From the NCBI GenBank assembly GCA_027483895.1, contig JAIXTP010000033.1, forward strand, positions 1-64,000: a stretch of 64,000 nt of DNA, written 5' to 3'. This document shows positions 1-64,000 of the stretch, piece by piece. How positions within the stretch are numbered: position 1 is the stretch's first letter; the number at the start of each line of letters is the position of its first letter. The stretch is from Hyphomicrobiales bacterium (GTDB lineage: Bacteria; Pseudomonadota; Alphaproteobacteria; Rhizobiales; Beijerinckiaceae). The notes below the pieces were generated by a model, which made no database searches, was not told the origin of the DNA, and was given only the letters and a program-made list of their open reading frames with translations. A program made the position numbers and the translations under genes.

Positions 1-864
1 ATCCATCCCTGGATCAACAAGGCGATCGAGAAGGCCCAGCAGAAGGTCGAAGTCCGCAACTTCGACATCCGCAAGAACATCCTGAAATACGACGACGTGA
101 TGAACGACCAGCGCAAGGTGGTGTTCGAGCAGCGTCGCGAATTCATGGCCGAATCGAGCGTCCGCCCGACCATCGACGACATGCGCCACGGCGTGGTCGA
201 CGATCTCGTGGCGCGGCACATCCCCGAAGGCGCCTATCCCGAACAATGGGATGCCGCGGGCCTCAAGGACGGCGTCGGCCGGCTTCTCGCGCTCGACCTG
301 CCGGTCGACGACTGGGCCAAGGAAGAGGGCATCGCCGACGAGGAGATCCGCGAGCGCATCCGCAAGGCGGCCGACGAGGCCTATGTCGGCCGGATCGAAA
401 AGAACACGCCGGAAGTGATGACCTATGTCGAGAAGCAGGTCCTCCTGCAGATGCTCGACCATCTCTGGCGCGAACATCTCGTCACGCTCGACCATCTGCG
501 TCAGGTGATCGGCTGGCGCGGCTACGCCCAGCGCGACCCGCTGAACGAGTACAAGTCGGAAGCCTTCGAGCTGTTCGACGGACTGATCGGCAATCTTCGC
601 GAGCAGGTCACGGCGCAGCTCATGCGCGTGGAAGTGATGTTCTCGCCGCCGCCGGAGCCCGAACTGCCGCCGATGCAGGCGAGCCATATCGACCCGCTTA
701 CCGGCGAGAACGAGATGGCCCGGGCCGATCTCGCCTTCGCCGCTCCGTCGGGCGAGAACCGCGACCCGAACGATCCCGGCACCTGGGGCCGCGTGGGCCG
801 CAACGAGCCCTGCCCCTGCGGTTCGGGCAAGAAATACAAGCACTGCCACGGGCAGTATGCCTGA
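1..864 (+). CDS. secA: Preprotein translocase ATPase SecA, C-terminal part (5' end outside window)
   Basis: The reading frame is open from base 1 and encodes the last 287 residues of SecA, the ATPase motor that drives unfolded preproteins through SecYEG. The opening segment ([17 protein letters not shown], then a [10 protein letters not shown] stretch) is the conserved helical scaffold/wing region. The extreme C-terminus carries the SEC-C zinc motif [14 protein letters not shown], which binds SecB and the ribosome. The nucleotide-binding domains lie upstream of the window. A perfect GC hairpin follows the stop codon, so transcription probably ends here. The family call is certain; only the missing N-terminus limits the entry. 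Confidence 0.97.
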
Positions 865-871
865 TCATGAT

Positions 872-899
872 CCGCCCGGTTTCGGCCGGGCGGTTTCGG
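872..899 (+). terminator. Rho-independent terminator of secA
   Basis: An 8-bp perfect stem (CCGCCCGG / CCGGGCGG) with a 6-base loop starts 8 bases after the secA stop and is followed by a short T-rich tail (TTTCGGTT). The T run is weak, but position and stem strength fit a terminator. Confidence 0.7.
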
Positions 900-991
900 T
901 TCGGACCTCAGGAAAATCGATCGACTTCGTCGACGATGACGAGCCCGCGGAACGATCCGCGGCGGACGCCGTGCCGTAGCTTTCAGGGACG

Positions 992-1348
992 ATGGTTCGA
1001 GTGAAGCGTGCCGGAATGTTGCGTATGTGTCGGACGATCGCGGTGACGGCAGCCCTGCTGTGGACGGGGGCCGCGGAGGCCCGCACCTTACTGTTGATGT
1101 GCCGCGAAGGCGCGATCGAATACGAGGTCCGCTTCGATACCATCCGGCAGACGGTCTCGACCACGCATCCGCGCTACAAGCGGGCGCTCTCCATAGAGCG
1201 GTTCAAGGAAGACGAGGACGGTCTGCTTCTCTGGGTCAGCATGTCCGACGGTCCTTCCCAATCGAATTTCCTCGCCCATTGGGGCAAGCAGCGCTGGGTC
1301 CGCCGCTTCCACGGCTACGACCAGCACACGACCGACGAGTGTCTCTGA
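992..1348 (+). CDS. Small secreted protein of unknown function
   Basis: This 118-residue product is not recognised. The N-terminus has positive charges followed by a hydrophobic stretch (TIAVTAALLWTGAAEA), a typical Sec signal peptide with likely cleavage after AEA near residue 30. The mature part of about 88 residues is polar and contains one Cys just after the signal and one at the second-last position, which could form a disulfide. An AGGGA stretch lies about 5 bases before the ATG used; in-frame ATGs at codons 9 and 12 are alternatives that would still keep the signal peptide. It stands alone between secA and the oppositely oriented glycosyltransferase gene. Confidence 0.6.
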   Translation: MVRVKRAGMLRMCRTIAVTAALLWTGAAEARTLLLMCREGAIEYEVRFDTIRQTVSTTHPRYKRALSIERFKEDEDGLLLWVSMSDGPSQSNFLAHWGKQRWVRRFHGYDQHTTDECL

Positions 1349-1372
1349 CGAGGCGGGCCGCGCCGGCGTGCC

Positions 1373-2449
1373 TCACGCGCGCCAGGTGATGCTGCGGGTG
1401 ACGAGGAAGTTCCAGATCGTGCCGACGGCGATGCCCGCCGCGGCCGACAGGATCCAACCCGACCCGCGGTCGTGAATGTAGCCCGCGACGCCGACATTCG
1501 CCGTGGCGCTCAAGGCGCTCGCGAAGGCGAAGCTGAGCCAGCCGCGCAGGAGGGCCTTCGCCCCCCGCAGACGGCGGTCGTGATAGGTCAGGAGATTGTT
1601 GAGCAGGAAGTTGCTCGTCATCGCGACGGCGGTGGCGACGGCCTGACCCACGAGAAACTCGGCGCCTGCGGCGCGCGCGAGACCCAAGGCGGCCAGATGG
1701 ACGGCCACGCCGCTGCCGCCGACCAATGCGAAGCTCATGAAGCGGGCCGGGAAGAAACGGCCGAACCGTTTGTCCCAGAGCAGCATCAGGAAGTCCCACA
1801 CGACCGTCGCGTCGAGCTTGCTCTCCCCGAATTCGCGCATGCGGAACGTGTAGGGCACCTCGCGGACGCGGAGCGGGCGGGGGCTCGATGCGAGCAGGTC
1901 CAGAAGGATCTTGAAGCCGATGGCCGAAAGCCGCGCCGCCGACTCCCGCCAGAGCGACGCGCGGGCCATGAAGAAGCCGCTCATGAGGTCGCGGACCTCG
2001 GTGCCGATGGCGAGCGTGGCGAGGCGGTTCGCCCAGATGCTGCCCGCCGCCCGGTCCTTGGTCCATTCGCCGGCCGAACCGCCCTCGACATAACGGCTGC
2101 CGACCGCGACCTCGACGTCGCCCTTGCGGAGGAGCGCGAGCATTTCGGGCAGGATCCGCTCGTCATGCTGCATGTCGCCGTCCATCACGGCGACGAAATC
2201 CGCGCTGCTGGACAGCGCGCCCTCGATGCAGGCGGAAGCGAGGCCGCGGCGGCCGATGCGCTCGATGCAGCGGACATTGTCGACGCGACGGGCCAAGGCG
2301 CGGACCGCATCCGCCGTACCGTCGGGCGAATGGTCGTCGACGAAGATGACCTCGTAGCGGATCCCCGAGAGAACCGCGCGAAGGCGCTCGTAGAGCGGCT
2401 CGACGTTCAAAGCCTCGTTGTAGGTGGGGACGACGACGGAAAGTTCCAA
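1373..2449 (-). CDS. Glycosyltransferase family 2 (dolichol-phosphate-mannose synthase type) fused to a GtrA-like membrane domain
   Basis: From a TTG start at 2449 the protein has 358 residues. Residues 3-230 form a GT2 domain beginning LSVVVPTYNE, with the nucleotide-sugar motif VDDHSPDGT (about 37-45) and the metal-binding DGDMQHD (90-96). Residues from about 235 form four hydrophobic helices of the GtrA/DPMS family (FALVGGSGVAVH..., FLLNNLLTYHDRR). Such fusions transfer a sugar from a nucleotide donor to polyprenyl phosphate for surface glycan or lipid modification; the sugar cannot be read from the sequence. The frame stays open about 200 bases upstream of the TTG but without a better start and without conserved sequence, so the TTG just before the conserved beta strand is preferred. 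The gene is divergent from panC. Confidence 0.85.
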   Translation of the reverse strand: MELSVVVPTYNEALNVEPLYERLRAVLSGIRYEVIFVDDHSPDGTADAVRALARRVDNVRCIERIGRRGLASACIEGALSSSADFVAVMDGDMQHDERILPEMLALLRKGDVEVAVGSRYVEGGSAGEWTKDRAAGSIWANRLATLAIGTEVRDLMSGFFMARASLWRESAARLSAIGFKILLDLLASSPRPLRVREVPYTFRMREFGESKLDATVVWDFLMLLWDKRFGRFFPARFMSFALVGGSGVAVHLAALGLARAAGAEFLVGQAVATAVAMTSNFLLNNLLTYHDRRLRGAKALLRGWLSFAFASALSATANVGVAGYIHDRGSGWILSAAAGIAVGTIWNFLVTRSITWRA

Positions 2450-2534
2450 AAAATCGATCCGAAAGGCTCGTCGGGTGCGACCGGTGCGCGCATGGCGTGC
2501 AATGGGCGACGAACAACCCGATAAGTTGAAAAAA

Positions 2535-2549
2535 CATTGTGCAGCAATG
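2535..2549. promoter_or_regulatory. Short inverted repeat in the divergent promoter region of the glycosyltransferase gene and panC
   Basis: CATTG-tgcag-CAATG is a perfect 5-bp inverted repeat inside the only A/T-rich patch (about 2520-2575) of the 293-base gap. It could be an operator for either gene. No regulator is implied by context and no convincing -35/-10 pair was found. It may be chance. Confidence 0.25.
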
Positions 2550-2742
2550 ACTTGGTGAAGTTTAAAGGCGCCGTCGCGGAAATCGTCAAGCCGAAGAAGG
2601 CGACCGGACCGGATCAAGGTTAAGCGTGCATCGCCGCGTTGCAGCATGGCCGCTGGAAAACGGGACCGGGAGGCCTTATGGAAAAAACCTGCAAGCGGGA
2701 GCCGAACCGATCGGCCCGCCGGTTCGGGATCACGGACGCCGC

Positions 2743-3591
2743 ATGACTTCCCCTCTCGTTCTCAACACGGTCGGCGATCTGCGCCGCGCGGTCGCCGCGT
2801 GGCGGGCGAAGGGCGAACGCATCGCGCTGGTTCCGACGATGGGCGCGCTGCATGCCGGTCACGTTTCTCTGGTCGAGGCCGCGCGCCGCAGCTGCGAGCG
2901 CGTCTTCGTCTCGATCTTCGTCAATCCGACGCAGTTCGCGCCGAACGAGGATTTCGGTGCCTATCCGCGGACTTTCGAGGCCGATGTCGCGAAACTCGCC
3001 TCCGTGGGGGCGGACGGCGTCTTCGCCCCCGGCGTCAAGGACATGTATCCCGAGGGCTTCTGCACCACGGTCAGCCTTTCCGGGCCGGCCGCGGCGGGCC
3101 TCGAGGACCGTTTCAGGCCCGCCCATTTCGCCGGCGTCGCGACGGTGGTCTCAAAGCTCCTCATTCAGGCCGGGCCGGACCTCGCCATCTTCGGTGAGAA
3201 GGACTGGCAGCAATTGGCGGTGATCCGCAGGGCCGCGCGGGACCTCGATCTCCCGGTCGAGATCGCCGGAGGGCCGACGATCCGCGAGGCCGACGGCCTC
3301 GCGATGTCGTCGCGCAACGTCTATCTCTCGCCCGAAGAACGCGCGACGGCGCCGCTGCTGCACCGGACGATGACGGCCTGCGCCGCCCGGATCCGTGCGG
3401 GCGAGGGCATCGCCGCCGCCATGGCCGAAGGGCGCGCCGCGATCGAGGCGGGCGGCTTCACGCTCGACTATCTGGAAACGCGGGACGCGGCCTCGCTCGC
3501 GCCCGTGGCCGACGATGCGAGGGCCGATCTCCGCATGCTTGTGGCGGCGCGGATCGGCCGCACGAGACTGATCGACAACATCGCCGTTTGA
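2743..3591 (+). CDS. panC: Pantothenate synthetase PanC
   Basis: PanC condenses D-pantoate with beta-alanine using ATP to make pantothenate, in the cytoplasm. The 282-residue length is normal. The N-terminal [10 protein letters not shown] (31-40) holds the HIGH-type nucleotide-binding motif. [17 protein letters not shown] and FGEKDWQQL are family signatures, and MSSRNVYLS corresponds to the KMSKS-like loop. The open frame extends further upstream, but only the ATG at 2743 gives the conserved N-terminus ([10 protein letters not shown]). panB follows after 41 bases, so the two genes form a pantothenate operon. Confidence 0.95.
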
Positions 3592-3632
3592 ACCGCCCCC
3601 AGAGGCGGGACACGAAGCCGGGGACGAAACGC

Positions 3633-4451
3633 GTGACCTATCTTTCGGACAATGTGCGCCCTCTCCGCATCGCCGACTTCGCCCGCATGCGGGCGGAAGG
3701 CGAAAAGATCGCAGCCCTGACCTGCTACGATTCCAGCTTCGCCGCGCTGCTCGACCGGGCGGGCGTGGAGCTCATCCTGGTGGGCGACTCGATGGGGAAC
3801 GTGCTGCAGGGGCACTCCTCCACGCTTCCCGTCACGCTCGAACAGGTGGAATACCACACGGCCTGCGTGGCGCGCGGCGTGCGACGCGCGATGGTGATGG
3901 CCGATCTGCCTTTCGGCTCCTATCAGGAAAGCCCCGAACAGGCCTTCCGCAGCGCGGCCAAGCTGATGGCCGCCGGGGCGGCGATGGTGAAGGTGGAGGG
4001 CGGCGCCTTTCTGGCCGACACGGTCGCCTTTCTCGTCGAGCGCGGCATTCCGGTCTGCGCGCATATCGGGCTGACGCCGCAGGCGGTCCACCAGCTCGGC
4101 GGCTACCGGATCCAGGGAAAGAGCGCAGACGCGGCCGACCGCCTGTCGAAGGACGCCGCCGCGATGGAGGCCGCGGGCGCGACCTTCCTCGTCATCGAGA
4201 TGATCCCCGCGGAACTCGGGGCCAAGCTCACGCGCTCGCTGTCCTCGATGGCGACCATCGGCATCGGCGCGGGGCCGGACTGCGACGGGCAGATCCTCGT
4301 GCTCCACGACATGCTGGGCATCTACCCCGGCAAGACCGCGCGCTTCACGAAGAACTTCATGGACGGCGCGGCAAGCATCGAGGCCGCGGTTGCGGCCTAT
4401 GTCCGTGCGGTGAAGGACGGCAGCTTCCCCGCGCCCGAGAACTGCTACTGA
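3633..4451 (+). CDS. panB: 3-methyl-2-oxobutanoate hydroxymethyltransferase PanB
   Basis: PanB transfers a hydroxymethyl group from 5,10-methylene-tetrahydrofolate to alpha-ketoisovalerate, giving ketopantoate. The GTG start at 3633 is preceded by GGGGAC and gives 272 residues. Seen motifs are [10 protein letters not shown], the metal-binding VGDSMGNV (50-57), [10 protein letters not shown], and the region around VIEMIPAEL that carries the catalytic Glu. An earlier TTG overlapping the panC stop is in frame but adds 15 non-conserved residues. The gene ends 7 bases from the convergent small gene. Confidence 0.95.
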
Positions 4452-4458
4452 TCGCCGC

Positions 4459-4689
4459 TCAGCGCGCCCGGCCCGAAGGGATTTCGCCCGAAAGGGCGGC
4501 GCAGTTGCGCGCGTTCCGCTCGATGCAGACCTGTGCCTTCTGCGTCGCGGCGAGTTCGAGGATCAGGAACGCGCCCACGATCGTCAGCAACAACGCGACG
4601 ATCATCGCGATGAGCGACGTGCGGATGCGGATGTCGGCCTCTTCCGGCGTTTCCCGGCGCAGGCTCTCTCGAGGCGGATCGGTCGGCAC
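4459..4689 (-). CDS. Small single-pass membrane protein of unknown function
   Basis: The 76-residue product starts with GTG at 4689. It has an acidic/basic N-terminus of about 25 residues, one strongly hydrophobic helix (SLIAMIVALLLTIVGAFLILEL, written in part; about residues 25-47), and a short C-terminal tail with two Cys in CIERNARNC. It lies 75 bases downstream of the L,D-transpeptidase gene on the same strand and could be cotranscribed. I do not recognise the family. The clean hydrophobic segment, the fit between panB and the transpeptidase gene and good codon periodicity support a real gene. Confidence 0.55.
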   Translation of the reverse strand: MPTDPPRESLRRETPEEADIRIRTSLIAMIVALLLTIVGAFLILELAATQKAQVCIERNARNCAALSGEIPSGRAR

Positions 4690-4764
4690 GGCGCTTTCTC
4701 GCGGACGGTCCCGGGAAGAGTGATCCGGGATCCCGGCCGATGCAACGCCCGGCCGGGGCTTTCG

Positions 4765-6177
4765 TCAGCGGACGGTGGTGCCCGCGATCTGCGCCTGACG
4801 GCGCGGAGGCAGAGGCGCCTGAGCGGGAAGATCGGAGGCGGGAGCGGGTTCGCCGAAGCGGATCATCCGCTTGTAGAACGGCTCCTCCGCGGCGACGGCG
4901 GGCGCCTGAGTTCCGGCCGCGGGCGTCGACCGGCCGAAGATCGTTCCGACGGAGCTGAGACCGCTGAACAGGCCGCCCGCGGGCTGGCCCGCGTCAGGAG
5001 CCGCCTTCTCGGTCTTCGCGACTTCCACCTTCGCGACTTCGACCTTCGCGACTTCAACCTTGGCGGCGGGCGCGGACTGGGCGGGAGCGGCCGGGACGCT
5101 CGCGGTCACGATCGGTTCGGGCTTCGCGGCGACGACGGTGGTCTTCGGACGGCCCTGCGCGTCGACATGGATCTCCGCGACCGCGTCGATGGCTTCGGGA
5201 CGGCTGACCTCGCCGAGATCGCGGCGCGCGGGCGCCTGAGCGACGACGATGCCGTCGTCCGCGGGAACGGAGCGCGACGCGGAGCGGAACGACGGGTGCT
5301 GGTGGCCGTCGGAATACTGCACGCGGACGGCGGGGGCGCCGCGCTCGACGAGCGTGGCGACCGCGGTCTCGTCGGCCCGGCGCTTCGCGTCCACCGCGGA
5401 AGCGATGCTCTGATCGACACTGTAGTTCGGGCAGGCGCCGGTCGGCTCGAAACGGCCCTCGCCGGACGCGTTGAAGACGTAGCGCTTGCCGCAATAGGCG
5501 ACCGAAGGCTCACGCTTCGTGACCTCGAAATGGTCCGAGCCTTCCTTCAGATTCTGCCAGAAGGGCATGTTGGGGTCGTGCCGGAACTTGGCGAGATTCT
5601 CCGCCGTCATCCGGAACGGATAGGACTGGAACTGCACCGATTTCTGCCCGCCCTGGAAGGCGTCGCGGACGACGGCGTAGATCTCTTCCATCTGCTCGTT
5701 GGTCATCGCGAAGCAGCCGCGCGACGAGCAGGTGCCGTGCACCATGATGTCGCCGCCCGTACGGCCCATCGCGCGCTCCTTCGGGTTCGGATAGCCGACA
5801 TTGAAGGAGAGCCAGTAGGAAGAGTTCGGATTCATATGGGCCGGCGTGAAGCTGTAGAAGCCTTCCGGCACCTGCCGGTCGCCCTCGCGCGTCTTCGGGC
5901 CCAGCTGGCCGGACCAGCGGCAGACCGGATAGGTCTTCAGCAGCACGTATTCGCCGGAGCGGCTCTGCTTCCAGACTTCGATCTCGGATTCCTGCTTGTA
6001 GGCGCGCACCAGCACGGGCGCGTTGCGGTCCATGTTCTTCTCGCTCATCAGCGCGACGGTCTTGGCGGGAACCGATGCGAGCGCCCGAGCGGGAACCCGG
6101 GCGCGTTCCTCGGCGCAGTTCGCCAGCAGGAGCGCGGCGGAGGCGACGAGCGCGAGACGGAACGAGAAGCGGAACAT
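4765..6177 (-). CDS. Lipoprotein L,D-transpeptidase (YkuD/YafK-type murein enzyme)
   Basis: The 470-residue protein begins with a lipoprotein signal (LLLAN-Cys21). The YkuD catalytic domain spans about residues 55-200, with HGTCSSRGCF (148-156) matching the HGxxSxGC active site: His148 and catalytic Cys155. These enzymes make or trim 3-3 peptidoglycan cross-links or attach proteins to murein in the periplasm. The C-terminal half is low complexity, Ala/Pro rich, with a short VAKVE repeat, and probably spans the periplasm as a flexible tether. It sits between accA and a small membrane protein gene on the same strand. The exact reaction (cross-linking, anchoring or hydrolysis) is not decided by sequence. 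Confidence 0.88.
   Translation of the reverse strand: MFRFSFRLALVASAALLLANCAEERARVPARALASVPAKTVALMSEKNMDRNAPVLVRAYKQESEIEVWKQSRSGEYVLLKTYPVCRWSGQLGPKTREGDRQVPEGFYSFTPAHMNPNSSYWLSFNVGYPNPKERAMGRTGGDIMVHGTCSSRGCFAMTNEQMEEIYAVVRDAFQGGQKSVQFQSYPFRMTAENLAKFRHDPNMPFWQNLKEGSDHFEVTKREPSVAYCGKRYVFNASGEGRFEPTGACPNYSVDQSIASAVDAKRRADETAVATLVERGAPAVRVQYSDGHQHPSFRSASRSVPADDGIVVAQAPARRDLGEVSRPEAIDAVAEIHVDAQGRPKTTVVAAKPEPIVTASVPAAPAQSAPAAKVEVAKVEVAKVEVAKTEKAAPDAGQPAGGLFSGLSSVGTIFGRSTPAAGTQAPAVAAEEPFYKRMIRFGEPAPASDLPAQAPLPPRRQAQIAGTTVR
5014..5058. repeat. Three tandem 15-bp units inside the L,D-transpeptidase gene
   Basis: Three copies of CTTCGCGACTTCNAC lie head to tail and encode the peptide repeat VAKVE on the minus strand. 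The units differ only at the variable base, so the array is young or kept uniform, and its copy number may vary between strains. Confidence 0.85.
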
Positions 6178-6304
6178 GACGCGATCTCCGACGGACCGTC
6201 CACACGGATCCGGTGCCTATCGTCGTAGACCCGGACGGTTTACCGATCCTTACCCCGAACGTCGCAAAACGGGTCGCGACGGCCGAGGCCACGCCGCATT
6301 TTGA

Positions 6305-7258
6305 TCAGATCTTACGTCCGATGGCGAGGAATTTCGCCGCGCGGCGTTCGCGCAGGTCCTCGGCGGAAAGGCCTTCGAAGGAGGCCAGAGCGTCGGCCAC
6401 GGCATCGCCCGCCGTGCGGATGGCGGCTTCCGGCGCCCGATGGGCGCCACCGACCGGCTCGGAGACGATGCCGTCCACGATACCGAATCGCAGGAGATCC
6501 TGCGCGGTGATCTTCATGTTGGTGGCCGCGTCCTGCGCGCGCCCCGAGTCGCGCCACAAGATCGAAGCGGAGGCCTCGGGCGAGGCGACCGTGTAGATCG
6601 CGTGTTCCATCATCAGGACGGAATTGGTGCTGGCGAGCGCGACCGCGCCGCCGGAACCGCCCTCGCCGATCACCAGAGACACGTTCGGCGTGCCGAGCGC
6701 GAGACAGGCTTCCGTCGAGCGCGCGATGGCCTCGGCCTGCCCGCGCTCCTCGGCGCCGATGCCGGGATAGGCGCCCGCGGTGTCGACGAAGCTGAGGACC
6801 GGGAGGCCGAAACGGTCGGCGAGCTCCATGAGCCGGACCGCCTTGCGGTAGCCTTCCGGCATGGCCATGCCGAAATTGTGCCTCAGGCGGCTGTCGGTGT
6901 CGTTGCCCTTTTCCTGCCCGAGCACGCAGACCGCGCGGCCGCGGAAACGCCCGAAGCCGGCCACCACGGCCTGATCCTCGGCGAATTTCCGGTCGCCCGC
7001 GAGCGGGGTGAACTCCTCGATCAGCGCGTCGAGATAGTCCTTGAAATGCGGCCGGAGGGGATGGCGGGCGACGAGCGTCTTCTGCCAGGGCGTGAGCGAG
7101 CGATAGAGTTCGCCGAGCACCTGCTGCGCGCGCTGCTCGAGCTTCGCGATCTCGTCGCGGATGGCGGGAGAGTCGGTCTCTTCCGCGACGGTCCGGAGTT
7201 CGTCGGCCTTGGCCTCGAGTTCGGCCACGGGCTTTTCGAAGTCGAGATAGCTGCGCAT
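6305..7258 (-). CDS. accA: Acetyl-CoA carboxylase carboxyltransferase subunit alpha
   Basis: AccA with AccD moves the carboxyl group from carboxybiotin to acetyl-CoA, forming malonyl-CoA for fatty acid synthesis. The 317-residue length is typical. The N-terminal helical region begins MRSYLDFEKPVAELE, and the crotonase-like core contains RFRGRAVCVLGQEKG, SFVDTAGAYPGIGAEERGQ, the glycine-rich GEGGSGGAVAL and the MEHAIYTVASPE signature. The gene is monocistronic-looking, with 122 bases to the methyltransferase gene upstream and 127 to the L,D-transpeptidase gene downstream. Confidence 0.97.
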   Translation of the reverse strand: MRSYLDFEKPVAELEAKADELRTVAEETDSPAIRDEIAKLEQRAQQVLGELYRSLTPWQKTLVARHPLRPHFKDYLDALIEEFTPLAGDRKFAEDQAVVAGFGRFRGRAVCVLGQEKGNDTDSRLRHNFGMAMPEGYRKAVRLMELADRFGLPVLSFVDTAGAYPGIGAEERGQAEAIARSTEACLALGTPNVSLVIGEGGSGGAVALASTNSVLMMEHAIYTVASPEASASILWRDSGRAQDAATNMKITAQDLLRFGIVDGIVSEPVGGAHRAPEAAIRTAGDAVADALASFEGLSAEDLRERRAAKFLAIGRKI

Positions 7259-7381
7259 CGTGGAGACGACCGGCCCCTTGGGATCGAATGGCGGTGCCCG
7301 GAGGTCCCGGACGGCCGCGGAGTAGTGACCTTTGCAGGCGTCTTCGTCAAGGCGCGGGGCACCCCGGATCCGCGGCCCGGC

Positions 7382-8113
7382 TCAACCGCTCGGTGCAGCG
7401 ACCGGGACGAGAACGGGGCGCATCCGCCGCACGCGCTGGGCCTTCCGGACGGGGACCGGCCGGTACATCAGCTTGGTCGCCTCCACGAGATGCACCCCGG
7501 AAAAGGGCAGCGAAAGCCCTGCCCCCAGCCGCTCCCAAGCGGTCGCCGAACTCATGAAGACGCGCCGCGGGATCGGCGGCACATAAAGATGCTCGGCCCA
7601 GAAGACGGGCGAGAACAGGCTGTCGCGCAGCAGGCCCGTGAGCTGGCTGCGGGAATAGGGCTGGCCGTGGCCGAAGGGCGTCGTATCCATCCGCGCCCAC
7701 AGCCCCCGCCGGTTCGGGACCACGGCGATCATGCTCCCGCCCGGGCTCAGCACGCGCCAGACTTCCGAGAGGAGTTCGCCGGGCGCCTCCTCCGTCTCGA
7801 GCGCATGGACAAGCAGGATCCGGTCCACGCATTGGTCGGGAAGCGGCAACATGGTCGAGATGGCGAGCGCGGCGGCCGACGGCCCTTCGGGGGGCCAATG
7901 CACCACGCCCTGGACCTCCGGCATGAAGGCGAGCGCACGCTCGGCCTCCCCACGCATCGGGTCGAGATAGGGCGTCGCGTAACCGATCCCGAGAACGGAG
8001 AGGCCGGACAGTCCCCGCCAACGCTCCGCGACCGCAGAGGCGAGAATTCTCCGGACCACCTGACCGAGGGGGCCGGTGTAGAAGTTCCTGAGGTCGACGA
8101 CGTCGAGAGGCAT
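7382..8113 (-). CDS. Class I SAM-dependent methyltransferase
   Basis: The 243-residue protein has a methyltransferase-11 type core. The SAM-binding motif I is GLSVLGIGYATPYLDP (about 37-52), followed by a motif IV-like ILLVHALE and the post-motif RVLSPGGSMIAVVPNRRGLWAR, typical of small-molecule or protein methylases. The substrate is unknown. It is divergent from gloB with 80 bases between the starts, an arrangement I recall from related alphaproteobacteria, which hints at shared regulation or detoxification context but does not show it. Confidence 0.8.
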   Translation of the reverse strand: MPLDVVDLRNFYTGPLGQVVRRILASAVAERWRGLSGLSVLGIGYATPYLDPMRGEAERALAFMPEVQGVVHWPPEGPSAAALAISTMLPLPDQCVDRILLVHALETEEAPGELLSEVWRVLSPGGSMIAVVPNRRGLWARMDTTPFGHGQPYSRSQLTGLLRDSLFSPVFWAEHLYVPPIPRRVFMSSATAWERLGAGLSLPFSGVHLVEATKLMYRPVPVRKAQRVRRMRPVLVPVAAPSG

Positions 8114-8193
8114 CGGTTCCGTTCGGCTGCCCGGGGGTGGAAAGCCCCCCGACGCCGGGCCATGATAGCCGTGAATCGAAGGAAAGTACGCTC

Positions 8194-8961
8194 ATGCCCG
8201 CCGAGATCCGCCTTTTCATGATCGGCTCCGACAATTACGGGGTCCTGCTGCACGACCCCGCGACCGGCGCAACGGCTTCGATCGATGCGGGCGAGGCGGC
8301 GCCCATTGCGGCCGAACTCGAAGCGGCGGGATGGCGGCTCACGGACATTCTCGTCACGCATCATCACGGCGACCACGTCGCCGGCGTCGAGGCGCTGAAG
8401 GCGCGTTACGGCGCGCGGGTGACGGCCCCCGCCCATGACCGGGACCGCGTACCCGGCGTCGACGCGACGGTGCGCGAAGGCGATGCGGTCGCGGTCGGCA
8501 CGTTGAAGGGCGCGGTCATCGAGACCCCCGGCCACACGCTGGGACACGTCGCCTACCACTTCGCGGGCGAGAAACTTCTCTTTTCCGGCGATACGCTGTT
8601 CGCCCTGGGCTGCGGCCGGCTGTTCGAGGGAACGCCCGCACAGATGTGGAACTCCCTGTCCAAGCTGGCGGCTCTGCCCGGGGACACGAAGGTCTATTGC
8701 GGGCACGAATACACGCTGTCGAACGCTCGGTTCGCGTTGCGCTACGACGGCGCCAACCCCGCGCTGGTCGCGCGAGCGGCCGAGGTCGAGCGGATGCGGG
8801 CCGAGAACCGATTCACCGTTCCGTCGACCATCGCCGAGGAACGCGCGACGAACCCGTTCCTGCGGGCGGGCGACCCCGCGGTCGCGGCCGCGATCGGACT
8901 GCCGGGAGCCTCGCCGGCGGACGTCTTCGCGGCGCTTCGCGAAGCCAAGAACAGGGGCTGA
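8194..8961 (+). CDS. gloB: Hydroxyacylglutathione hydrolase (glyoxalase II)
   Basis: GloB hydrolyses S-D-lactoylglutathione to D-lactate and glutathione, the second step of methylglyoxal detoxification. The ATG at 8194, with GAAGGA 10 bases upstream, gives 255 residues, the normal length. The binuclear metal site is visible: THHHGDH (55-61), PGHTLGH, SGDTLF and CGHEYTLSN, and the C-terminal substrate-binding region ends in the family pattern. The cupin gene follows after one base. Confidence 0.95.
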   Translation: MPAEIRLFMIGSDNYGVLLHDPATGATASIDAGEAAPIAAELEAAGWRLTDILVTHHHGDHVAGVEALKARYGARVTAPAHDRDRVPGVDATVREGDAVAVGTLKGAVIETPGHTLGHVAYHFAGEKLLFSGDTLFALGCGRLFEGTPAQMWNSLSKLAALPGDTKVYCGHEYTLSNARFALRYDGANPALVARAAEVERMRAENRFTVPSTIAEERATNPFLRAGDPAVAAAIGLPGASPADVFAALREAKNRG

Positions 8962-8962
8962 C

Positions 8963-9427
8963 GTGCTGCATCTCGAAAGCGACCGGCGGCCCGACGAGAT
9001 CGTCCGTCTGCTCGACCTCGCGCCTCACCCCGAAGGCGGCCATTATCGGGAAACCTTCCGGGATACGCGGATCGTTGAGGGCGGCCGCGCGGCTTCGAGC
9101 CACATCTATTACCTGCTCGGGGTCGGCGAAGTGTCGGAATGGCACCGCGTGGATGCGGCAGAGGCGTGGCACCACTATGCGGGCGCGCCGCTGGTTCTGA
9201 CGATTTCGGAAAACGGTCATGACGCTTCGGCGATCGTTCTGGGCCCCGACATCACGGCCGGGCAGCGCCCCTGTTTCATCGTTCCCGCGGGCGTCTGGCA
9301 GACCGCGACCAGCCTCGGCGCATGGACGCTGACGGGCTGCACGGTGGCGCCTGCCTGCGAGTTCTCGGGTTTCGAACTCGCGCCGCCGGGCTGGCGCCCG
9401 ATGCCGCGACCGGCGGGCGGGCGATGA
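8963..9427 (+). CDS. Cupin-fold protein of the DUF985 family
   Basis: The 154-residue product starts with GTG one base after gloB. HPEGGHYRET near the start, SSHIYYLL, EWHRVDAAEAWHHYAGAPL and VPAGVWQTA are the recognisable DUF985/YML079w-type cupin signatures. These proteins form a beta barrel with a hydrophobic pocket; a few relatives bind small ligands and no general reaction is established. Translational coupling to gloB and to the acetyltransferase gene (4-base ATGA overlap at its stop) suggests a three-gene operon, possibly around aldehyde or metabolite repair, which is inference. Confidence 0.85.
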   Translation: MLHLESDRRPDEIVRLLDLAPHPEGGHYRETFRDTRIVEGGRAASSHIYYLLGVGEVSEWHRVDAAEAWHHYAGAPLVLTISENGHDASAIVLGPDITAGQRPCFIVPAGVWQTATSLGAWTLTGCTVAPACEFSGFELAPPGWRPMPRPAGGR

Positions 9428-10176
9428 GCGGGCCCGCGGACCGCGCGCTCGTCGAAGCGCTCGAACGGCATTGCGCGAAAGCGTGGCCCGCGCCGGAGAT
9501 CGTCCGGATCCACGGTTGGGAGCTGCGCTTCGCGACGGGTTCACGCTCGAAGCGCATCAACGCCCTGACCCCGATGGATCCTGCGCCCGGGACATTCGCG
9601 GAGACGCTCGATCTCGCGCGGCGGCTCTGCGCTGATCGCGGGATCGGCTGCACGGTCCGGATCACGCCGCTCGCCGGTGCGGAAGCCGAAGCGGAACTGG
9701 CCAGACGCGGCATCCCGGAACTCGATCCGACGGCCGTCGAAGTCGCGCCGCTCGGCCCGACTCTCGCCGCCGAGCCCGATATCCGGATCGAACCGACCCC
9801 GGACGGGGGATGGCTCGCCGGCATGACGAAAGCGAACGCCGTGCCGGACTCGGAAAAGGCTGTCGTCGCGCGGCTTCTCGGCGACGTGCTCCTTCCGCAG
9901 GGCTTCGCGACGGCGCTGGAGGACGGCGAACCGGTCGCCTTCGCCCGCGGGGCGGCAGGGAACGGACTGCTCGGCATCTTCCACGTCGCGACCGCGCCCG
10001 AAGCCCGGCGGCGCGGCCATGCGCGGCGGGCCGTGAAGGCGCTGATGGCGTGGGGACGGCGGCAGGGTGCGATGAGGGCCTATCTGCAGGTGCAGGAAGC
10101 CAATGCGCCGGCCCGCGCGCTTTATGCGGAACTCGGCTTCCGCGCGGCCTATCGCTACGTCTATCGCCCCGCCTGA
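9424..10176 (+). CDS. GNAT-family N-acetyltransferase
   Basis: The ATG at 9424 overlaps the cupin stop codon and gives 250 residues. The C-terminal 110 residues contain the GNAT acetyl-CoA site: IFHVATAPEARRRGHARRAV matches the R/Q-x-x-G-x-G/A pyrophosphate loop, followed by AYLQVQEANAPARALYAELGF, the typical last helix-strand unit. The N-terminal half is less conserved. The substrate is unknown. Its 3' end overlaps the convergent EamA gene by 16 bases. Confidence 0.82.
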   Translation: MSGPADRALVEALERHCAKAWPAPEIVRIHGWELRFATGSRSKRINALTPMDPAPGTFAETLDLARRLCADRGIGCTVRITPLAGAEAEAELARRGIPELDPTAVEVAPLGPTLAAEPDIRIEPTPDGGWLAGMTKANAVPDSEKAVVARLLGDVLLPQGFATALEDGEPVAFARGAAGNGLLGIFHVATAPEARRRGHARRAVKALMAWGRRQGAMRAYLQVQEANAPARALYAELGFRAAYRYVYRPA

Positions 10177-11069
10177 GCGGTACGCCGGGCCTTCGGCGCA
10201 AGCGTCGCGAGCAGCGCTCCGCCGACGATCAGCGCGCAGGAGACGAGCAGCACCGGCGTCGCCTCGGCGAAGCCGAAAAGGATGAGAAGCAGGGTCGACA
10301 GCACCGGCGTCGCGTAGGACGCGAAGCCGAGCATGCGGATGTCGCCCTTCTTCACCCCCACGTCCCAGAGATAGAAGGCCGCGCCGACGGGACCGAGCCC
10401 GAGCGCGACGACAGCGATCCATTCCACGCTCGTGCGGGGCATGACGGTGCTTTCGAAGGCGAGATGGCAGACGAGGGAGAGAGCCGCGGTGGCGAGGCAG
10501 AAGCCGGTGACCGCATCGGTCGGCACCTCGCCCATCCGCCGGGACAGCAGCGAATAGGCCGCCCAGACGAAGGCGGCGGCGAAGGCGCAGAGATAGCCCG
10601 CGAGATGCGCGGGATCGAAAGCGAGCCCGCCCGATTTGCCGAAGGCGAGCACGGCCACGCCGGCGAAGCCGGACACGGCGCCGACCACATGGACGGCGCG
10701 CAACCTTTCGCCCGGCAGAAGCGCGGAGCCGAGCACGATCAGCAGAGGCCAGAGATAGTTGACGAGCCCGGCTTCGGCGGGCGGCGCGAGGCGCAGGGCC
10801 GCGAAATAGAGCGCGTGATAGCCGAAGAGACCGCCGAGACCGACCAGCCAGACGCGCCACGGCTGGATGACGGCGCGCGCGGCCTGCGGCCGCAGGATCC
10901 ACCCTGCGGCGCCCGCGAGCGCGCCCGCGAAAAAGGTCATCGCGTTCAGCTGGAAGGGCGGGATGGTGCCGGTGAAGGCCGTCAGCGACGCGAGCGAAGC
11001 CCAGAGCGCGATGGCCCCGAAGCCGGCGAGCGTGGCCCGACGGCGGGCGGAATCGGAAGAGGCGGACAT
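10161..11069 (-). CDS. EamA/DMT-family transporter (YddG-like exporter)
   Basis: The 302-residue protein has about ten hydrophobic helices in two EamA repeats, for example FGAIALWASLASLTAF at the N-terminus and LGPVGAAFYLWDVGVKKG in the second half. The latter, with AFYLWDVGVKKGD, resembles YddG, which exports aromatic amino acids; the substrate here is a guess. The ATG at 11069 is chosen because upstream residues are polar and non-conserved. The gene overlaps the convergent GNAT gene by 16 bases and follows the cysteine hydrolase gene on the same strand after 41 bases. Confidence 0.85.
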   Translation of the reverse strand: MSASSDSARRRATLAGFGAIALWASLASLTAFTGTIPPFQLNAMTFFAGALAGAAGWILRPQAARAVIQPWRVWLVGLGGLFGYHALYFAALRLAPPAEAGLVNYLWPLLIVLGSALLPGERLRAVHVVGAVSGFAGVAVLAFGKSGGLAFDPAHLAGYLCAFAAAFVWAAYSLLSRRMGEVPTDAVTGFCLATAALSLVCHLAFESTVMPRTSVEWIAVVALGLGPVGAAFYLWDVGVKKGDIRMLGFASYATPVLSTLLLILFGFAEATPVLLVSCALIVGGALLATLAPKARRTAQAGR

Positions 11070-11110
11070 GGCCGCGACATTGGCGCGGGACTCCCGGCCG
11101 GGCAAGCGTC

Positions 11111-11674
11111 TCAGGCTAGGCGCGCGAGCACCTCGTCAGAGCATACGATCTCCGCGAATTCGCCGTTTAGGTTCGACATGGTCATTGCTTGGATGTCGTC
11201 GGCCCGATGCCGGTCTCCGTCGGGGCCGGTTCGGTCGAAGGTAAACGTCGCATCGCGGACCAGCAGCGTCGTAAAACCGAGATTACCCGCCATACGAGTC
11301 GTAGTCTCGACGCAGTGGTTGGTTGTCGCCCCGACGATCACGACCGTATCGATCCCGCTCCGCCGGAGCATCGCCTCTAGATCCGTGCCGATGAAGGCCG
11401 AGTTGACGGTCTTGGTCACGACGGCCTCGCCCGGCCGCTCGCGCGAGCAGTCCATGGGAGCGAAGCCCGCGCGCTCGGGCCTGAAGACGGAGTCAGGCTC
11501 GGTGGAGGCATGCCGGACATGCACCACCATGCCGCCGCGGCGACGGAACCGATCAAGGAGGCGTTCGACCGCTTCCTCCGCACCCGGATTGTTGCGTTTC
11601 AACCCAGACGCCGCGATCTCCTCGAAGCCCTTCTGCATGTCGATGATGATCAGGGCGGTGCGGTCGGGGAACAT
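11111..11674 (-). CDS. Cysteine hydrolase of the isochorismatase-like family
   Basis: The 187-residue protein has the full catalytic triad of the family: Asp12 in ALIIIDMQKGF, Lys88 in VVTKTVNSAF and Cys121 in VGATTNHCVETT, preceded by the usual cis-peptide GATT. Relatives hydrolyse amides or imides (nicotinamidase, ureidoacrylate or N-carbamoylsarcosine amidohydrolase); RNNPGAEEAV and the absence of the nicotinamidase metal-site pattern leave the substrate open. Base composition looks less GC-rich than the neighbours, with more A/T at third positions, so recent acquisition is possible. Confidence 0.85.
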   Translation of the reverse strand: MFPDRTALIIIDMQKGFEEIAASGLKRNNPGAEEAVERLLDRFRRRGGMVVHVRHASTEPDSVFRPERAGFAPMDCSRERPGEAVVTKTVNSAFIGTDLEAMLRRSGIDTVVIVGATTNHCVETTTRMAGNLGFTTLLVRDATFTFDRTGPDGDRHRADDIQAMTMSNLNGEFAEIVCSDEVLARLA

Positions 11675-11758
11675 ACCTGACTTCCTGAGGGGTCGAAGGG
11701 TTCATTGACCCACGCGGACCCGGACGCACAAGCCCGAACCGTTGAGCTGGGCCGTCGT

Positions 11759-11794
11759 AAAACGAAACGGGCGCGGACCTTGCGGACCGCGCCC
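11759..11794 (-). terminator. Terminator downstream of phaB
   Basis: On the minus strand an 8-bp perfect stem (GGGCGCGG/CCGCGCCC, extended inward by two more pairs after a mismatch) is followed by GTTTCGTTTTA. It begins 23 bases after the phaB stop and fits the end of the phaA-phaB transcript. Confidence 0.7.
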
Positions 11795-11817
11795 CATGTC
11801 GGCGAGCGCGACTGCGC

Positions 11818-12543
11818 TCAGGCCATGTTCTGGCCGCCGTTGGCGGAGAGCGTCGAGCCGGTGATGAAACCCGCGTCGTCGGAAGCGAGGAAGGCCACGC
11901 AGCGGCCGATCTCCTCGGGCGTGCCGAGACGGCCGACCGGGATCTGCGGGAGGATGCGCGTCTTCAGCACGTTCTCGTCGATGGCCTGCACCATCTCGGT
12001 GCCGATATAGCCGGGGCAGATCGCGTTGACGGTGATGCCCTTGGCCGCGCCTTCCTGGGCGAGCGCCTTGACGAAGCCGATGTCGCCGGCCTTGGCGGCC
12101 GAATAGTTCACCTGACCCATCTGTCCCTTCTGGCCGTTGACCGAAGAGATCACGATGATGCGGCCGAAGCTGCGGTCGCGCATGCCTTCCCAGACCGGGC
12201 GGGTCATGTTGAAGAGCGAGTCGAGATTGGTGCGGATGACGGCCGACCACTGGTCCTTCGTCATCTTGTGGAACATGCCGTCACGCGTGATGCCGGCATT
12301 GTTCACCAGCACGTCGATCGGGCCGACCTCGGCCTGCACCTTGGCGATGCCGGCGGCGCAGGCGTCGTAATCGCCCACGTCCCACTTGTAGGCCTTGATG
12401 CCGGTCTCGGCCGTGAACTTCTGCGCGGCTTCGTCATTGCCGCCGTAGTTCACCGCCACCGTGTAACCGGCAGCCTTCAGCGTCTTCGCGATCGCGGCGC
12501 CGATTCCGCGGGTGCCGCCGGTCACGAGTGCGACTCGAGCCAT
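11818..12543 (-). CDS. phaB: Acetoacetyl-CoA reductase (NADPH)
   Basis: PhaB reduces acetoacetyl-CoA to (R)-3-hydroxybutyryl-CoA, the monomer of polyhydroxybutyrate. The 241-residue short-chain dehydrogenase has the cofactor loop TGGTRGIG (8-15), NNAGI (81-85) and the catalytic Ser134, Tyr147 and Lys151 (SSVNGQKGQMGQVNYSAAK region). ITRDGMFHKM and PGYIGTEMV are close to characterised PhaB enzymes. It lies 93 bases downstream of phaA on the same strand, with a stem-loop in the gap and a terminator after it. Confidence 0.95.
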   Translation of the reverse strand: MARVALVTGGTRGIGAAIAKTLKAAGYTVAVNYGGNDEAAQKFTAETGIKAYKWDVGDYDACAAGIAKVQAEVGPIDVLVNNAGITRDGMFHKMTKDQWSAVIRTNLDSLFNMTRPVWEGMRDRSFGRIIVISSVNGQKGQMGQVNYSAAKAGDIGFVKALAQEGAAKGITVNAICPGYIGTEMVQAIDENVLKTRILPQIPVGRLGTPEEIGRCVAFLASDDAGFITGSTLSANGGQNMA

Positions 12544-12603
12544 AGTAATTCCCCCTCATGGACTGGTCACGACCCCGGATCTCTACGCGTCCGGGTATTG
12601 GTG

Positions 12604-12627
12604 GCGGGCGCCCCGGAGGGCGCCCGC
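12604..12627. other. Strong stem-loop in the phaA-phaB intergenic gap
   Basis: A perfect 9-bp GC stem (GCGGGCGCC / GGCGCCCGC) with a 6-base loop begins just after the phaA stop. There is no T run on either side, so it is more likely an mRNA processing, stability or partial attenuation element than a full terminator. Confidence 0.5.
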
Positions 12628-12636
12628 GAGAGCGCC

Positions 12637-13815
12637 TCAGCGCTCGAGGCACATGGCGATGCCCATGCCGCCGCCGATGCAGAGCGTCGCGAGGCCCTTC
12701 TTGGCACCGCGCTTCTGCATCTCGTGCAGCAGGGTGACGAGGACGCGGGCGCCGGACGCACCGATCGGGTGACCGATCGCGATGGCGCCGCCGTTCACGT
12801 TGACCTTGTCCGTGTTCCAGCCGAGGTCCTTGTTGACCGCGATGGCCTGCGCGGCGAAGGCCTCGTTGGCCTCGACGAGATCGAGATCGTCGATGCTCCA
12901 GCCGGCCTTTTCGAGCGCCTTGCGCGACGCCGGGATCGGGCCCGTGCCCATGATCGCCGGATCGACGCCGGCGGTCGCCCAGGAGGCGATGCGGGCGAGC
13001 GGCTTCAGGCCGCGCTTCTCGGCTTCGGCCGCGGTCATCAGCACGACGGCGGCGGCGCCGTCATTGATGCCGGAGGCGTTGCCCGCGGTGACCGAGCCTT
13101 CCTTATTGAAGGCGGGCTTCAGCTTGGCGACGGAGTCGAGGGTCGTGCCGGGGCGGATGTACTCGTCCTGATCGACGACGATGTCGCCCTTCTTGGAAGC
13201 GATGGTCACCGGGACGATCTCGTCCTTGAACTTGCCGGCCTTCTGCGCGGCCTCGGCCTTGTTCTGCGAGCCGACGGCGAAGGCGTCCTGCTCCTCGCGG
13301 GTGATCTGCCAGCGCTGCGCGATGTTCTCGGCCGTGTTGCCCATGTGATAGCCGTGGAACGCGTCCATCAGGCCGTCGCGCAGCATCGAATCGAGGAACT
13401 TCACGTCGCCCATCTTCGTGCCGCCGCGCATGTAGGACACGTGCTGCGCCTGCGACATGGATTCCTGCCCGCCGGCGACGATGATCTTGGCGTCGCCGTT
13501 GGCGATCTGCTGCATGCCGAGCGCGACCGCGCGCAGGCCCGAACCGCAGAGCTGGTTGAGGTTCCAGGCGGTGGCTTCCTGCGGGATGCCGGCCTTCATC
13601 GCGGCCTGACGGGCCGGATTCTGGCCCTGACCGGCGGTGAGGATCTGGCCGAGAATGACTTCGTCCACCTCGTTCGGCGAGACCTTCGCCCGCTCGACGG
13701 CGGCCTTCACCGCGATGGCGCCGAGTTCGTGGGCGGGAACCGACGAGAGAGCGCCGTTGAACGATCCGACGGGCGTGCGCGCGGCGCCGACGATGACGAT
13801 GTCCGAAGAGGCCAT
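12637..13815 (-). CDS. phaA: Acetyl-CoA acetyltransferase (beta-ketothiolase)
   Basis: PhaA condenses two acetyl-CoA to acetoacetyl-CoA, the first step of polyhydroxybutyrate synthesis. The 392-residue length is standard. The acyl-enzyme Cys90 lies in [10 protein letters not shown], the His motif is [16 protein letters not shown], and the C-terminal Cys lies in [19 protein letters not shown] and [15 protein letters not shown] are further thiolase signatures. It leads the phaA-phaB unit and is divergent from phaR across a 258-base region that must hold both promoters. Confidence 0.95.
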
Positions 13816-14073
13816 TTCCGAGTTTCCTCCGTAAGGAAGGTTGGGTCCGGACGTGCCGTATCGACACGACGGGCCGTTGTCGAGTTCGAAGAAGTTTCGG
13901 ACCCGGGGCCCCCGCGCGTCAAGCGCCGGCCGAGGATCGCGTTCTCAGCCTTTCGACGGCGGCCGAGTTGCTGATGGACCAAAGTCGAAAGGGTCTTTTC
14001 TCCCGCAGTGCAACCGGATTACCCTGTGGTCCCGCGGCCCTCGGGGGGAGCGGCCGCGCAAACGGCGAGAAAC

Positions 14074-14661
14074 ATGAGCAAAGAAAACACGCCCATCGCC
14101 ATCAAGAAATACGCGAACCGGCGGCTCTACCACACGGGAACGAGCACCTACGTCACGCTGGACGATCTCGCGTCGATGGTGAAGCGCGGCGAGAACTTCG
14201 TCGTGACGGACGCGAAATCGGGCGAGGACATCACCCGCTCGGTGCTGACCCAGATCATCTTCGAGCAGGAATCGAAGAACGGGCAGAACCTGCTGCCGGT
14301 GAATTTCCTGCGCCAACTGATCGGCTTCTACGGCGACAGCATGCAGTCTCTGGTGCCGAGCTATCTGGAATATTCGATCCGCTCGCTCACCGAGAACCAG
14401 CAGAAGTTCCGCGACCAGTTCGCCGGGACCTTCGGCGGCTCGATGATCGGCGCGATGGAGGAGCAGGCGCAGAAGAACATGGCCATGTTCCGCGACGCCA
14501 TGTCGATGTTCGCGCCCTTCGCCGTCGCCAAGGCGGAAGAGGCGAAGAAGAACGCCGCGGGCAAGGCCGAAAACGCCGACACGCCGGCAGAGGACCTCGA
14601 CGGTCTCAAGCGCGAACTCGCGGAAATGCAGAAGCGGCTCGACAAGCTCTCGGGCCGCTGA
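14074..14661 (+). CDS. phaR: Polyhydroxyalkanoate synthesis repressor PhaR
   Basis: PhaR binds DNA and PHB granules and represses phasin and synthesis genes when no polymer is present. The 195-residue protein opens with the diagnostic KKYANRRLYHTGTSTYVTL DNA-binding region (residues 11-29) and continues with DITRSVLTQIIFEQES, both hallmarks of the PHB/PHA accumulation regulator domains. The C-terminus is helical and ends in a coiled-coil-like LKRELAEMQKRLDKLS. It is divergent from phaA-phaB, which fits control of that pair. A bidirectional terminator follows. Confidence 0.95.
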   Translation: MSKENTPIAIKKYANRRLYHTGTSTYVTLDDLASMVKRGENFVVTDAKSGEDITRSVLTQIIFEQESKNGQNLLPVNFLRQLIGFYGDSMQSLVPSYLEYSIRSLTENQQKFRDQFAGTFGGSMIGAMEEQAQKNMAMFRDAMSMFAPFAVAKAEEAKKNAAGKAENADTPAEDLDGLKRELAEMQKRLDKLSGR

Positions 14662-14680
14662 GCGCCCCGGGCCTCGAACG

Positions 14681-14710
14681 AAAAAGGGCGGCCGCGAGGC
14701 CGCCCTTTTT
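14681..14710. terminator. Bidirectional terminator between phaR and rpmF
   Basis: AAAAAGGGCGGCC and its mirror GGCCGCCCTTTTT flank a 4-base loop, giving a strong stem with an A tract on one side and a T tract on the other. It can end both the phaR transcript and the convergent rpmF transcript. Confidence 0.9.
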
Positions 14711-14732
14711 GAATCGGGATGCGAAAAGCCGC

Positions 14733-14918
14733 TCAGTCGGCCTTCTTCACCGCGAGCACCTGGCGACCGCGATACATGCCGGTCTTCAGGTCGACGTGGT
14801 GGGGACGACGCAGCTCGCCCGAGTCCTTGTCCTCGACATAGGTCGGGGCGGCAAGGGCGTCGGCGGAACGGCGGAAGCCGCGCTTCATGCGCGACACTTT
14901 CTTTTTCGGAACGGCCAT
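14733..14918 (-). CDS. rpmF: 50S ribosomal protein L32
   Basis: The 61-residue protein begins [20 protein letters not shown], the canonical L32 start, and ends LAVKKAD. The ATG at 14918 has a GGAGAG ribosome-binding site 6 bases upstream. The zinc-type Cys pairs of some L32 forms are absent, as is usual in alphaproteobacteria. It lies downstream of mtgA on the same strand. Confidence 0.97.
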
Positions 14919-15014
14919 GGAAACTCTCCGGATGGTACGGCGGACGTACCGCGAAGGGCCGCCGCGAAATCGAGCCGGTGCTATACAGCCTCGCATCGGG
15001 AAACGCCAGCCCCC

Positions 15015-15731
15015 TCACGACCTTTCCGGAGCGCTTCGTTTGGGAAGGCAATCCAGCCACGGCTCCATCCCGGCGGCGCGGCTCATCACCGACCCGGCCA
15101 GCCGCGCGAGACCGGGGCCGGGATGCGCGGGATCGCGGCGTTTCGGATCGGGCAATGCGGCGGCCAGCAACGCCGCCTCGCGCGCGCTCAGGCTCGCGGC
15201 GGATTTGTTGAAGCGCACCCGGGCCGCCGCTTCGATGCCGAAGATGCCCGGGCCCCATTCGGCCACGTTGAGATAGACCTCGAGGATCCGCTCCTTCGTC
15301 CAGAGGAGGTCGAGGGCGAGAGCGAGCGGAATTTCGAACCCCTTCCGGACCACGGAGCGCGACGGCCACAGGAACAGGTTCTTGACGGTCTGCATCGTGA
15401 GCGTCGAGGCGCCGCGGGACGGGCCGTCCTCTCCCGCTTCGTCGAGGACGTCGAAGAGCGCATCCCAATCGACTCCGCCGTGACGGCAGAACTTCGCGTC
15501 TTCGGATGCGACGACGGCGGCGATCAGGCGCGGCGAGACGGCGGAAAGCGGCACCCAGCGGCGGTCGACGGGCTCGAAGGTCGCGTGGCGCGCGAGCATG
15601 AGCACCGAGACGGGCGGCAGGAAGCGCCAAGCGAGGATCAGCACCGCCCAGAGCAGCACCACCGAGGCGGCGGCTGCGACGATCAGGCGGAAGACGCGGC
15701 GGATGAGCACGCCCGAGATCCCCGTGTGCAC
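15015..15731 (-). CDS. mtgA: Monofunctional biosynthetic peptidoglycan transglycosylase
   Basis: MtgA polymerises lipid II into glycan strands at the inner membrane without a transpeptidase domain. From a GTG at 15731 it has 238 residues: one N-terminal transmembrane helix (about 12-36), then a GT51 domain with the catalytic Glu77 in VVASEDAKFCRHGG, the GASTLTMQTVKNLFLW motif, RKGFEIPLALALD and YLNVAEWGPG. A longer open frame upstream is not conserved and would overlap the divergent polyprenyl synthase start region. rpmF follows 96 bases downstream. Confidence 0.93.
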   Translation of the reverse strand: MHTGISGVLIRRVFRLIVAAAASVVLLWAVLILAWRFLPPVSVLMLARHATFEPVDRRWVPLSAVSPRLIAAVVASEDAKFCRHGGVDWDALFDVLDEAGEDGPSRGASTLTMQTVKNLFLWPSRSVVRKGFEIPLALALDLLWTKERILEVYLNVAEWGPGIFGIEAAARVRFNKSAASLSAREAALLAAALPDPKRRDPAHPGPGLARLAGSVMSRAAGMEPWLDCLPKRSAPERS

Positions 15732-15802
15732 GACCCTGCGGAAACTTGACCGACCCCGAGCATTCCGGCAAGCCGGGGCACGACCCGTACCGGAGTTCAG
15801 CC

Positions 15803-16738
15803 ATGTCCGCCGACGCTCTCTTCCCCGCGAGGCTCGCCGCCGTGGCGGAGCGGATCGAAACCACGCTCGACCGTCTGCTGTCGGACCGCGTGGCGGCCGG
15901 CGAGATCGCTCGCCCGCCCCGCCTGATGGGCGCGATGCGTTACGGCGCGATGGGCGGCGGCAAGAGGCTGCGGCCGTTCCTTCTGGTGGAGAGCGCGCTG
16001 GCCTGCGGCGGCTCCGAAGCGGGCGCACTCGTCGCGGGCGCCGCGCTGGAGCTGGTGCACTGCTATTCGTTGATCCATGACGATCTGCCCGCCATGGACG
16101 ACGACGACATGCGCCGCGGTCGCCCCACGCTGCACAAGGCCTTCGACGAAGCCGCCGCGATCCTGGCGGGCGACGGCATGCTCACCCTCGCCTTCGACGC
16201 CATGGCCTCGGACGAGGTGCATCCCGACCCCGCCGTGCGCCTGCGGCTCGTGACGGGCCTCGCCCGAGCCTCGGGCGTGGGCGGAATGGTGGGCGGACAG
16301 GCGCTCGATCTCGACGCCGAGGGCCGCAACAGCCCGGACGGAAAGCCCCTCGTCCTCGGGGAGGACGAGATCCGCATCCTGCAGAGCATGAAGACGGGCG
16401 CGCTGCTGGCCTTCGCGACGGAGGCCGGCGCCCTCGTCGCAGGCGCCTCCGAGGAGAAGCGCGCGGCGCTTCTGGGCTTCGGCAAGGCGCTGGGTGCCGC
16501 CTTCCAGATCGCCGACGACATTCTGGACGTCGAGGCGGATGCCGCAGCGCTCGGCAAGGCGACCGGCAAGGATGCGGAGCGCGGCAAGGCGACCCTCGTC
16601 GGCCGTCTCGGCCTTGCGGGCGCAAAGGCGGAACGCGACCGACTCGCGCGCGTCGCGCTCGAAACGCTCGCCGGGTTCGGCGAAGAAGCCTCGATGCTCA
16701 GGGCCGCGCTGCGCTTCACCGTGGAGCGGGGGCATTGA
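15803..16738 (+). CDS. ispA: Short-chain polyprenyl (farnesyl/geranylgeranyl) diphosphate synthase
   Basis: This enzyme condenses isopentenyl diphosphate with allylic diphosphates to make the C15 (or C20) precursor of undecaprenyl phosphate and quinones. The 311-residue protein has GGGKRLRPFL, the first aspartate-rich motif DDLPAMDDDD (93-102) with RRGRPTLHKAF, GQALDL, KTGALL and the second motif QIADDILD. The first motif has the two extra residues (DDxxxxD) of bacterial FPP synthases. The ATG at 15803 gives the conserved N-terminus. The DUF1345 gene is translationally coupled. Confidence 0.92.
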   Translation: MSADALFPARLAAVAERIETTLDRLLSDRVAAGEIARPPRLMGAMRYGAMGGGKRLRPFLLVESALACGGSEAGALVAGAALELVHCYSLIHDDLPAMDDDDMRRGRPTLHKAFDEAAAILAGDGMLTLAFDAMASDEVHPDPAVRLRLVTGLARASGVGGMVGGQALDLDAEGRNSPDGKPLVLGEDEIRILQSMKTGALLAFATEAGALVAGASEEKRAALLGFGKALGAAFQIADDILDVEADAAALGKATGKDAERGKATLVGRLGLAGAKAERDRLARVALETLAGFGEEASMLRAALRFTVERGH

Positions 16739-17409
16739 CCGAAAGGCATCGGACGGGCGGCCTTCGGCATCACCTCGCTTCGATCCGGGCGCGGACGCGG
16801 CTGATCGTCGCCGCCTCGGCCGGCATTCTCACCTATCTCCTCCTGCCGGAGATCACACGGCACAGCGCCCGGGTGCTGACCGCCTGGGACGCCGCGATCT
16901 CGGTCTATCTCGCGATCGTCTGGCTGCTGATCCGCCGGTCGACGCCCGCGGACATCAAGGAAAGGGCCCAGCGATACGGCGACGGCGGCCTCGCCATGAT
17001 CGCGCTCGCGATGTCGGCGGCGGGCGTCAGCATCGCGGCGATCGTGATCGAACTCGCGTCGTTGAAGCAGCTTGCCGCCCCCGCGCCGCATCTCGCGCTG
17101 GCCGCCTTGACGATCGCCCTGTCATGGACGTTCACGCAGGTGATGTTCGCGCTGCATTATGCGCACGCGTTCCACCTCGGACTGGCGGGCGCCGGCGACG
17201 GAGGGCTCGAATTTCCGAAAACGCCCGCTCCGGACTACGGAGATTTTCTCTACTACGCGTTCGTGATCGGTTGCGCGTCGCAGACCGCCGACGTGATCAC
17301 CACCAACGGCCGCATGCGGCGGATCTCCATGATCCACGGCATCTTTTCGTTCTTCTTCAACATCGTGGTGGTGGCGCTCAGCATCAATATCGGCGCCACC
17401 GCACTTTGA
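16735..17409 (+). CDS. DUF1345 family inner-membrane protein
   Basis: The 224-residue protein starts with TTG overlapping the ispA stop codon. It has about five hydrophobic segments, including TRLIVAASAGILTYLLLP, MIALAMSAAGVSIAAIVIEL and the C-terminal GIFSFFFNIVVVALSINI. The core signature is TQVMFALHYAHAFHLG followed by a loop with PKTPAPDYGDFLYYAFVIGCASQTADV, cited here in part, which is characteristic of DUF1345. The function is unknown. Coupling to ispA may be positional rather than functional. Convergent ispG ends 9 bases away. Confidence 0.85.
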   Translation: MTERHRTGGLRHHLASIRARTRLIVAASAGILTYLLLPEITRHSARVLTAWDAAISVYLAIVWLLIRRSTPADIKERAQRYGDGGLAMIALAMSAAGVSIAAIVIELASLKQLAAPAPHLALAALTIALSWTFTQVMFALHYAHAFHLGLAGAGDGGLEFPKTPAPDYGDFLYYAFVIGCASQTADVITTNGRMRRISMIHGIFSFFFNIVVVALSINIGATAL

Positions 17410-17418
17410 CGCGGGGCG

Positions 17419-18687
17419 TCACTCGGCGGCGGAACGGCCCGCGCCGTAGCGCGTCTCGATATAGTCGGCGACCATTGTCTTGAACTCCGCCGCGATGCCC
17501 GGACCGCGCAGCGTGGCGACCTTCTTCCCGTCGACGAAGACGGGCGCCGAAGGCGCTTCGCCGGTGCCCGGCAGGGAGATGCCGATATCGGCATGCTTCG
17601 ATTCGCCCGGCCCGTTCACGATGCAGCCCATCACCGCGACGTTCAGCGTCTCGACGCCCGCATAGCGCGTCTTCCACTCGGGCATCGAGGTCACGATCCA
17701 GCTCTGGATGTCGCGGGCGAGTTCCTGGAACACCGTGGAGGTGGTGCGCCCGCAGCCCGGACAGGCGGCGACGAGCGGCACGAAGGTGCGGAAGCCCATG
17801 GTCTGCAGGATCTCCTGCGCGACCTTCACCTCGAGCGTACGGTCGCCGCCGGGTTCGGGCGTCAGCGAGACGCGGATCGTATCGCCGATCCCGTCCTGCA
17901 GGAGAATGCCGAGCGCGGCGGAGGACGCGACGATGCCCTTCGAGCCCATGCCCGCTTCGGTCAGGCCGAGATGCAGGGCGAAATCCGAGCGCGCGGCCAG
18001 CATGCGGTAGACGGCGATCAGGTCCTGCACCGCCGAGACCTTGGCGGACAGCACGATGCGGTTCTGCGGCAGGCCGATCTCGACGGCCCGCTCGGCCGAC
18101 AGCAGGGCGGACTGAACCATCGCCTCGCGCGTCACCGCGCGCGCATCGATGGGCCGCGGGCTCGCGGCGTTGATGTCCATGAGATGGGTGAGCAGCTCCT
18201 GATCGAGCGAACCCCAATTTGCGCCGATGCGGACCGCCTTGCCGTGGCGGATCGCCATTTCGACGATCGCGGTGAACTGCCGGTCCTTCTTGTCCTTGAA
18301 GCCGACATTGCCCGGATTGATCCGGTACTTGGCCAGCGCCTCGGCGCAGGCGGGATGATCGGCCAGAAGCTTGTGGCCGATGTAATGGAAGTCGCCGACG
18401 AGCGGCACGTCGACGCCGCGCTTCAGGAGCTTTTCGCGGATATGCGGCACCGCGGCGGCAGCCTCGTCGCGGTCCACCGTGATGCGGACGATCTCGGATC
18501 CCGCCCGGGCGAGGGCCGCGACCTGCGCGACCGTGCCGTCGATATCGGCCGTGTCGGTATTGGTCATCGACTGGACGACGACGGGCGCCCCGCCGCCCAC
18601 GACGACGCCGCCGATGTCGACGGGGACCGTCCGGCGACGCTCCGCAGGACCGGCTGCGACGGGTTCGGGGAGGCAGGGAGAGGTCAT
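17419..18687 (-). CDS. ispG: 4-hydroxy-3-methylbut-2-enyl diphosphate synthase (flavodoxin)
   Basis: IspG is the [4Fe-4S] enzyme that makes HMBPP from MEcPP in the non-mevalonate isoprenoid pathway. The 422-residue protein has [15 protein letters not shown] near the start, the TIM-barrel signature [11 protein letters not shown], and the cluster cysteines in [11 protein letters not shown] and [12 protein letters not shown]. The ATG at 18687 gives the conserved start; upstream sequence in the open frame belongs to the zur region. With the nearby polyprenyl synthase, part of the isoprenoid supply route is clustered here. Confidence 0.96.
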
Positions 18688-18754
18688 GATCGGGGGTCCT
18701 GAGCGGAAGCCGGCGAAGGCGTCGCGCGAAGAATGGCGAGCGTGAGCGGGGCGA

Positions 18755-19273
18755 TCAAGCCGCCTCGCGACAATGGGCGCAGGCGCCGGCGACCTCGATG
18801 ATGCGCGAGCGCGGTTCGAAGCCGTTCGCCTCGGCCAGACGGCCGAGCGCGCCGCGCAGCTCGTCGGACTGCCGCTCGTCGACGCCGCCGCAGCGGTCGC
18901 AGATGAGGAAGACGATGACGTCGCCGGGCGCATGATGGGAGGGGCAGGCGATGAAGGCGTTGCGGCTCTCGAGCCTGTGGACGAAGCCCTGCGCCATCAG
19001 GAAATCGAGCGCCCGATAGACGCTGACCGCGGAGAGCCGCTTGCCGCCCTCTTCCGGCGGAAGGCTTTCGGCGATGTCGTAGGCGCTGAGCGGCCGGTGC
19101 GTCCGGTAAAGCGCTTCGAGCACGCGCCGGCGCACCGGCGTGAGACGCTCTCCGCGCGCGCGGCAATCGTCCTCCGCCCGCGCCAAGGCCTCGGGGGCCC
19201 GGGCGGCGTGGTCGTGCGCGTGGGCGCAGTCATGGCCGTCTCGGCCGGAAGTATGATGGTGATGATCGTCCAT
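18755..19273 (-). CDS. zur: Fur-family regulator, probably zinc-responsive Zur
   Basis: The 172-residue protein has a winged-helix domain ([20 protein letters not shown], then [22 protein letters not shown]) and a C-terminal metal domain with CPSHHAPGD, the CDRCGG and CAHC pairs for structural zinc. These fit the Zur branch, which represses zinc uptake genes. The first 24 residues are unusually His-rich (four His in a row, then further His, Asp and Cys) and may bind metal. It lies 68 bases upstream of ispG on the same strand and is divergent from bdhA. No zinc transporter genes are nearby. Confidence 0.82.
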
Positions 19274-19297
19274 GGCCGTTCGCGGTCCGCGTCGGAT

Positions 19298-19310
19298 GTG
19301 ATCCTATCAC
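19298..19310. promoter_or_regulatory. Inverted repeat between zur and bdhA
   Basis: GTGAT-cct-ATCAC lies 25 bases upstream of the zur start and about 90 upstream of bdhA. It is symmetric but does not look like the A/T-rich Zur boxes known from other proteobacteria, so the binding protein is unknown. Confidence 0.35.
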
Positions 19311-19401
19311 GCGCCCCGTGCGGTGCCACCCGTACGGACGCGCTGCTATGTTGCGGTGCGGCAAGGACATGCCGCGCCGCCGTTCTTCGGAGAAAGACGC
19401 C

Positions 19402-20187
19402 ATGTCGCTTGCCAAACGCAACGCCCTCGTGACGGGGTCCACCTCGGGCATCGGGCTCGCCGTCGCCCGCGCGCTCGCCAAGGAAGGCGTGAACGTGATG
19501 CTGAACGGCCTCGGCGATGCCGTGCAGATCGAGAAGACCCGCGCGGGCCTCGCGGAAGAGTTCGGCGTGAAGGTGCTCTACTCGCCCGCGAACATGCTGA
19601 AGCCGGGCGAGATCGCGGCCATGGTGCGCGAGGCCGAGGACGCGTTGGGCTCGGTCGACATTCTCGTCAACAATGCGGGCATCCAGCATGTCGCGCCCGT
19701 GGACGAGTTCCCGATCGAGCAGTGGGACCGCGTGATCGCGATCAATCTGAATTCGGCCTTCCACACGATGCGGGCCGCGCTGCCGGGCATGAAGAAGCGG
19801 AAATGGGGCCGGATCGTCTCGACGGCCTCGGCCCATTCGCTGACGGCCTCTCCGTTCAAATCGGCCTATGTCGCGGCCAAGCACGGCCTCACCGGCCTGA
19901 GCAAGGCGGTCGCGCTCGAAGTCGCGACCATGGGCATCACGGTCAACTGCATCTCGCCGGCCTATGTCTGGACGCCGCTGGTCGAGGCGCAGATCCCCGA
20001 CACGATGACCGCGCGCAACATGACGCGCGAGCAGGTCATCAACGACGTGATGTTGGAGCGCCAGCCGACGAAGCAGTTCGTCACGGTGGATCAGGTCGCG
20101 GCGGCGGCCCTCTTCCTCTGCTCGGATGCCGCCTCGCAGATCACGGGATCGAATCTGGTGATCGACGGAGGCTGGACGGCTCAGTGA
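19402..20187 (+). CDS. bdhA: 3-hydroxybutyrate dehydrogenase
   Basis: BdhA oxidises (R)-3-hydroxybutyrate to acetoacetate with NAD, a step in using stored polyhydroxybutyrate. The 261-residue short-chain dehydrogenase has TGSTSGIG (11-18), NNAGIQHVAPVDEFP, the active-site Ser and YVAAKHGLTGLSK, and the substrate-loop signature CISPAYVWTPLVE, which is typical of this enzyme. CGGAGAAAG precedes the ATG. The patatin gene starts in its stop codon, so the two are cotranscribed and coupled. Confidence 0.94.
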   Translation: MSLAKRNALVTGSTSGIGLAVARALAKEGVNVMLNGLGDAVQIEKTRAGLAEEFGVKVLYSPANMLKPGEIAAMVREAEDALGSVDILVNNAGIQHVAPVDEFPIEQWDRVIAINLNSAFHTMRAALPGMKKRKWGRIVSTASAHSLTASPFKSAYVAAKHGLTGLSKAVALEVATMGITVNCISPAYVWTPLVEAQIPDTMTARNMTREQVINDVMLERQPTKQFVTVDQVAAAALFLCSDAASQITGSNLVIDGGWTAQ

Positions 20188-21254
20188 GCGCGTTTCCCCC
20201 GAAAGGCCGTCGCAAGCGCGGCGGCACCAAGCGCATCAACCTCGCGCTTCAGGGCGGCGGCGCGCACGGCGCCGTGACCTGGGGCGTGCTCGACGCCTTT
20301 CTCGAAGACGAACGGCTGGAGATCGGCGCGATCAGCGGCACGAGCGCGGGCGCCGTGAATGCGGCGATCCTCGCCTCCGGCCTTTGCGCCGGCGGGCCGG
20401 AAGGCGCGCGCGCCGCGCTGCGGGCGTTCTGGCGGGATCTGGCGGTCGACGGGCATGTTCCGGAAAGCGCGCGCGGCGTCGTCGAACTGATGCTGACGCC
20501 GTGGAAGCTCGGCGCCGCGGCGGGCCAGAACCTGATGGAGGCGACGCGCAACGTGCTGTCGCCCTACAGCGTCAATCCGCTCGACATCAATCCTCTGCGG
20601 GCGGTGGTGGAACGCCATATCGACTTCGAGGCGATCCGCTCGCAGGACGGGCCGAAGCTGCATATCGCGGCGACCAACGTGAAGACCGGCCGCATCCGGA
20701 TCTTCGGCCGAAAGGACCTCCGGCCGGACGTGGTCATGGCCTCGGCCGCCCTGCCCTATCTGTTCCGGGCGGTGGAGATCGACGGCGAGCCCTATTGGGA
20801 CGGCGGCTTTCTAGGAAATCCCGCGCTGTTCCCGTTCTTCGACGAGAAGACGATCGACGACATCGTGCTCGTGCAGATCAACCCCATAGTCCGCGAGCGG
20901 GTACCGGAGACGGCAGCCGACATCCTCGAACGCGCCAACGAGATCGCCTTCAATGCTTCCTTGCTGCACGAATTCCGGGCCATCGCATTCGTCTCGAGGC
21001 TGATCGCCACGGGCGCGCTCAAGGATCCGCATTACCGCTCGGTGCGCATGCACCGCGTCGAGGCGCATGAGGGAATCGAAGATCTCGACGTCGCGAGCCG
21101 ACTTCAGGCGAACTGGGCCTTTTTCGGCCGCCTCTTCGAAGCCGGCCGTGCCGCAGGCGAGCGCTTTCTCGCCGAACATTTCGACGCCGTCGGCGAGCGG
21201 AGCACCTTCGATCTCGAAGCCGCTTTCGAAACGGGCCCGGTCAGATCCGCCTGA
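20184..21254 (+). CDS. Patatin-like phospholipase coupled to bdhA
   Basis: The GTG at 20184 overlaps the bdhA stop codon and gives 356 residues. The patatin domain (about 17-230) has the oxyanion loop LQGGGAHGAV (22-31), the nucleophile motif GTSAG with Ser54, and the catalytic Asp in WDGGFLGNP. The C-terminal third continues into the longer bacterial patatin form. Patatins hydrolyse acyl esters of lipids. The tight link to bdhA suggests a role in mobilising polyhydroxybutyrate or its granule lipids, which is inference from context. Its last 14 bases overlap the convergent methyltransferase gene. Confidence 0.88.
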   Translation: MSAFPPKGRRKRGGTKRINLALQGGGAHGAVTWGVLDAFLEDERLEIGAISGTSAGAVNAAILASGLCAGGPEGARAALRAFWRDLAVDGHVPESARGVVELMLTPWKLGAAAGQNLMEATRNVLSPYSVNPLDINPLRAVVERHIDFEAIRSQDGPKLHIAATNVKTGRIRIFGRKDLRPDVVMASAALPYLFRAVEIDGEPYWDGGFLGNPALFPFFDEKTIDDIVLVQINPIVRERVPETAADILERANEIAFNASLLHEFRAIAFVSRLIATGALKDPHYRSVRMHRVEAHEGIEDLDVASRLQANWAFFGRLFEAGRAAGERFLAEHFDAVGERSTFDLEAAFETGPVRSA

Positions 21255-21885
21255 AACGCCAGACCTGCGTCTTCTTGATCTCGGAATCCTCCAGCTCCCG
21301 CGTGGTGGGCACGCGATATTCCGCCACCGCTTCGAGCCGGTCCTTGGGCAGATAGCTGCGCCCGGGGTCGCCGATGAGGACCGTCGCGCCACGGTCCGCG
21401 AGCGCGGAGAGCCAATCCATCACGCGTGCGGCCATGTCGCGCTCGTAACAGACGTCGCCGGCGAGAACGACGTCCCATCCCTCGTCGCGGCCGATCACGT
21501 CGTCGGCCCGCGGCGCGACGCGGATCCCGTTGGCTTCCGCGTTCAGAAGAATGGCTTCGGCGGCGAAGACGTCGATGTCGGCGCCCGTGACCTCGGCCGC
21601 ACCCGCCATGGCCGCTGCGACGGCGACGAGACCGGAGCCGGAGGCGAAATCGAGCACCGTTCGCCCGCGCACGGTTTCGGGATGGTCGAGAATGTAGCGC
21701 GCGAGCGCCTGCCCGCCTGCCCATGCGAAGGCCCAGAAGGGCGGCGGCAGCCCCTCTTCCTGCAGCTCCTCTTCCGTCTTCTTCCAGAGCGGCACGGATT
21801 CGTCGGCCAGATGGAGCCGGATTTCCGGGGCATGCGGCACGGGAAGGAGCCGGGTATTGGCCCGGATGAAGGCGGAACGCGTCAT
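21241..21885 (-). CDS. Protein-lysine methyltransferase, ETFB-KMT/METTL20-like
   Basis: The 214-residue protein is a seven-beta-strand methyltransferase. PLWKKTEEELQEEGLPPPFW, WAGGQALARYILDHPE and the SAM motif VLDFASGSGLVAVAAAMAGA resemble the bacterial relatives of human ETFB lysine methyltransferase, which modify the electron transfer flavoprotein beta subunit. The DVCYERDMA stretch corresponds to the D-x-x-Y motif of the lysine methylase branch. No etf genes are in the window. The gene lies 17 bases downstream of the photolyase-like gene on the same strand. Confidence 0.78.
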   Translation of the reverse strand: MTRSAFIRANTRLLPVPHAPEIRLHLADESVPLWKKTEEELQEEGLPPPFWAFAWAGGQALARYILDHPETVRGRTVLDFASGSGLVAVAAAMAGAAEVTGADIDVFAAEAILLNAEANGIRVAPRADDVIGRDEGWDVVLAGDVCYERDMAARVMDWLSALADRGATVLIGDPGRSYLPKDRLEAVAEYRVPTTRELEDSEIKKTQVWRFRRI

Positions 21886-21902
21886 GCCGCGATCCTAGCC
21901 GG

Positions 21903-23141
21903 TCACGCGATCGCGCGACACAGCGCGGGCAGATGCTCCTTGAACGCGAAAAAGCCGCGGCGCGCATGGGGCCACGCCCGCGCGTCCCACGGACGAAGCG
22001 CTTGCGCGAAGGGAATGCCGCGGGCGGCAAGCGCCCTCCGGACCGGCACCAAGGCGTCCGCCGTCCAGCCGACGGGGATGAAGCCCGTAACGACCTGTTC
22101 CGCTCCGCCCAGCGCCGCTTCGAGCGCCGCCGCGTCGCCGGGTTCGATCCATGCGAGCGGAAGCCCGCGGGCCTCAGCGAGCCTTTCGGCCGCGATCCGG
22201 ACGGCTTGCGTCGTGAAGAGGCGCGCAGCCTCGGAGACGGGCGCGGAGGAACGCGCATCCGGCGCGCAGAAGGCCGCGATGCCGCGGATGCTCGGCCAAG
22301 GAAGATCGAGATCCTCCGGCCGCAGATCCTCTTCCGTGACGAGGAGGATCGAGGACAGGTCCGCGCGCGGAGGGACGGGCGCACGGATCGGCCCCGGCTG
22401 CACCGCATCCGCTTCGACCAGCGGCTCGGGAGAAGCGGCGAGACCGCGCGGGGAGAACCGTCCGCCCGTATGTTTCTCGATATTGTCGGCGCGGGCGACG
22501 TAATGCTTGCCCTTGGTATGGAGCCCCGCGACCCAGCGCCACGACAGGGTGTTGGACGCCGCGTCCGCATCGGCGAGCCGGCGCAGGAAGAGGTCGGCCC
22601 CTAGCTCCCACGGCAGGCGCAGGGTGAAGATCCAGATCGAGGCGAACCACATACGGGTGTGGTTGTGGAGAAAGCCGGTCTCGGCGAGTTCGCGGGCCCA
22701 TGCATCGAAGCAGTCGATCCCGGTCCGGCCTTCTTCGGCGTCCGCAAGTCGGGCGAGGAACGCCGGGGAGGCGGCTTCGCGGAGCGCGACGGCCCCGTCG
22801 CGCGCGCCGGACCAGAGCGCCGGACGCATTTCGAGATGGCCCTTCCAATAGGTGCGCCAGAAGACTTCCTGCACGAATTTCTCGGCCGCGTCGTAGGAAT
22901 GGCGTGCGAGGACGGCGGCGACGGTCTCCTCCTCGGTGATCAGCCGATGCCGGATCCAGGGCGAGAGGCGCGAGACGTTGCGGCGGCCCGGTCCCTCGTC
23001 GTGGTTGCGCCGCGCCGCATAGGCCGCGCCGGCCCGCGGCAGGAAATCACGCAGGCGCCGGAGCCCCTCTTCCCGAGTGGGAACGAGAGGCTCGGCCGGC
23101 CGGTCGGAGGGCGCGTCGGAGAAGAGGTCGAGGGCGGTCAT
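21903..23141 (-). CDS. Photolyase/cryptochrome-like FAD protein with reversed domain order
   Basis: The 412-residue protein begins directly with the photolyase FAD-binding domain instead of the usual antenna domain. Visible motifs are GRRNVSRLSPWIRHRLI (about 52-68), KFVQEVFWRTYWKG, TGFLHNHTRMWFASIWIF and NTLSWRWVAGLHTKGKHY, all in the order of the class I photolyase FAD domain. After a proline-rich linker at about 240-260, the C-terminal 150 residues look like an alpha/beta domain ending in ALRPWDARAWPHARRGFF, resembling the last part of a photolyase antenna domain. Light-driven DNA repair or a blue-light receptor role is plausible; neither is shown. It is coupled to the downstream methyltransferase gene. 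Confidence 0.78.
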   Translation of the reverse strand: MTALDLFSDAPSDRPAEPLVPTREEGLRRLRDFLPRAGAAYAARRNHDEGPGRRNVSRLSPWIRHRLITEEETVAAVLARHSYDAAEKFVQEVFWRTYWKGHLEMRPALWSGARDGAVALREAASPAFLARLADAEEGRTGIDCFDAWARELAETGFLHNHTRMWFASIWIFTLRLPWELGADLFLRRLADADAASNTLSWRWVAGLHTKGKHYVARADNIEKHTGGRFSPRGLAASPEPLVEADAVQPGPIRAPVPPRADLSSILLVTEEDLRPEDLDLPWPSIRGIAAFCAPDARSSAPVSEAARLFTTQAVRIAAERLAEARGLPLAWIEPGDAAALEAALGGAEQVVTGFIPVGWTADALVPVRRALAARGIPFAQALRPWDARAWPHARRGFFAFKEHLPALCRAIA

Positions 23142-23172
23142 GCCCGTCCTACGCGACGGGCGGCCGAACCGA

Positions 23173-25917
23173 TCAGGCGCGCTCGACCCTCACTGCGGAA
23201 TATTTGAATTCGGGGATCTTCCCGAAGGGATCGAGCTTCGGATTGGTGAGGATGTTCGCCGCCGCTTCCACATAGGCGAAGGGCACGAAGACCATGTCGG
23301 GCTGCATAGCCTCGTCCGCTCTCGCGGTCAGGGTGATCGTGCCGCGCCGGGTGGACAGGCGCACCGCCTCGCCGGCCGCGACGCCGAGGCGCCGCAGGGT
23401 CTGCGGATGCAGGCTCGCGGTCGGCCCGGGTTCGAGCCGGTCGAGGGTCGCGGAACGCCTCGTCATCGACCCCGTATGCCAATGTTCGAGCTGCCGGCCC
23501 GTCGTCAGCACCATCGGGTAATCCGGGTCGGGCGTCTCGGCGGGCGAGGTGACGGCGGCGGGGACGAAACGCGCCCGGCCGGTCTCGGTCGGGAAGCGGT
23601 CGCCGAAGACGACCGCATGTCCCGGAACGTCGGGCCCGTCCACCGGATAGGTCACCGCGCCCTCGCGCTCCAGCCTCTCCCACGAGATGTTGTCGAGCGA
23701 CGGCATGATGCGCTTCATCTCGGCGAAGACCTCGCGCGGATGCGCGTAGCGCCAATCGAGACCGAGCCTCCGGCCCATCTCGACGAGGATCGCGAAATCC
23801 TCGCGCGCTTCGCCCGGCGGCTTCAGCGCCGGGCGCCCGAGCTGGACCTGCCGGTTGGTGTTGGTCACCGTGCCGGTCTTTTCCGGCCATGCCGAGGCGG
23901 GCAGCACGACGTCGGCGAACATCGCCGTCTCGGTGAGGAAGATGTCCTGCACGACGAGATGGTCGAGCTTGGCCAACGCCTCACGGGCATGGGCGGCGTC
24001 GGGGTCCGACATCGCCGGGTTCTCGCCCATCACGTAGAGGCCCTTGATCTCGCCCCGTCCGATCGCGTCGACGATCTCGACCACGGTCAGGCCGGGGGCC
24101 GGATCCAGCGCCGCACCCCAGAGCGCTTCCACAGCACCGCGCCGGACGTCGTTTCCGACGCGCGCGTAATCGGGGAGCATCATGGGGATGAGCCCCGCAT
24201 CGGACGCACCCTGCACGTTGTTCTGGCCCCGCAGCGGATGCAGGCCCGTACCCTCGCGGCCCACCTGCCCGCACATCAGCGCGAGCGAGATCAGGCAGCG
24301 CGCATTGTCCGTGCCGTGGACGTGCTGCGACACGCCCATGCCCCAGAAGATGATGGCCCGCTCGGCCGTCGCATACAGTCGCGCCACGGTCCGGATCGTC
24401 TCGGGATCGATGCCGCAGATCGGACTCATCGCCTCGGGCGTGTAGGGCGCGAGATGCGCGACGAGACGCTCGAAATTTTCGGTGTGCTCGGCGACATAGG
24501 CCGGATCGTGGAGCCCCTCCGACACGATGACGTTCATCATCGCGTCGAGCAGCGCCACGTCGGAGCCCGGGCGGAAGCGCAGCATGTGCGCCGCGTGGTG
24601 CCTCAAGGCCTGCCCGCGCGGATCCATCACGACGAGCTTGGCGCCGCGCTTGACCGCCTGCTTGAAATAGGTGGCCGCGACGGGATGGTTCTCGACCGGA
24701 TTGGCACCGATCACGACGATCACGTCGGCCTTCAGCGCCTCGTCGAAGGTCGCCGTGACCGCCGCCGAGCCGATGCCTTCGAGCAGTGCCGCGACCGAGG
24801 AGGCGTGGCAGAGCCGGGTGCAGTGATCGACATTGTTGTGCCCGAAGCCCGTGCGGATGAGCTTCTGGAAGAGATAGGCCTCCTCGTTCGAGCCCTTGGC
24901 GGAGCCGAAGCCCGCCACGGCCCGCCCGCCGATACGATCGCGCAGGGCGGCGAGCCCGCCCGCCGCGCGCTCCATCGCCTCCTCCCACGTCGCTTCGCGG
25001 AAATGGGTGAAGGGGTCAGCGGGATCGACGTTCAGGCCTTTCAGCGCACCCTCCCGGCGGATGAGCGGCACCGTCAGGCGTTGCGGGCTCGCGACATAGT
25101 CGAAGCCGAAGCGGCCCTTCACGCAAAGCCGGTTCTCGTTGGCCGGGCCATCGGCGCCGTCGACCCATGCGATGCGGCCGTCGCGGATGTTGAAGGTGAC
25201 GCGGCAGCCGACGCCGCAGAACGGGCAGACGCTCTCCACCTTGTCTTCGGCCGAGCGGGCGCCCGCACCGGTCGCGACGTCGACGACGGATGCGGGCATC
25301 AAGGCGCCCGTCGGGCAGGCCTGCACGCATTCGCCGCAGGCGACGCAGGTCGATTCCCCCATCGGGTCGGCGAGGTCGAAGACGGGGCGCATGGCATGGC
25401 CGCGGCCCGCCATGCCGATCACGTCGTTCACCTGCACTTCGCGGCAGGCCCGGACGCAGAGACCGCAGGCGATGCAGGCATCCATCGCGACCTGCATGGC
25501 CGGATGGGAAAGATCGCGCTCGGGTGCATGGTCGAAGGCCGCGAAACGCGAGCCCTCGAGCCCTTCGCGGTCGAGTTCGGCGAGGAAATGCGAGGCGCCG
25601 TCGCGGGCCTCGGCACGCGGCGGCTGATCGGCCGCGAGCATTTCGAGAACCATCCGGCGGGCGGTCTTGGCACGTTCGCTTTCGGTCGAAACCGTCATGC
25701 CCTCGGCGGGGGCGCGGCAGCAGGACGGGGCGAGAACGCGCTCGCCCGCGATCTCGACCATGCAGGCGCGGCAATTGCCGTCGGGGCGGTAGCCGGGTTC
25801 GGGCCGGTGGCAGAGATGCGGGATCTCGGTGCCCTCGCGCCTCGCGACCTCCCAGATCGTCTCGCCCGGTCGGGCCTCGACGGGCCGGCCGTCGAGCGTG
25901 AAGCGGATCGCGGTCAT
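23173..25917 (-). CDS. fdsA: NAD-dependent formate dehydrogenase, molybdenum/tungsten catalytic subunit alpha
   Basis: This 914-residue subunit oxidises formate to CO2 at a bis-pterin Mo or W centre. Its order of domains is NuoG-like: a [2Fe-2S] N-terminus (HLCHRPEPGY, CRACMVEIAG), two [4Fe-4S] ferredoxin motifs (CIACGLCVRAC, CVACGECVQACPTG), the molybdopterin [4Fe-4S] motif CPFCGVGC, then the catalytic domain with DHCTRLCHASS, where Cys takes the place of selenocysteine, and a C-terminal dinucleotide domain with TTGRQLEHWHTGSMTRR. The start overlaps the stop of the fused beta subunit by four bases (ATGA). The fused partner makes it closest in layout to Methylobacterium FDH1. No fdhD/fdsC or fdsD gene is next to it. 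Confidence 0.94.
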   Translation of the reverse strand: MTAIRFTLDGRPVEARPGETIWEVARREGTEIPHLCHRPEPGYRPDGNCRACMVEIAGERVLAPSCCRAPAEGMTVSTESERAKTARRMVLEMLAADQPPRAEARDGASHFLAELDREGLEGSRFAAFDHAPERDLSHPAMQVAMDACIACGLCVRACREVQVNDVIGMAGRGHAMRPVFDLADPMGESTCVACGECVQACPTGALMPASVVDVATGAGARSAEDKVESVCPFCGVGCRVTFNIRDGRIAWVDGADGPANENRLCVKGRFGFDYVASPQRLTVPLIRREGALKGLNVDPADPFTHFREATWEEAMERAAGGLAALRDRIGGRAVAGFGSAKGSNEEAYLFQKLIRTGFGHNNVDHCTRLCHASSVAALLEGIGSAAVTATFDEALKADVIVVIGANPVENHPVAATYFKQAVKRGAKLVVMDPRGQALRHHAAHMLRFRPGSDVALLDAMMNVIVSEGLHDPAYVAEHTENFERLVAHLAPYTPEAMSPICGIDPETIRTVARLYATAERAIIFWGMGVSQHVHGTDNARCLISLALMCGQVGREGTGLHPLRGQNNVQGASDAGLIPMMLPDYARVGNDVRRGAVEALWGAALDPAPGLTVVEIVDAIGRGEIKGLYVMGENPAMSDPDAAHAREALAKLDHLVVQDIFLTETAMFADVVLPASAWPEKTGTVTNTNRQVQLGRPALKPPGEAREDFAILVEMGRRLGLDWRYAHPREVFAEMKRIMPSLDNISWERLEREGAVTYPVDGPDVPGHAVVFGDRFPTETGRARFVPAAVTSPAETPDPDYPMVLTTGRQLEHWHTGSMTRRSATLDRLEPGPTASLHPQTLRRLGVAAGEAVRLSTRRGTITLTARADEAMQPDMVFVPFAYVEAAANILTNPKLDPFGKIPEFKYSAVRVERA

Positions 25918-27587
25918 CGCGCGGCCTCCTCGGGGAAGAAGCGCAGCAGGGAGCGGATGGGATTGGCCGCGGCCTGCCCGAGTCCGCAGATCGAGGCGTC
26001 CGCCATGACCTGCGCGAGATCGGCCAGCAGAACCTGATCGCGACCCCCTTCGAGGAGACCCGCCGCCTTGCCCGTGCCGACGCGGCAGGGCGTGCACTGG
26101 CCGCAGCTCTCATGCTCGAAGAACCGCATGAGATTGGTCGCCACCGCCGCGAGATCGTCGTCCTCGGCGAGGAAGACGACCGCATGGCTGCCCACGAAGC
26201 AGCCGAGATCGTCGAGCGTGCCGAAATCGAGCGGGCGATCCATGAAGGTCGCGGGCAGGATGCCGCCCGAAGCGCCGCCGGGGAGGAAGGCCTTGATGCG
26301 CCGCCCCTCGCCCGGGCCGCCCGCCAGCTCCAGAAGCTCCGCCGCCGTCGAACCCGCCGGAGCCACGTAGAGCCCGGGCCGGCTGACGCGGCCGGACACC
26401 GACCAGGAGCGCAACCCCTTCGCGCCGTTGCGGCCCGCGGCGGCGAATGCGGCGGGCCCCTCCTCGACGATGCGTCGGATCCAGACCAGCGTCTCGACAT
26501 TGTGGTTGAGCGTCGGCCGGCCGAAGAGCCCGCGCTCGGCGATGAAGGGCGGGCGCTTGCGCGGGAAGCCGCGCTTGCCCTCGATGCTTTCCAGCATCGC
26601 GCTCTCCTCGCCGCAGACATAGGCCCCGGCACCACGGCGCAGTTCGACGAAGCCGGGCGCGACGAGACCCGCGGCCTCGATCTCCTCGATCGACCGCGTG
26701 AGGATTTCGCGGACGGCCGGATATTCGTCGCGCAGATAGACGTAGATCCGCTCCACCTCGACCGCGGCGGCCGCGACCAGCATGCCTTCGAGGAAGCGAT
26801 GAGGTTCGGTTTCGAGCCAATGGCGGTCCTTGAACGTGCCGGGCTCGCCCTCGTCGGCATTCACGGTCATCAGGCGCGGCGCGGGCTGCGCACGCACGAC
26901 GGACCATTTGCGGCCGGCCGGGAACCCCGCACCGCCGAGACCGCGCAGACCTGAGTCGGACAGAAGGCCGATCAGCGTGTCGACCGGCAGCGCGCCGGAT
27001 CGGACGCGGTCGAGCAAGGCGTATCCGCCCCCGGCTCTATAGTCCTCGAAATCCGCATGGGCGGGCAGTTCGGGCCGGAGATCGCCCTCGATCGCGGCAC
27101 GCAGCGTTTCGACGGTGGCGTGCCCCGCCGCGCGGTCCCCGACCAGAGCCGCGGGCGCCTCGGCGCAACGGCCGATGCAGGGCGCCTTCACGACGCGGAT
27201 GCGGGACGGATCGACGCCCGCGGCGAGCGCTTCGGCGAGCCTCTCGCCGCCCGCGAGCATGCAGGACACCGACGTACAGACCCGCACCGTCAGCCCGGGC
27301 GGCGGGGTCTCGCCCTCCTTCACGATGTCGAAATGCGCGTAGAAGCTCGCCGTCTCCATGACCTCGGCCATGGACAACCGCATCTCCTCGGCCAGCGCAC
27401 GCAGATGGCGGGCGGAAAGATGGCCGAACAGATCCTGCAGGACGTGCAGATGCTCGATCAGGTGATCGCGCGCCCGGGGCGCGTTGCCGAGCACGGCGCG
27501 CACCTCGTCCAGCGCCGCGGGATCGAGCGGGCGGCCCTTCGGCAGGGGCCGCGGGCGACGGCCCTCGCGGGTCGGCGCGACGGTCAT
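25914..27587 (-). CDS. fdsB: NAD-dependent formate dehydrogenase, fused gamma-beta (NuoE-NuoF-like) subunit
   Basis: The 557-residue protein joins two subunits that are separate in most formate dehydrogenases. Residues 1-160 are NuoE/FdsG-like with the [2Fe-2S] cysteines in CTSVSCMLAGGE and CIGRCAEAP. Residues 185-557 are NuoF/FdsB-like with the FMN loop GLRGLGGAGFPAGRKW, NADEGEPGTFKDR, GAGAYVCGEESAM, and the [4Fe-4S] site ESCGQCTPCRVGTG plus a later Cys in ASICGLGQ. It passes electrons from the alpha subunit to NAD+. Two ATGs lie close together; the one at 27587 has AGAGGA at better spacing than 27593. It starts 46 bases after xerC on the same strand. Confidence 0.93.
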   Translation of the reverse strand: MTVAPTREGRRPRPLPKGRPLDPAALDEVRAVLGNAPRARDHLIEHLHVLQDLFGHLSARHLRALAEEMRLSMAEVMETASFYAHFDIVKEGETPPPGLTVRVCTSVSCMLAGGERLAEALAAGVDPSRIRVVKAPCIGRCAEAPAALVGDRAAGHATVETLRAAIEGDLRPELPAHADFEDYRAGGGYALLDRVRSGALPVDTLIGLLSDSGLRGLGGAGFPAGRKWSVVRAQPAPRLMTVNADEGEPGTFKDRHWLETEPHRFLEGMLVAAAAVEVERIYVYLRDEYPAVREILTRSIEEIEAAGLVAPGFVELRRGAGAYVCGEESAMLESIEGKRGFPRKRPPFIAERGLFGRPTLNHNVETLVWIRRIVEEGPAAFAAAGRNGAKGLRSWSVSGRVSRPGLYVAPAGSTAAELLELAGGPGEGRRIKAFLPGGASGGILPATFMDRPLDFGTLDDLGCFVGSHAVVFLAEDDDLAAVATNLMRFFEHESCGQCTPCRVGTGKAAGLLEGGRDQVLLADLAQVMADASICGLGQAAANPIRSLLRFFPEEAAR

Positions 27588-27633
27588 GGGCATGTCCTCT
27601 TTTTTCGGAGATTCGGCTTCGACGGGCCTGCGG

Positions 27634-28563
27634 TCAACCGGCGACGCGGCGCGCACGCGGATGGGTCTGGTCGAAGACGGCGATGAGCCGCGCCGCATCC
27701 ACCTCCGTGTAGATCTGCGTGGTGGACAGCGAAGCGTGGCCGAGCAGCTCCTGGATCGCGCGAAGATCGCCGCCTCGGGCGAGGAGATGCGTCGCGAAGG
27801 AATGCCGCAACGCGTGCGGCGTGGCCGTCTCCGGGAGACCGAGGGCCCCGCGGAGCGTTTCCATCGCCCGCTGCACGATGCGCGGATTGAGCGGGCCGCC
27901 CTTCGCCCCGCGGAAGAACGGCGTGCCGGGCGTGAGCGCATAGGGGCATTGCCGCGCATAATCCGCCAAGGCCCGGCGGACGGCGGGAATGACGGGGACC
28001 ATCCGGGTCTTGCCGCCCTTGCCCGTGATCCGCAGCACGTCGCTTTCGCCCGTCGGCGCATCCTCGCAGGCGAGGCCCAGCGCTTCGGACAGCCGGAGAC
28101 CGCAGCCGTAGAGCAGCGAGAGCACCGCAGCGTCGCGCGAGAGAACCCAAGGATCGCGTTCCTCGCCCGCGCGGCTGTCGGCGTCGGTCGTGCGGCGGGC
28201 GGCGGCGGGGGCGAGAGGCTTCGGCAGGCTGCGCCCGACCTTGGGACCACGGATCACGGCCAGAGCCGACGCGTCGATCCGTCCTTCGCGCTCGAGAAAG
28301 CGCAGAAAGGAACGGATCGCGGCGAGTTGCCGCATCAGGCTGCGCCCCACGACGCCCTCGGCCCGCCGCGCGGCCATGAAGGCGCGGATGTCGGCGGCCG
28401 CGAGCCGTTCCAGCCGCGCCTGCGGGCGCGACGACAAGAAGACGAGAAACTGCCTCACGTCCCGGCCATAGGCTTCGAGCGTCTCGGCCGCGACCCGCCG
28501 CTCGGAGGCGAGATGACGGTGCCAGAGCGCGAAGGCGTCGGCATGGATGGGGACCGGGCTCAT
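27634..28563 (-). CDS. xerC: Tyrosine recombinase XerC
   Basis: XerC acts with XerD at dif to resolve chromosome dimers. The 309-residue protein has the N-terminal SAM-like core-binding domain (EAYGRDVRQFLVFL) and the catalytic domain with Arg in YGCGLRLSEALGL, Lys in TGKGGKTR, HALRHSFATHLL, LLGHASLSTTQIY and the nucleophilic Tyr. It is divergent from priA (86 bases between starts), a pairing familiar from alphaproteobacteria that supports the chromosomal XerC role over a mobile integrase. Confidence 0.93.
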   Translation of the reverse strand: MSPVPIHADAFALWHRHLASERRVAAETLEAYGRDVRQFLVFLSSRPQARLERLAAADIRAFMAARRAEGVVGRSLMRQLAAIRSFLRFLEREGRIDASALAVIRGPKVGRSLPKPLAPAAARRTTDADSRAGEERDPWVLSRDAAVLSLLYGCGLRLSEALGLACEDAPTGESDVLRITGKGGKTRMVPVIPAVRRALADYARQCPYALTPGTPFFRGAKGGPLNPRIVQRAMETLRGALGLPETATPHALRHSFATHLLARGGDLRAIQELLGHASLSTTQIYTEVDAARLIAVFDQTHPRARRVAG

Positions 28564-28649
28564 GCCGCGCATTGCACCGATCGCCGGTTAACGGGCGGTA
28601 AGGATCGGGCGGGTCCCGGTCCGGCTCGAATCTCTGCTAATCCTGCGGC

Positions 28650-30860
28650 ATGGAGACGCGCACCGCCCCCGCCGCCCCGAATGCCGGAAGCCGCCCCGCG
28701 CGCACGGCGGACGTGCTGGTGCCGCTCGCGCTGGACCGGGCCTACAGCTACGCGGTTCCGGACCGACTCGATCTTGCGCCCGGCGACGTCGTCGTGGTGC
28801 CGCTCGGCCCGCGCGAGACGGTCGGCGTGGTGTGGGAGATCAATGAAGGCGGGGCCGGGCGCGGCAATCTCAAGCTCGTCTCCGGCAAGGCCGATGCGCC
28901 GCCGCTGTCGGAGCGCCTGCGCGACTTCGTGGATTGGGTGGCGCGCTACACGCTCGCGCCGCGCGGCATGGTTCTGCGCATGGCGCTTCGTGGACCGGAA
29001 CAGGACCGGCCGGAGCGTATGAAGATCGGCGTCCGCCTCGCGGGCCCGCCGCCCGAGCGCATGACGCCGGCCCGCGCCCGCGTGATCGCGGCAGCCGAGG
29101 GCGGTCTCGTTCATGCCAAGCGCGCCTTGGCCGAGGCGGCGGGCGTCTCCCAGGCGGTCGTGGACGGCCTCGTCGACGAAGGCACGCTGGAACCGGTGGC
29201 CCTCGCGCCGGTACCCGTCGCGGCGCGGCCCGATCCCGAGCATGCCGTCACGGCGCTGTCCGACGACCAGAGCGCGGCCGCCGCCGCCCTGCGCACGGCC
29301 GTGGCGGAGCACGACTTTTCGGTGACCCTGCTCGAAGGCGTGACCGGATCGGGCAAGACGGAGGTCTATTTCGAGGCGGTCGCGGAGGCCGTCCGGGCCG
29401 GACGGCAGACGCTGATTCTCGTGCCGGAAATCGCGCTGACGGCGCAGTTCCTCGATCGATTCTCGGCCCGTTTCGGAGTGAGGCCCGCGGAATGGCATTC
29501 CGGCATCGCGGGCCGGCGGCGCGAACGCACCTTCGCCGCGGTCTCGTCGGGCGAAGCCGCGGTCGTCGCGGGCGCCCGTTCGGCATTGTTCCTCCCCTTC
29601 CGCGACCTCGGCCTGATCGTCGTCGACGAGGAACATGAGGGCGCCTACAAGCAGGAAGACGGCGTCAGCTACCACGCCCGCGACATGGCGGTGGTCCGCG
29701 GCCGGATCGAAAAGGCGGCCGTGGTGCTCGCCTCCGCGACGCCTTCCGTCGAAAGCCGCGTCAATGCCGCGAACGGCCGCTATCGCGACCTGCGGCTGCC
29801 GGCCCGATTCGGCGGCCGGGCCCTGCCGAAGGTCTCCGCCGTCGACATGCGCACCGACGCGCCCGAGCGCGGGCGCTGGCTCTCGCCCCCGCTCGTCCGG
29901 GCCATGGCCGAGACGCTCGGCCGCGGCGAGCAGTCGCTGCTCTATCTGAACCGCCGCGGCTATGCGCCGCTGACCCTGTGCCGCGCCTGCGGGCATCGGT
30001 TCCAATGCCCCAACTGCACGGCATGGCTCGTCGAACACCGATTCCGCCGGGCCCTGATGTGCCACCATTGCGGCCATCTCGAACGGCGGCCGGAGGCCTG
30101 CCCCGCCTGCGGCGCGCTCGATTGCCTCGCCGCCTGCGGCCCCGGCGTGGAGCGCCTCGCGGAGGAAGCCGCCGAGCGCTTCCCCGACGCGCGGATCCTG
30201 ACGCTGTCCTCCGACATGCCCGGCGGAACAGAAAGGCTGAGGCGGGAGCTGGAAGCCGTGGCGAAGGGCGAATTCTCGATCGTGATCGGCACGCAGCTCG
30301 TCGCGAAGGGGCATAATTTTCCCCTGCTTTCGCTCGTCGGCGTGGTGGACGCCGATCTCGGGCTCGCTTCGGGCGATCCGCGGGCCGGGGAACGGACGTT
30401 CCAGCTTCTGCAGCAGGTGACCGGGCGCGCGGGCCGCGGCGACGTGCCGGGCCGGGCGCTGTTGCAGACCTTCCAGCCCGACCACCCGGTGATGAAGGCC
30501 CTTCTCTCGGGCGACGTGGAGCGCTTCTACGCCGAGGAGATCGCGATCAGGCGGGAGGCCGGGCTGCCGCCGTTCGGAAGGCTGGCGGCGCTCGTCGTCT
30601 CGGCCGACGACCGCAACGCCGCGGAACTGCATGCCCGGGCGCTGGCCCGCGCGGCCGAGCCCCCGCCCGGAACCATGGTGCTGGGCCCGGCCGAGGCGCC
30701 GATCGCGGTCGTCCGCGGGCGGCATCGTTTCCGCTTGCTCGTAAAGACGCCGCGCGGCTTCGACCTGCAGCAATGGCTGCGCGCATGGCTGGCCCGCACG
30801 GCCAAGCCGACGGGCAGCGTCAGGGTCGCCGTCGACGTCGATCCGATGAGCTTTCTCTGA
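28650..30860 (+). CDS. priA: Primosomal replication-restart helicase PriA
   Basis: PriA recognises abandoned forks and loads the replicative helicase. The 736-residue protein has the N-terminal 3'-DNA-binding domain (VLVPLALDRAYSYAVP), Walker A GVTGSGKT (230-237), the DEEH box VVDEEHEGAYKQEDG, SATPSVES, the eight-cysteine zinc region CRACGHRFQCPNCTAW through CPACG, and the C-terminal motif LVAKGHNFP with QQVTGRAGRG. The start follows the xerC divergent region. No clear terminator separates it from the atp operon 246 bases downstream. Confidence 0.96.
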   Translation: METRTAPAAPNAGSRPARTADVLVPLALDRAYSYAVPDRLDLAPGDVVVVPLGPRETVGVVWEINEGGAGRGNLKLVSGKADAPPLSERLRDFVDWVARYTLAPRGMVLRMALRGPEQDRPERMKIGVRLAGPPPERMTPARARVIAAAEGGLVHAKRALAEAAGVSQAVVDGLVDEGTLEPVALAPVPVAARPDPEHAVTALSDDQSAAAAALRTAVAEHDFSVTLLEGVTGSGKTEVYFEAVAEAVRAGRQTLILVPEIALTAQFLDRFSARFGVRPAEWHSGIAGRRRERTFAAVSSGEAAVVAGARSALFLPFRDLGLIVVDEEHEGAYKQEDGVSYHARDMAVVRGRIEKAAVVLASATPSVESRVNAANGRYRDLRLPARFGGRALPKVSAVDMRTDAPERGRWLSPPLVRAMAETLGRGEQSLLYLNRRGYAPLTLCRACGHRFQCPNCTAWLVEHRFRRALMCHHCGHLERRPEACPACGALDCLAACGPGVERLAEEAAERFPDARILTLSSDMPGGTERLRRELEAVAKGEFSIVIGTQLVAKGHNFPLLSLVGVVDADLGLASGDPRAGERTFQLLQQVTGRAGRGDVPGRALLQTFQPDHPVMKALLSGDVERFYAEEIAIRREAGLPPFGRLAALVVSADDRNAAELHARALARAAEPPPGTMVLGPAEAPIAVVRGRHRFRLLVKTPRGFDLQQWLRAWLARTAKPTGSVRVAVDVDPMSFL

Positions 30861-30946
30861 CGCTTGCGGCCTTGCTCCGCTCTCGCCCGAAAGTAGCCGA
30901 CCGAAGGGTATCCGCTCGGGTTGCGCCCCCCCGACTGTCATGCTAG

Positions 30947-33196
<2,250 letters not shown>

Positions 33197-33216
33197 TCCG
33201 GTAAAGGGGCGGGCGA

Positions 33217-35551
<2,335 letters not shown>

Positions 35552-35574
35552 GCGCTCACTGAAGGAGACCGGCC

Positions 35575-35976
35575 ATGGCCGCGTTCCCGTTCGAACTCGT
35601 CTCGCCGGAGAAGCTCATCTTCTCCGGTGAGGTCCAGCAGGTCGTAGTTCCCGGCACCGAAGGCGATTTCGCCGTCGGCGCGGGCCACGAGAAGCTGATC
35701 TCCGCCCTCCGCCCCGGCCTGATCGTCGTCACCGACGCAGCCGGTCAGGTGTCACGCCTTTATGTCCGCGGCGGCTTCGCCGACGTGTCCGGCACGGGTC
35801 TCACGATCCTCGCCGAGCGTGCGGTGCCCGCGGCGGAGATGAACGACGCCGCCTTCGACGCCGAGATCAAGGCGACGGAAGCGGAAGTCGCCGCGGCGAC
35901 CACCGACGCGGATCGCATCCGCGCCGCCGAGCGCCTCGCGCAGGTCGGCGACGCCCGCCGCGCGATCGCGGCCTGA
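35575..35976 (+). CDS. atpC: ATP synthase F1 epsilon subunit
   Basis: The epsilon subunit links the gamma shaft to the c ring and can inhibit ATP hydrolysis. The 133-residue protein has the N-terminal beta sandwich (MAAFPFELVSPEKLIFSGEV, EGDFAVGAGHEKLISAL, YVRGGFADVSGTGLTILAE) and a short helical C-terminus rich in Ala. AAGGAG precedes the ATG. A strong terminator lies 25 bases after the stop and closes the operon. Confidence 0.96.
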   Translation: MAAFPFELVSPEKLIFSGEVQQVVVPGTEGDFAVGAGHEKLISALRPGLIVVTDAAGQVSRLYVRGGFADVSGTGLTILAERAVPAAEMNDAAFDAEIKATEAEVAAATTDADRIRAAERLAQVGDARRAIAA

Positions 35977-36000
35977 AGCGGTTTCAGCCGAACGAATCGA

Positions 36001-36032
36001 AAGGCCGCCTTCGGGCGGCCTTTTCCTTTTTC
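36001..36032 (+). terminator. Terminator of the atpHAGDC operon
   Basis: A perfect 9-bp stem (AAGGCCGCC / GGCGGCCTT) with a TTCG loop is followed by TTCCTTTTTT, a textbook intrinsic terminator placed just after atpC. Confidence 0.95.
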
Positions 36033-36058
36033 GGCCTCCGTGGTTCTGATGAACGCCC

Positions 36059-37033
36059 ATGCCGAAGCACGACGCGCCCCTTGATGCCCCCCGAACGCCG
36101 TCCGACGCCCGGGTCCGCCTGCCCGGCATCGACGTCGCGCGGGGCACCGCGCTGGCGGCCATGGCCGTCTACCATTTCACGTGGGACCTCAGTTTTTTCG
36201 GCCTGATCCGGACGGACCCGGTGGCGGATCCCGCTTGGGCCCTCTTCGCCCGCACGATCGCCGCGAGCTTCCTCCTTCTCGTCGGCATCGGCCTCGTGCT
36301 GTGGCACGGGAACGGCGCCGATCGGCGGGCCTTCCTCGCGCGGCTGGCGAAGATCGCCGGGGCGGCGGCGCTGATCACCGTCGGCACCCGTTTCGCGATG
36401 CCGGACGCCTTCATCTTTTTCGGCATCCTTCACCACATCGCGGCGGCGAGCCTCGTCGGCTGGGCGGCGGTCCGCGCGCCCTCCCCGATTCTGCTGGCGG
36501 GCGCAGCCTGTGCGTTCGCCCTGCCCGCGACCTTCACGCATCCCGTCTTTTCGGATCCGGCGCTCGTCTGGATCGGCCTCGCTCCGGTCCCGCCCCGCAC
36601 CAACGACTTCGTTCCGCTCCTGCCCTGGATCGGATGGAGCCTTCTCGGCATCGCGGCGGGGCGGCGCGTCGTCGGCCTGCCCGTGCTCTCGCGACCCGCC
36701 GGTTCACCGCTCGCGCGTCTTCTCGCAGGCGCGGGCCGGCACTCGCTCCTCGTCTATCTGCTGCATCAGCCGCTTCTCATCGGCCTCGTCTGGGGCGCGA
36801 TCCAGCTCGGCATCGCGAAGCCGCTTCCTGCCGGGAGGACCGATTTCGGATCGGCCTGCACGGCGGAATGCGTCGCGACCGGCGGCGAAGAGCCCGTATG
36901 CCGCCGGGTCTGCAGCTGCATCGTCGAGGATCTGGCGGGCCACCCGCTCCTTTCGGATTCGGGTTCGCCTCTGTCCGCGGCCGACGAGCGGCGTCTCGCC
37001 GAGGCGGTCGGCCGCTGCCGCGACGTGCGGTGA
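36059..37033 (+). CDS. DUF1624 (heparan-alpha-glucosaminide N-acetyltransferase-like) membrane protein with Cys-rich tail
   Basis: The 324-residue protein has seven or eight hydrophobic helices. RLPGIDVARGTALAAMAVYHF near the start, cited here in part, with ARTIAASFLLLVGIGL and FGILHHIAAASLVGW are DUF1624 signatures, a family related to acyltransferases that move acetyl groups across membranes. The substrate is unknown. After the last helix there is a polar tail with six cysteines: C267-x3-C271-x9-C281-x3-C285-x-C287 and C320. This twin CX3C pattern is not part of the core family and suggests disulfides or metal binding. The gene stands alone downstream of the atp terminator and ends 3 bases from a convergent gene. 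Confidence 0.8.
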   Translation: MPKHDAPLDAPRTPSDARVRLPGIDVARGTALAAMAVYHFTWDLSFFGLIRTDPVADPAWALFARTIAASFLLLVGIGLVLWHGNGADRRAFLARLAKIAGAAALITVGTRFAMPDAFIFFGILHHIAAASLVGWAAVRAPSPILLAGAACAFALPATFTHPVFSDPALVWIGLAPVPPRTNDFVPLLPWIGWSLLGIAAGRRVVGLPVLSRPAGSPLARLLAGAGRHSLLVYLLHQPLLIGLVWGAIQLGIAKPLPAGRTDFGSACTAECVATGGEEPVCRRVCSCIVEDLAGHPLLSDSGSPLSAADERRLAEAVGRCRDVR

Positions 37034-37036
37034 GCC

Positions 37037-38125
37037 TCAGGCCCTGAGCTTTTCCAGGCCTTTCCAGTCGAAATCGAGACCGTGACCGGGCTCGCTCGGC
37101 GCGGTGGCGAAGCCGTCCTTGATCGCGAGCGGGCGGTTCAGGAAGCGTTCGAGACCGAAGCCGTGCGCTTCCATGAAGCTGCGGTTCGGCAGCGCCGCCA
37201 TCAGCTGCACCGTGACGTCATGCGCGCCGTGGGAGGTGACGGGAAGGTTCAGCGCCTCCGCCATGTGCCCCACCTTCATGAACACGGTGATGCCGCCGCA
37301 ATTGGTGACGTCGGGCTCGGGGAAGGTCACGCCGCCCGTCTGCATCAGATGCCCGAATTCATGCAGCGTATGCAGGTTCTCGCCGCTCGCGACGGGCAAC
37401 CCGCCTTCGCGGACGAGGCGGACATAGCCGCCGAAATCGTCCGGGATCATCGGCTCTTCCATCCAGACGAGATCGAAGTCGCGGAACCGCCGGGCGGCGC
37501 GGATCGCCTCGTCGGTCGTCCATTTCATGTTGGCGTCGACCATCAGCGGGAAGCCGTCGCCGAGGTATTCGCGCATGGCCTTCACGCGGGCCACGTCCTC
37601 CGCGAGGTTCTTGCGGCCGACCTTCATCTTGATCGCCCGGAAACCCTTGGCGAGATTGCCTTCGGTCTGTTTCAGCAGCTTCTCGAGCGGGAAGTCGAGG
37701 TCGATACCGCCCGCATAGACCGGCACCTGCGGATCGAAGCCGCCGAGGAGCTTCCAGAGCGGCTGCCCCGCCTTCTTGCCCTTGAGGTCCCATAGGGCGA
37801 TGTCGACCGCGGAGACGGCCAGCGAGGCGGAACCGCCGCGGCCGCCGTAATGCAGGCACCACCAGTTCTCGCGCCAGCGCGCTTCGATCGCGTCGGCCTC
37901 CTTGCCGACGAGGATCGGGATCAGATCGCGCTCCATATTCGCGAGCGCGGCACCGCCGTTGGTTCCGCAGGTGAAGGACCAGCCCATGCCGGTCGCGCCG
38001 TCGGCATCGGTCACGCGGACCGTCAGCACCTCGAACACGCTCATGGCGCCGTGCATGGAGTCCGACAGGACCTCGGGAAGCGGGATGCGATAGAGGTCGG
38101 CGTCGACGCGCGCGATCAGGGCCAT
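37037..38125 (-). CDS. Enolase-superfamily enzyme, mandelate racemase/muconate lactonizing type
   Basis: The 362-residue protein starts at the ATG at 38125. The N-terminal capping domain is followed by a TIM barrel with the KxK acid/base motif in RAIKMKVGRK, metal ligands in MVDANMKW, WMEEPM and VASGENLH, and the His of the mandelate racemase subgroup in TSHGAHDV. This pattern means abstraction of a proton alpha to a carboxylate, giving racemisation or dehydration of a sugar acid or related compound. The substrate is not clear and no transporter or sugar pathway genes are adjacent. Confidence 0.88.
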   Translation of the reverse strand: MALIARVDADLYRIPLPEVLSDSMHGAMSVFEVLTVRVTDADGATGMGWSFTCGTNGGAALANMERDLIPILVGKEADAIEARWRENWWCLHYGGRGGSASLAVSAVDIALWDLKGKKAGQPLWKLLGGFDPQVPVYAGGIDLDFPLEKLLKQTEGNLAKGFRAIKMKVGRKNLAEDVARVKAMREYLGDGFPLMVDANMKWTTDEAIRAARRFRDFDLVWMEEPMIPDDFGGYVRLVREGGLPVASGENLHTLHEFGHLMQTGGVTFPEPDVTNCGGITVFMKVGHMAEALNLPVTSHGAHDVTVQLMAALPNRSFMEAHGFGLERFLNRPLAIKDGFATAPSEPGHGLDFDWKGLEKLRA

Positions 38126-38302
38126 GGGGTTTCCTCGTCGTTCTTCGTTGCACGGAGGCTCGCCCGCAGGGCCCCGCCGGTCAACCCGGACCATGCCCGT
38201 TTCAGGTCCGCGCCTCGGCCCGAGCGCATGCGGTCGGAACGGGCCGGAAAACCCGGAGTCCCGCTGGGCTTTCATTCGCGAATCCCGCAGAGCGATTCGG
38301 CG

Positions 38303-38803
38303 ATGACGAACAAAAGCCCCGCCGCCGTTCTGACCAAGGAAGAACTCGACGCCCTTCTTGCGGGATCGGGCGAAGAGCGCGTCACGCCGCAGGACCCGGA
38401 GCGCTTCTGGTTCGTGGCGCGCAGCCTCGTGGTTCTGGCCTTTCTCTCGGCCAATCTCTTCAGCGTCCTGTTCCGCACCGACACGGTGCTGTCGCGCTTC
38501 GACCTTCCTGCCGGAATGGAGCGGATGATCGTGACGGAGTATCTGCCGCTCCGGATCGCCACCGTCGCGGTGCTCATCGCCGTCTATGTCGCGGCACGCC
38601 TCGGCCGCCGGCTCTTCTCGACCGTCTCCGCCTTCGTCATCGCGGCGGCGGCGCTCAACCTTCTGAACGACTGGGTGGTCCTGTTCTCGTTCGCAAAGCC
38701 CTCGGCATGGCCGATGATCTACGGCACCGTCGCCGCGCGCATCGGCATGATCCTCTGCCTCGTCCTGAACCACCGCTCATGGGAGCGGAGTAACCCTACG
38801 TAA
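38303..38803 (+). CDS. Four-helix membrane protein of unknown function with FliM-like N-terminal motif
   Basis: From the ATG at 38303 the 166-residue product has a cytoplasmic N-terminus of about 35 residues and four predicted helices (around VARSLVVLAFLSANLF, LRIATVAVLIAVYVAARL, VSAFVIAAAALNLLNDWVVL and TVAARIGMILCLVLN). The N-terminus contains AVLTKEELDALLAGS, which resembles the short LSQDEIDALL motif at the start of flagellar FliM. No flagellar genes are in the window, so this may be convergence. The family is not recognised. The next gene, a possible PilZ protein, follows after 44 bases in the same direction. Confidence 0.6.
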   Translation: MTNKSPAAVLTKEELDALLAGSGEERVTPQDPERFWFVARSLVVLAFLSANLFSVLFRTDTVLSRFDLPAGMERMIVTEYLPLRIATVAVLIAVYVAARLGRRLFSTVSAFVIAAAALNLLNDWVVLFSFAKPSAWPMIYGTVAARIGMILCLVLNHRSWERSNPT

Positions 38804-38847
38804 ACCGAAGCTCGACCTCGGCCGCGGATCGTGCTTTCAATAGGGCC

Positions 38848-39228
38848 ATGACGCGAAAGGTATCAGCGTGGCGCCGGCGTCGGGCGCGCTTCTCGCCCCC
38901 CGACGACGTGGCCGTCTTCCATCAGCTCGTCCGTCTTCCGCTGCTGGACGTGGGCGAAGCCGGGTTTCGGATTTCCACCAAGGGCCATGCCTTCTGCGCG
39001 GTCAGCGAGACCAAGCGGTTCCGTCTGGTCCTGCGCGACTCGGGTGCCGAGCGCGGCTTCGACGTGCTCGCCTCCTGCCGATGGTGGAAGAACGGCGAGG
39101 CGGGCTTCGATTTCGTGGAGGACGGCGACTACGCCCCGGCGTTGCGGCAGGCCCTGCTGGCCGCCATGTCCGCAGGTCGCTCCCGGATCATCAGCGGACA
39201 CGAGATCCGGGAATCGGAATCGGCCTGA
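38848..39228 (+). CDS. Small protein, possibly a degenerate PilZ domain
   Basis: The 126-residue product starts MTRKVSAWRRRRARFSPPDD and continues with strands such as LPLLDVGEAGFRIST and RLVLRDSGAERGFDVLASCRWW. The Arg-rich start (residues 9-14) followed by a D-x-G-x-x-G turn (34-39) recalls the RxxxR and D/NxSxxG motifs that bind cyclic di-GMP in PilZ domains, but the Ser is Gly. The assignment is tentative. It ends 3 bases from the convergent CoA-transferase-like gene. Confidence 0.5.
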   Translation: MTRKVSAWRRRRARFSPPDDVAVFHQLVRLPLLDVGEAGFRISTKGHAFCAVSETKRFRLVLRDSGAERGFDVLASCRWWKNGEAGFDFVEDGDYAPALRQALLAAMSAGRSRIISGHEIRESESA

Positions 39229-39230
39229 AT

Positions 39231-40322
39231 TCAGGCGCTCGCGCCCCAGGCGCGGGCGATGTCGGCCCAGTCGCAGGGCTCCGATTGCGAATGATCGGAA
39301 AGCTCGGGCACCGTCCGGCTGAAGCGCGGCGCCGGCGCGGGCTGCATCACGCCTTGATGCTCGACGAAGATTCCGCGGGCCGCGTTGTGCGGGTGGTCCG
39401 GCGCTTCCCCGATTTCGAGCACCGGCGCGAAGCAGACATCCGTCCCTTCGAGCAGCGCGGTCCATTCGTCGCGCGTGCGGGTGAGGAACGCGTCCGCCAG
39501 CATCTTCTTCTGCCGCACGGCGGCGGCAGGGTCCGATCCGCGTTTCATGGCGGCAGGATCGAGGCCGAGCGTCTCGACCAGCAGCGCGTAGAATTTCGGC
39601 TCGATCGGGCCGATCGCGACGAAGCGGTCGTCCTTGCAGCGGTAGGTACCGTAGAAGGACGCGCTGCCGTCGAGCACGTTCAGGCCGCGCCCGGGCTTCC
39701 ACGCTCCCGCATGCTGCAGCGAATAGATCATCGCCATCAGATGCGCGGTGCCGTCGGTGATCGCCGCGTCGATCACCTGTCCCTGGCCCGAGGCGCGCGC
39801 TTCGAGAAGGCCGCAGACCATGCCGAAGGCGAGATAGAGAGCGCCGCCGCCGAAATCTCCGACGAGATTCAAGGGCGGGACGGGCTGTTCGTCCGTGCCG
39901 ATCGCGGCCAAGGCGCCGCTCAGCGCGATGTAGTTGATGTCGTGGCCCGCCGCCTGCGCGAGCGGGCCGGTCTGCCCCCAGCCCGTCATGCGGCCGTAGA
40001 CGAGCTTCGGATTGACGGTCTCGAAGGCGTCGGGCCCGAGGCCCAGCCGCTCCATCACGCCGGGGCGGAAGCCCTCGATCAGGCCGTCGGCCCGCGCGAT
40101 CAGCGCCTTCGCCTTCTCGACATCGGCCGGGTTCTTCAGGGCGAGTTCGATGAAGGAGCGGCCGCGGTTGAGGATGTCGTATTTCAGGCCGAGCAGGTTT
40201 TCGGCCCCGGGCCTGTCGATGCGGATCACCTCCGCGCCCATGTCGGCAAGCAGCATGCCGCAGAAGGGGGCGGGTCCGAGCCCCGCCATCTCGACGATTC
40301 TGACGCCTTTCAGAGGACCCAT
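39231..40322 (-). CDS. CaiB/BaiF-family protein, alpha-methylacyl-CoA racemase-like
   Basis: The 363-residue protein starts at 40322 ([20 protein letters not shown]) and follows the racemase branch of the class III CoA-transferase family: [32 protein letters not shown], the catalytic His in [12 protein letters not shown] and the catalytic Asp in [14 protein letters not shown]. Such enzymes epimerise 2-methyl-branched acyl-CoA. As the last gene of the branched-chain keto acid operon, 20 bases after the acyl-CoA dehydrogenase gene, it may invert 2-methylbutanoyl-CoA from isoleucine, which is inference. Confidence 0.85.
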
Positions 40323-40342
40323 CGCCCAGCTCTCACTCACCT

Positions 40343-41491
40343 TCAGGCCTGCAGCGCGCGGCCGATCACGACGTTCTGGATCTCTCCGGTCCCGTCCATG
40401 CACTCCGTCACGCGGGCGGCGGCGAGCTGCCGCGCCAATCCGTATTCGCGCTTGAGCCCGTTGCCGCCGAGCGCCCGCATGCATTCGCTGATCCCGTCGA
40501 AAGCCGTCTTGGTCGCGAATTTCTTCGCATGCGCCGCGAGCAGCGTGGGATCTTCACCCGCATCCAGAAGGCGCGCTGCCTGGAAGGTCAAGGCACGCGA
40601 GGCTTCGAGCGCGGTCGCCGCCTCCGCGAGGATCCATTGCAGGCCCTGATGGGCGATGATCGGCTTGCCGAAACTGGTCCGTGCCGCGGCATAGGCGGTG
40701 GCGGTGTCGAGCGCGCCCCGGAGCGCGCCGTTGCACATCGCCGCCACGCCGATGCGCGCGACGTTGATCGCATACATGCCCGCCTTGAAGGCCTCGCCGG
40801 GAGCGAAGCCGACCGAGTCGCCGGGGATCTTCGCGCCGGCGAAGGCCGCGTCCGTCGTGCCCATCGCGTGCGAGCCGATCAGATCGAGCATGGGCGAGAA
40901 GCTCACGCCCGGGGTTCGGGCGTCGAACAGAAAGCCCGCGATCCCCTTCGCCCCGGAGCCGGGCTCCGTCTGCGCGAAGACGGCGAGCACGTCGGCATTC
41001 GCGCCGTTCGTGACCCACGCCTTGGCGCCGTCGAGCACCCATTCGTCGCCTGCCCGGAGGGCCGTGCTCCTGATCGCGGTCGCGTCGGATCCCGCCTCCG
41101 GCTCGGTCAGAAGAAAGGCCCCGATCGCCTTGCCGGAGAGAAGACCCGGCAGGAAGCGGTCGCGCAGCGGCGCATTCGGCGTCAGCGACACCGCGACCGT
41201 CACGTTGGAATGGACGGCCAGCGCGCAGGTGAAGCCGAGATCATGACGGGACAGTTCTTCGTAGATCCGCGCCATCGTCGAAGCGTTCGCGCCTGCGCCG
41301 CCGCGCTCCTCGGGGATCGCGGTCGGCGTGAAGCGGGCGATCGCGTCGCGCAGTTCGGCGGCGGGCTGGATGCGGTCGCGGTCCCAGCGCTCCCCGTTCG
41401 GGCGCAGCACGGCCTCGCCGAAGCGGGCGGCCTCCGCGATGAGGCGCTCGTCGACCGGGCTCAGCGGAACCGCTTGCGGGTGATAGGTCAT
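40343..41491 (-). CDS. Acyl-CoA dehydrogenase in the branched-chain keto acid operon
   Basis: The 382-residue FAD enzyme has [20 protein letters not shown], the FAD/substrate motif [22 protein letters not shown], the middle-domain [18 protein letters not shown] and the C-terminal [12 protein letters not shown]. The final motif reads [17 protein letters not shown], where most members have YEGT with the catalytic Glu; here that position is Asp. The alternative Glu of isovaleryl-CoA dehydrogenases (before the ARIGVAA Arg) is also not present. The likely substrate is a branched acyl-CoA from the upstream dehydrogenase complex. Gap to lpd is 22 bases. Confidence 0.9.
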
Positions 41492-41513
41492 GGGCGGCAC
41501 TCCGGCGCGGGTC

Positions 41514-42908
<1,395 letters not shown>

Positions 42909-42911
42909 GGC

Positions 42912-44198
42912 TCAGCCCTCCATGAAGAGCAAAGCGGGCTCTTCCAGAAGCGCCTTGATCCGCTGGATGAAGACGGCCGCGTTCCAGCCGTCGATCACGC
43001 GGTGATCGAAGCTCGACGACATGTTCATCATCATGCGCGGCACGAATTTCTCGCCGTCCCACATCGGCCGCATCTGCATCTTGTTGACGCCGACGATCGC
43101 GACCTCGGGATGGTTGATGATGGGCGTGTGCGACAGGCCGCCGAGCGGACCGAGCGAGGTGATCGTGATCGTCGATCCGGTCAGCTCGTCGCGCGTCGCA
43201 GCGCCGTTCTTGGCGGCCGCGGCGAGACGGTTCACCTCCGCGCCGCAATCCCATAGATCGCGGGCTTCGGCATGCTTCACCACCGGGACGACGAGCCCCG
43301 TCGGGGTCTGCGCGGCGATGCCGACATGGACGCCGCCGTATTGCCGCACCACGCCCGCCTCGTCGTCATAAAGCGCGTTGATGCCCGGCTCGTCGCGCAG
43401 GGCGATGACCATGGCGCGGATGAGGAAGGGCAGGAAGGTCAGCTTGGGCCGATCCTCGCGCCGGTCGGCATTGAGCTTCGCCCGCAGCGACTCCACGTTC
43501 GTGACGTCGACCTCCTCCACATAGGTGATGTGGGGGATGCGCGAACGCGAGATCGTCATCTTGTCGGCGATGCGGCGGCGCAGCCCCATCACCTTGATCT
43601 CCTTGATCGAGGTGTCGGGCGCGAGACCCGGCCGCGAGGCTCCGCCCGGCGTGCCCGGAGAGGCGAAGGCGCGGTCGAGATCCTCATGCGTGATGCGCCC
43701 GGCGGGGCCGGTGCCGGCGATGCGGCGCAGGTCGATCCCCGCCTTGCGGGCCCGGTCGCGGACGGCCGGTGAAGCGATCGGCTTCTCGCCTTCCGGACGC
43801 GGGGCGACCGGAGCGGGCGAAACGGCGGGAGCGACGGAAGGCGAAATTCTCGGAGGTTCGGGCGTGCGCGCAGGCGCCGCGGCCACCGGAGCCTCCGGAA
43901 CGGGAGCGGGCGCTGCATGCGGCGGAGCCGGCTCGTCGGCGCCGATATTGCCCTCGCCGTCGACGTCGAGGCGGATCAGTTCGGAACCGATCGCGATCGT
44001 CTTGCCGACTTCGCCGCCGAGCGCGAGCACCTTGCCGCTCCGCGTCGACGGAATCTCGACCGTCGCCTTGTCCGTCATCACGGCCGCGATGATCTGGTCC
44101 TCGCGCACCATGTCGCCCGGGGCGACGTGCCATTCGACCAGTTCGGCCTCGGCGATGCCTTCGCCGACGTCGGGCATGCGGATCCTGAATTCGGCCAT
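42912..44198 (-). CDS. bkdB: Branched-chain alpha-keto acid dehydrogenase E2 (dihydrolipoyl transacylase)
   Basis: The 428-residue E2 has one lipoyl domain (residues 3-77) with the modified Lys44 in VMTDKATVEIPS, a Pro/Ala-rich linker, an E3/E1-binding domain (about 140-175, ASPAVRDRARKAGIDL and GTGPAGRITHEDL) and a catalytic domain ending with SSSFDHRVIDGW, the HxxxDG active site. It transfers the branched acyl group from lipoate to CoA. VEWHVAPGD and MTDKATVEIPS are typical of the branched-chain type. The gene starts 2 bases after the E1 beta stop. Confidence 0.93.
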   Translation of the reverse strand: MAEFRIRMPDVGEGIAEAELVEWHVAPGDMVREDQIIAAVMTDKATVEIPSTRSGKVLALGGEVGKTIAIGSELIRLDVDGEGNIGADEPAPPHAAPAPVPEAPVAAAPARTPEPPRISPSVAPAVSPAPVAPRPEGEKPIASPAVRDRARKAGIDLRRIAGTGPAGRITHEDLDRAFASPGTPGGASRPGLAPDTSIKEIKVMGLRRRIADKMTISRSRIPHITYVEEVDVTNVESLRAKLNADRREDRPKLTFLPFLIRAMVIALRDEPGINALYDDEAGVVRQYGGVHVGIAAQTPTGLVVPVVKHAEARDLWDCGAEVNRLAAAAKNGAATRDELTGSTITITSLGPLGGLSHTPIINHPEVAIVGVNKMQMRPMWDGEKFVPRMMMNMSSSFDHRVIDGWNAAVFIQRIKALLEEPALLFMEG

Positions 44199-44200
44199 GG

Positions 44201-45214
44201 TCAGCCCTCCATCACGTCGCGGAGCGCGCGGCCGACCCGGTCAGGTCCCGGGAAATAGGCCCATTCCTGCGCATAGGGATAAGGCGCGTCGTAGCCCGCC
44301 ACGCGGATGATCGGCGCTTCGAGATGGTAGAAGCAGGCCTCCTGCACCACCGAGAGAAGCTCAGCGCCGAAGCCGGAGGTCTGCGTCGCCTCGTGGACGA
44401 TCACGCAGCGGCCGGTCTTGGCCACCGAACGCTCGATCGTGTCGAGGTCGAGCGGCAGCAGGGTGCGGATGTCGATGATCTCGGCGTCGATGCCGATCTC
44501 CTCGGCTGCGGCCTGCGCCACATGAACCATGGTGCCGTAGACGAGCACCGTCACGTCCGCGCCGGGGCGACGGACGATCGCCTTGCCGAGCGGCACCGTG
44601 TAGTGGCCCTCGGGCACCTCGCCGAGCTCATGCTGCGCCCACGGCACGATCTTGCGCTCGTGATGGCCGTCGAAGGGCCCGTTGTAGAGGCGTTTGGGCT
44701 CGAGGAAGATCACCGGATCGTCGTCCTCGATGGCCGCGATCAGCAGGCCCTTGGCGTCGTAGGGGTTCGACGGGATCACGACCTTCAGGCCCGCGACATG
44801 CGTGAAGCACGCTTCCGGGCTCTGGCTGTGGCACTGGCCGCCGAAGATGCCGCCGCCTGTCGGCATGCGGATCACCAGCGGACAGGTGAAGTCCTGATTG
44901 GAACGGAAGCGGATGCGCGCCGCCTCCTGCGTGATCTGGTCATAGGCCGGGAACACGTAGTCCGCGAACTGGATCTCGACGCAGGGCCGCAGGCCGTAGG
45001 TCGCCATGCCGACGGCGGCGCCCACGATGCCGCCCTCGTTGATGGGCGCATCGAAGCAGCGTTCCTTGCCGTGCTTGGCCTGAAGGCCTTGCGTGCAGCG
45101 GAACACGCCGCCGAAATAGCCGACATCCTCGCCGAACACGACGACGCGTCTGTCCTGCGTCATCTTCACGTCCATGGCGTCGCGGATCGCCTCGATCATC
45201 GTCATGCGTGCCAT
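44201..45214 (-). CDS. bkdA2: Branched-chain alpha-keto acid dehydrogenase E1 beta subunit
   Basis: The 337-residue transketolase-type subunit starts at 45214 (MARMTMIEAIRDAMDVKM). It has FGEDVGYFGGVFRCTQGLQ, APINEGGIVGAAVGMA, EIQFADYVFPAYDQI and RMPTGGGIFGGQCHSQSPE, all typical of the branched-chain E1 beta. With E1 alpha it decarboxylates 2-oxoisocaproate, 2-oxoisovalerate and 2-oxo-3-methylvalerate. It starts 2 bases after the E1 alpha stop and ends 2 before E2. Confidence 0.95.
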   Translation of the reverse strand: MARMTMIEAIRDAMDVKMTQDRRVVVFGEDVGYFGGVFRCTQGLQAKHGKERCFDAPINEGGIVGAAVGMATYGLRPCVEIQFADYVFPAYDQITQEAARIRFRSNQDFTCPLVIRMPTGGGIFGGQCHSQSPEACFTHVAGLKVVIPSNPYDAKGLLIAAIEDDDPVIFLEPKRLYNGPFDGHHERKIVPWAQHELGEVPEGHYTVPLGKAIVRRPGADVTVLVYGTMVHVAQAAAEEIGIDAEIIDIRTLLPLDLDTIERSVAKTGRCVIVHEATQTSGFGAELLSVVQEACFYHLEAPIIRVAGYDAPYPYAQEWAYFPGPDRVGRALRDVMEG

Positions 45215-45216
45215 GA

Positions 45217-46461
45217 TCAGATCCCCGCCTTCTGGCGCTGCCGCCGGAGATGCTCGGGCATCTCCTTGTAGACCCCTTCGAACATCGCCGAGAGCGGCGC
45301 CGTGCCGCCTCCCCCGCCGATCATCGTGCCGCGGCTCTCCGCCTCCTTCTGGGCGGAGAGAACCTCTTCCTCGATTTCGACGCGGGCCTGCTCGTGCCGC
45401 TCTTCGGACCATTCGCCCGCAGCGATCAGATGCCGCTTGAGCCGCTCGATCGGGTCGCCCAGCGGCCAGGCAGCGGCTTCTTCCTTCGGGCGGTAGACGC
45501 TCGGATCGTCGGAGGTCGAATGGGCCGCCGCCCGATAGGTGACCCATTCGATCAGCACCGGGCCATAGCCCTGCCGGGCGCGGGCGATGGCCCATTTCGA
45601 CACCGCGAGCACCGCGAGGAAGTCGTTGCCGTCGACGCGCAGCGAGGCGAGGCCGTAGCCGTGCGCGCGGGTCGCGAAAGGCACGTGGCCGCCCGCGATG
45701 CCGACGAAGGACGAGATCGCCCACTGATTGTTCGTGATGTTCAGCACCACGGGCGGCCGGTAGACCGAGGCATAGAGCAGCGCCGAGTGGAAATCGCCCT
45801 CGGCCGTCGCGCCGTCGCCGATCCAAGCCGCCGCCACCCGGTCGTTGCCGTCGATGGCCGAGGCCATCGCCCAGCCGACCGCCTGCACATATTGCGTGGC
45901 GAGGTTGCCCGAGACGGTGAAGAAGCCGTGCGCCTTCGAGGAGTGCATCGGCGGCAGGTTCTTGCCCTCGAGCGGGTCGAGATCGTTGCCGAACTGCAGG
46001 CCCATGAAGTTCGTGAGCGGGAAGCCCGCCGAGACGAGCAGCCCCGATTGCCTATAGGTCGGGAAGTTCATGTCTCCCGGCGACAGCATGCGCTGGAAGC
46101 CGCAGGTGATCGCCTCCTCGCCCGTCGAGGCGGCGTAATTGGTCGTCTTGCCCTGCCGATGCGCGAGCAGCATGCGCTGGTCGAGAAAGCGCGTCGTCAT
46201 CATGTCGCGCAGGCCGCGGCGCAGGACATCGCCTTCCGAGGCGCCGAGGAAATCGGCCCAGGAGCCGACGGCGCGCCCCTCGTCGTCGAGCACGCGGATC
46301 AGGCGCGACGCGAAATCCTTCGTGTCCTCGGGCGACACGTCGACCGGCGGGCAGGCGACGGCGCCGGCGGGCGACAAGGGCACATGCGCGAAGCTGGGGG
46401 TCTGGCCGGGGCGCGCGGGCGGCTCGGGAACATGCAGTCTGGGCCTGCGGGTCTGTGTCAC
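45217..46461 (-). CDS. bkdA1: Branched-chain alpha-keto acid dehydrogenase E1 alpha subunit
   Basis: The 414-residue subunit carries the thiamine diphosphate motif from IGDGATAEGDFHSALL to VLNITNNQWAISS, and the phosphorylation-loop-like region YRAAAHSTSDDPSVYRP that marks branched-chain rather than pyruvate enzymes. QRMLSPGDMNFPTYRQ and PPMHSSKAHGFF fit the same group. It is the first gene of a six-gene operon with tiny gaps. The upstream 185 bases hold an A/T-rich promoter region and two inverted repeats. Confidence 0.95.
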   Translation of the reverse strand: MTQTRRPRLHVPEPPARPGQTPSFAHVPLSPAGAVACPPVDVSPEDTKDFASRLIRVLDDEGRAVGSWADFLGASEGDVLRRGLRDMMTTRFLDQRMLLAHRQGKTTNYAASTGEEAITCGFQRMLSPGDMNFPTYRQSGLLVSAGFPLTNFMGLQFGNDLDPLEGKNLPPMHSSKAHGFFTVSGNLATQYVQAVGWAMASAIDGNDRVAAAWIGDGATAEGDFHSALLYASVYRPPVVLNITNNQWAISSFVGIAGGHVPFATRAHGYGLASLRVDGNDFLAVLAVSKWAIARARQGYGPVLIEWVTYRAAAHSTSDDPSVYRPKEEAAAWPLGDPIERLKRHLIAAGEWSEERHEQARVEIEEEVLSAQKEAESRGTMIGGGGGTAPLSAMFEGVYKEMPEHLRRQRQKAGI

Positions 46462-46558
46462 CTGAGGTCTCCCTGTCGGAACGGCGGCCCGGATCCTTGG
46501 CTCCGCGCCGGCCGAGCCTGAGCTATTCAGCTCTGCAGTGGCTTCTCGAAAGAGTTAT

Positions 46559-46590
46559 ATTCTCTATCAACGGAGCGAAATAGAGAGAAT
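46559..46590. promoter_or_regulatory. Imperfect inverted repeat in the bkd promoter region
   Basis: ATTCTCTAT and ATAGAGAGAAT face each other across 12 bases, about 100 bases upstream of bkdA1 in the only A/T-rich patch there. A TATAAC on the minus strand just next to the left arm could be the -10 element. Lrp-type BkdR regulators bind such A/T-rich upstream regions; assignment to one is inference. Confidence 0.4.
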
Positions 46591-46610
46591 TTGCACTACG
46601 CAGGTGCAAA
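46590..46610. promoter_or_regulatory. Perfect inverted repeat TTTGCAC-N7-GTGCAAA upstream of bkd
   Basis: Two 7-bp arms mirror each other exactly around a 7-base spacer, directly beside the terminator of the upstream oxidase gene and about 130 bases upstream of bkdA1. The size and symmetry suit a dimeric regulator. It may also add to the terminator as a second hairpin. Confidence 0.45.
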
Positions 46611-46638
46611 AAGGGCGGATGCGCCTCACGCATCCGCC
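46608..46638 (-). terminator. Terminator of the FAD-linked oxidase gene
   Basis: On the minus strand GGCGGATGCG-TGAGG-CGCATCCGCC is a perfect 10-bp stem with a 5-base loop followed by CTTTTT. It starts 9 bases after the oxidase stop and insulates the bkd promoter. Confidence 0.92.
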
Positions 46639-46646
46639 GAAGACGG

Positions 46647-48041
46647 TCAGAACCCGTATTTGCCCGGGTTCATGATGTTCTGCGGGTCGAAGGCGGCCTT
46701 GATGGTCTGCATGAAGTCCACCGCGTCGCCCATCTCCTTGCGGAGATATTTCGCCTTGCGCTGGCCGATGCCGTGCTCGCCCGTGCAGGTCCCGTCCATG
46801 GCGAGCGCCCGCTCCACGAGACGGCCGGTGAAGCGTTCGGACGCCGCCATCTCCTCGGCATTCGCCGTGTCGAGGCTCAGCAGGACATGGAAGTTCCCGT
46901 CGCCGACATGGCCGAGAATGGGAGCGAAAAGGCCCGCCTCGGCGAGATCGCGCTGCGTTTCCTCCACGCAGTCCGCAAGGCGCGAGATCGGCACGCAGAC
47001 GTCGGTCGAAAAGACCTCGCAACCGGGCCGCAGCGCCACCGCGGCCCAATAGCCGTCGTGCCGCGCCTGCCAGAGCTTCTTGCGCCGCTCGGGATCGGTC
47101 GACCACGAAAAGCCGGAGGAGCCGTATTCGGCCGCGATCTCGCCGAAGGTCTCGGACTGCTCCTTCACGCCCGCCTCGGTGCCGTGGAATTCCACGCAGA
47201 GCGTCGGCTTCTCCTCGAGCGACAGCTTCGAATAGGCGTTGCAGGCACGGATCTGGTTCTCGTCCAGAAGCTCGCAGCGCGCGATCGGCACCCCGCATTG
47301 GATCGTCGCCATCACGGCCTCGCAGGCCGCGCGCACGCTCGGGAAGGTGCAAACGCCGCCCGCGATCACGTCCGGGATGCCGAAGACGCGGAGCGTCAGT
47401 TCGGTGATGATGCCGAGCGTGCCCTCGGCCCCGATCATCAGCCGGGTCAGGTCGTAGCCCGCGGAGGACTTCTTCGCCCGGCGCGCCGTGCGGATGATCC
47501 GGCCGTCGGGCATCACGGCCTCGACCGCCAGCACGACGTCCTTCATCGTGCCGTAGCGCACCGCCGTCGTGCCCGAAGCGCGGGTCGAGGCCATGCCGCC
47601 GATAGAGGCATTGGCGCCCGGATCGATGGGGAAGAACAGGCCCGTATCGCGCAGATGGCTGTTGAGCGCCTCGCGGGTCACGCCGGGCTGCACGGTCGCG
47701 GTCATGTCGCCCGGCGACACGGACAGCACCGCATTCATCCGCGACAGATCGATCGAGAGCCCGCCGAACGGCGCGTTGAGCTGGCCTTCGATGGAGCTTC
47801 CGGCCCCGAAGGCGATGACCGGGCAGCGATGCTCGGCACAGATCGCGACGGCGGCGGCGACCTCCGCGGTATCGAGCGCGAAGAGCACCGCATCCGGCGG
47901 CTCGTTCTTCAGCATCGATACGTTGTGGCCGTGTTCGCGGCGGATGCCCGCGTTCCGGGTCAGACGGTCGCCGAACCGCTGCTGCAGGACGGCGACGGCG
48001 GTTTCGATGCCCGAACGGTCGAAATTCGTATCGAGATGCAT
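46647..48041 (-). CDS. FAD-linked oxidase, D-lactate dehydrogenase/glycolate oxidase GlcD type
   Basis: From the ATG at 48041 the protein has 464 residues. The FAD-binding PCMH domain shows VIAFGAGSSIEGQLNAP, NASIGGMASTRASGTTAVRYG and LMIGAEGTLGIITELTLRVFG. The C-terminal FAD-linked oxidase domain has HVGDGNFHVLL and TCTGEHGIGQRKAKYL with the His residues that bind the hydroxy acid. It most resembles cytochrome-linked D-lactate dehydrogenases, which would use the D-lactate made by glyoxalase II, but other D-2-hydroxy acids are possible. It lies 97 bases downstream of ilvD. Confidence 0.88.
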   Translation of the reverse strand: MHLDTNFDRSGIETAVAVLQQRFGDRLTRNAGIRREHGHNVSMLKNEPPDAVLFALDTAEVAAAVAICAEHRCPVIAFGAGSSIEGQLNAPFGGLSIDLSRMNAVLSVSPGDMTATVQPGVTREALNSHLRDTGLFFPIDPGANASIGGMASTRASGTTAVRYGTMKDVVLAVEAVMPDGRIIRTARRAKKSSAGYDLTRLMIGAEGTLGIITELTLRVFGIPDVIAGGVCTFPSVRAACEAVMATIQCGVPIARCELLDENQIRACNAYSKLSLEEKPTLCVEFHGTEAGVKEQSETFGEIAAEYGSSGFSWSTDPERRKKLWQARHDGYWAAVALRPGCEVFSTDVCVPISRLADCVEETQRDLAEAGLFAPILGHVGDGNFHVLLSLDTANAEEMAASERFTGRLVERALAMDGTCTGEHGIGQRKAKYLRKEMGDAVDFMQTIKAAFDPQNIMNPGKYGF

Positions 48042-48086
48042 GACGAAGGCCTTCCGGGCCGGAGCCCGGTTTCGAAAGGACGGGAC

Positions 48087-48110
48087 CCGGCCGCACGCAC
48101 GTGCGACCGG
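48087..48110 (-). terminator. Possible terminator of ilvD
   Basis: Eleven-base arms (CCGGCCGCACG and CGTGCGACCGG) pair with one mismatch around a very short centre, 28 bases after the ilvD stop; on the minus strand the sequence continues with a short CCTTTCG. The T tract is poor, so read-through into the oxidase gene is likely. Confidence 0.4.
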
Positions 48111-48138
48111 TCGAGAAGGCGGATCCGCTGCCCGCGCC

Positions 48139-49992
48139 TCAGCGCGAGAAACGCTCCACGTCGCGCACGGCGCCATCGGACGCTGAGGTGACGAAGGCCG
48201 CATAGGCCTTCAGCGCTGACGAAACCTCGCGAGGGCGGGGCTTGGCGGGCTTCCAGGCATCCTTGCCCTTGGCCTCCATCCGGGCGCGGCGGGCGGCGAG
48301 TTCCTCCTCGCTCACGCCGAGCGTGATGGTGCGGGCGCGGATGTCGATCTCGACGGGATCGCCGTCCTCCACGAGACCGACATTGCCGCCGCTCGCGGCT
48401 TCCGGCGACATGTGGCCGATCGAAAGGCCGGCGCTGCCGCCGGAATAACGGCCGTCCGTCATCATCGCGCAGACCTTGTCGAGGCGACGGGCCTTGAGGA
48501 AGGTCGTGAGCTTCAGCATCTCCTGCATGCCCGGGCCGCCGCGCGGTCCCTCATAGCGGACCAGGATGACGTGGCCGGGCTTCACCGCGCCGCGCGAGAT
48601 GCCGTCGGCGGCGTCGTTCTCGCTCTCGAAAACGATGGCCGTGCCCTTGAAGGTCAGCATCGACTGGTCGACGCCCGCCACCTTCACGATGCAGCCGTCC
48701 TCGGCGATGTTGCCGTGCAGCACCGCGAGGCCGCCGTCCTGCGAATAGGCGTTGGCGCCGTCGCGGATGCAGCCCGCCTTGCGGTCGAGGTCGAGGGTCG
48801 CGAAGCGCCGGTCCTGCGCATAGGCCTCGCGCGTGATGACGCCGCCCGGAGCGGCGCAATAGAAGCGCTTCACCTCCTCGGAGGGCGAACGCATCACGTC
48901 CCAGATCTCCAGCGCTTCGCCGAGCGTGCGCGCATGGATGGTCGAGCAGTCGCGATGGATCACGCCGAGGCGGTCGAGTTCGCCGAGCAGCGCGAAGACG
49001 CCGCCCGCGCGGTGCACGTCTTCCATGAACCAGTCGTTGGTGGAGGGCGCGACCTTGCTCAGATGCGGCGTCGAGCGCGAGATCCGGTCGATGTCGCGCA
49101 TGGTGAAGGGCACTTCGCCCTCGCGCGCGGCCGCAAGCAGGTGCAGCACGGTATTGGTGGAGCCGCCCATGGCGACGTCCATGCGCATCGCGTTCTCGAA
49201 CGCCTTGAAGTTCGCGATCGAGCGCGGCAGCACGCTCGCATCGTCCTGATCGTACCAGCGGCGGCAGTTCTCGACGATCTGCTTCGCCGCCTTGATGAAG
49301 AGGTTCTTGCGCTCGACATGCGTGGCGACGACCGAGCCGTTGCCCGGCAGCGCGAGGCCCAGGCCCTCGACGAGGCAGTTCATCGAATTGGCGGTGAACA
49401 TGCCGGAGCAGGAACCGCAGGTCGGGCAGGCGCTCTTCTCGAAGGCCGCGACCTTGGCGTCGGACGCCGTGTCGTCGTTCTGCAGGATGAAGGGCTCGAC
49501 GAGCGAGATGCGCAGATCGTCGCCGTCCCACTTCACCCGGCCCGCTTCCATCGGACCGCCGGACACGAAGACGGTCGGAATGTTGAGCCGCATGGCGGCC
49601 ATCAGCATGCCGGGCGTGATCTTGTCGCAATTCGAGATGCAGACCATCGCGTCGGCCCGGTGCGCCTGCACCATATATTCGACGCTGTCGGCGATCAGGT
49701 CGCGCGACGGCAGCGAATAGAGCATGCCGTCATGGCCCATCGCGATGCCGTCGTCGACGGCGATGGTGTTCATCTCCTTGGCGACGCCGCCCGCGGCCTC
49801 GATCTCTTCGGCGACCATGCGGCCCACGTCGCGCAGATGCACGTGCCCCGGCACGAATTGCGTGAAGGAGTTGACGACCGCGATGATCGGCTTGCCGAAA
49901 TCCTCGTCCTTCATTCCCGTGGCGCGCCACAGGGCGCGGGAGGCGGAGCGGTCCTTGCCGGCCGTGGTCCGGCGCGAGCGAAGTTCAGGCAT
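48139..49992 (-). CDS. ilvD: Dihydroxy-acid dehydratase
   Basis: IlvD dehydrates 2,3-dihydroxy-3-methylbutanoate and its homologue, the third common step of valine and isoleucine synthesis, also feeding pantothenate through ketoisovalerate. The 617-residue protein has the iron-sulfur cysteines in SNCDKITPG (about 121-129) and [16 protein letters not shown] (about 193-208), [17 protein letters not shown] and the C-terminal [17 protein letters not shown]. It follows an Lrp-type regulator gene by 71 bases on the same strand. Confidence 0.97.
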
Positions 49993-50063
49993 GGTCTTGT
50001 CCTCGGCGTGTCGGGCGACCGCTCACCGCTTCGCGGCCGGTCGCGGAAGTCTTCTTCGGTTCG

Positions 50064-50537
50064 TCAGAGATCCAGCGGCACCGTCGCGGCCACATGCCGG
50101 TTCTCCAGCACGAGCATGGAGACGGAGTGGCCGATGCAGGGGATGGTGCTGAGCTTGTTCAGCATGAATTCCTTGAGCGTTTCCGGGCTCTTCGTCCGGA
50201 TGCGCAGGATGTAGTCGTATTCGCCCGTCACCAGCAGGCACTCCGTCACTTCCGGCAGCCGGCCGATATGTTCGGTGAAGATCGCGACCGACTCGCCGTT
50301 CTGCCGTTCGAGCCTCACGCAGATCACTGCCTCGATCTGCATTCCGATCTGCGCGTAATCGACCTCGGCCGTGTAGCGGCGGATGATGCCGCGCTCCTCG
50401 AGCGACTTCAGGCGCCGCCCGCACGGCGTCGGCGAAAGGCCGACCTTTTCGGCGAGGTCGAGTACCGAAATCCGCCCCTGCTCCTGCAAGGTGCGGATGA
50501 TCATCAGATCGATCCGGTCGAGTTGGGCGTCGGGCAT
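50064..50537 (-). CDS. Lrp/AsnC-family transcriptional regulator
   Basis: The 157-residue protein has an N-terminal helix-turn-helix (LDRIDLMIIRTLQEQGRIS, DLAEKVGLSPTPCGRRLKSL) and a C-terminal RAM ligand domain (VTECLLVTGEYDYILRIRTK, cited in part, with FMLNKLSTIPCIGHSVSMLVL). Such proteins sense amino acids. The gene lies directly upstream of ilvD and in the same 4-kb neighbourhood as the bkd operon, so control of branched-chain amino acid genes is a reasonable inference. The start at 50537 gives the standard N-terminus. Confidence 0.9.
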   Translation of the reverse strand: MPDAQLDRIDLMIIRTLQEQGRISVLDLAEKVGLSPTPCGRRLKSLEERGIIRRYTAEVDYAQIGMQIEAVICVRLERQNGESVAIFTEHIGRLPEVTECLLVTGEYDYILRIRTKSPETLKEFMLNKLSTIPCIGHSVSMLVLENRHVAATVPLDL

Positions 50538-50584
50538 GGAGATCTCGGGCGAGGCGGGGGAAGCCGGGCGGCCCGGAAGCGGAA

Positions 50585-50608
50585 ACGGCCGGGGCGAGCC
50601 CCGGCCGT
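50585..50608 (-). terminator. Terminator of the TRAP binding-protein gene
   Basis: A perfect 10-bp stem (ACGGCCGGGG / CCCCGGCCGT) with a 4-base loop lies 12 bases after the stop of the binding-protein gene on the minus strand and is followed by a short T-rich tail (TTTCC). Confidence 0.75.
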
Positions 50609-50619
50609 CCCGTCCGAAC

Positions 50620-51714
50620 TCAGCGGGTCTGCTGCGACTGGTTCGCGAGGAAGCCGTCGAAGGGCAGTTCGGCCACGCGGAACCAGAGCTGCTCCTTCTT
50701 CCAGTAGGCGAACCACTGGTCGTAGATCTTCTTGAAGGCCGGGTTCTTAGCGGCGATCTCGCCGTAAAGCGCGTGCGCTTCCTTGAAGGCGGCCTGCATG
50801 ATCGGCTGCGGGAAACCGCGAAGTTCGGTACCGGCCGACACCAGACGCAGCAGGGCGTCGGGGTTGTTGTGGTCGTATTTGGCCACGCAATGGGCCATCG
50901 CCTCGGAGCAGGCCGTTTCCAGCGCGGCCTTGTAGGCGGGCGGCAGCGCGTTCCACTTGTCGAGATTGATGAAGAGCGAGGCGTTCGCCGTGCCCTCCCA
51001 CCAGCCGGGGTAGTAGTAGTATTTCGCGACCTTCTGGAAGCCGAGCTTCTCGTCGTCATAGGGGCCGGAGAACTCGGCCGCGTCGATCGTGCCGCGCTCG
51101 AGCGCCTGATAGATGTCGCCGCCGCCGATGGTCTGCGGCACGACGCCGAGACGCGACAGGATCGTGCCGCCGAGGCCCGCGATGCGGAACTTGAGACCCT
51201 TGAGGTCCTCGACCGTCTTGATCTCCTTGCGGAACCAGCCGCCCATCTGCGCCCCGGTATTGCCCGAGGGGATGGCATAGGCGTTGAAGCCCTTCAGGAA
51301 GTCGTTCACGAGCTCGCGCCCGCCGCCGTAATAGAGCCAGGCGATGTGCTGGCGCGTGTTGAGGCCGAAGGGCAGCGAAGTGTCGAAGGCGAAGGTCGGA
51401 TCCTTGCCGATATAGAAGCTGCCGAGCGAATGGGCGCATTCGACCGTGCCGTTGCTGACCGCGTCGAGCGCCTGCAGGGCCGGCACGATCTCGCCCGGCG
51501 CGAAGGTCTGGATCTGGAACTGGCCGTCCGTGAGTTCGCCGACGCGCTTGGCCACATGGGTCGAAATGCCGAACAGCGTGTCGAGACTCTTCGGATAGCT
51601 CGACGTCAGACGCCACGAGATCTTGGGCATGGTCTGCGCCACCGCGGGCGCGGCGACGGCGGCCGTTGCGGCGGCGGCAGCGCCGCCGGCCTTGATGAAT
51701 TTACGACGATCCAT
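50620..51714 (-). CDS. TRAP transporter solute-binding protein (DctP family), orphan
   Basis: The 364-residue periplasmic protein starts MDRRKFIKAGGAAAAATAAV, a twin-arginine signal ending at AVAQ, so it is probably exported folded by Tat. The mature part follows the DctP fold (RLTSSYPKSLDTLFGISTHV, GLKFRIAGLGGTILSRLG, QALERGTIDAAEFSGPYDDE), closest in feel to binding proteins for 2-oxo acids such as TakP. No DctQ or DctM membrane genes are next to it. It may pair with a transporter elsewhere. A terminator separates it from the Lrp gene. Confidence 0.9.
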   Translation of the reverse strand: MDRRKFIKAGGAAAAATAAVAAPAVAQTMPKISWRLTSSYPKSLDTLFGISTHVAKRVGELTDGQFQIQTFAPGEIVPALQALDAVSNGTVECAHSLGSFYIGKDPTFAFDTSLPFGLNTRQHIAWLYYGGGRELVNDFLKGFNAYAIPSGNTGAQMGGWFRKEIKTVEDLKGLKFRIAGLGGTILSRLGVVPQTIGGGDIYQALERGTIDAAEFSGPYDDEKLGFQKVAKYYYYPGWWEGTANASLFINLDKWNALPPAYKAALETACSEAMAHCVAKYDHNNPDALLRLVSAGTELRGFPQPIMQAAFKEAHALYGEIAAKNPAFKKIYDQWFAYWKKEQLWFRVAELPFDGFLANQSQQTR

Positions 51715-52004
51715 GGTCTTTCCTCCCGATCCCCGCCCCGCGGCACGACCCGCGTTTGTCCCCCGACGGGAATTTCGCGGAGCATCTAGGACCTGATTTT
51801 CGCAATGATCAATGAGAAAGGAGCGCATCCCCTCTGCGAAAGCCGCGTGTCCCGCATGAAGATTCACATGAGCGGCCCCGTTCTGAGAGAAATTCGCTCC
51901 TCCGGAAACGGCCGCCCATGCGCAGCATCGCAAGCCCGAGCTTGCAGGCGGGGCGTTTCGCCCGGCGCCCGTCCGAGCCATATCGAGCGCAGGAGGATGG
52001 TGCC

Positions 52005-52877
52005 ATGACCCTCGCCGCAACCGCCGAAGCCCTCGACCCGATCCTGATCGCCGCTCCGCACAGGATCGGGACGGTCTCCTTGACCGTCCATGACCTGGAA
52101 CGCGTTCTCGCCTTCTATCGCGACGCGCTCGGCCTCGCTGTCCACGCCGTCTCGGCGGACGAGGCCGTCCTCGGCACCGAAGACCGGCCGCTGCTCCGCC
52201 TTCGCGCCGATCGCTCCGCAAAAGTCCGTTCGCCTCGCGAAGCCGGCCTGTTCCATACCGCGTTCCTGATGCCCTCCCGCGCCGATCTCGGGTCGTGGCT
52301 GGCCCATGCGGCCGAAGCGCGGCTTCCGTTGCAGGGCGCCTCGGATCACGACGTGAGCGAGGCGATCTATCTCGCGGACCCGGAGGGCAACGGCATCGAG
52401 GTCTATGTCGACCGGCCGAGCACGACATGGGTGCATGGTCCGGACGGCGTTCTGATGCGCAGCGAACCGCTCGATCTTCAGGACCTCGTCCGCGCGGGAC
52501 GCGAGCGTCCGTGGTCGGGCTTTCCGGCCCGCGGGACGGTCGGCCACGTCCATCTGCAGGTCGGCGGACTGACGCCGGCGGAGAGCTTCTACGGCGAACT
52601 TCTCGGCTTCGAGGTGACGTGCCGCTATCCCGGCGCGACCTTTTTCGGGTCGGGCGGCTACCACCATCAGCTCGCGACGAACATCTGGAACAGCCGGGGC
52701 GCACCGGAGCGCGAGCTGCCGAGCACCGGCCTCGCCGAAGTCGAGCTTCTGGCGGCGCCGGCGGCGCTCGAAGCGGCCCGCGTCCGCGCGGAAGCCTCCG
52801 CCGACGGCGACCTCCTGCTGCGGGATCCGTGGGGCACGGCCTTCCGGCTCGTTCCCTCCGCGCCTCAGATCTCCTGA
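52005..52877 (+). CDS. VOC-fold protein, catechol 2,3-dioxygenase (CatE) type
   Basis: The 290-residue protein, with AGGAGG 9 bases before its ATG, has two glyoxalase/bleomycin-resistance modules. The first shows GTVSLTVHDLERVLAFYRDALG and ADPEGNGIEVYVDRPSTTW; the second GHVHLQVGGLTPAESFYGELLG and GGYHHQLATNIWNSRG, typical of CatE-like extradiol dioxygenases. In the second module the usual metal-ligand Glu near the end is replaced (DPWGTAFRLV), so metal binding and activity are uncertain. It stands alone, divergent from the TRAP gene across 290 bases, and overlaps the convergent acyltransferase gene by 13 bases. Confidence 0.8.
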   Translation: MTLAATAEALDPILIAAPHRIGTVSLTVHDLERVLAFYRDALGLAVHAVSADEAVLGTEDRPLLRLRADRSAKVRSPREAGLFHTAFLMPSRADLGSWLAHAAEARLPLQGASDHDVSEAIYLADPEGNGIEVYVDRPSTTWVHGPDGVLMRSEPLDLQDLVRAGRERPWSGFPARGTVGHVHLQVGGLTPAESFYGELLGFEVTCRYPGATFFGSGGYHHQLATNIWNSRGAPERELPSTGLAEVELLAAPAALEAARVRAEASADGDLLLRDPWGTAFRLVPSAPQIS

Positions 52878-53944
52878 CGCGCGGGCGGCGCGCCGGAAGC
52901 GAAGCCCGAGGCGGCGGGTCGGCGGAGCCGATCGGCCAAGGGCTTCTCGACGAAGCGGAATGCGACGAGGCCGACGAGCACCGAACCGACGGTGCAGAGC
53001 GCGACGAAGACGAGCCCCGACGGAACCGTCCCCGTCGGGAGGCCGGACTTGATCCAGATCCGCGCGATCACCGAAATCACGAAGCCGTGCAGAAGGTAGA
53101 TCGAATAGGACGCCCGCCCCACGGCGAGCAATCGCGGCAAAACGGGCCATTTGCGGCCCTGTTCGAGCAGAACGGTCGCGGCCACCAGCATGAGTGCGGG
53201 CCCTCCGAGGAGGAGCGCCCGGATCGACACATGGGTCTGCGCGAGAACGGTGCCGACGACGAGGGCCGCGGCGGCGGCGACGAGGAGCCCGAACGCGACG
53301 GGACGTGAGGCGCGACCGCCCTTCGCCCACCAGGCGGCGAACAGCGCCCCGCCGAGGAATTCGAGAAGAACGGGATCGGTGAGCGTGATGCCGACAGCGC
53401 TCGTCGGCCGGAACAGCACGCCCGCGACCGCGAGCCCGACGAGGATCGCGGCTAGCGCCGCGAGCCGGAGCGCGCGGCCGACGAACAGCACCAGCGTCAG
53501 CACGACGTAGAAGATCATCTCGTAATGCAGCGCCCAGCCCTGCACGACGATGGGCCAGATCTTGTCCGGGCGCGTCGCGCTGAAATGCGGGACGAAGGCG
53601 AGCGACAGAAGCAGGTCCTGCAATGTCGGCTTGAGATTGGGGAACAGGCCCGGCAGCAGCATCGCTCCGCCGCCCAGAAGCAGGGTCACGATCCAATAGA
53701 GCGGCGCGATGCGCAGCACGCGCTGGGCGAAGAAGGGGCCGGGCCTGTGGTCCTTGGTCGTCATCGACAACCAGAGGGCGAAGCCGCTGATCACGAAGAA
53801 CATGTCGACCCGGGAGGCCCCCAGCGCGAAGATCGCCTCGAGCGGGCCGGAACCCATCACGTCGTCCCGCCCCGCGGCATGGAAGAGGACGATGAAGGAC
53901 GCGGCACCTCCGCGCAGATAGGCGATCGAAAGAAGTTCCCGCAT
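52865..53944 (-). CDS. Acyltransferase 3 (OafA/YrhL-like) membrane protein
   Basis: The 359-residue protein starts at 53944 (MRELLSIAYLRGGAASFIVL). It has about ten hydrophobic helices with the family motifs: RGGAASFIVLFHA containing the catalytic His, VDMFFVISGFAL, RVLRIAPLYWIVTL and WALHYEMIFY, and SYSIYLLHGF near the C-terminus. These proteins O-acylate surface sugars, lipids or peptides. The acceptor is unknown and no glycan cluster is adjacent. Upstream open sequence belongs to pstS in another frame. Confidence 0.9.
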   Translation of the reverse strand: MRELLSIAYLRGGAASFIVLFHAAGRDDVMGSGPLEAIFALGASRVDMFFVISGFALWLSMTTKDHRPGPFFAQRVLRIAPLYWIVTLLLGGGAMLLPGLFPNLKPTLQDLLLSLAFVPHFSATRPDKIWPIVVQGWALHYEMIFYVVLTLVLFVGRALRLAALAAILVGLAVAGVLFRPTSAVGITLTDPVLLEFLGGALFAAWWAKGGRASRPVAFGLLVAAAAALVVGTVLAQTHVSIRALLLGGPALMLVAATVLLEQGRKWPVLPRLLAVGRASYSIYLLHGFVISVIARIWIKSGLPTGTVPSGLVFVALCTVGSVLVGLVAFRFVEKPLADRLRRPAASGFASGAPPARQEI

Positions 53945-54040
53945 CCGTTTCCGTCCCCCGCAGCCCTCGCCGGAAACACGCGGGATGCGGTTTCGGATCC
54001 ATGGCGCGGGTGCGGAGCGTCGAAAGCGGTAGACGCGAAA

Positions 54041-54064
54041 GACCCCGGAGCATGCTCCGGGGTC
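54041..54064 (-). terminator. Terminator of pstS (perfect 24-bp palindrome)
   Basis: GACCCCGGAGCA and its exact mirror TGCTCCGGGGTC form a 24-bp palindrome 29 bases after the pstS stop. On the minus strand it is followed by TTTCGCG and on the plus strand by CGTTTTCG, so it can end transcription from either side. Confidence 0.75.
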
Positions 54065-54093
54065 CGTTTTCGAAGAAGGCGTGCTCGGTCGGT

Positions 54094-55128
54094 TCAGCGG
54101 GCCGCGAGAGGCTTGCCGTCGGCGCCGCGGATTCCGGCCCAAGCGGCCTCGACCTTCTTCACCACCGCTTCCGGCATGGGGATGTAGTCGAGCTCTTCGG
54201 CGAGCTTGTCGCCCTTCGCATAGGCCCAAGCGAAGAATTGCAGCGCCGCGGCGGCGGCTGCCGGGTCCTTCGGATCCTGCGGAACGAGGATGAAGGTCGG
54301 CACCGTCATCGGCCAGCTGTCGACGCCGGGCTGGTCGTTGAGCGAGATGCCGAAGCCGGGCGCGGCGGCCCAATCCGCATTCGCGGCGGCGGCCATGAAG
54401 CTCTTGAGTTCGGGCGTGACCGTCTTGCCGTCCTTGTTGATCATGCGGGCATAGGACAGCCTGTTCTGCTTGGCATAGGCGAATTCGACGTAGCCGATCG
54501 AACCCTTGGTCTGCACCACGTTGTTGGCGACGCCCTCGTTGCCCTTGGCGCCGAGCCCCGCGGGCCATTCGACGGCCGTGCCGACGCCGATCTTGTCCTT
54601 GAACGCTGCCGACTTGCGGGCGAGGTAGTCCGTGAAGTTGAACGTGGTGCCCGAGCCGTCCGACCGGCGCACCGGCAGGATCGCCTGACCCGGCAGCTTC
54701 AGGTCCGGGTTGAGCTTCGCGATGGCGGGATCGTTCCAGACCTTCACGTCGCCGAGATAGATCCTGGCGAGCGTCTCGCCGTCGAGCACCAGCTTGCCCG
54801 GCTCGATGCCTTCCACGTTCACGACCGGCACGATGCCGCCCATGACCATCGGGAACTGGACCAGCTTGAACTTCTCGAGGTCCTCGCCCTTCAGCGGCGC
54901 GTCCGTGGCGCCGAACGTCACCGTGCGCGCCTGGATCTGCTTCACGCCCGCACCGGAGCCGATGGACTGATAGTTCATCGCGACGCCGGTCTCGCGCTTG
55001 TAGGCGTCGGCCCATTTCGCATAGACGGGATAAGGGAACGTCGCGCCCGCGCCCGAGATCTCGGCCGCTCCGGCCGGTGCGGCGAGGGCGGCGGTCAGGC
55101 CGATCGCGGCGAAAAAGCTCTTCATCAT
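54094..55128 (-). CDS. pstS: Phosphate ABC transporter periplasmic binding protein PstS
   Basis: PstS captures phosphate in the periplasm for the PstCAB transporter. The 344-residue protein has a Sec signal (MMKSFFAAIGLTAALAAPAGA) and the phosphate site ISGAGATFPYPVYAKWAD, GSGAGVKQI, ATDAPLKGEDL and [17 protein letters not shown]. Two ATGs in a row are possible starts; the one at 55128 has GGAGAG at good spacing. The pstCAB and phoU genes are not adjacent. A candidate Pho box lies 126 bases upstream, and paaX is divergent. Confidence 0.93.
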   Translation of the reverse strand: MMKSFFAAIGLTAALAAPAGAAEISGAGATFPYPVYAKWADAYKRETGVAMNYQSIGSGAGVKQIQARTVTFGATDAPLKGEDLEKFKLVQFPMVMGGIVPVVNVEGIEPGKLVLDGETLARIYLGDVKVWNDPAIAKLNPDLKLPGQAILPVRRSDGSGTTFNFTDYLARKSAAFKDKIGVGTAVEWPAGLGAKGNEGVANNVVQTKGSIGYVEFAYAKQNRLSYARMINKDGKTVTPELKSFMAAAANADWAAAPGFGISLNDQPGVDSWPMTVPTFILVPQDPKDPAAAAAALQFFAWAYAKGDKLAEELDYIPMPEAVVKKVEAAWAGIRGADGKPLAAR

Positions 55129-55253
55129 CACTCTGCTCTCCCATGGAGCCTTCCCCGCAGGATGCCGGATCGCATCGCTCGGTCGGGGAACGGACCCCTC
55201 CGGTCCGTGGCCATGGGACTAGCGGGCTCCCATGAAGCCGAGACGACGATCGG

Positions 55254-55271
55254 ATGACGTTTCGATGACGG
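55254..55271 (-). promoter_or_regulatory. Candidate Pho box upstream of pstS
   Basis: On the minus strand CCGTCATCGAAACGTCAT contains CGTCAT twice with an 11-base period, as in the PhoB box (CTGTCAT-N4-CTGTCAT). About 11 of the 14 key positions agree with the consensus I recall. Its place upstream of pstS makes PhoB activation under phosphate limitation likely. Confidence 0.6.
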
Positions 55272-55352
55272 ACCTCGGGGACCGGGCTGTCCGCTGCCCT
55301 TGGCCTCGCGGTCGAATGCCCTTAGAGCAGTTCCGGCCCGAGCGGCGGCGGA

Positions 55353-56279
55353 ATGGAAACGGGATTGCGTTCGGCGGGAATGAGAAGTCGCAGCAAGCTT
55401 CATGGCGCCGCCGCCTCGATCGAGGTCGAGACCGCGGTCGCGGACATCGCGGCGCGACTGTCGCCGCGCGCGGGCGGCTTCATCGTCACGCTCTACGGCG
55501 ACGTGGTGGAGCCGCGCGGCCTGCCGCTGTGGATGGGCAACATCATCGAGATCTGCGGCACCGTCGGGATCAGCGAAACCCTCGTCCGCACCGCCGTCTC
55601 GCGACTCGTCTCGGCCGGCCGGCTCGTCGGCGACCGTCAGGGTCGCCGCAGCTATTACCGCCTCACCGACGAAGCCCGGCTCGAATTCGCGGGCGCGGCA
55701 CGCGTGCTCTTCGAGCCGCATGACGCGACCGCATGGCGGCTGGTGTGGCTGCCGCCGGAAAAGGCCTCGACACTGGGGCCCCCGCTGGAAAAGGCGGGGT
55801 TCTCGCGGCTCGGCGGCTCTTGGCTTCTCGGCCCGTCTCACGAAGGCCCGAACCTCTCGGAGGCCCTCGTCTTCGACACGGCACCGACGGCCCCGGGAAT
55901 GTTGCAGGAGATGGTGGCGGCGCAATGGGACCTCGCCTCCTGCGAAGGGGCGTATGCCGCATTCCTTTCGCTGTTCGAGCCGCTCCGCGAAGCCCTGCCC
56001 GACGACGCCGTCCTCGACGACCGGATCTGCCTCCGGCTGCGGCTGATGCTGGTCCATGCCTATCGGCTGGCCGCCCTGCGCGACCCCCATCTGCCGCGTG
56101 AGGCCCTGCCCGCCGCGTGGAACGGCGCCCGCGCCCGCGCCCTTTTCGCGGAGCTCTATCTGAAGCTGTCCCCCGGCGCCGACCGAAGGGCCGCGACGCT
56201 GCTCTCGATCGACGGCGCGTTGCCCCGCGAGACCGAGATCGTCCGCCGCCGCCGCGCCGCCCTCCTCGCCTCTTCCTGA
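55353..56279 (+). CDS. paaX: Phenylacetate catabolism repressor PaaX
   Basis: PaaX represses paa genes until phenylacetyl-CoA binds. The 308-residue protein has the N-terminal winged helix with SPRAGGFIVTLYGDVVEPRG, the recognition region GISETLVRTAVSRLVSAGRL and GRRSYYRLTDEARLEF, and the longer PaaX effector and C-terminal domains. ATGs at 55353 and 55380 are both in frame and neither has a well-spaced ribosome-binding site; the extra nine residues are not conserved, so 55380 may be the true start. It lies directly upstream of the paa operon in the same direction. Confidence 0.9.
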   Translation: METGLRSAGMRSRSKLHGAAASIEVETAVADIAARLSPRAGGFIVTLYGDVVEPRGLPLWMGNIIEICGTVGISETLVRTAVSRLVSAGRLVGDRQGRRSYYRLTDEARLEFAGAARVLFEPHDATAWRLVWLPPEKASTLGPPLEKAGFSRLGGSWLLGPSHEGPNLSEALVFDTAPTAPGMLQEMVAAQWDLASCEGAYAAFLSLFEPLREALPDDAVLDDRICLRLRLMLVHAYRLAALRDPHLPREALPAAWNGARARALFAELYLKLSPGADRRAATLLSIDGALPRETEIVRRRRAALLASS

Positions 56280-56319
56280 TCGGCCCCGGACATCACCGTA
56301 AGCCGATGGTCGCATCCTG

Positions 56320-56364
56320 AAACATCACAAAATGTATCCGGATACCGATTGTCATGTGATGTTT
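56320..56364. promoter_or_regulatory. Inverted repeat operator candidate at the paa promoter (possible PaaX site)
   Basis: AAACATCACA (56320-56329) and its exact mirror TGTGATGTTT (56355-56364) flank 25 bases. The right arm fills the spacer between the -35 and -10 elements, where a bound repressor would block polymerase. A further ACATCAC half-site lies at 56290-56296. The TGTGAT core agrees with the enterobacterial PaaX consensus as I remember it. Confidence 0.6.
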
Positions 56365-56377
56365 TGAATGATATAAG
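56349..56377 (+). promoter_or_regulatory. Sigma70-like promoter of the paa operon
   Basis: TTGTCA (56349-56354), a 17-base spacer and TATAAG (56372-56377) form a near-consensus promoter in the one clearly A/T-rich stretch of the region. Predicted transcription start is near 56384, giving a leader of about 78 bases before the thiolase GTG, which has GGAGGA at 56451-56456. Confidence 0.75.
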
Positions 56378-56380
56378 ACT

Positions 56381-56392
56381 GACCGATCGGTC
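56381..56392. promoter_or_regulatory. Palindrome GACCGATCGGTC at the predicted paa transcription start
   Basis: A perfect 12-bp palindrome covers the predicted start site. This kind of short GC-rich palindrome is typical of TetR-family operators, including those of PaaR-like regulators of phenylacetate genes in some proteobacteria (recalled, not checked). No TetR gene is in the window. Confidence 0.5.
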
Positions 56393-56461
56393 GGCTATTT
56401 TCACGCCGACCCAAGAGCCTCCGGCCGAACGGCCCTCATACTTTCCCCCGGGAGGAAGCGC

Positions 56462-57667
56462 GTGACCGAAGCGTTCATCTGCGATGCGGTGAGGACTCCG
56501 ATCGGCCGTTACGGCGGCGCGCTGTCGAGCGTGCGCGCGGACGATCTGGCCGCCATGCCGCTGGCCGCCCTCATGGAGCGCAACCCGCAGGTCGATTGGA
56601 CGAAGATCGACGACCTGATCTTCGGCTGCGCCAATCAGGCGGGCGAGGACAACCGCAATGTCGGCCGCATGGCCGTCCTTCTCTCCGGCATGCCGATCGG
56701 CGTGCCCGGCACCACGGTCAACCGCCTCTGCGGCTCGGGCATGGACGCGGTCGGCATGGCCGCCCGGGCGATCCGCGCCGGCGACTGCGACATGATCATC
56801 GCGGGCGGCGTCGAGAGCATGACCCGCGCGCCCTTCGTGATGCCGAAGGCCGACACGGCCTTTTCGCGCTCCAACGCGGTCTATGACACCACGATCGGCT
56901 GGCGCTTCCCCAACCCCAAGCTGAAGCAGGTCTACGGCACGCATTCGATGCCGGAGACGGCCGACAACGTCGCCGAACAGTTCGGCGTGAGCCGCGCCGA
57001 TCAGGACGCCTTCGCGCTGCGCAGTCAGGCCCGCTGGGCCGCCGCACAGGCCGCGGGCCGCTTCCGCGAAGAGATCGTCCCGGTCCGGGTTCCCCAGAAG
57101 AAGGGCGATCCGATCCTCTTCGACACGGACGAGCATCCCCGCCCCGACACCAAGCCCGAGCAGCTCGCCAAGCTGCGCGGCGTCAACGGCCCGGATCTCT
57201 CGGTCACCGCCGGCAACGCCTCGGGCGTGAACGACGGCGCCGCGGCGATGGTCGTGGCGTCGGAAACGGCAGCCCGGGCGAACGGTCTCGTTCCGCGGGC
57301 GCGCGTCGTGGCGATGGCCGCCGCGGGCGTGGAGCCCCGCATCATGGGCGTGGGTCCCGCTCCGGCCGTCCGCAAGGTCCTCGACCGCGCCGGGCTGCGG
57401 ATCGAGCAGATGGACCTCGTCGAACTCAACGAGGCGTTCGCCGCGCAGGCGCTCGCCGTTCTCCGCGATCTCGGCCTGCCCGACGATGCGGAGCACGTGA
57501 ATCCGAACGGCGGCGCCATCGCCATGGGTCATCCGCTCGGCATGAGCGGCGCCCGTCTGGTGACGACCGCGAGCTACGAACTGAATCGCAGGGGCGGGCG
57601 CTACGCGCTGTGCACGATGTGCATCGGCGTCGGTCAGGGCATCGCTCTCATCATTGAACGCGTCTGA
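56462..57667 (+). CDS. pcaF: 3-oxoadipyl-CoA/3-oxo-5,6-dehydrosuberyl-CoA thiolase
   Basis: This thiolase cleaves the last ring-derived intermediates of phenylacetate breakdown to acetyl-CoA and succinyl-CoA. The 401-residue protein begins with GTG ([21 protein letters not shown]) and has the acyl-enzyme Cys in [40 protein letters not shown] and [10 protein letters not shown]. The start and length match PcaF/PaaJ rather than PhaA-type thiolases. It is the first gene of the paa operon, 14 bases before paaA. Confidence 0.92.
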
Positions 57668-57681
57668 CGGGAGGACGTCGC

Positions 57682-58674
57682 ATGTATGCTCAGATGGTGA
57701 AGACGGATGCCGATCGCGTCCGGAGCCTCGACGAGATGAGCCCCGAAGAGCGGGCCTTCCAGGAACGCGTCGACCGCGGCGAGAAGATCGAGCCGAAGGA
57801 GTGGATGCCGGAAGGCTACCGCAAGACGCTGATCCGCCAGATCGGGCAGCACGCCCATTCCGAAATCGTCGGCCAGCTGCCGGAAGGCAACTGGATCACC
57901 CGCGCGCCGACGCTGGAGCGCAAGGCGATCCTCCTCGCCAAGGTGCAGGACGAAGCCGGCCACGGCCTCTATCTCTATTGCGCCGCCGAGACGCTCGGCG
58001 TCAGCCGTGACGAGCTCATCGAGCTGCTGCACGCCGGCAAGATGAAATACTCGTCGATCTTCAACTACCCGACGCTCAACTGGGCCGATATCGGCGCCGT
58101 GGGCTGGCTGGTGGACGGCGCGGCGATCATGAATCAGGTGCCGCTGCAGCGCACGTCGTTCGGCCCCTACAGCCGCGCGATGATCCGCATCTGCAAGGAA
58201 GAGAGCTTCCACCAGCGGCAGGGCTACGACATCATGATGAAGATGGCCAAGGGCACGCCCGCCCAGAAGGCCATGGCTCAGGATGCGCTGAACCGCTTCT
58301 GGTATCCCGCGCTGATGATGTTCGGCCCGTCCGACAAGGACTCGGTGCACTCCGCCCAGTCCATGGCCTGGAAGATCAAGATCAACACGAATGACGAGCT
58401 TCGCCAGAAGTTCGTCGATCAGACCGTGCCGCAGGCGCAGTATCTCGGCCTCTCGATCCCCGATCCGGACCTGAAGTGGAACGAGGAGAAGGGCGGCTAC
58501 GACTATTCCGAGCCGGACTGGTCGGAATTCTTCGAGGTCATCGCCGGCAACGGCCCCTGCAACCGCGAGCGCATGAACGCCCGCGTGAAGGCGTGGGAAG
58601 ACGGCCGCTGGTTCCGCGAGGCGCTCGTCGCCCATGCCGAGAAGCGCGCCACGGCCCGTATCGCCGCCGAGTGA
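57682..58674 (+). CDS. paaA: Phenylacetyl-CoA 1,2-epoxidase catalytic subunit PaaA
   Basis: PaaA holds the di-iron centre that epoxidises the ring of phenylacetyl-CoA. The 330-residue ferritin-like protein shows the iron ligands Glu61 ([15 protein letters not shown]), Glu91 and His94 ([13 protein letters not shown]), Asp145 and the Glu174/His177 pair ([12 protein letters not shown]). [11 protein letters not shown] and [15 protein letters not shown] are family signatures. It is followed by paaB after 59 bases. Confidence 0.97.
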
Positions 58675-58733
58675 CTCATTCCGCGGCGGGTCCGGGATCC
58701 GTCGCGCATCTCAAGTTTCGGGGGAAAACGATC

Positions 58734-59018
58734 ATGTCCAGCGAATGGCCTCTCTGGGAAGTCTTCATCCGCGGCCAGCACGGCCTCAATCACCGCCATG
58801 TCGGCAGCCTGCATGCGCCCGACGCCGAAATGGCGATCAAGAACGCCCGTGACGTCTATACGCGTCGCAACGAAGGCGTGAGCATCTGGGTCGTGAAGTC
58901 GAACGACATCGCGGCATCGAGCCCCTCCGACAAGGGCCCGCTGTTCGAGCCGTCGAACTCGAAGGTCTATCGTCATCCGACCTTCTACGACATCCCGGAA
59001 GAAGTGGGGCACATGTGA
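58734..59018 (+). CDS. paaB: Phenylacetyl-CoA epoxidase subunit PaaB
   Basis: PaaB is a small structural subunit that bridges PaaAC units. The 94-residue protein begins MSSEWPLWEVFIRGQHGLNH and has HVGSLHAPDAEMAIKNARDVYTRR, cited in part, the usual PaaB core. Its stop overlaps the paaC start (ATGTGATG), so translation is coupled. Confidence 0.96.
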   Translation: MSSEWPLWEVFIRGQHGLNHRHVGSLHAPDAEMAIKNARDVYTRRNEGVSIWVVKSNDIAASSPSDKGPLFEPSNSKVYRHPTFYDIPEEVGHM

Positions 59019-59797
59019 TGGCCGCCGCACTCGCCCCGGTCGTCGACAAGGCGGCTCTCTTCGAATTCCTGACCCGGACCGGCGACAACACGCTGATCCT
59101 CGGGCACCGCGTCTCCGAATGGTGCGGGCACTCGCCCGTCCTCGAAGAGGACATCGCGCTGGCCAACACCGCGCTCGACCTGATCGGTCAGACGCAGCTC
59201 TGGCTGGGTCTGGCGGGCGAGGTCGAGGGCAAGGGCCGGTCGGCGGACGACCTCGCTTATCTGCGCGATGCGGCCGAGTTCCGGAACGTGCTGCTCGTCG
59301 AGCGGCCGAACGGCGACTTCGGCTTCACGCTGATGCGCCAGTTCCTGTTCGACGCTTGGCACTTCGAGCTTCTCACGGCGCTCGCGGGCTCCAAGGATCC
59401 GCGCGTGGCGGAAATCGCCGCGAAGTCGCTCAAGGAAGTCGCCTATCACCTCGAACGTTCCGCCGATCTCGTGATCCGTCTCGGTGACGGCACGCCCGAG
59501 AGCCGAAAGCGCATGCAGGACGCACTCGACGAGCTGTGGTCCTACACGGGCGAGCTGTTCATCGGCGACGCGTCGGACGACGTGCTGGCGGAAGCGGGCG
59601 TCGCGCCCCATCCCGCGAGCCTCAAGGACAAGTGGTCGGTCGTCGTGTCCCGCACGCTGGCGGAAGCCACGCTGAAGGTCCCGACCTCGAGCTACGTCCA
59701 CAAGGGCGGCAAGCGCGGCGTGCACACCGAGCATCTGGGCTTCATCCTCGCCGAGATGCAGTTCCTGCAGCGCGCCTATCCCGGCGCGACCTGGTAA
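59018..59797 (+). CDS. paaC: Phenylacetyl-CoA epoxidase structural subunit PaaC
   Basis: PaaC has the ferritin fold but lacks a working iron site; it pairs with PaaA. The 259-residue protein contains GHRVSEWCGHSPVLEEDIAL, NTALDLIGQTQLWLGLAGE, DFGFTLMRQFLFDAWHFEL and KEVAYHLERSADLVIRLGDG, the conserved PaaC blocks. The ATG at 59018 sits in the paaB stop; a GTG one codon earlier is also in frame. paaD follows after 11 bases. Confidence 0.95.
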   Translation: MAAALAPVVDKAALFEFLTRTGDNTLILGHRVSEWCGHSPVLEEDIALANTALDLIGQTQLWLGLAGEVEGKGRSADDLAYLRDAAEFRNVLLVERPNGDFGFTLMRQFLFDAWHFELLTALAGSKDPRVAEIAAKSLKEVAYHLERSADLVIRLGDGTPESRKRMQDALDELWSYTGELFIGDASDDVLAEAGVAPHPASLKDKWSVVVSRTLAEATLKVPTSSYVHKGGKRGVHTEHLGFILAEMQFLQRAYPGATW

Positions 59798-59808
59798 GGG
59801 CGGACGCC

Positions 59809-60333
59809 ATGAGCCGCCCGGTCCTCCCGTCGGTCGATCAGGTCCGGCAATGGCTGTCCGAGGTGCCGGATCCGGAGATCCCCGTGATCTCCCTTACCGA
59901 TCTCGGCATCATCCGCGACGTCGCCTGGGACGGCGACACGCTGGTGGTGACGGTGACGCCCACTTATTCGGGCTGCCCCGCCACCTCGATCATCAATCTC
60001 GATATCGAACAGGCCCTTCGGGACCGCGGCATCGAGAAACTGCGGCTGGATCGCCGGCTGTCCCCGCCCTGGACCACCGATTGGATCAGTGCGGAAGGCC
60101 GCGAGAAACTCAGAGCCTACGGGATCGCTCCGCCCGTGGAAGGCACGGCGGCCGACGGCCGCCTCGCCGCCCGGGTCGAGCGCCTCGCCTCCGGCTCGAA
60201 CCTCGTCATCCCATGCCCGCGCTGCGGATCGTCTCGCACCGAGATGGTCAGCCGCTTCGGGTCCACGCCCTGCAAGGCGAGCTGGCGCTGCACCGAGTGC
60301 CTCGAACCCTTCGATTATTTCAAATGCATCTGA
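59809..60333 (+). CDS. paaD: PaaD, iron-sulfur/metal assembly-type protein of the epoxidase
   Basis: PaaD is needed for maturation of the epoxidase and has a MIP18/DUF59 domain. The 174-residue protein has VPDPEIPVISLTDLGIIRDV, TPTYSGCPATSIINLDIEQAL, cited in part, and a C-terminal zinc-ribbon-like region with IPCPRCGSSRTE and CKASWRCTECLEPFDYFKC. The four CxxC-type cysteines of full-length PaaD are present. It lies between paaC and paaE, as expected. Confidence 0.94.
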   Translation: MSRPVLPSVDQVRQWLSEVPDPEIPVISLTDLGIIRDVAWDGDTLVVTVTPTYSGCPATSIINLDIEQALRDRGIEKLRLDRRLSPPWTTDWISAEGREKLRAYGIAPPVEGTAADGRLAARVERLASGSNLVIPCPRCGSSRTEMVSRFGSTPCKASWRCTECLEPFDYFKCI

Positions 60334-60353
60334 CGATGCGGGAGTGAACGCCC

Positions 60354-61430
60354 ATGTCTCGTTTTCATCCCCTCGAGGTCATCGACGTGCGGCGCGAGAC
60401 GCGCGACGCGGTGGTGGTCACGCTGAAGCCCGTCAACGGCGACGCTTCGGCCTTCGACTTCACGCAGGGCCAGTACCTGACCTTCCGGCGCGAGTTCGAC
60501 GGCATCGAGCTGCGCCGCTCCTATTCGATCTGCGCCGGCAAGGATGAAGGTGTCCTCAAGGTCGGCATCAAGCGGGTCGACGGCGGCGCCTTCTCCACCT
60601 GGGCCAACGAGAACCTCGCCAAGGGCGAAATCATCGAGGCCATGCCGCCGATGGGGAACTTCCACACCCCGATCGAGCCCGAGACCGCCAAGCACTATAT
60701 CGGCTTCGCGGGCGGCAGCGGCATCACGCCGGTGCTCTCGATCATCAAGACTGTGCTCGCCCGCGAGCCGAAGTCGCGCTTCACGCTCGTCTACGCGAAC
60801 CGTCAGATCTCCTCGATCATGTTCCGCGAGGAACTCGAAGATCTGAAGAACCTCTATCTCGGTCGGCTATCGGTGCTGCACGTGCTCGAAAGCGAGGCGC
60901 AGGAGATCGACCTGTTCACCGGCCGCGTCGATGCCGAGAAATGCGCCGCGCTGTTCTCGACCTGGATCGACCTGAAGACCGTCGACACGGCCTTCATCTG
61001 CGGTCCGGAGCCGATGATGCTCGCCATCGCGGGCGCGCTCCGCGAACACGGCCTCGCCGACAAGCAGATCAAGTTCGAGCTCTTCGCCTCGGGCCAGCCG
61101 GGCCGAGCGAAGGCCAAGGCCTCCTCGGCCTCGGCCGCGGATCAGGGCGCGAGCTGCGAGGCGACCGTCACGCTCGACGGCGCCACCCGCACCTTCCGCA
61201 TGCCGAAGCAGGGAGAGAGCCTGCTCGACGCGGCGCTCGAGAACAGCATGGACGCGCCCTACGCCTGCAAGGCGGGCGTATGCTCGACCTGCCGGGCCAA
61301 GGTGCTCGAAGGCGAGGTGGAGATGGTCACGAACCACGCCCTCGAGGACTACGAGGTGCGTCAGGGCTACGTGCTCACCTGCCAGTGCTATCCGCTGACC
61401 GACAAGGTCGTCGTCAGCTACGACCAATAA
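60354..61430 (+). CDS. paaE: Phenylacetyl-CoA epoxidase reductase PaaE
   Basis: PaaE passes electrons from NADPH to PaaA. The 358-residue protein has an FNR-type module with the FAD motif RRSYSICAG (about 47-55), GGSGITPVLSIIKTVL and the NADP region FICGPEPMM, then a C-terminal plant-type ferredoxin with ACKAGVCSTCRAKV and the last ligand in LTCQCYP. GMxF-type spacing of the domains is normal. The next gene, a second ferritin-like protein, starts after 21 bases. Confidence 0.96.
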   Translation: MSRFHPLEVIDVRRETRDAVVVTLKPVNGDASAFDFTQGQYLTFRREFDGIELRRSYSICAGKDEGVLKVGIKRVDGGAFSTWANENLAKGEIIEAMPPMGNFHTPIEPETAKHYIGFAGGSGITPVLSIIKTVLAREPKSRFTLVYANRQISSIMFREELEDLKNLYLGRLSVLHVLESEAQEIDLFTGRVDAEKCAALFSTWIDLKTVDTAFICGPEPMMLAIAGALREHGLADKQIKFELFASGQPGRAKAKASSASAADQGASCEATVTLDGATRTFRMPKQGESLLDAALENSMDAPYACKAGVCSTCRAKVLEGEVEMVTNHALEDYEVRQGYVLTCQCYPLTDKVVVSYDQ

Positions 61431-61451
61431 GCGCCGGATCCGGGGGGAACC

Positions 61452-62207
61452 ATGTCCGACACGATGAACATCGAAGACTATCTCGCGCAGGGCGGCGTGC
61501 TGTCCTCGCCCGCCAACGTGCCGCCGCGCTACCGGGGGGAGCTGCTGCGGCTCATGGCGACCTTCGTCGACAGCGAACTCGCGGGTTCCGCCGGCTTCGC
61601 CGACACGATCAACGACGCGCCGGGCATCAAGCAGCGCATCGCGGCCGCGCGGATCGTGCTGGAAAAGACCGACCATGCCGAACGCGTGCTGAACGTGATG
61701 GGCACCTTCGGCGCCGACACCGCACGCTACGCCGTCCATCACCCTTGGGCGGCCCGCGTCGCCCGTGATGCCGATCTCGGCGCCACGAGGCAGGGCGGCG
61801 ACATGCGCCTGTCCGTCTTCCACTATCCGCTGCAGGGCTGGGTGGATGCGGTCGTCATGAACGTGCTGATGGGACGCGCGGTGGGCATCCAGCTCGCGGA
61901 ATTCTCGCAAGTCTCCTACGCCCCGCTCGCCGAAGTCTTCCGCGAGATCGCGCCGCGCGAGGCCCGCCATGCCGAACTCGGGCAGGAAGGCCTGATCCGC
62001 ATCGTCTCCACCGAAGACGGCCGCAAGGCCGCGCAAGCGAGCGTCGATTTCTGGAAGCCGCGCGTCGCCGCCAGCTTCGGACAGGCGGGCTCCGCCCGCT
62101 TCGAAACGCTGAAGCGTTTCGGCCTGCGCCGCCGCACCAACGAAGCGCTCCTCGCCGACTGGACCGCCGAGGTCGACGCCATGCTGTCGACCCTCCGCCC
62201 GAACTGA
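61452..62207 (+). CDS. PaaA-like ferritin-fold protein of the phenylacetic acid catabolic family
   Basis: The 251-residue protein sits between paaE and paaZ. By eye it follows the PaaA/PaaC fold: VDSELAGSAGF (Glu42) aligns with the first iron ligand, LEKTDHAERV (Glu71, His75) with the first E-x-x-H helix, and EIAPREARHAELG (Glu170, His173) with the last. In the first helix the usual ligand position three residues before His is Lys72, so the metal site may be incomplete or rearranged. It may be an extra oxygenase subunit or a separate hydroxylase for pathway by-products. Similar genes are known in some alphaproteobacterial paa clusters; function is not established as far as I know. Confidence 0.8.
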   Translation: MSDTMNIEDYLAQGGVLSSPANVPPRYRGELLRLMATFVDSELAGSAGFADTINDAPGIKQRIAAARIVLEKTDHAERVLNVMGTFGADTARYAVHHPWAARVARDADLGATRQGGDMRLSVFHYPLQGWVDAVVMNVLMGRAVGIQLAEFSQVSYAPLAEVFREIAPREARHAELGQEGLIRIVSTEDGRKAAQASVDFWKPRVAASFGQAGSARFETLKRFGLRRRTNEALLADWTAEVDAMLSTLRPN

Positions 62208-62223
62208 ACAGGGAACTCCCCCG

Positions 62224-64000
62224 ATGACCATCGCCGCCGGCGCGCCGCGCCGCCTCGAAAGCTATGTCTGCGGATCCTGGGTGCGGGGCGCCAAGGAAGG
62301 TCAGGCCCTTCTCGACGCGTCGACCGGCGCTCCCGTCGCCTTCGTGGATTCGACCGGCCTCGATTTCGCGGCTGCGCTCGACTACGGCCGCCGGACCGGC
62401 GGACGCGCGCTGCGCGCCATGACCTTCCACGAGCGCGCGGCGATGCTGAAGGCGCTCGGCCAGGCGCTGATGGAGCGCAAGGACGAGTTCTACGCCCTCT
62501 CGACCGCCACGGGCGCCACGCGCAACGACAGCTGGGTCGACATCGAAGGCGGCATCGGCACGCTGCTCTCCTACGCCTCGAAAGGGCGCCGGGAACTGCC
62601 CAACACCAAGGTTCTGGTCGACGGCGACGTCGAGCCGATCTCGCGCGACGACAGCTTCTCGGCCCAGCACATCCTCACCCCGCTGCAGGGCATCGCGGTC
62701 CACATCAACGCCTTCAACTTCCCCTGCTGGGGCATGCTGGAGAAGATCGCGCCGACGCTTCTCGCGGGCATGCCGGCTCTCGTGAAGCCCGCGAGCCAGA
62801 CCGCCTATCTCACCGAGCTGATGGTCCGCCGCATCGTCGAGACGGGCATCCTCCCCGAGGGCGCTCTGCAGCTGATTTCGGGCTCCGTCGGCGATCTTCT
62901 CGATCACGTCACCGGGCAGGATGCCGTCACCTTCACGGGCTCGGCCCATACCGGCCGCAAGCTCCGCGTCCATCCGGCGATCGTCGAGAATTCTGTCCGC
63001 TTCACGATGGAGGCGGACAGCCTCAATTCCTGCGTGCTGGGCCCCGATGCCGGCCCCGGCACCGAAGAATTCGACCTCTTCGTGAAGGAGGTCGTGCGCG
63101 AGATGACGACGAAGGCCGGCCAGAAATGCACGGCCATCCGTCGCGTCTTCGTGCCGCGCGCCCATGTCGAAGCGGCGAACGCCGCCATCGCCGAGCGCCT
63201 CGCCAAGACCACGTTGGGCCGTCCGGACGACGAGAGCGCCCGCATGGGCCCCCTCGCCAGCCTCGGCCAGCGCGACGAGGTCCGCTCGCGCATCGCGGAC
63301 CTGAAGAAGGATGCCGTGATCGTCGCGGGCGATCCCGACGATGTCCGCATCGTCTCGGGCGATGCCGAGAAGGGCGCCTTCCTCAACCCGGTCCTGCTCT
63401 ATTGCGACGGGCCGGAGGCCGCGACCGCGGTGCATGACTGCGAGGCCTTCGGCCCGGTCGCGACCGTGATGCCCTATGACGATCTCGAAGAAGCGATCGA
63501 ACTCACCCGACGCGGCAAGGGCTCGCTGGTCTCATCGCTCTTCACGAACGATCCGGCCGTAGCCGAGACGGTCGTACTCGGCATGGCCCCGTTCCATGGC
63601 CGCGTGATGATCGGCAACCGCCGCAGCGCGAAGTCCTCGACGGGGCACGGCTCGCCGCTCCCCATGCTCGTCCATGGCGGCCCCGGCCGCGCGGGCGGCG
63701 GCGAGGAGATGGGCGGCATGCGCGGCGTGAAGCATTACATGCAGCGCACCGCGGTGCAGGGCACGCCCGCTCTGCTGTCCGCCGTCACGGGCCGCTGGAT
63801 GGACGGCGCGCCGCGCCACGAGGACGGGCGGCATCCGTTCCGCAAGTCGCTCGCCGAACTCCGCATCGGCGACTGCATCGTGACCGGCAAGCGGACCGTG
63901 ACGCTCGAAGACGTCGAGCATTTCGCGAACTTCACCGGCGACACCTTCTACGCCCATATGGACGAGGCCGCCGCCAAGGCGAACCCGTTCTTCGACGGGC
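62224..64000 (+). CDS. paaZ: Bifunctional oxepin-CoA hydrolase / aldehyde dehydrogenase PaaZ (3' end outside window)
   Basis: PaaZ opens the oxepin-CoA ring and oxidises the resulting semialdehyde. The visible 592 residues start MTIAAGAPRRLESYVCGSWV. The aldehyde dehydrogenase domain (about 10-515) has NAFNFPCWGMLEK, FTGSAHTGRKL, the catalytic Glu263 in FTMEADSLNS and nucleophile Cys302 in KAGQKCTAIRR. The MaoC-like (R)-hydratase domain begins near residue 550 (LAELRIGDCIVTGKRTVTLE, FANFTGDTFYAHMDEAAAK) and continues past base 64000. It starts 16 bases after the ferritin-like gene and is part of the paa operon. Confidence 0.96.
   Translation, partial: MTIAAGAPRRLESYVCGSWVRGAKEGQALLDASTGAPVAFVDSTGLDFAAALDYGRRTGGRALRAMTFHERAAMLKALGQALMERKDEFYALSTATGATRNDSWVDIEGGIGTLLSYASKGRRELPNTKVLVDGDVEPISRDDSFSAQHILTPLQGIAVHINAFNFPCWGMLEKIAPTLLAGMPALVKPASQTAYLTELMVRRIVETGILPEGALQLISGSVGDLLDHVTGQDAVTFTGSAHTGRKLRVHPAIVENSVRFTMEADSLNSCVLGPDAGPGTEEFDLFVKEVVREMTTKAGQKCTAIRRVFVPRAHVEAANAAIAERLAKTTLGRPDDESARMGPLASLGQRDEVRSRIADLKKDAVIVAGDPDDVRIVSGDAEKGAFLNPVLLYCDGPEAATAVHDCEAFGPVATVMPYDDLEEAIELTRRGKGSLVSSLFTNDPAVAETVVLGMAPFHGRVMIGNRRSAKSSTGHGSPLPMLVHGGPGRAGGGEEMGGMRGVKHYMQRTAVQGTPALLSAVTGRWMDGAPRHEDGRHPFRKSLAELRIGDCIVTGKRTVTLEDVEHFANFTGDTFYAHMDEAAAKANPFFDG

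Follow-up and report, generated by a model that had tools for sequence, protein, structure and literature searches.

The NewPHL class of photolyases is said to go back to work by Emmerich et al. in 2020 and reportedly repairs cyclobutane pyrimidine dimers (CPDs) in single-stranded DNA. Passages in two later papers cite Emmerich et al. 2020 (doi 10.1093/nar/gkaa1147) for NewPHL photolyases (PMC13274461; PMC11228841). The first of these treats "NewPHLs or SPLs" as a single class of "inverted domain topology" and gives the accessions A8LJA9 for the D. shibae and M7YZC8 for the M. mesophilicum protein. In the part of PMC9426592 on picocyanobacteria, Phr7 of Prochlorococcus is described as an N-terminal FAD domain followed by a C-terminal Z-domain, without Fe-S cysteines; for D. 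shibae and M. mesophilicum, this type is given as shown to be a CPD photolyase that acts on single-stranded DNA. According to a passage in PMC8948257, the NewPHL of D. shibae has "a mere Trp dyad", and an excerpt of PMC12083526 lists NewPHL among the classes with a conserved flavin asparagine. The SPL class is defined in a passage of PMC9649867 by the missing N-terminal alpha/beta domain, and the legend of Figure 3 of that paper gives it an Fe-S cluster.

Here, we analyzed a window, i.e., a whole stretch of DNA of 64,000 nucleotides, containing a gene for a photolyase-like protein with its domains in this inverted order. The protein is very probably a NewPHL-type photolyase, with the antenna domain behind the FAD domain, which would repair CPDs by electron transfer from FAD and would prefer single strands. 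This assignment rests on the architecture, on residues and on a relative from the same genus (Methylobacterium) as a characterized member, the characterized proteins being compared by description. The original prediction, made from the sequence, had proposed a distinct repair enzyme. The proposal fits the published NewPHL class, but the novelty it implied does not hold: the class is in print (passages of PMC13274461, PMC9426592 and PMC8948257) and the gene is widespread. Inverted-order photolyases are already known, so the window gene is not a new kind.

The gene and its domain layout

The reading frame was found where predicted, on the minus strand, and encodes 412 amino acids. All motifs quoted from it are present, namely NVSRLSPWIRHRLI (residues 55-68), FLHNHTRMWFAS, WRWVAG (residues 201-206) and, near the end, RPWDARAWPHARRGFF. 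Its features are as follows.

21903..23141, minus strand: putative NewPHL-type photolyase gene, 412 aa, ATG start, FAD domain first, antenna-like domain last
22422..23105, minus strand: FAD-binding (catalytic) domain, residues 13-240 (VIA-align to 1iqr; Pfam FAD_binding_7)
22854..22868, minus strand: E92..W95-R96, aligned with E. coli E274, W277 and R278 (alignments; conserved in 76 of 76 sequences)
22638..22673, minus strand: FLHNHTRMWFAS motif, residues 157-168, with N160 (EcN341), R163 (EcR344) and M164 (EcM345) (alignments; conserved in 76 of 76)
22533..22571, minus strand: D191, D193 and N197 (EcD372, D374, N378), W201 (EcW382) and W203 (EcW384) (alignments)
22359..22421, minus strand: interdomain linker, residues 241-261 (secondary structure and domain limits)
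21906..22358, minus strand: C-terminal antenna-like Rossmann domain, the "Z-domain" of the literature, residues 262-412 (model of the domain alone; Foldseek, VIA-align)
21948..21995, minus strand: RPWDARAWPHARRGFF motif, residues 383-398 (D386, G396 and F398 invariant in 76 sequences)

A contig scan returned at least 592 confirmed loci. The 80 loci kept from these belong mostly to Alphaproteobacteria, besides ten Microbacteriaceae and single MAGs labeled as other groups. An intact, unambiguous reading frame is present in 75 of the 80; L068, L098, L107, L110 and L111 were left out due to interrupted frames or an ambiguous residue. The window protein together with these 75 relatives forms the set of 76 sequences referred to throughout and was the input for AlphaFold2. 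The resulting model of the whole protein has a mean pLDDT of 95.1 and a pTM of 0.92, and its C-terminal part is alpha/beta. Thus, a confident model now exists for the NewPHL class, which is without a close relative among solved sequences; the best PDB sequence match of the 412-aa protein is Thermus photolyase with an E-value of 1.3e-14. The order proposed originally, FAD domain first and antenna-like domain last, is borne out by the AlphaFold2 models, Foldseek and VIA-align.

The C-terminal domain

Because VIA-align of the whole model mostly tested residues 12-240, the C-terminal domain was modeled (AlphaFold2, pLDDT 93.8) and searched alone. In Foldseek, only three matches were obtained at E <= 1e-3, of which two are entries for Arabidopsis CRY2 and the third is a class II photolyase, with TM by query of 0.49-0.53. 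VIA-align ranks residues 2-147 of 1iqr first (Z 8.9, rmsd 3.9, 140 aligned); they pair with model residues 19-169, corresponding to protein residues 262-412. Ranks 1-18 are all photolyases or cryptochromes, aligned to their N-terminal domains, and most of these rows span the whole domain including the C-terminal helices. The best matches among solved structures are N-terminal antenna domains of photolyases and cryptochromes. The Z-scores of photolyases range from 7.0 to 8.9, however, and the highest-ranking universal stress protein reaches Z 7.7; only 1iqr exceeds it by over one unit, and by the tool's own criterion the other photolyase rows count as tied with it.

Universal stress proteins and the antenna domain have a common fold. 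The C-terminal part might accordingly be a generic HUP or universal-stress-protein-like domain that was fused to the FAD domain, and not a relocated antenna, and the similar Z-scores of the two groups as well as the sequence searches agree with this. Neither the Pfam antenna model (PF00875) nor PF04244 (DPRP) matches any of the 76 sequences, and a profile of the C-terminal domain, compared with PDB sequences, gave 13 matches up to E 10, no photolyase among them. Using hhalign, the direct link of this profile to antenna profiles is weak, with probabilities of 14.1% for class I (5% in the other direction), 13.6% for the normal-order photolyases found as neighbors of relatives and 0.8% for DPRP, all E-values being those of single comparisons. 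Yet the universal stress proteins cover model residues 16-142 only, in contrast to the mostly whole-domain matches at ranks 1-18. Further, small stand-alone antenna-like proteins, described below, bridge the gap in sequence: their profile matches the class I antenna with 95.8% (136 columns) and the C-terminal domain of NewPHL with 76.4% (134 columns; 57.8% with the first eight sequences), while the controls reached 0.1% against the FAD domain and 0.3% against the reversed C-terminal domain. A generic HUP domain is improbable in our view.

We read the C-terminal domain as a photolyase antenna domain, collinear with its counterparts and placed behind the FAD domain, on the basis of the predicted structure; sequence profiles by themselves would not reveal it. 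With the antenna domain in this position, the protein would in effect be a circular permutation at the domain boundary. A second chromophore may be bound, and its placement may differ from the usual one, as the original prediction proposed. The FO synthase CofH was not found in a search of the organism's own genome, rated 93% complete, and this speaks against 8-HDF as the antenna.

The FAD domain and its active site

Pfam recognizes FAD_binding_7 at residues 89-218 (E 7.5e-22), covering profile positions 1-129 of 203 only, and the NCBIfam photolyase models match by the FAD part alone, far under their cut-offs (NF007955: 65 bits, cut-off 506). The best solved relatives in the PDB sequence search are photolyases; query residues 9-216 match residues 164-366 of 1iqr, which belong to its FAD part. 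On the level of structure, VIA-align of the whole model places residues 13-240 on residues 169-411 of 1iqr (Z 16.2, rmsd 3.4, 212 aligned).

Residue numbers of E. coli photolyase were counted from a sequence alignment of the window protein with a solved photolyase. E. coli E274, W277, R278, N341, R344 and M345 correspond to E92, W95, R96, N160, R163 and M164, and W359, D372, D374, N378, W382 and W384 correspond to W178, D191, D193, N197, W201 and W203; every one of these positions is identical in 76 of 76 sequences, including the flavin-facing asparagine N197. We assume that they have the roles of their E. coli equivalents, with E92, W95 and R96 presumably part of the lesion pocket. The column of E. 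coli W306 contains a tryptophan in none of the 76 sequences and a gap in 29. Any tryptophan in columns 111-142 is found in 17 of the 76, and the window protein is not one of them. Judged from the alignment, W201 and W178 (EcW359) form a tryptophan dyad, not a triad, but another tryptophan could stand in. The protein has only three cysteines (144, 292 and 408) and no Fe-S cluster motif.

Repair activity and the steps of electron transfer are established for photolyases in general, and by analogy the following course may be proposed. FAD would be bound by the N-terminal domain, and blue or near-UV light would excite the reduced cofactor. Excited FAD would then pass an electron to a CPD flipped into a pocket that is probably lined by E92, W95, N160, M164 and W203, and the dimer would split. 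A chain of two tryptophans, W201 and W178, could re-reduce oxidized FAD. As in characterized NewPHL members, the protein should act on single-stranded DNA.

Gene neighborhood and other photolyase genes

Two genes flank the photolyase gene.

23173..26097, minus strand: formate dehydrogenase subunit alpha gene, start codon uncertain (TIGR01591 over cut-off)
21241..21885, minus strand: methyltransferase gene (matches to PrmA / lysine methyltransferase models)

On the minus strand, the formate dehydrogenase alpha gene comes first, followed after 31 bases by the photolyase gene and after a further 17 bases by the methyltransferase gene. The two further genomes sampled from the genus both show the linkage to formate dehydrogenase, and one of them (L145) that to the methyltransferase. 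Among the fetched loci searched, formate dehydrogenase matches were detected only in L034, L144 and L145, of which L034 and L144 represent the same genome, and none of the remaining loci searched has the methyltransferase neighbor. The idea that proximity to formate dehydrogenase hints at the function was rejected, as this linkage was seen within the genus only.

Our searches of the organism's own genome detected three photolyase-family genes, namely the window gene, a class I enzyme (489 aa) and a gene of the DPRP type. A missing conventional photolyase, considered in the original prediction, is contradicted by this result, and the idea that the window gene stands in for one was discarded.

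The neighborhoods of 68 relatives were analyzed, since in seven of the 75 loci the gene was missed by the crude ORF caller. Another photolyase-family gene lies at most five genes away in 21 of the 68 (normal-order type in 18, DPRP type in 11, both in 8), directly adjacent in 20 of these 21 according to the same crude gene caller. Domains were scanned in a single representative per kind of neighbor. The normal-order representative carries PF00875 and PF03441, with all NCBIfam photolyase models under cut-off, and the second carries DPRP; "dash" in the tree described below is merely a working label for the normal-order type. In L048, L049, L054, L061, L089, L091, L103 and L112, a NewPHL, a normal-order and a DPRP-type gene stand few genes apart.

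A different kind of neighborhood exists in Ruegeria sp. TM1040, where a PAS-domain protein and a response regulator adjoin the NewPHL-type gene. Such neighbors would suit a cryptochrome-like blue-light receptor that uses the same fold for signaling instead of repair, and the tryptophan missing at the distal position could fit an altered photochemistry. However, all 76 sequences agree at the residues aligned with the E. coli lesion pocket, M164 (EcM345) among them, photolyase-family genes recur as neighbors in the 21 neighborhoods mentioned, and published NewPHL members repair CPDs according to the passage in PMC9426592. A receptor is therefore highly improbable, and we retain the NewPHL-type photolyase as our reading.

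Distribution and phylogeny

The gene is widespread and its architecture is conserved in relatives. In a sample of the class (289 genomes), a match at E <= 0.001 was obtained for 172 genomes, and for 21, including the own genome, one at E <= 1e-60. For all 20 other genomes with a match at E <= 1e-60, the alignment reaches query residue 396-412; the same domain order is present in each, and no split normal gene was seen. In a sample of the family (80 genomes), 16 have a match at E <= 1e-60, among them all three sampled genomes of the genus. A sequencing or assembly error that split or scrambled a normal photolyase gene is refuted by these 20 relatives, by the uninterrupted frames in 75 of 80 loci and by the normal class I gene elsewhere in the own genome, and its probability is negligible. 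Eight plasmid records match over at least 80% of the protein, and in six of them the match is annotated as "FAD-binding domain-containing protein"; three phage records have a match, and none of the three covers 80% of the protein.

A tree of the FAD domain was calculated from 54 rows chosen by hand. The bootstrap of this tree had not settled, and long branches and uneven composition were flagged. The 21 FAD-first proteins, among them the Methylobacterium relative (L069) and roseobacters, form a single clade in it (100/99), separate from all remaining rows (class I, DPRP, short and others). Class I does not form one group, and the 54 rows give no answer as to which of NewPHL, the short proteins and class I are nearest to each other.

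Short FAD-only genes with a separate antenna gene

The class search also returned eight short FAD-only relatives from Alphaproteobacteria (L025-L032). Each is accompanied by an ORF of 131-153 residues whose start lies between -8 and +14 bases relative to the stop codon's end; in L030, this refers to the start at -8 and not to the longest frame. Two more short genes, L168 and L174, are followed by ORFs of 143 and 131 residues that both start at -4; with these, ten short genes were found in 385 genomes. The ten loci are not independent, as L027, L028 and L174 belong to one genus and L031, L032 and L168 to one family. When 398 genomes from across the phylum were searched with a short protein, eight matches were obtained, only one of which was of the short type, and it was among those already collected.

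In Deinococcus sp. QL22 (L163:1390-2681), two annotated genes overlap by four bases, the second being called hypothetical. Taking QL22 and the ten Alphaproteobacteria together, an antenna-like gene of 131-173 residues is located directly downstream, and 10 of the 11 pairs overlap by 4-8 bases; the sole exception is L026, in which the antenna-like gene starts 14 bases on. A plasmid of D. psychrotolerans (L164:1345-2718) encodes a fused protein of 457 residues with the FAD part first and the antenna part last. Its C-terminal part matches the stand-alone antenna genes with an E-value of 4.8e-24, compared to 9e-5 for the C-terminal domain of NewPHL. For an antenna domain, Pfam gives support below its cut-off of 26.6 bits in QL22 (21.6 bits) and in the fusion protein of D. 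psychrotolerans (19.5 bits), whereas the small protein of L031 has no antenna match at all.

A phr4/phr5 gene pair and a fused phr6 are described for picocyanobacteria in the relevant part of PMC9426592, with the same gene set in Nostoc punctiforme. In the literature excerpts covered by our search, which lay outside the SPL paper of Xu et al. 2021, no report of a split FAD/antenna gene pair was found for Alphaproteobacteria or Deinococcus. The new loci extend the published cyanobacterial cases and suggest a two-gene stage behind the inverted order. Tentatively, we propose as possible rather than probable that the inverted order arose via this extant two-gene stage, that NewPHL and the D. psychrotolerans protein are separate fusions, and that short photolyases which seem to have no antenna work as two-subunit enzymes.

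Passages of PMC9649867 and PMC9498864 propose that the whole family descends from short photolyase-like proteins, one reason being that these are without the alpha/beta domain. If short proteins regularly have this domain encoded by an overlapping gene, the proposal should be reconsidered, although the short proteins collected here may differ from the published SPL set. The two-gene side result matters more than the window gene, which alone adds little, namely one more alphaproteobacterial genus with a NewPHL member.

Comparison with known photolyase classes

The traits of the FeS-BCP class (prokaryotic 6-4 photolyases) are absent from the window protein, which has no PF04244 match and three cysteines instead of four. 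Class I CPD photolyases (E. coli 1dnp, T. thermophilus 1iqr) have both domain folds and the active-site and flavin residues in common with it. They differ in their reverse domain order, with PF00875 N-terminal and a full FAD domain, whereas the FAD domain of the window protein aligns with no more than positions 1-129 of the 203-position Pfam profile and has no distal tryptophan at the EcW306 column.

The lack of an N-terminal alpha/beta domain is shared with SPL as well as with Phr4/Phr5 and Phr6 of Synechococcus and Cyanobium, as described in the part of PMC9426592 concerned. Since its FAD domain begins at residue 13, the window protein may be included in the published SPL class, as a passage in PMC13274461 assumes; the SPL described in the excerpt of PMC9649867, however, has an Fe-S cluster, in contrast to the three cysteines without cluster motif found here. 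As in the window protein, the FAD part of Phr4/5 and Phr6 precedes the antenna part, but Phr4 and Phr6 carry the Fe-S cysteines that it lacks (PMC9426592, same part). The short FAD-only proteins collected here differ in forming their own clade (90/93) and in having the antenna part usually in a separate gene.

The sequence traits of NewPHL that were compared are present: FAD domain first and a short, antenna-like Z-domain last, the putative tryptophan dyad, the flavin asparagine and the absence of Fe-S cysteines. In the features tested, the window protein does not differ from NewPHL and from Phr7 of Prochlorococcus, the characterized members being compared by their descriptions in the passages cited above.
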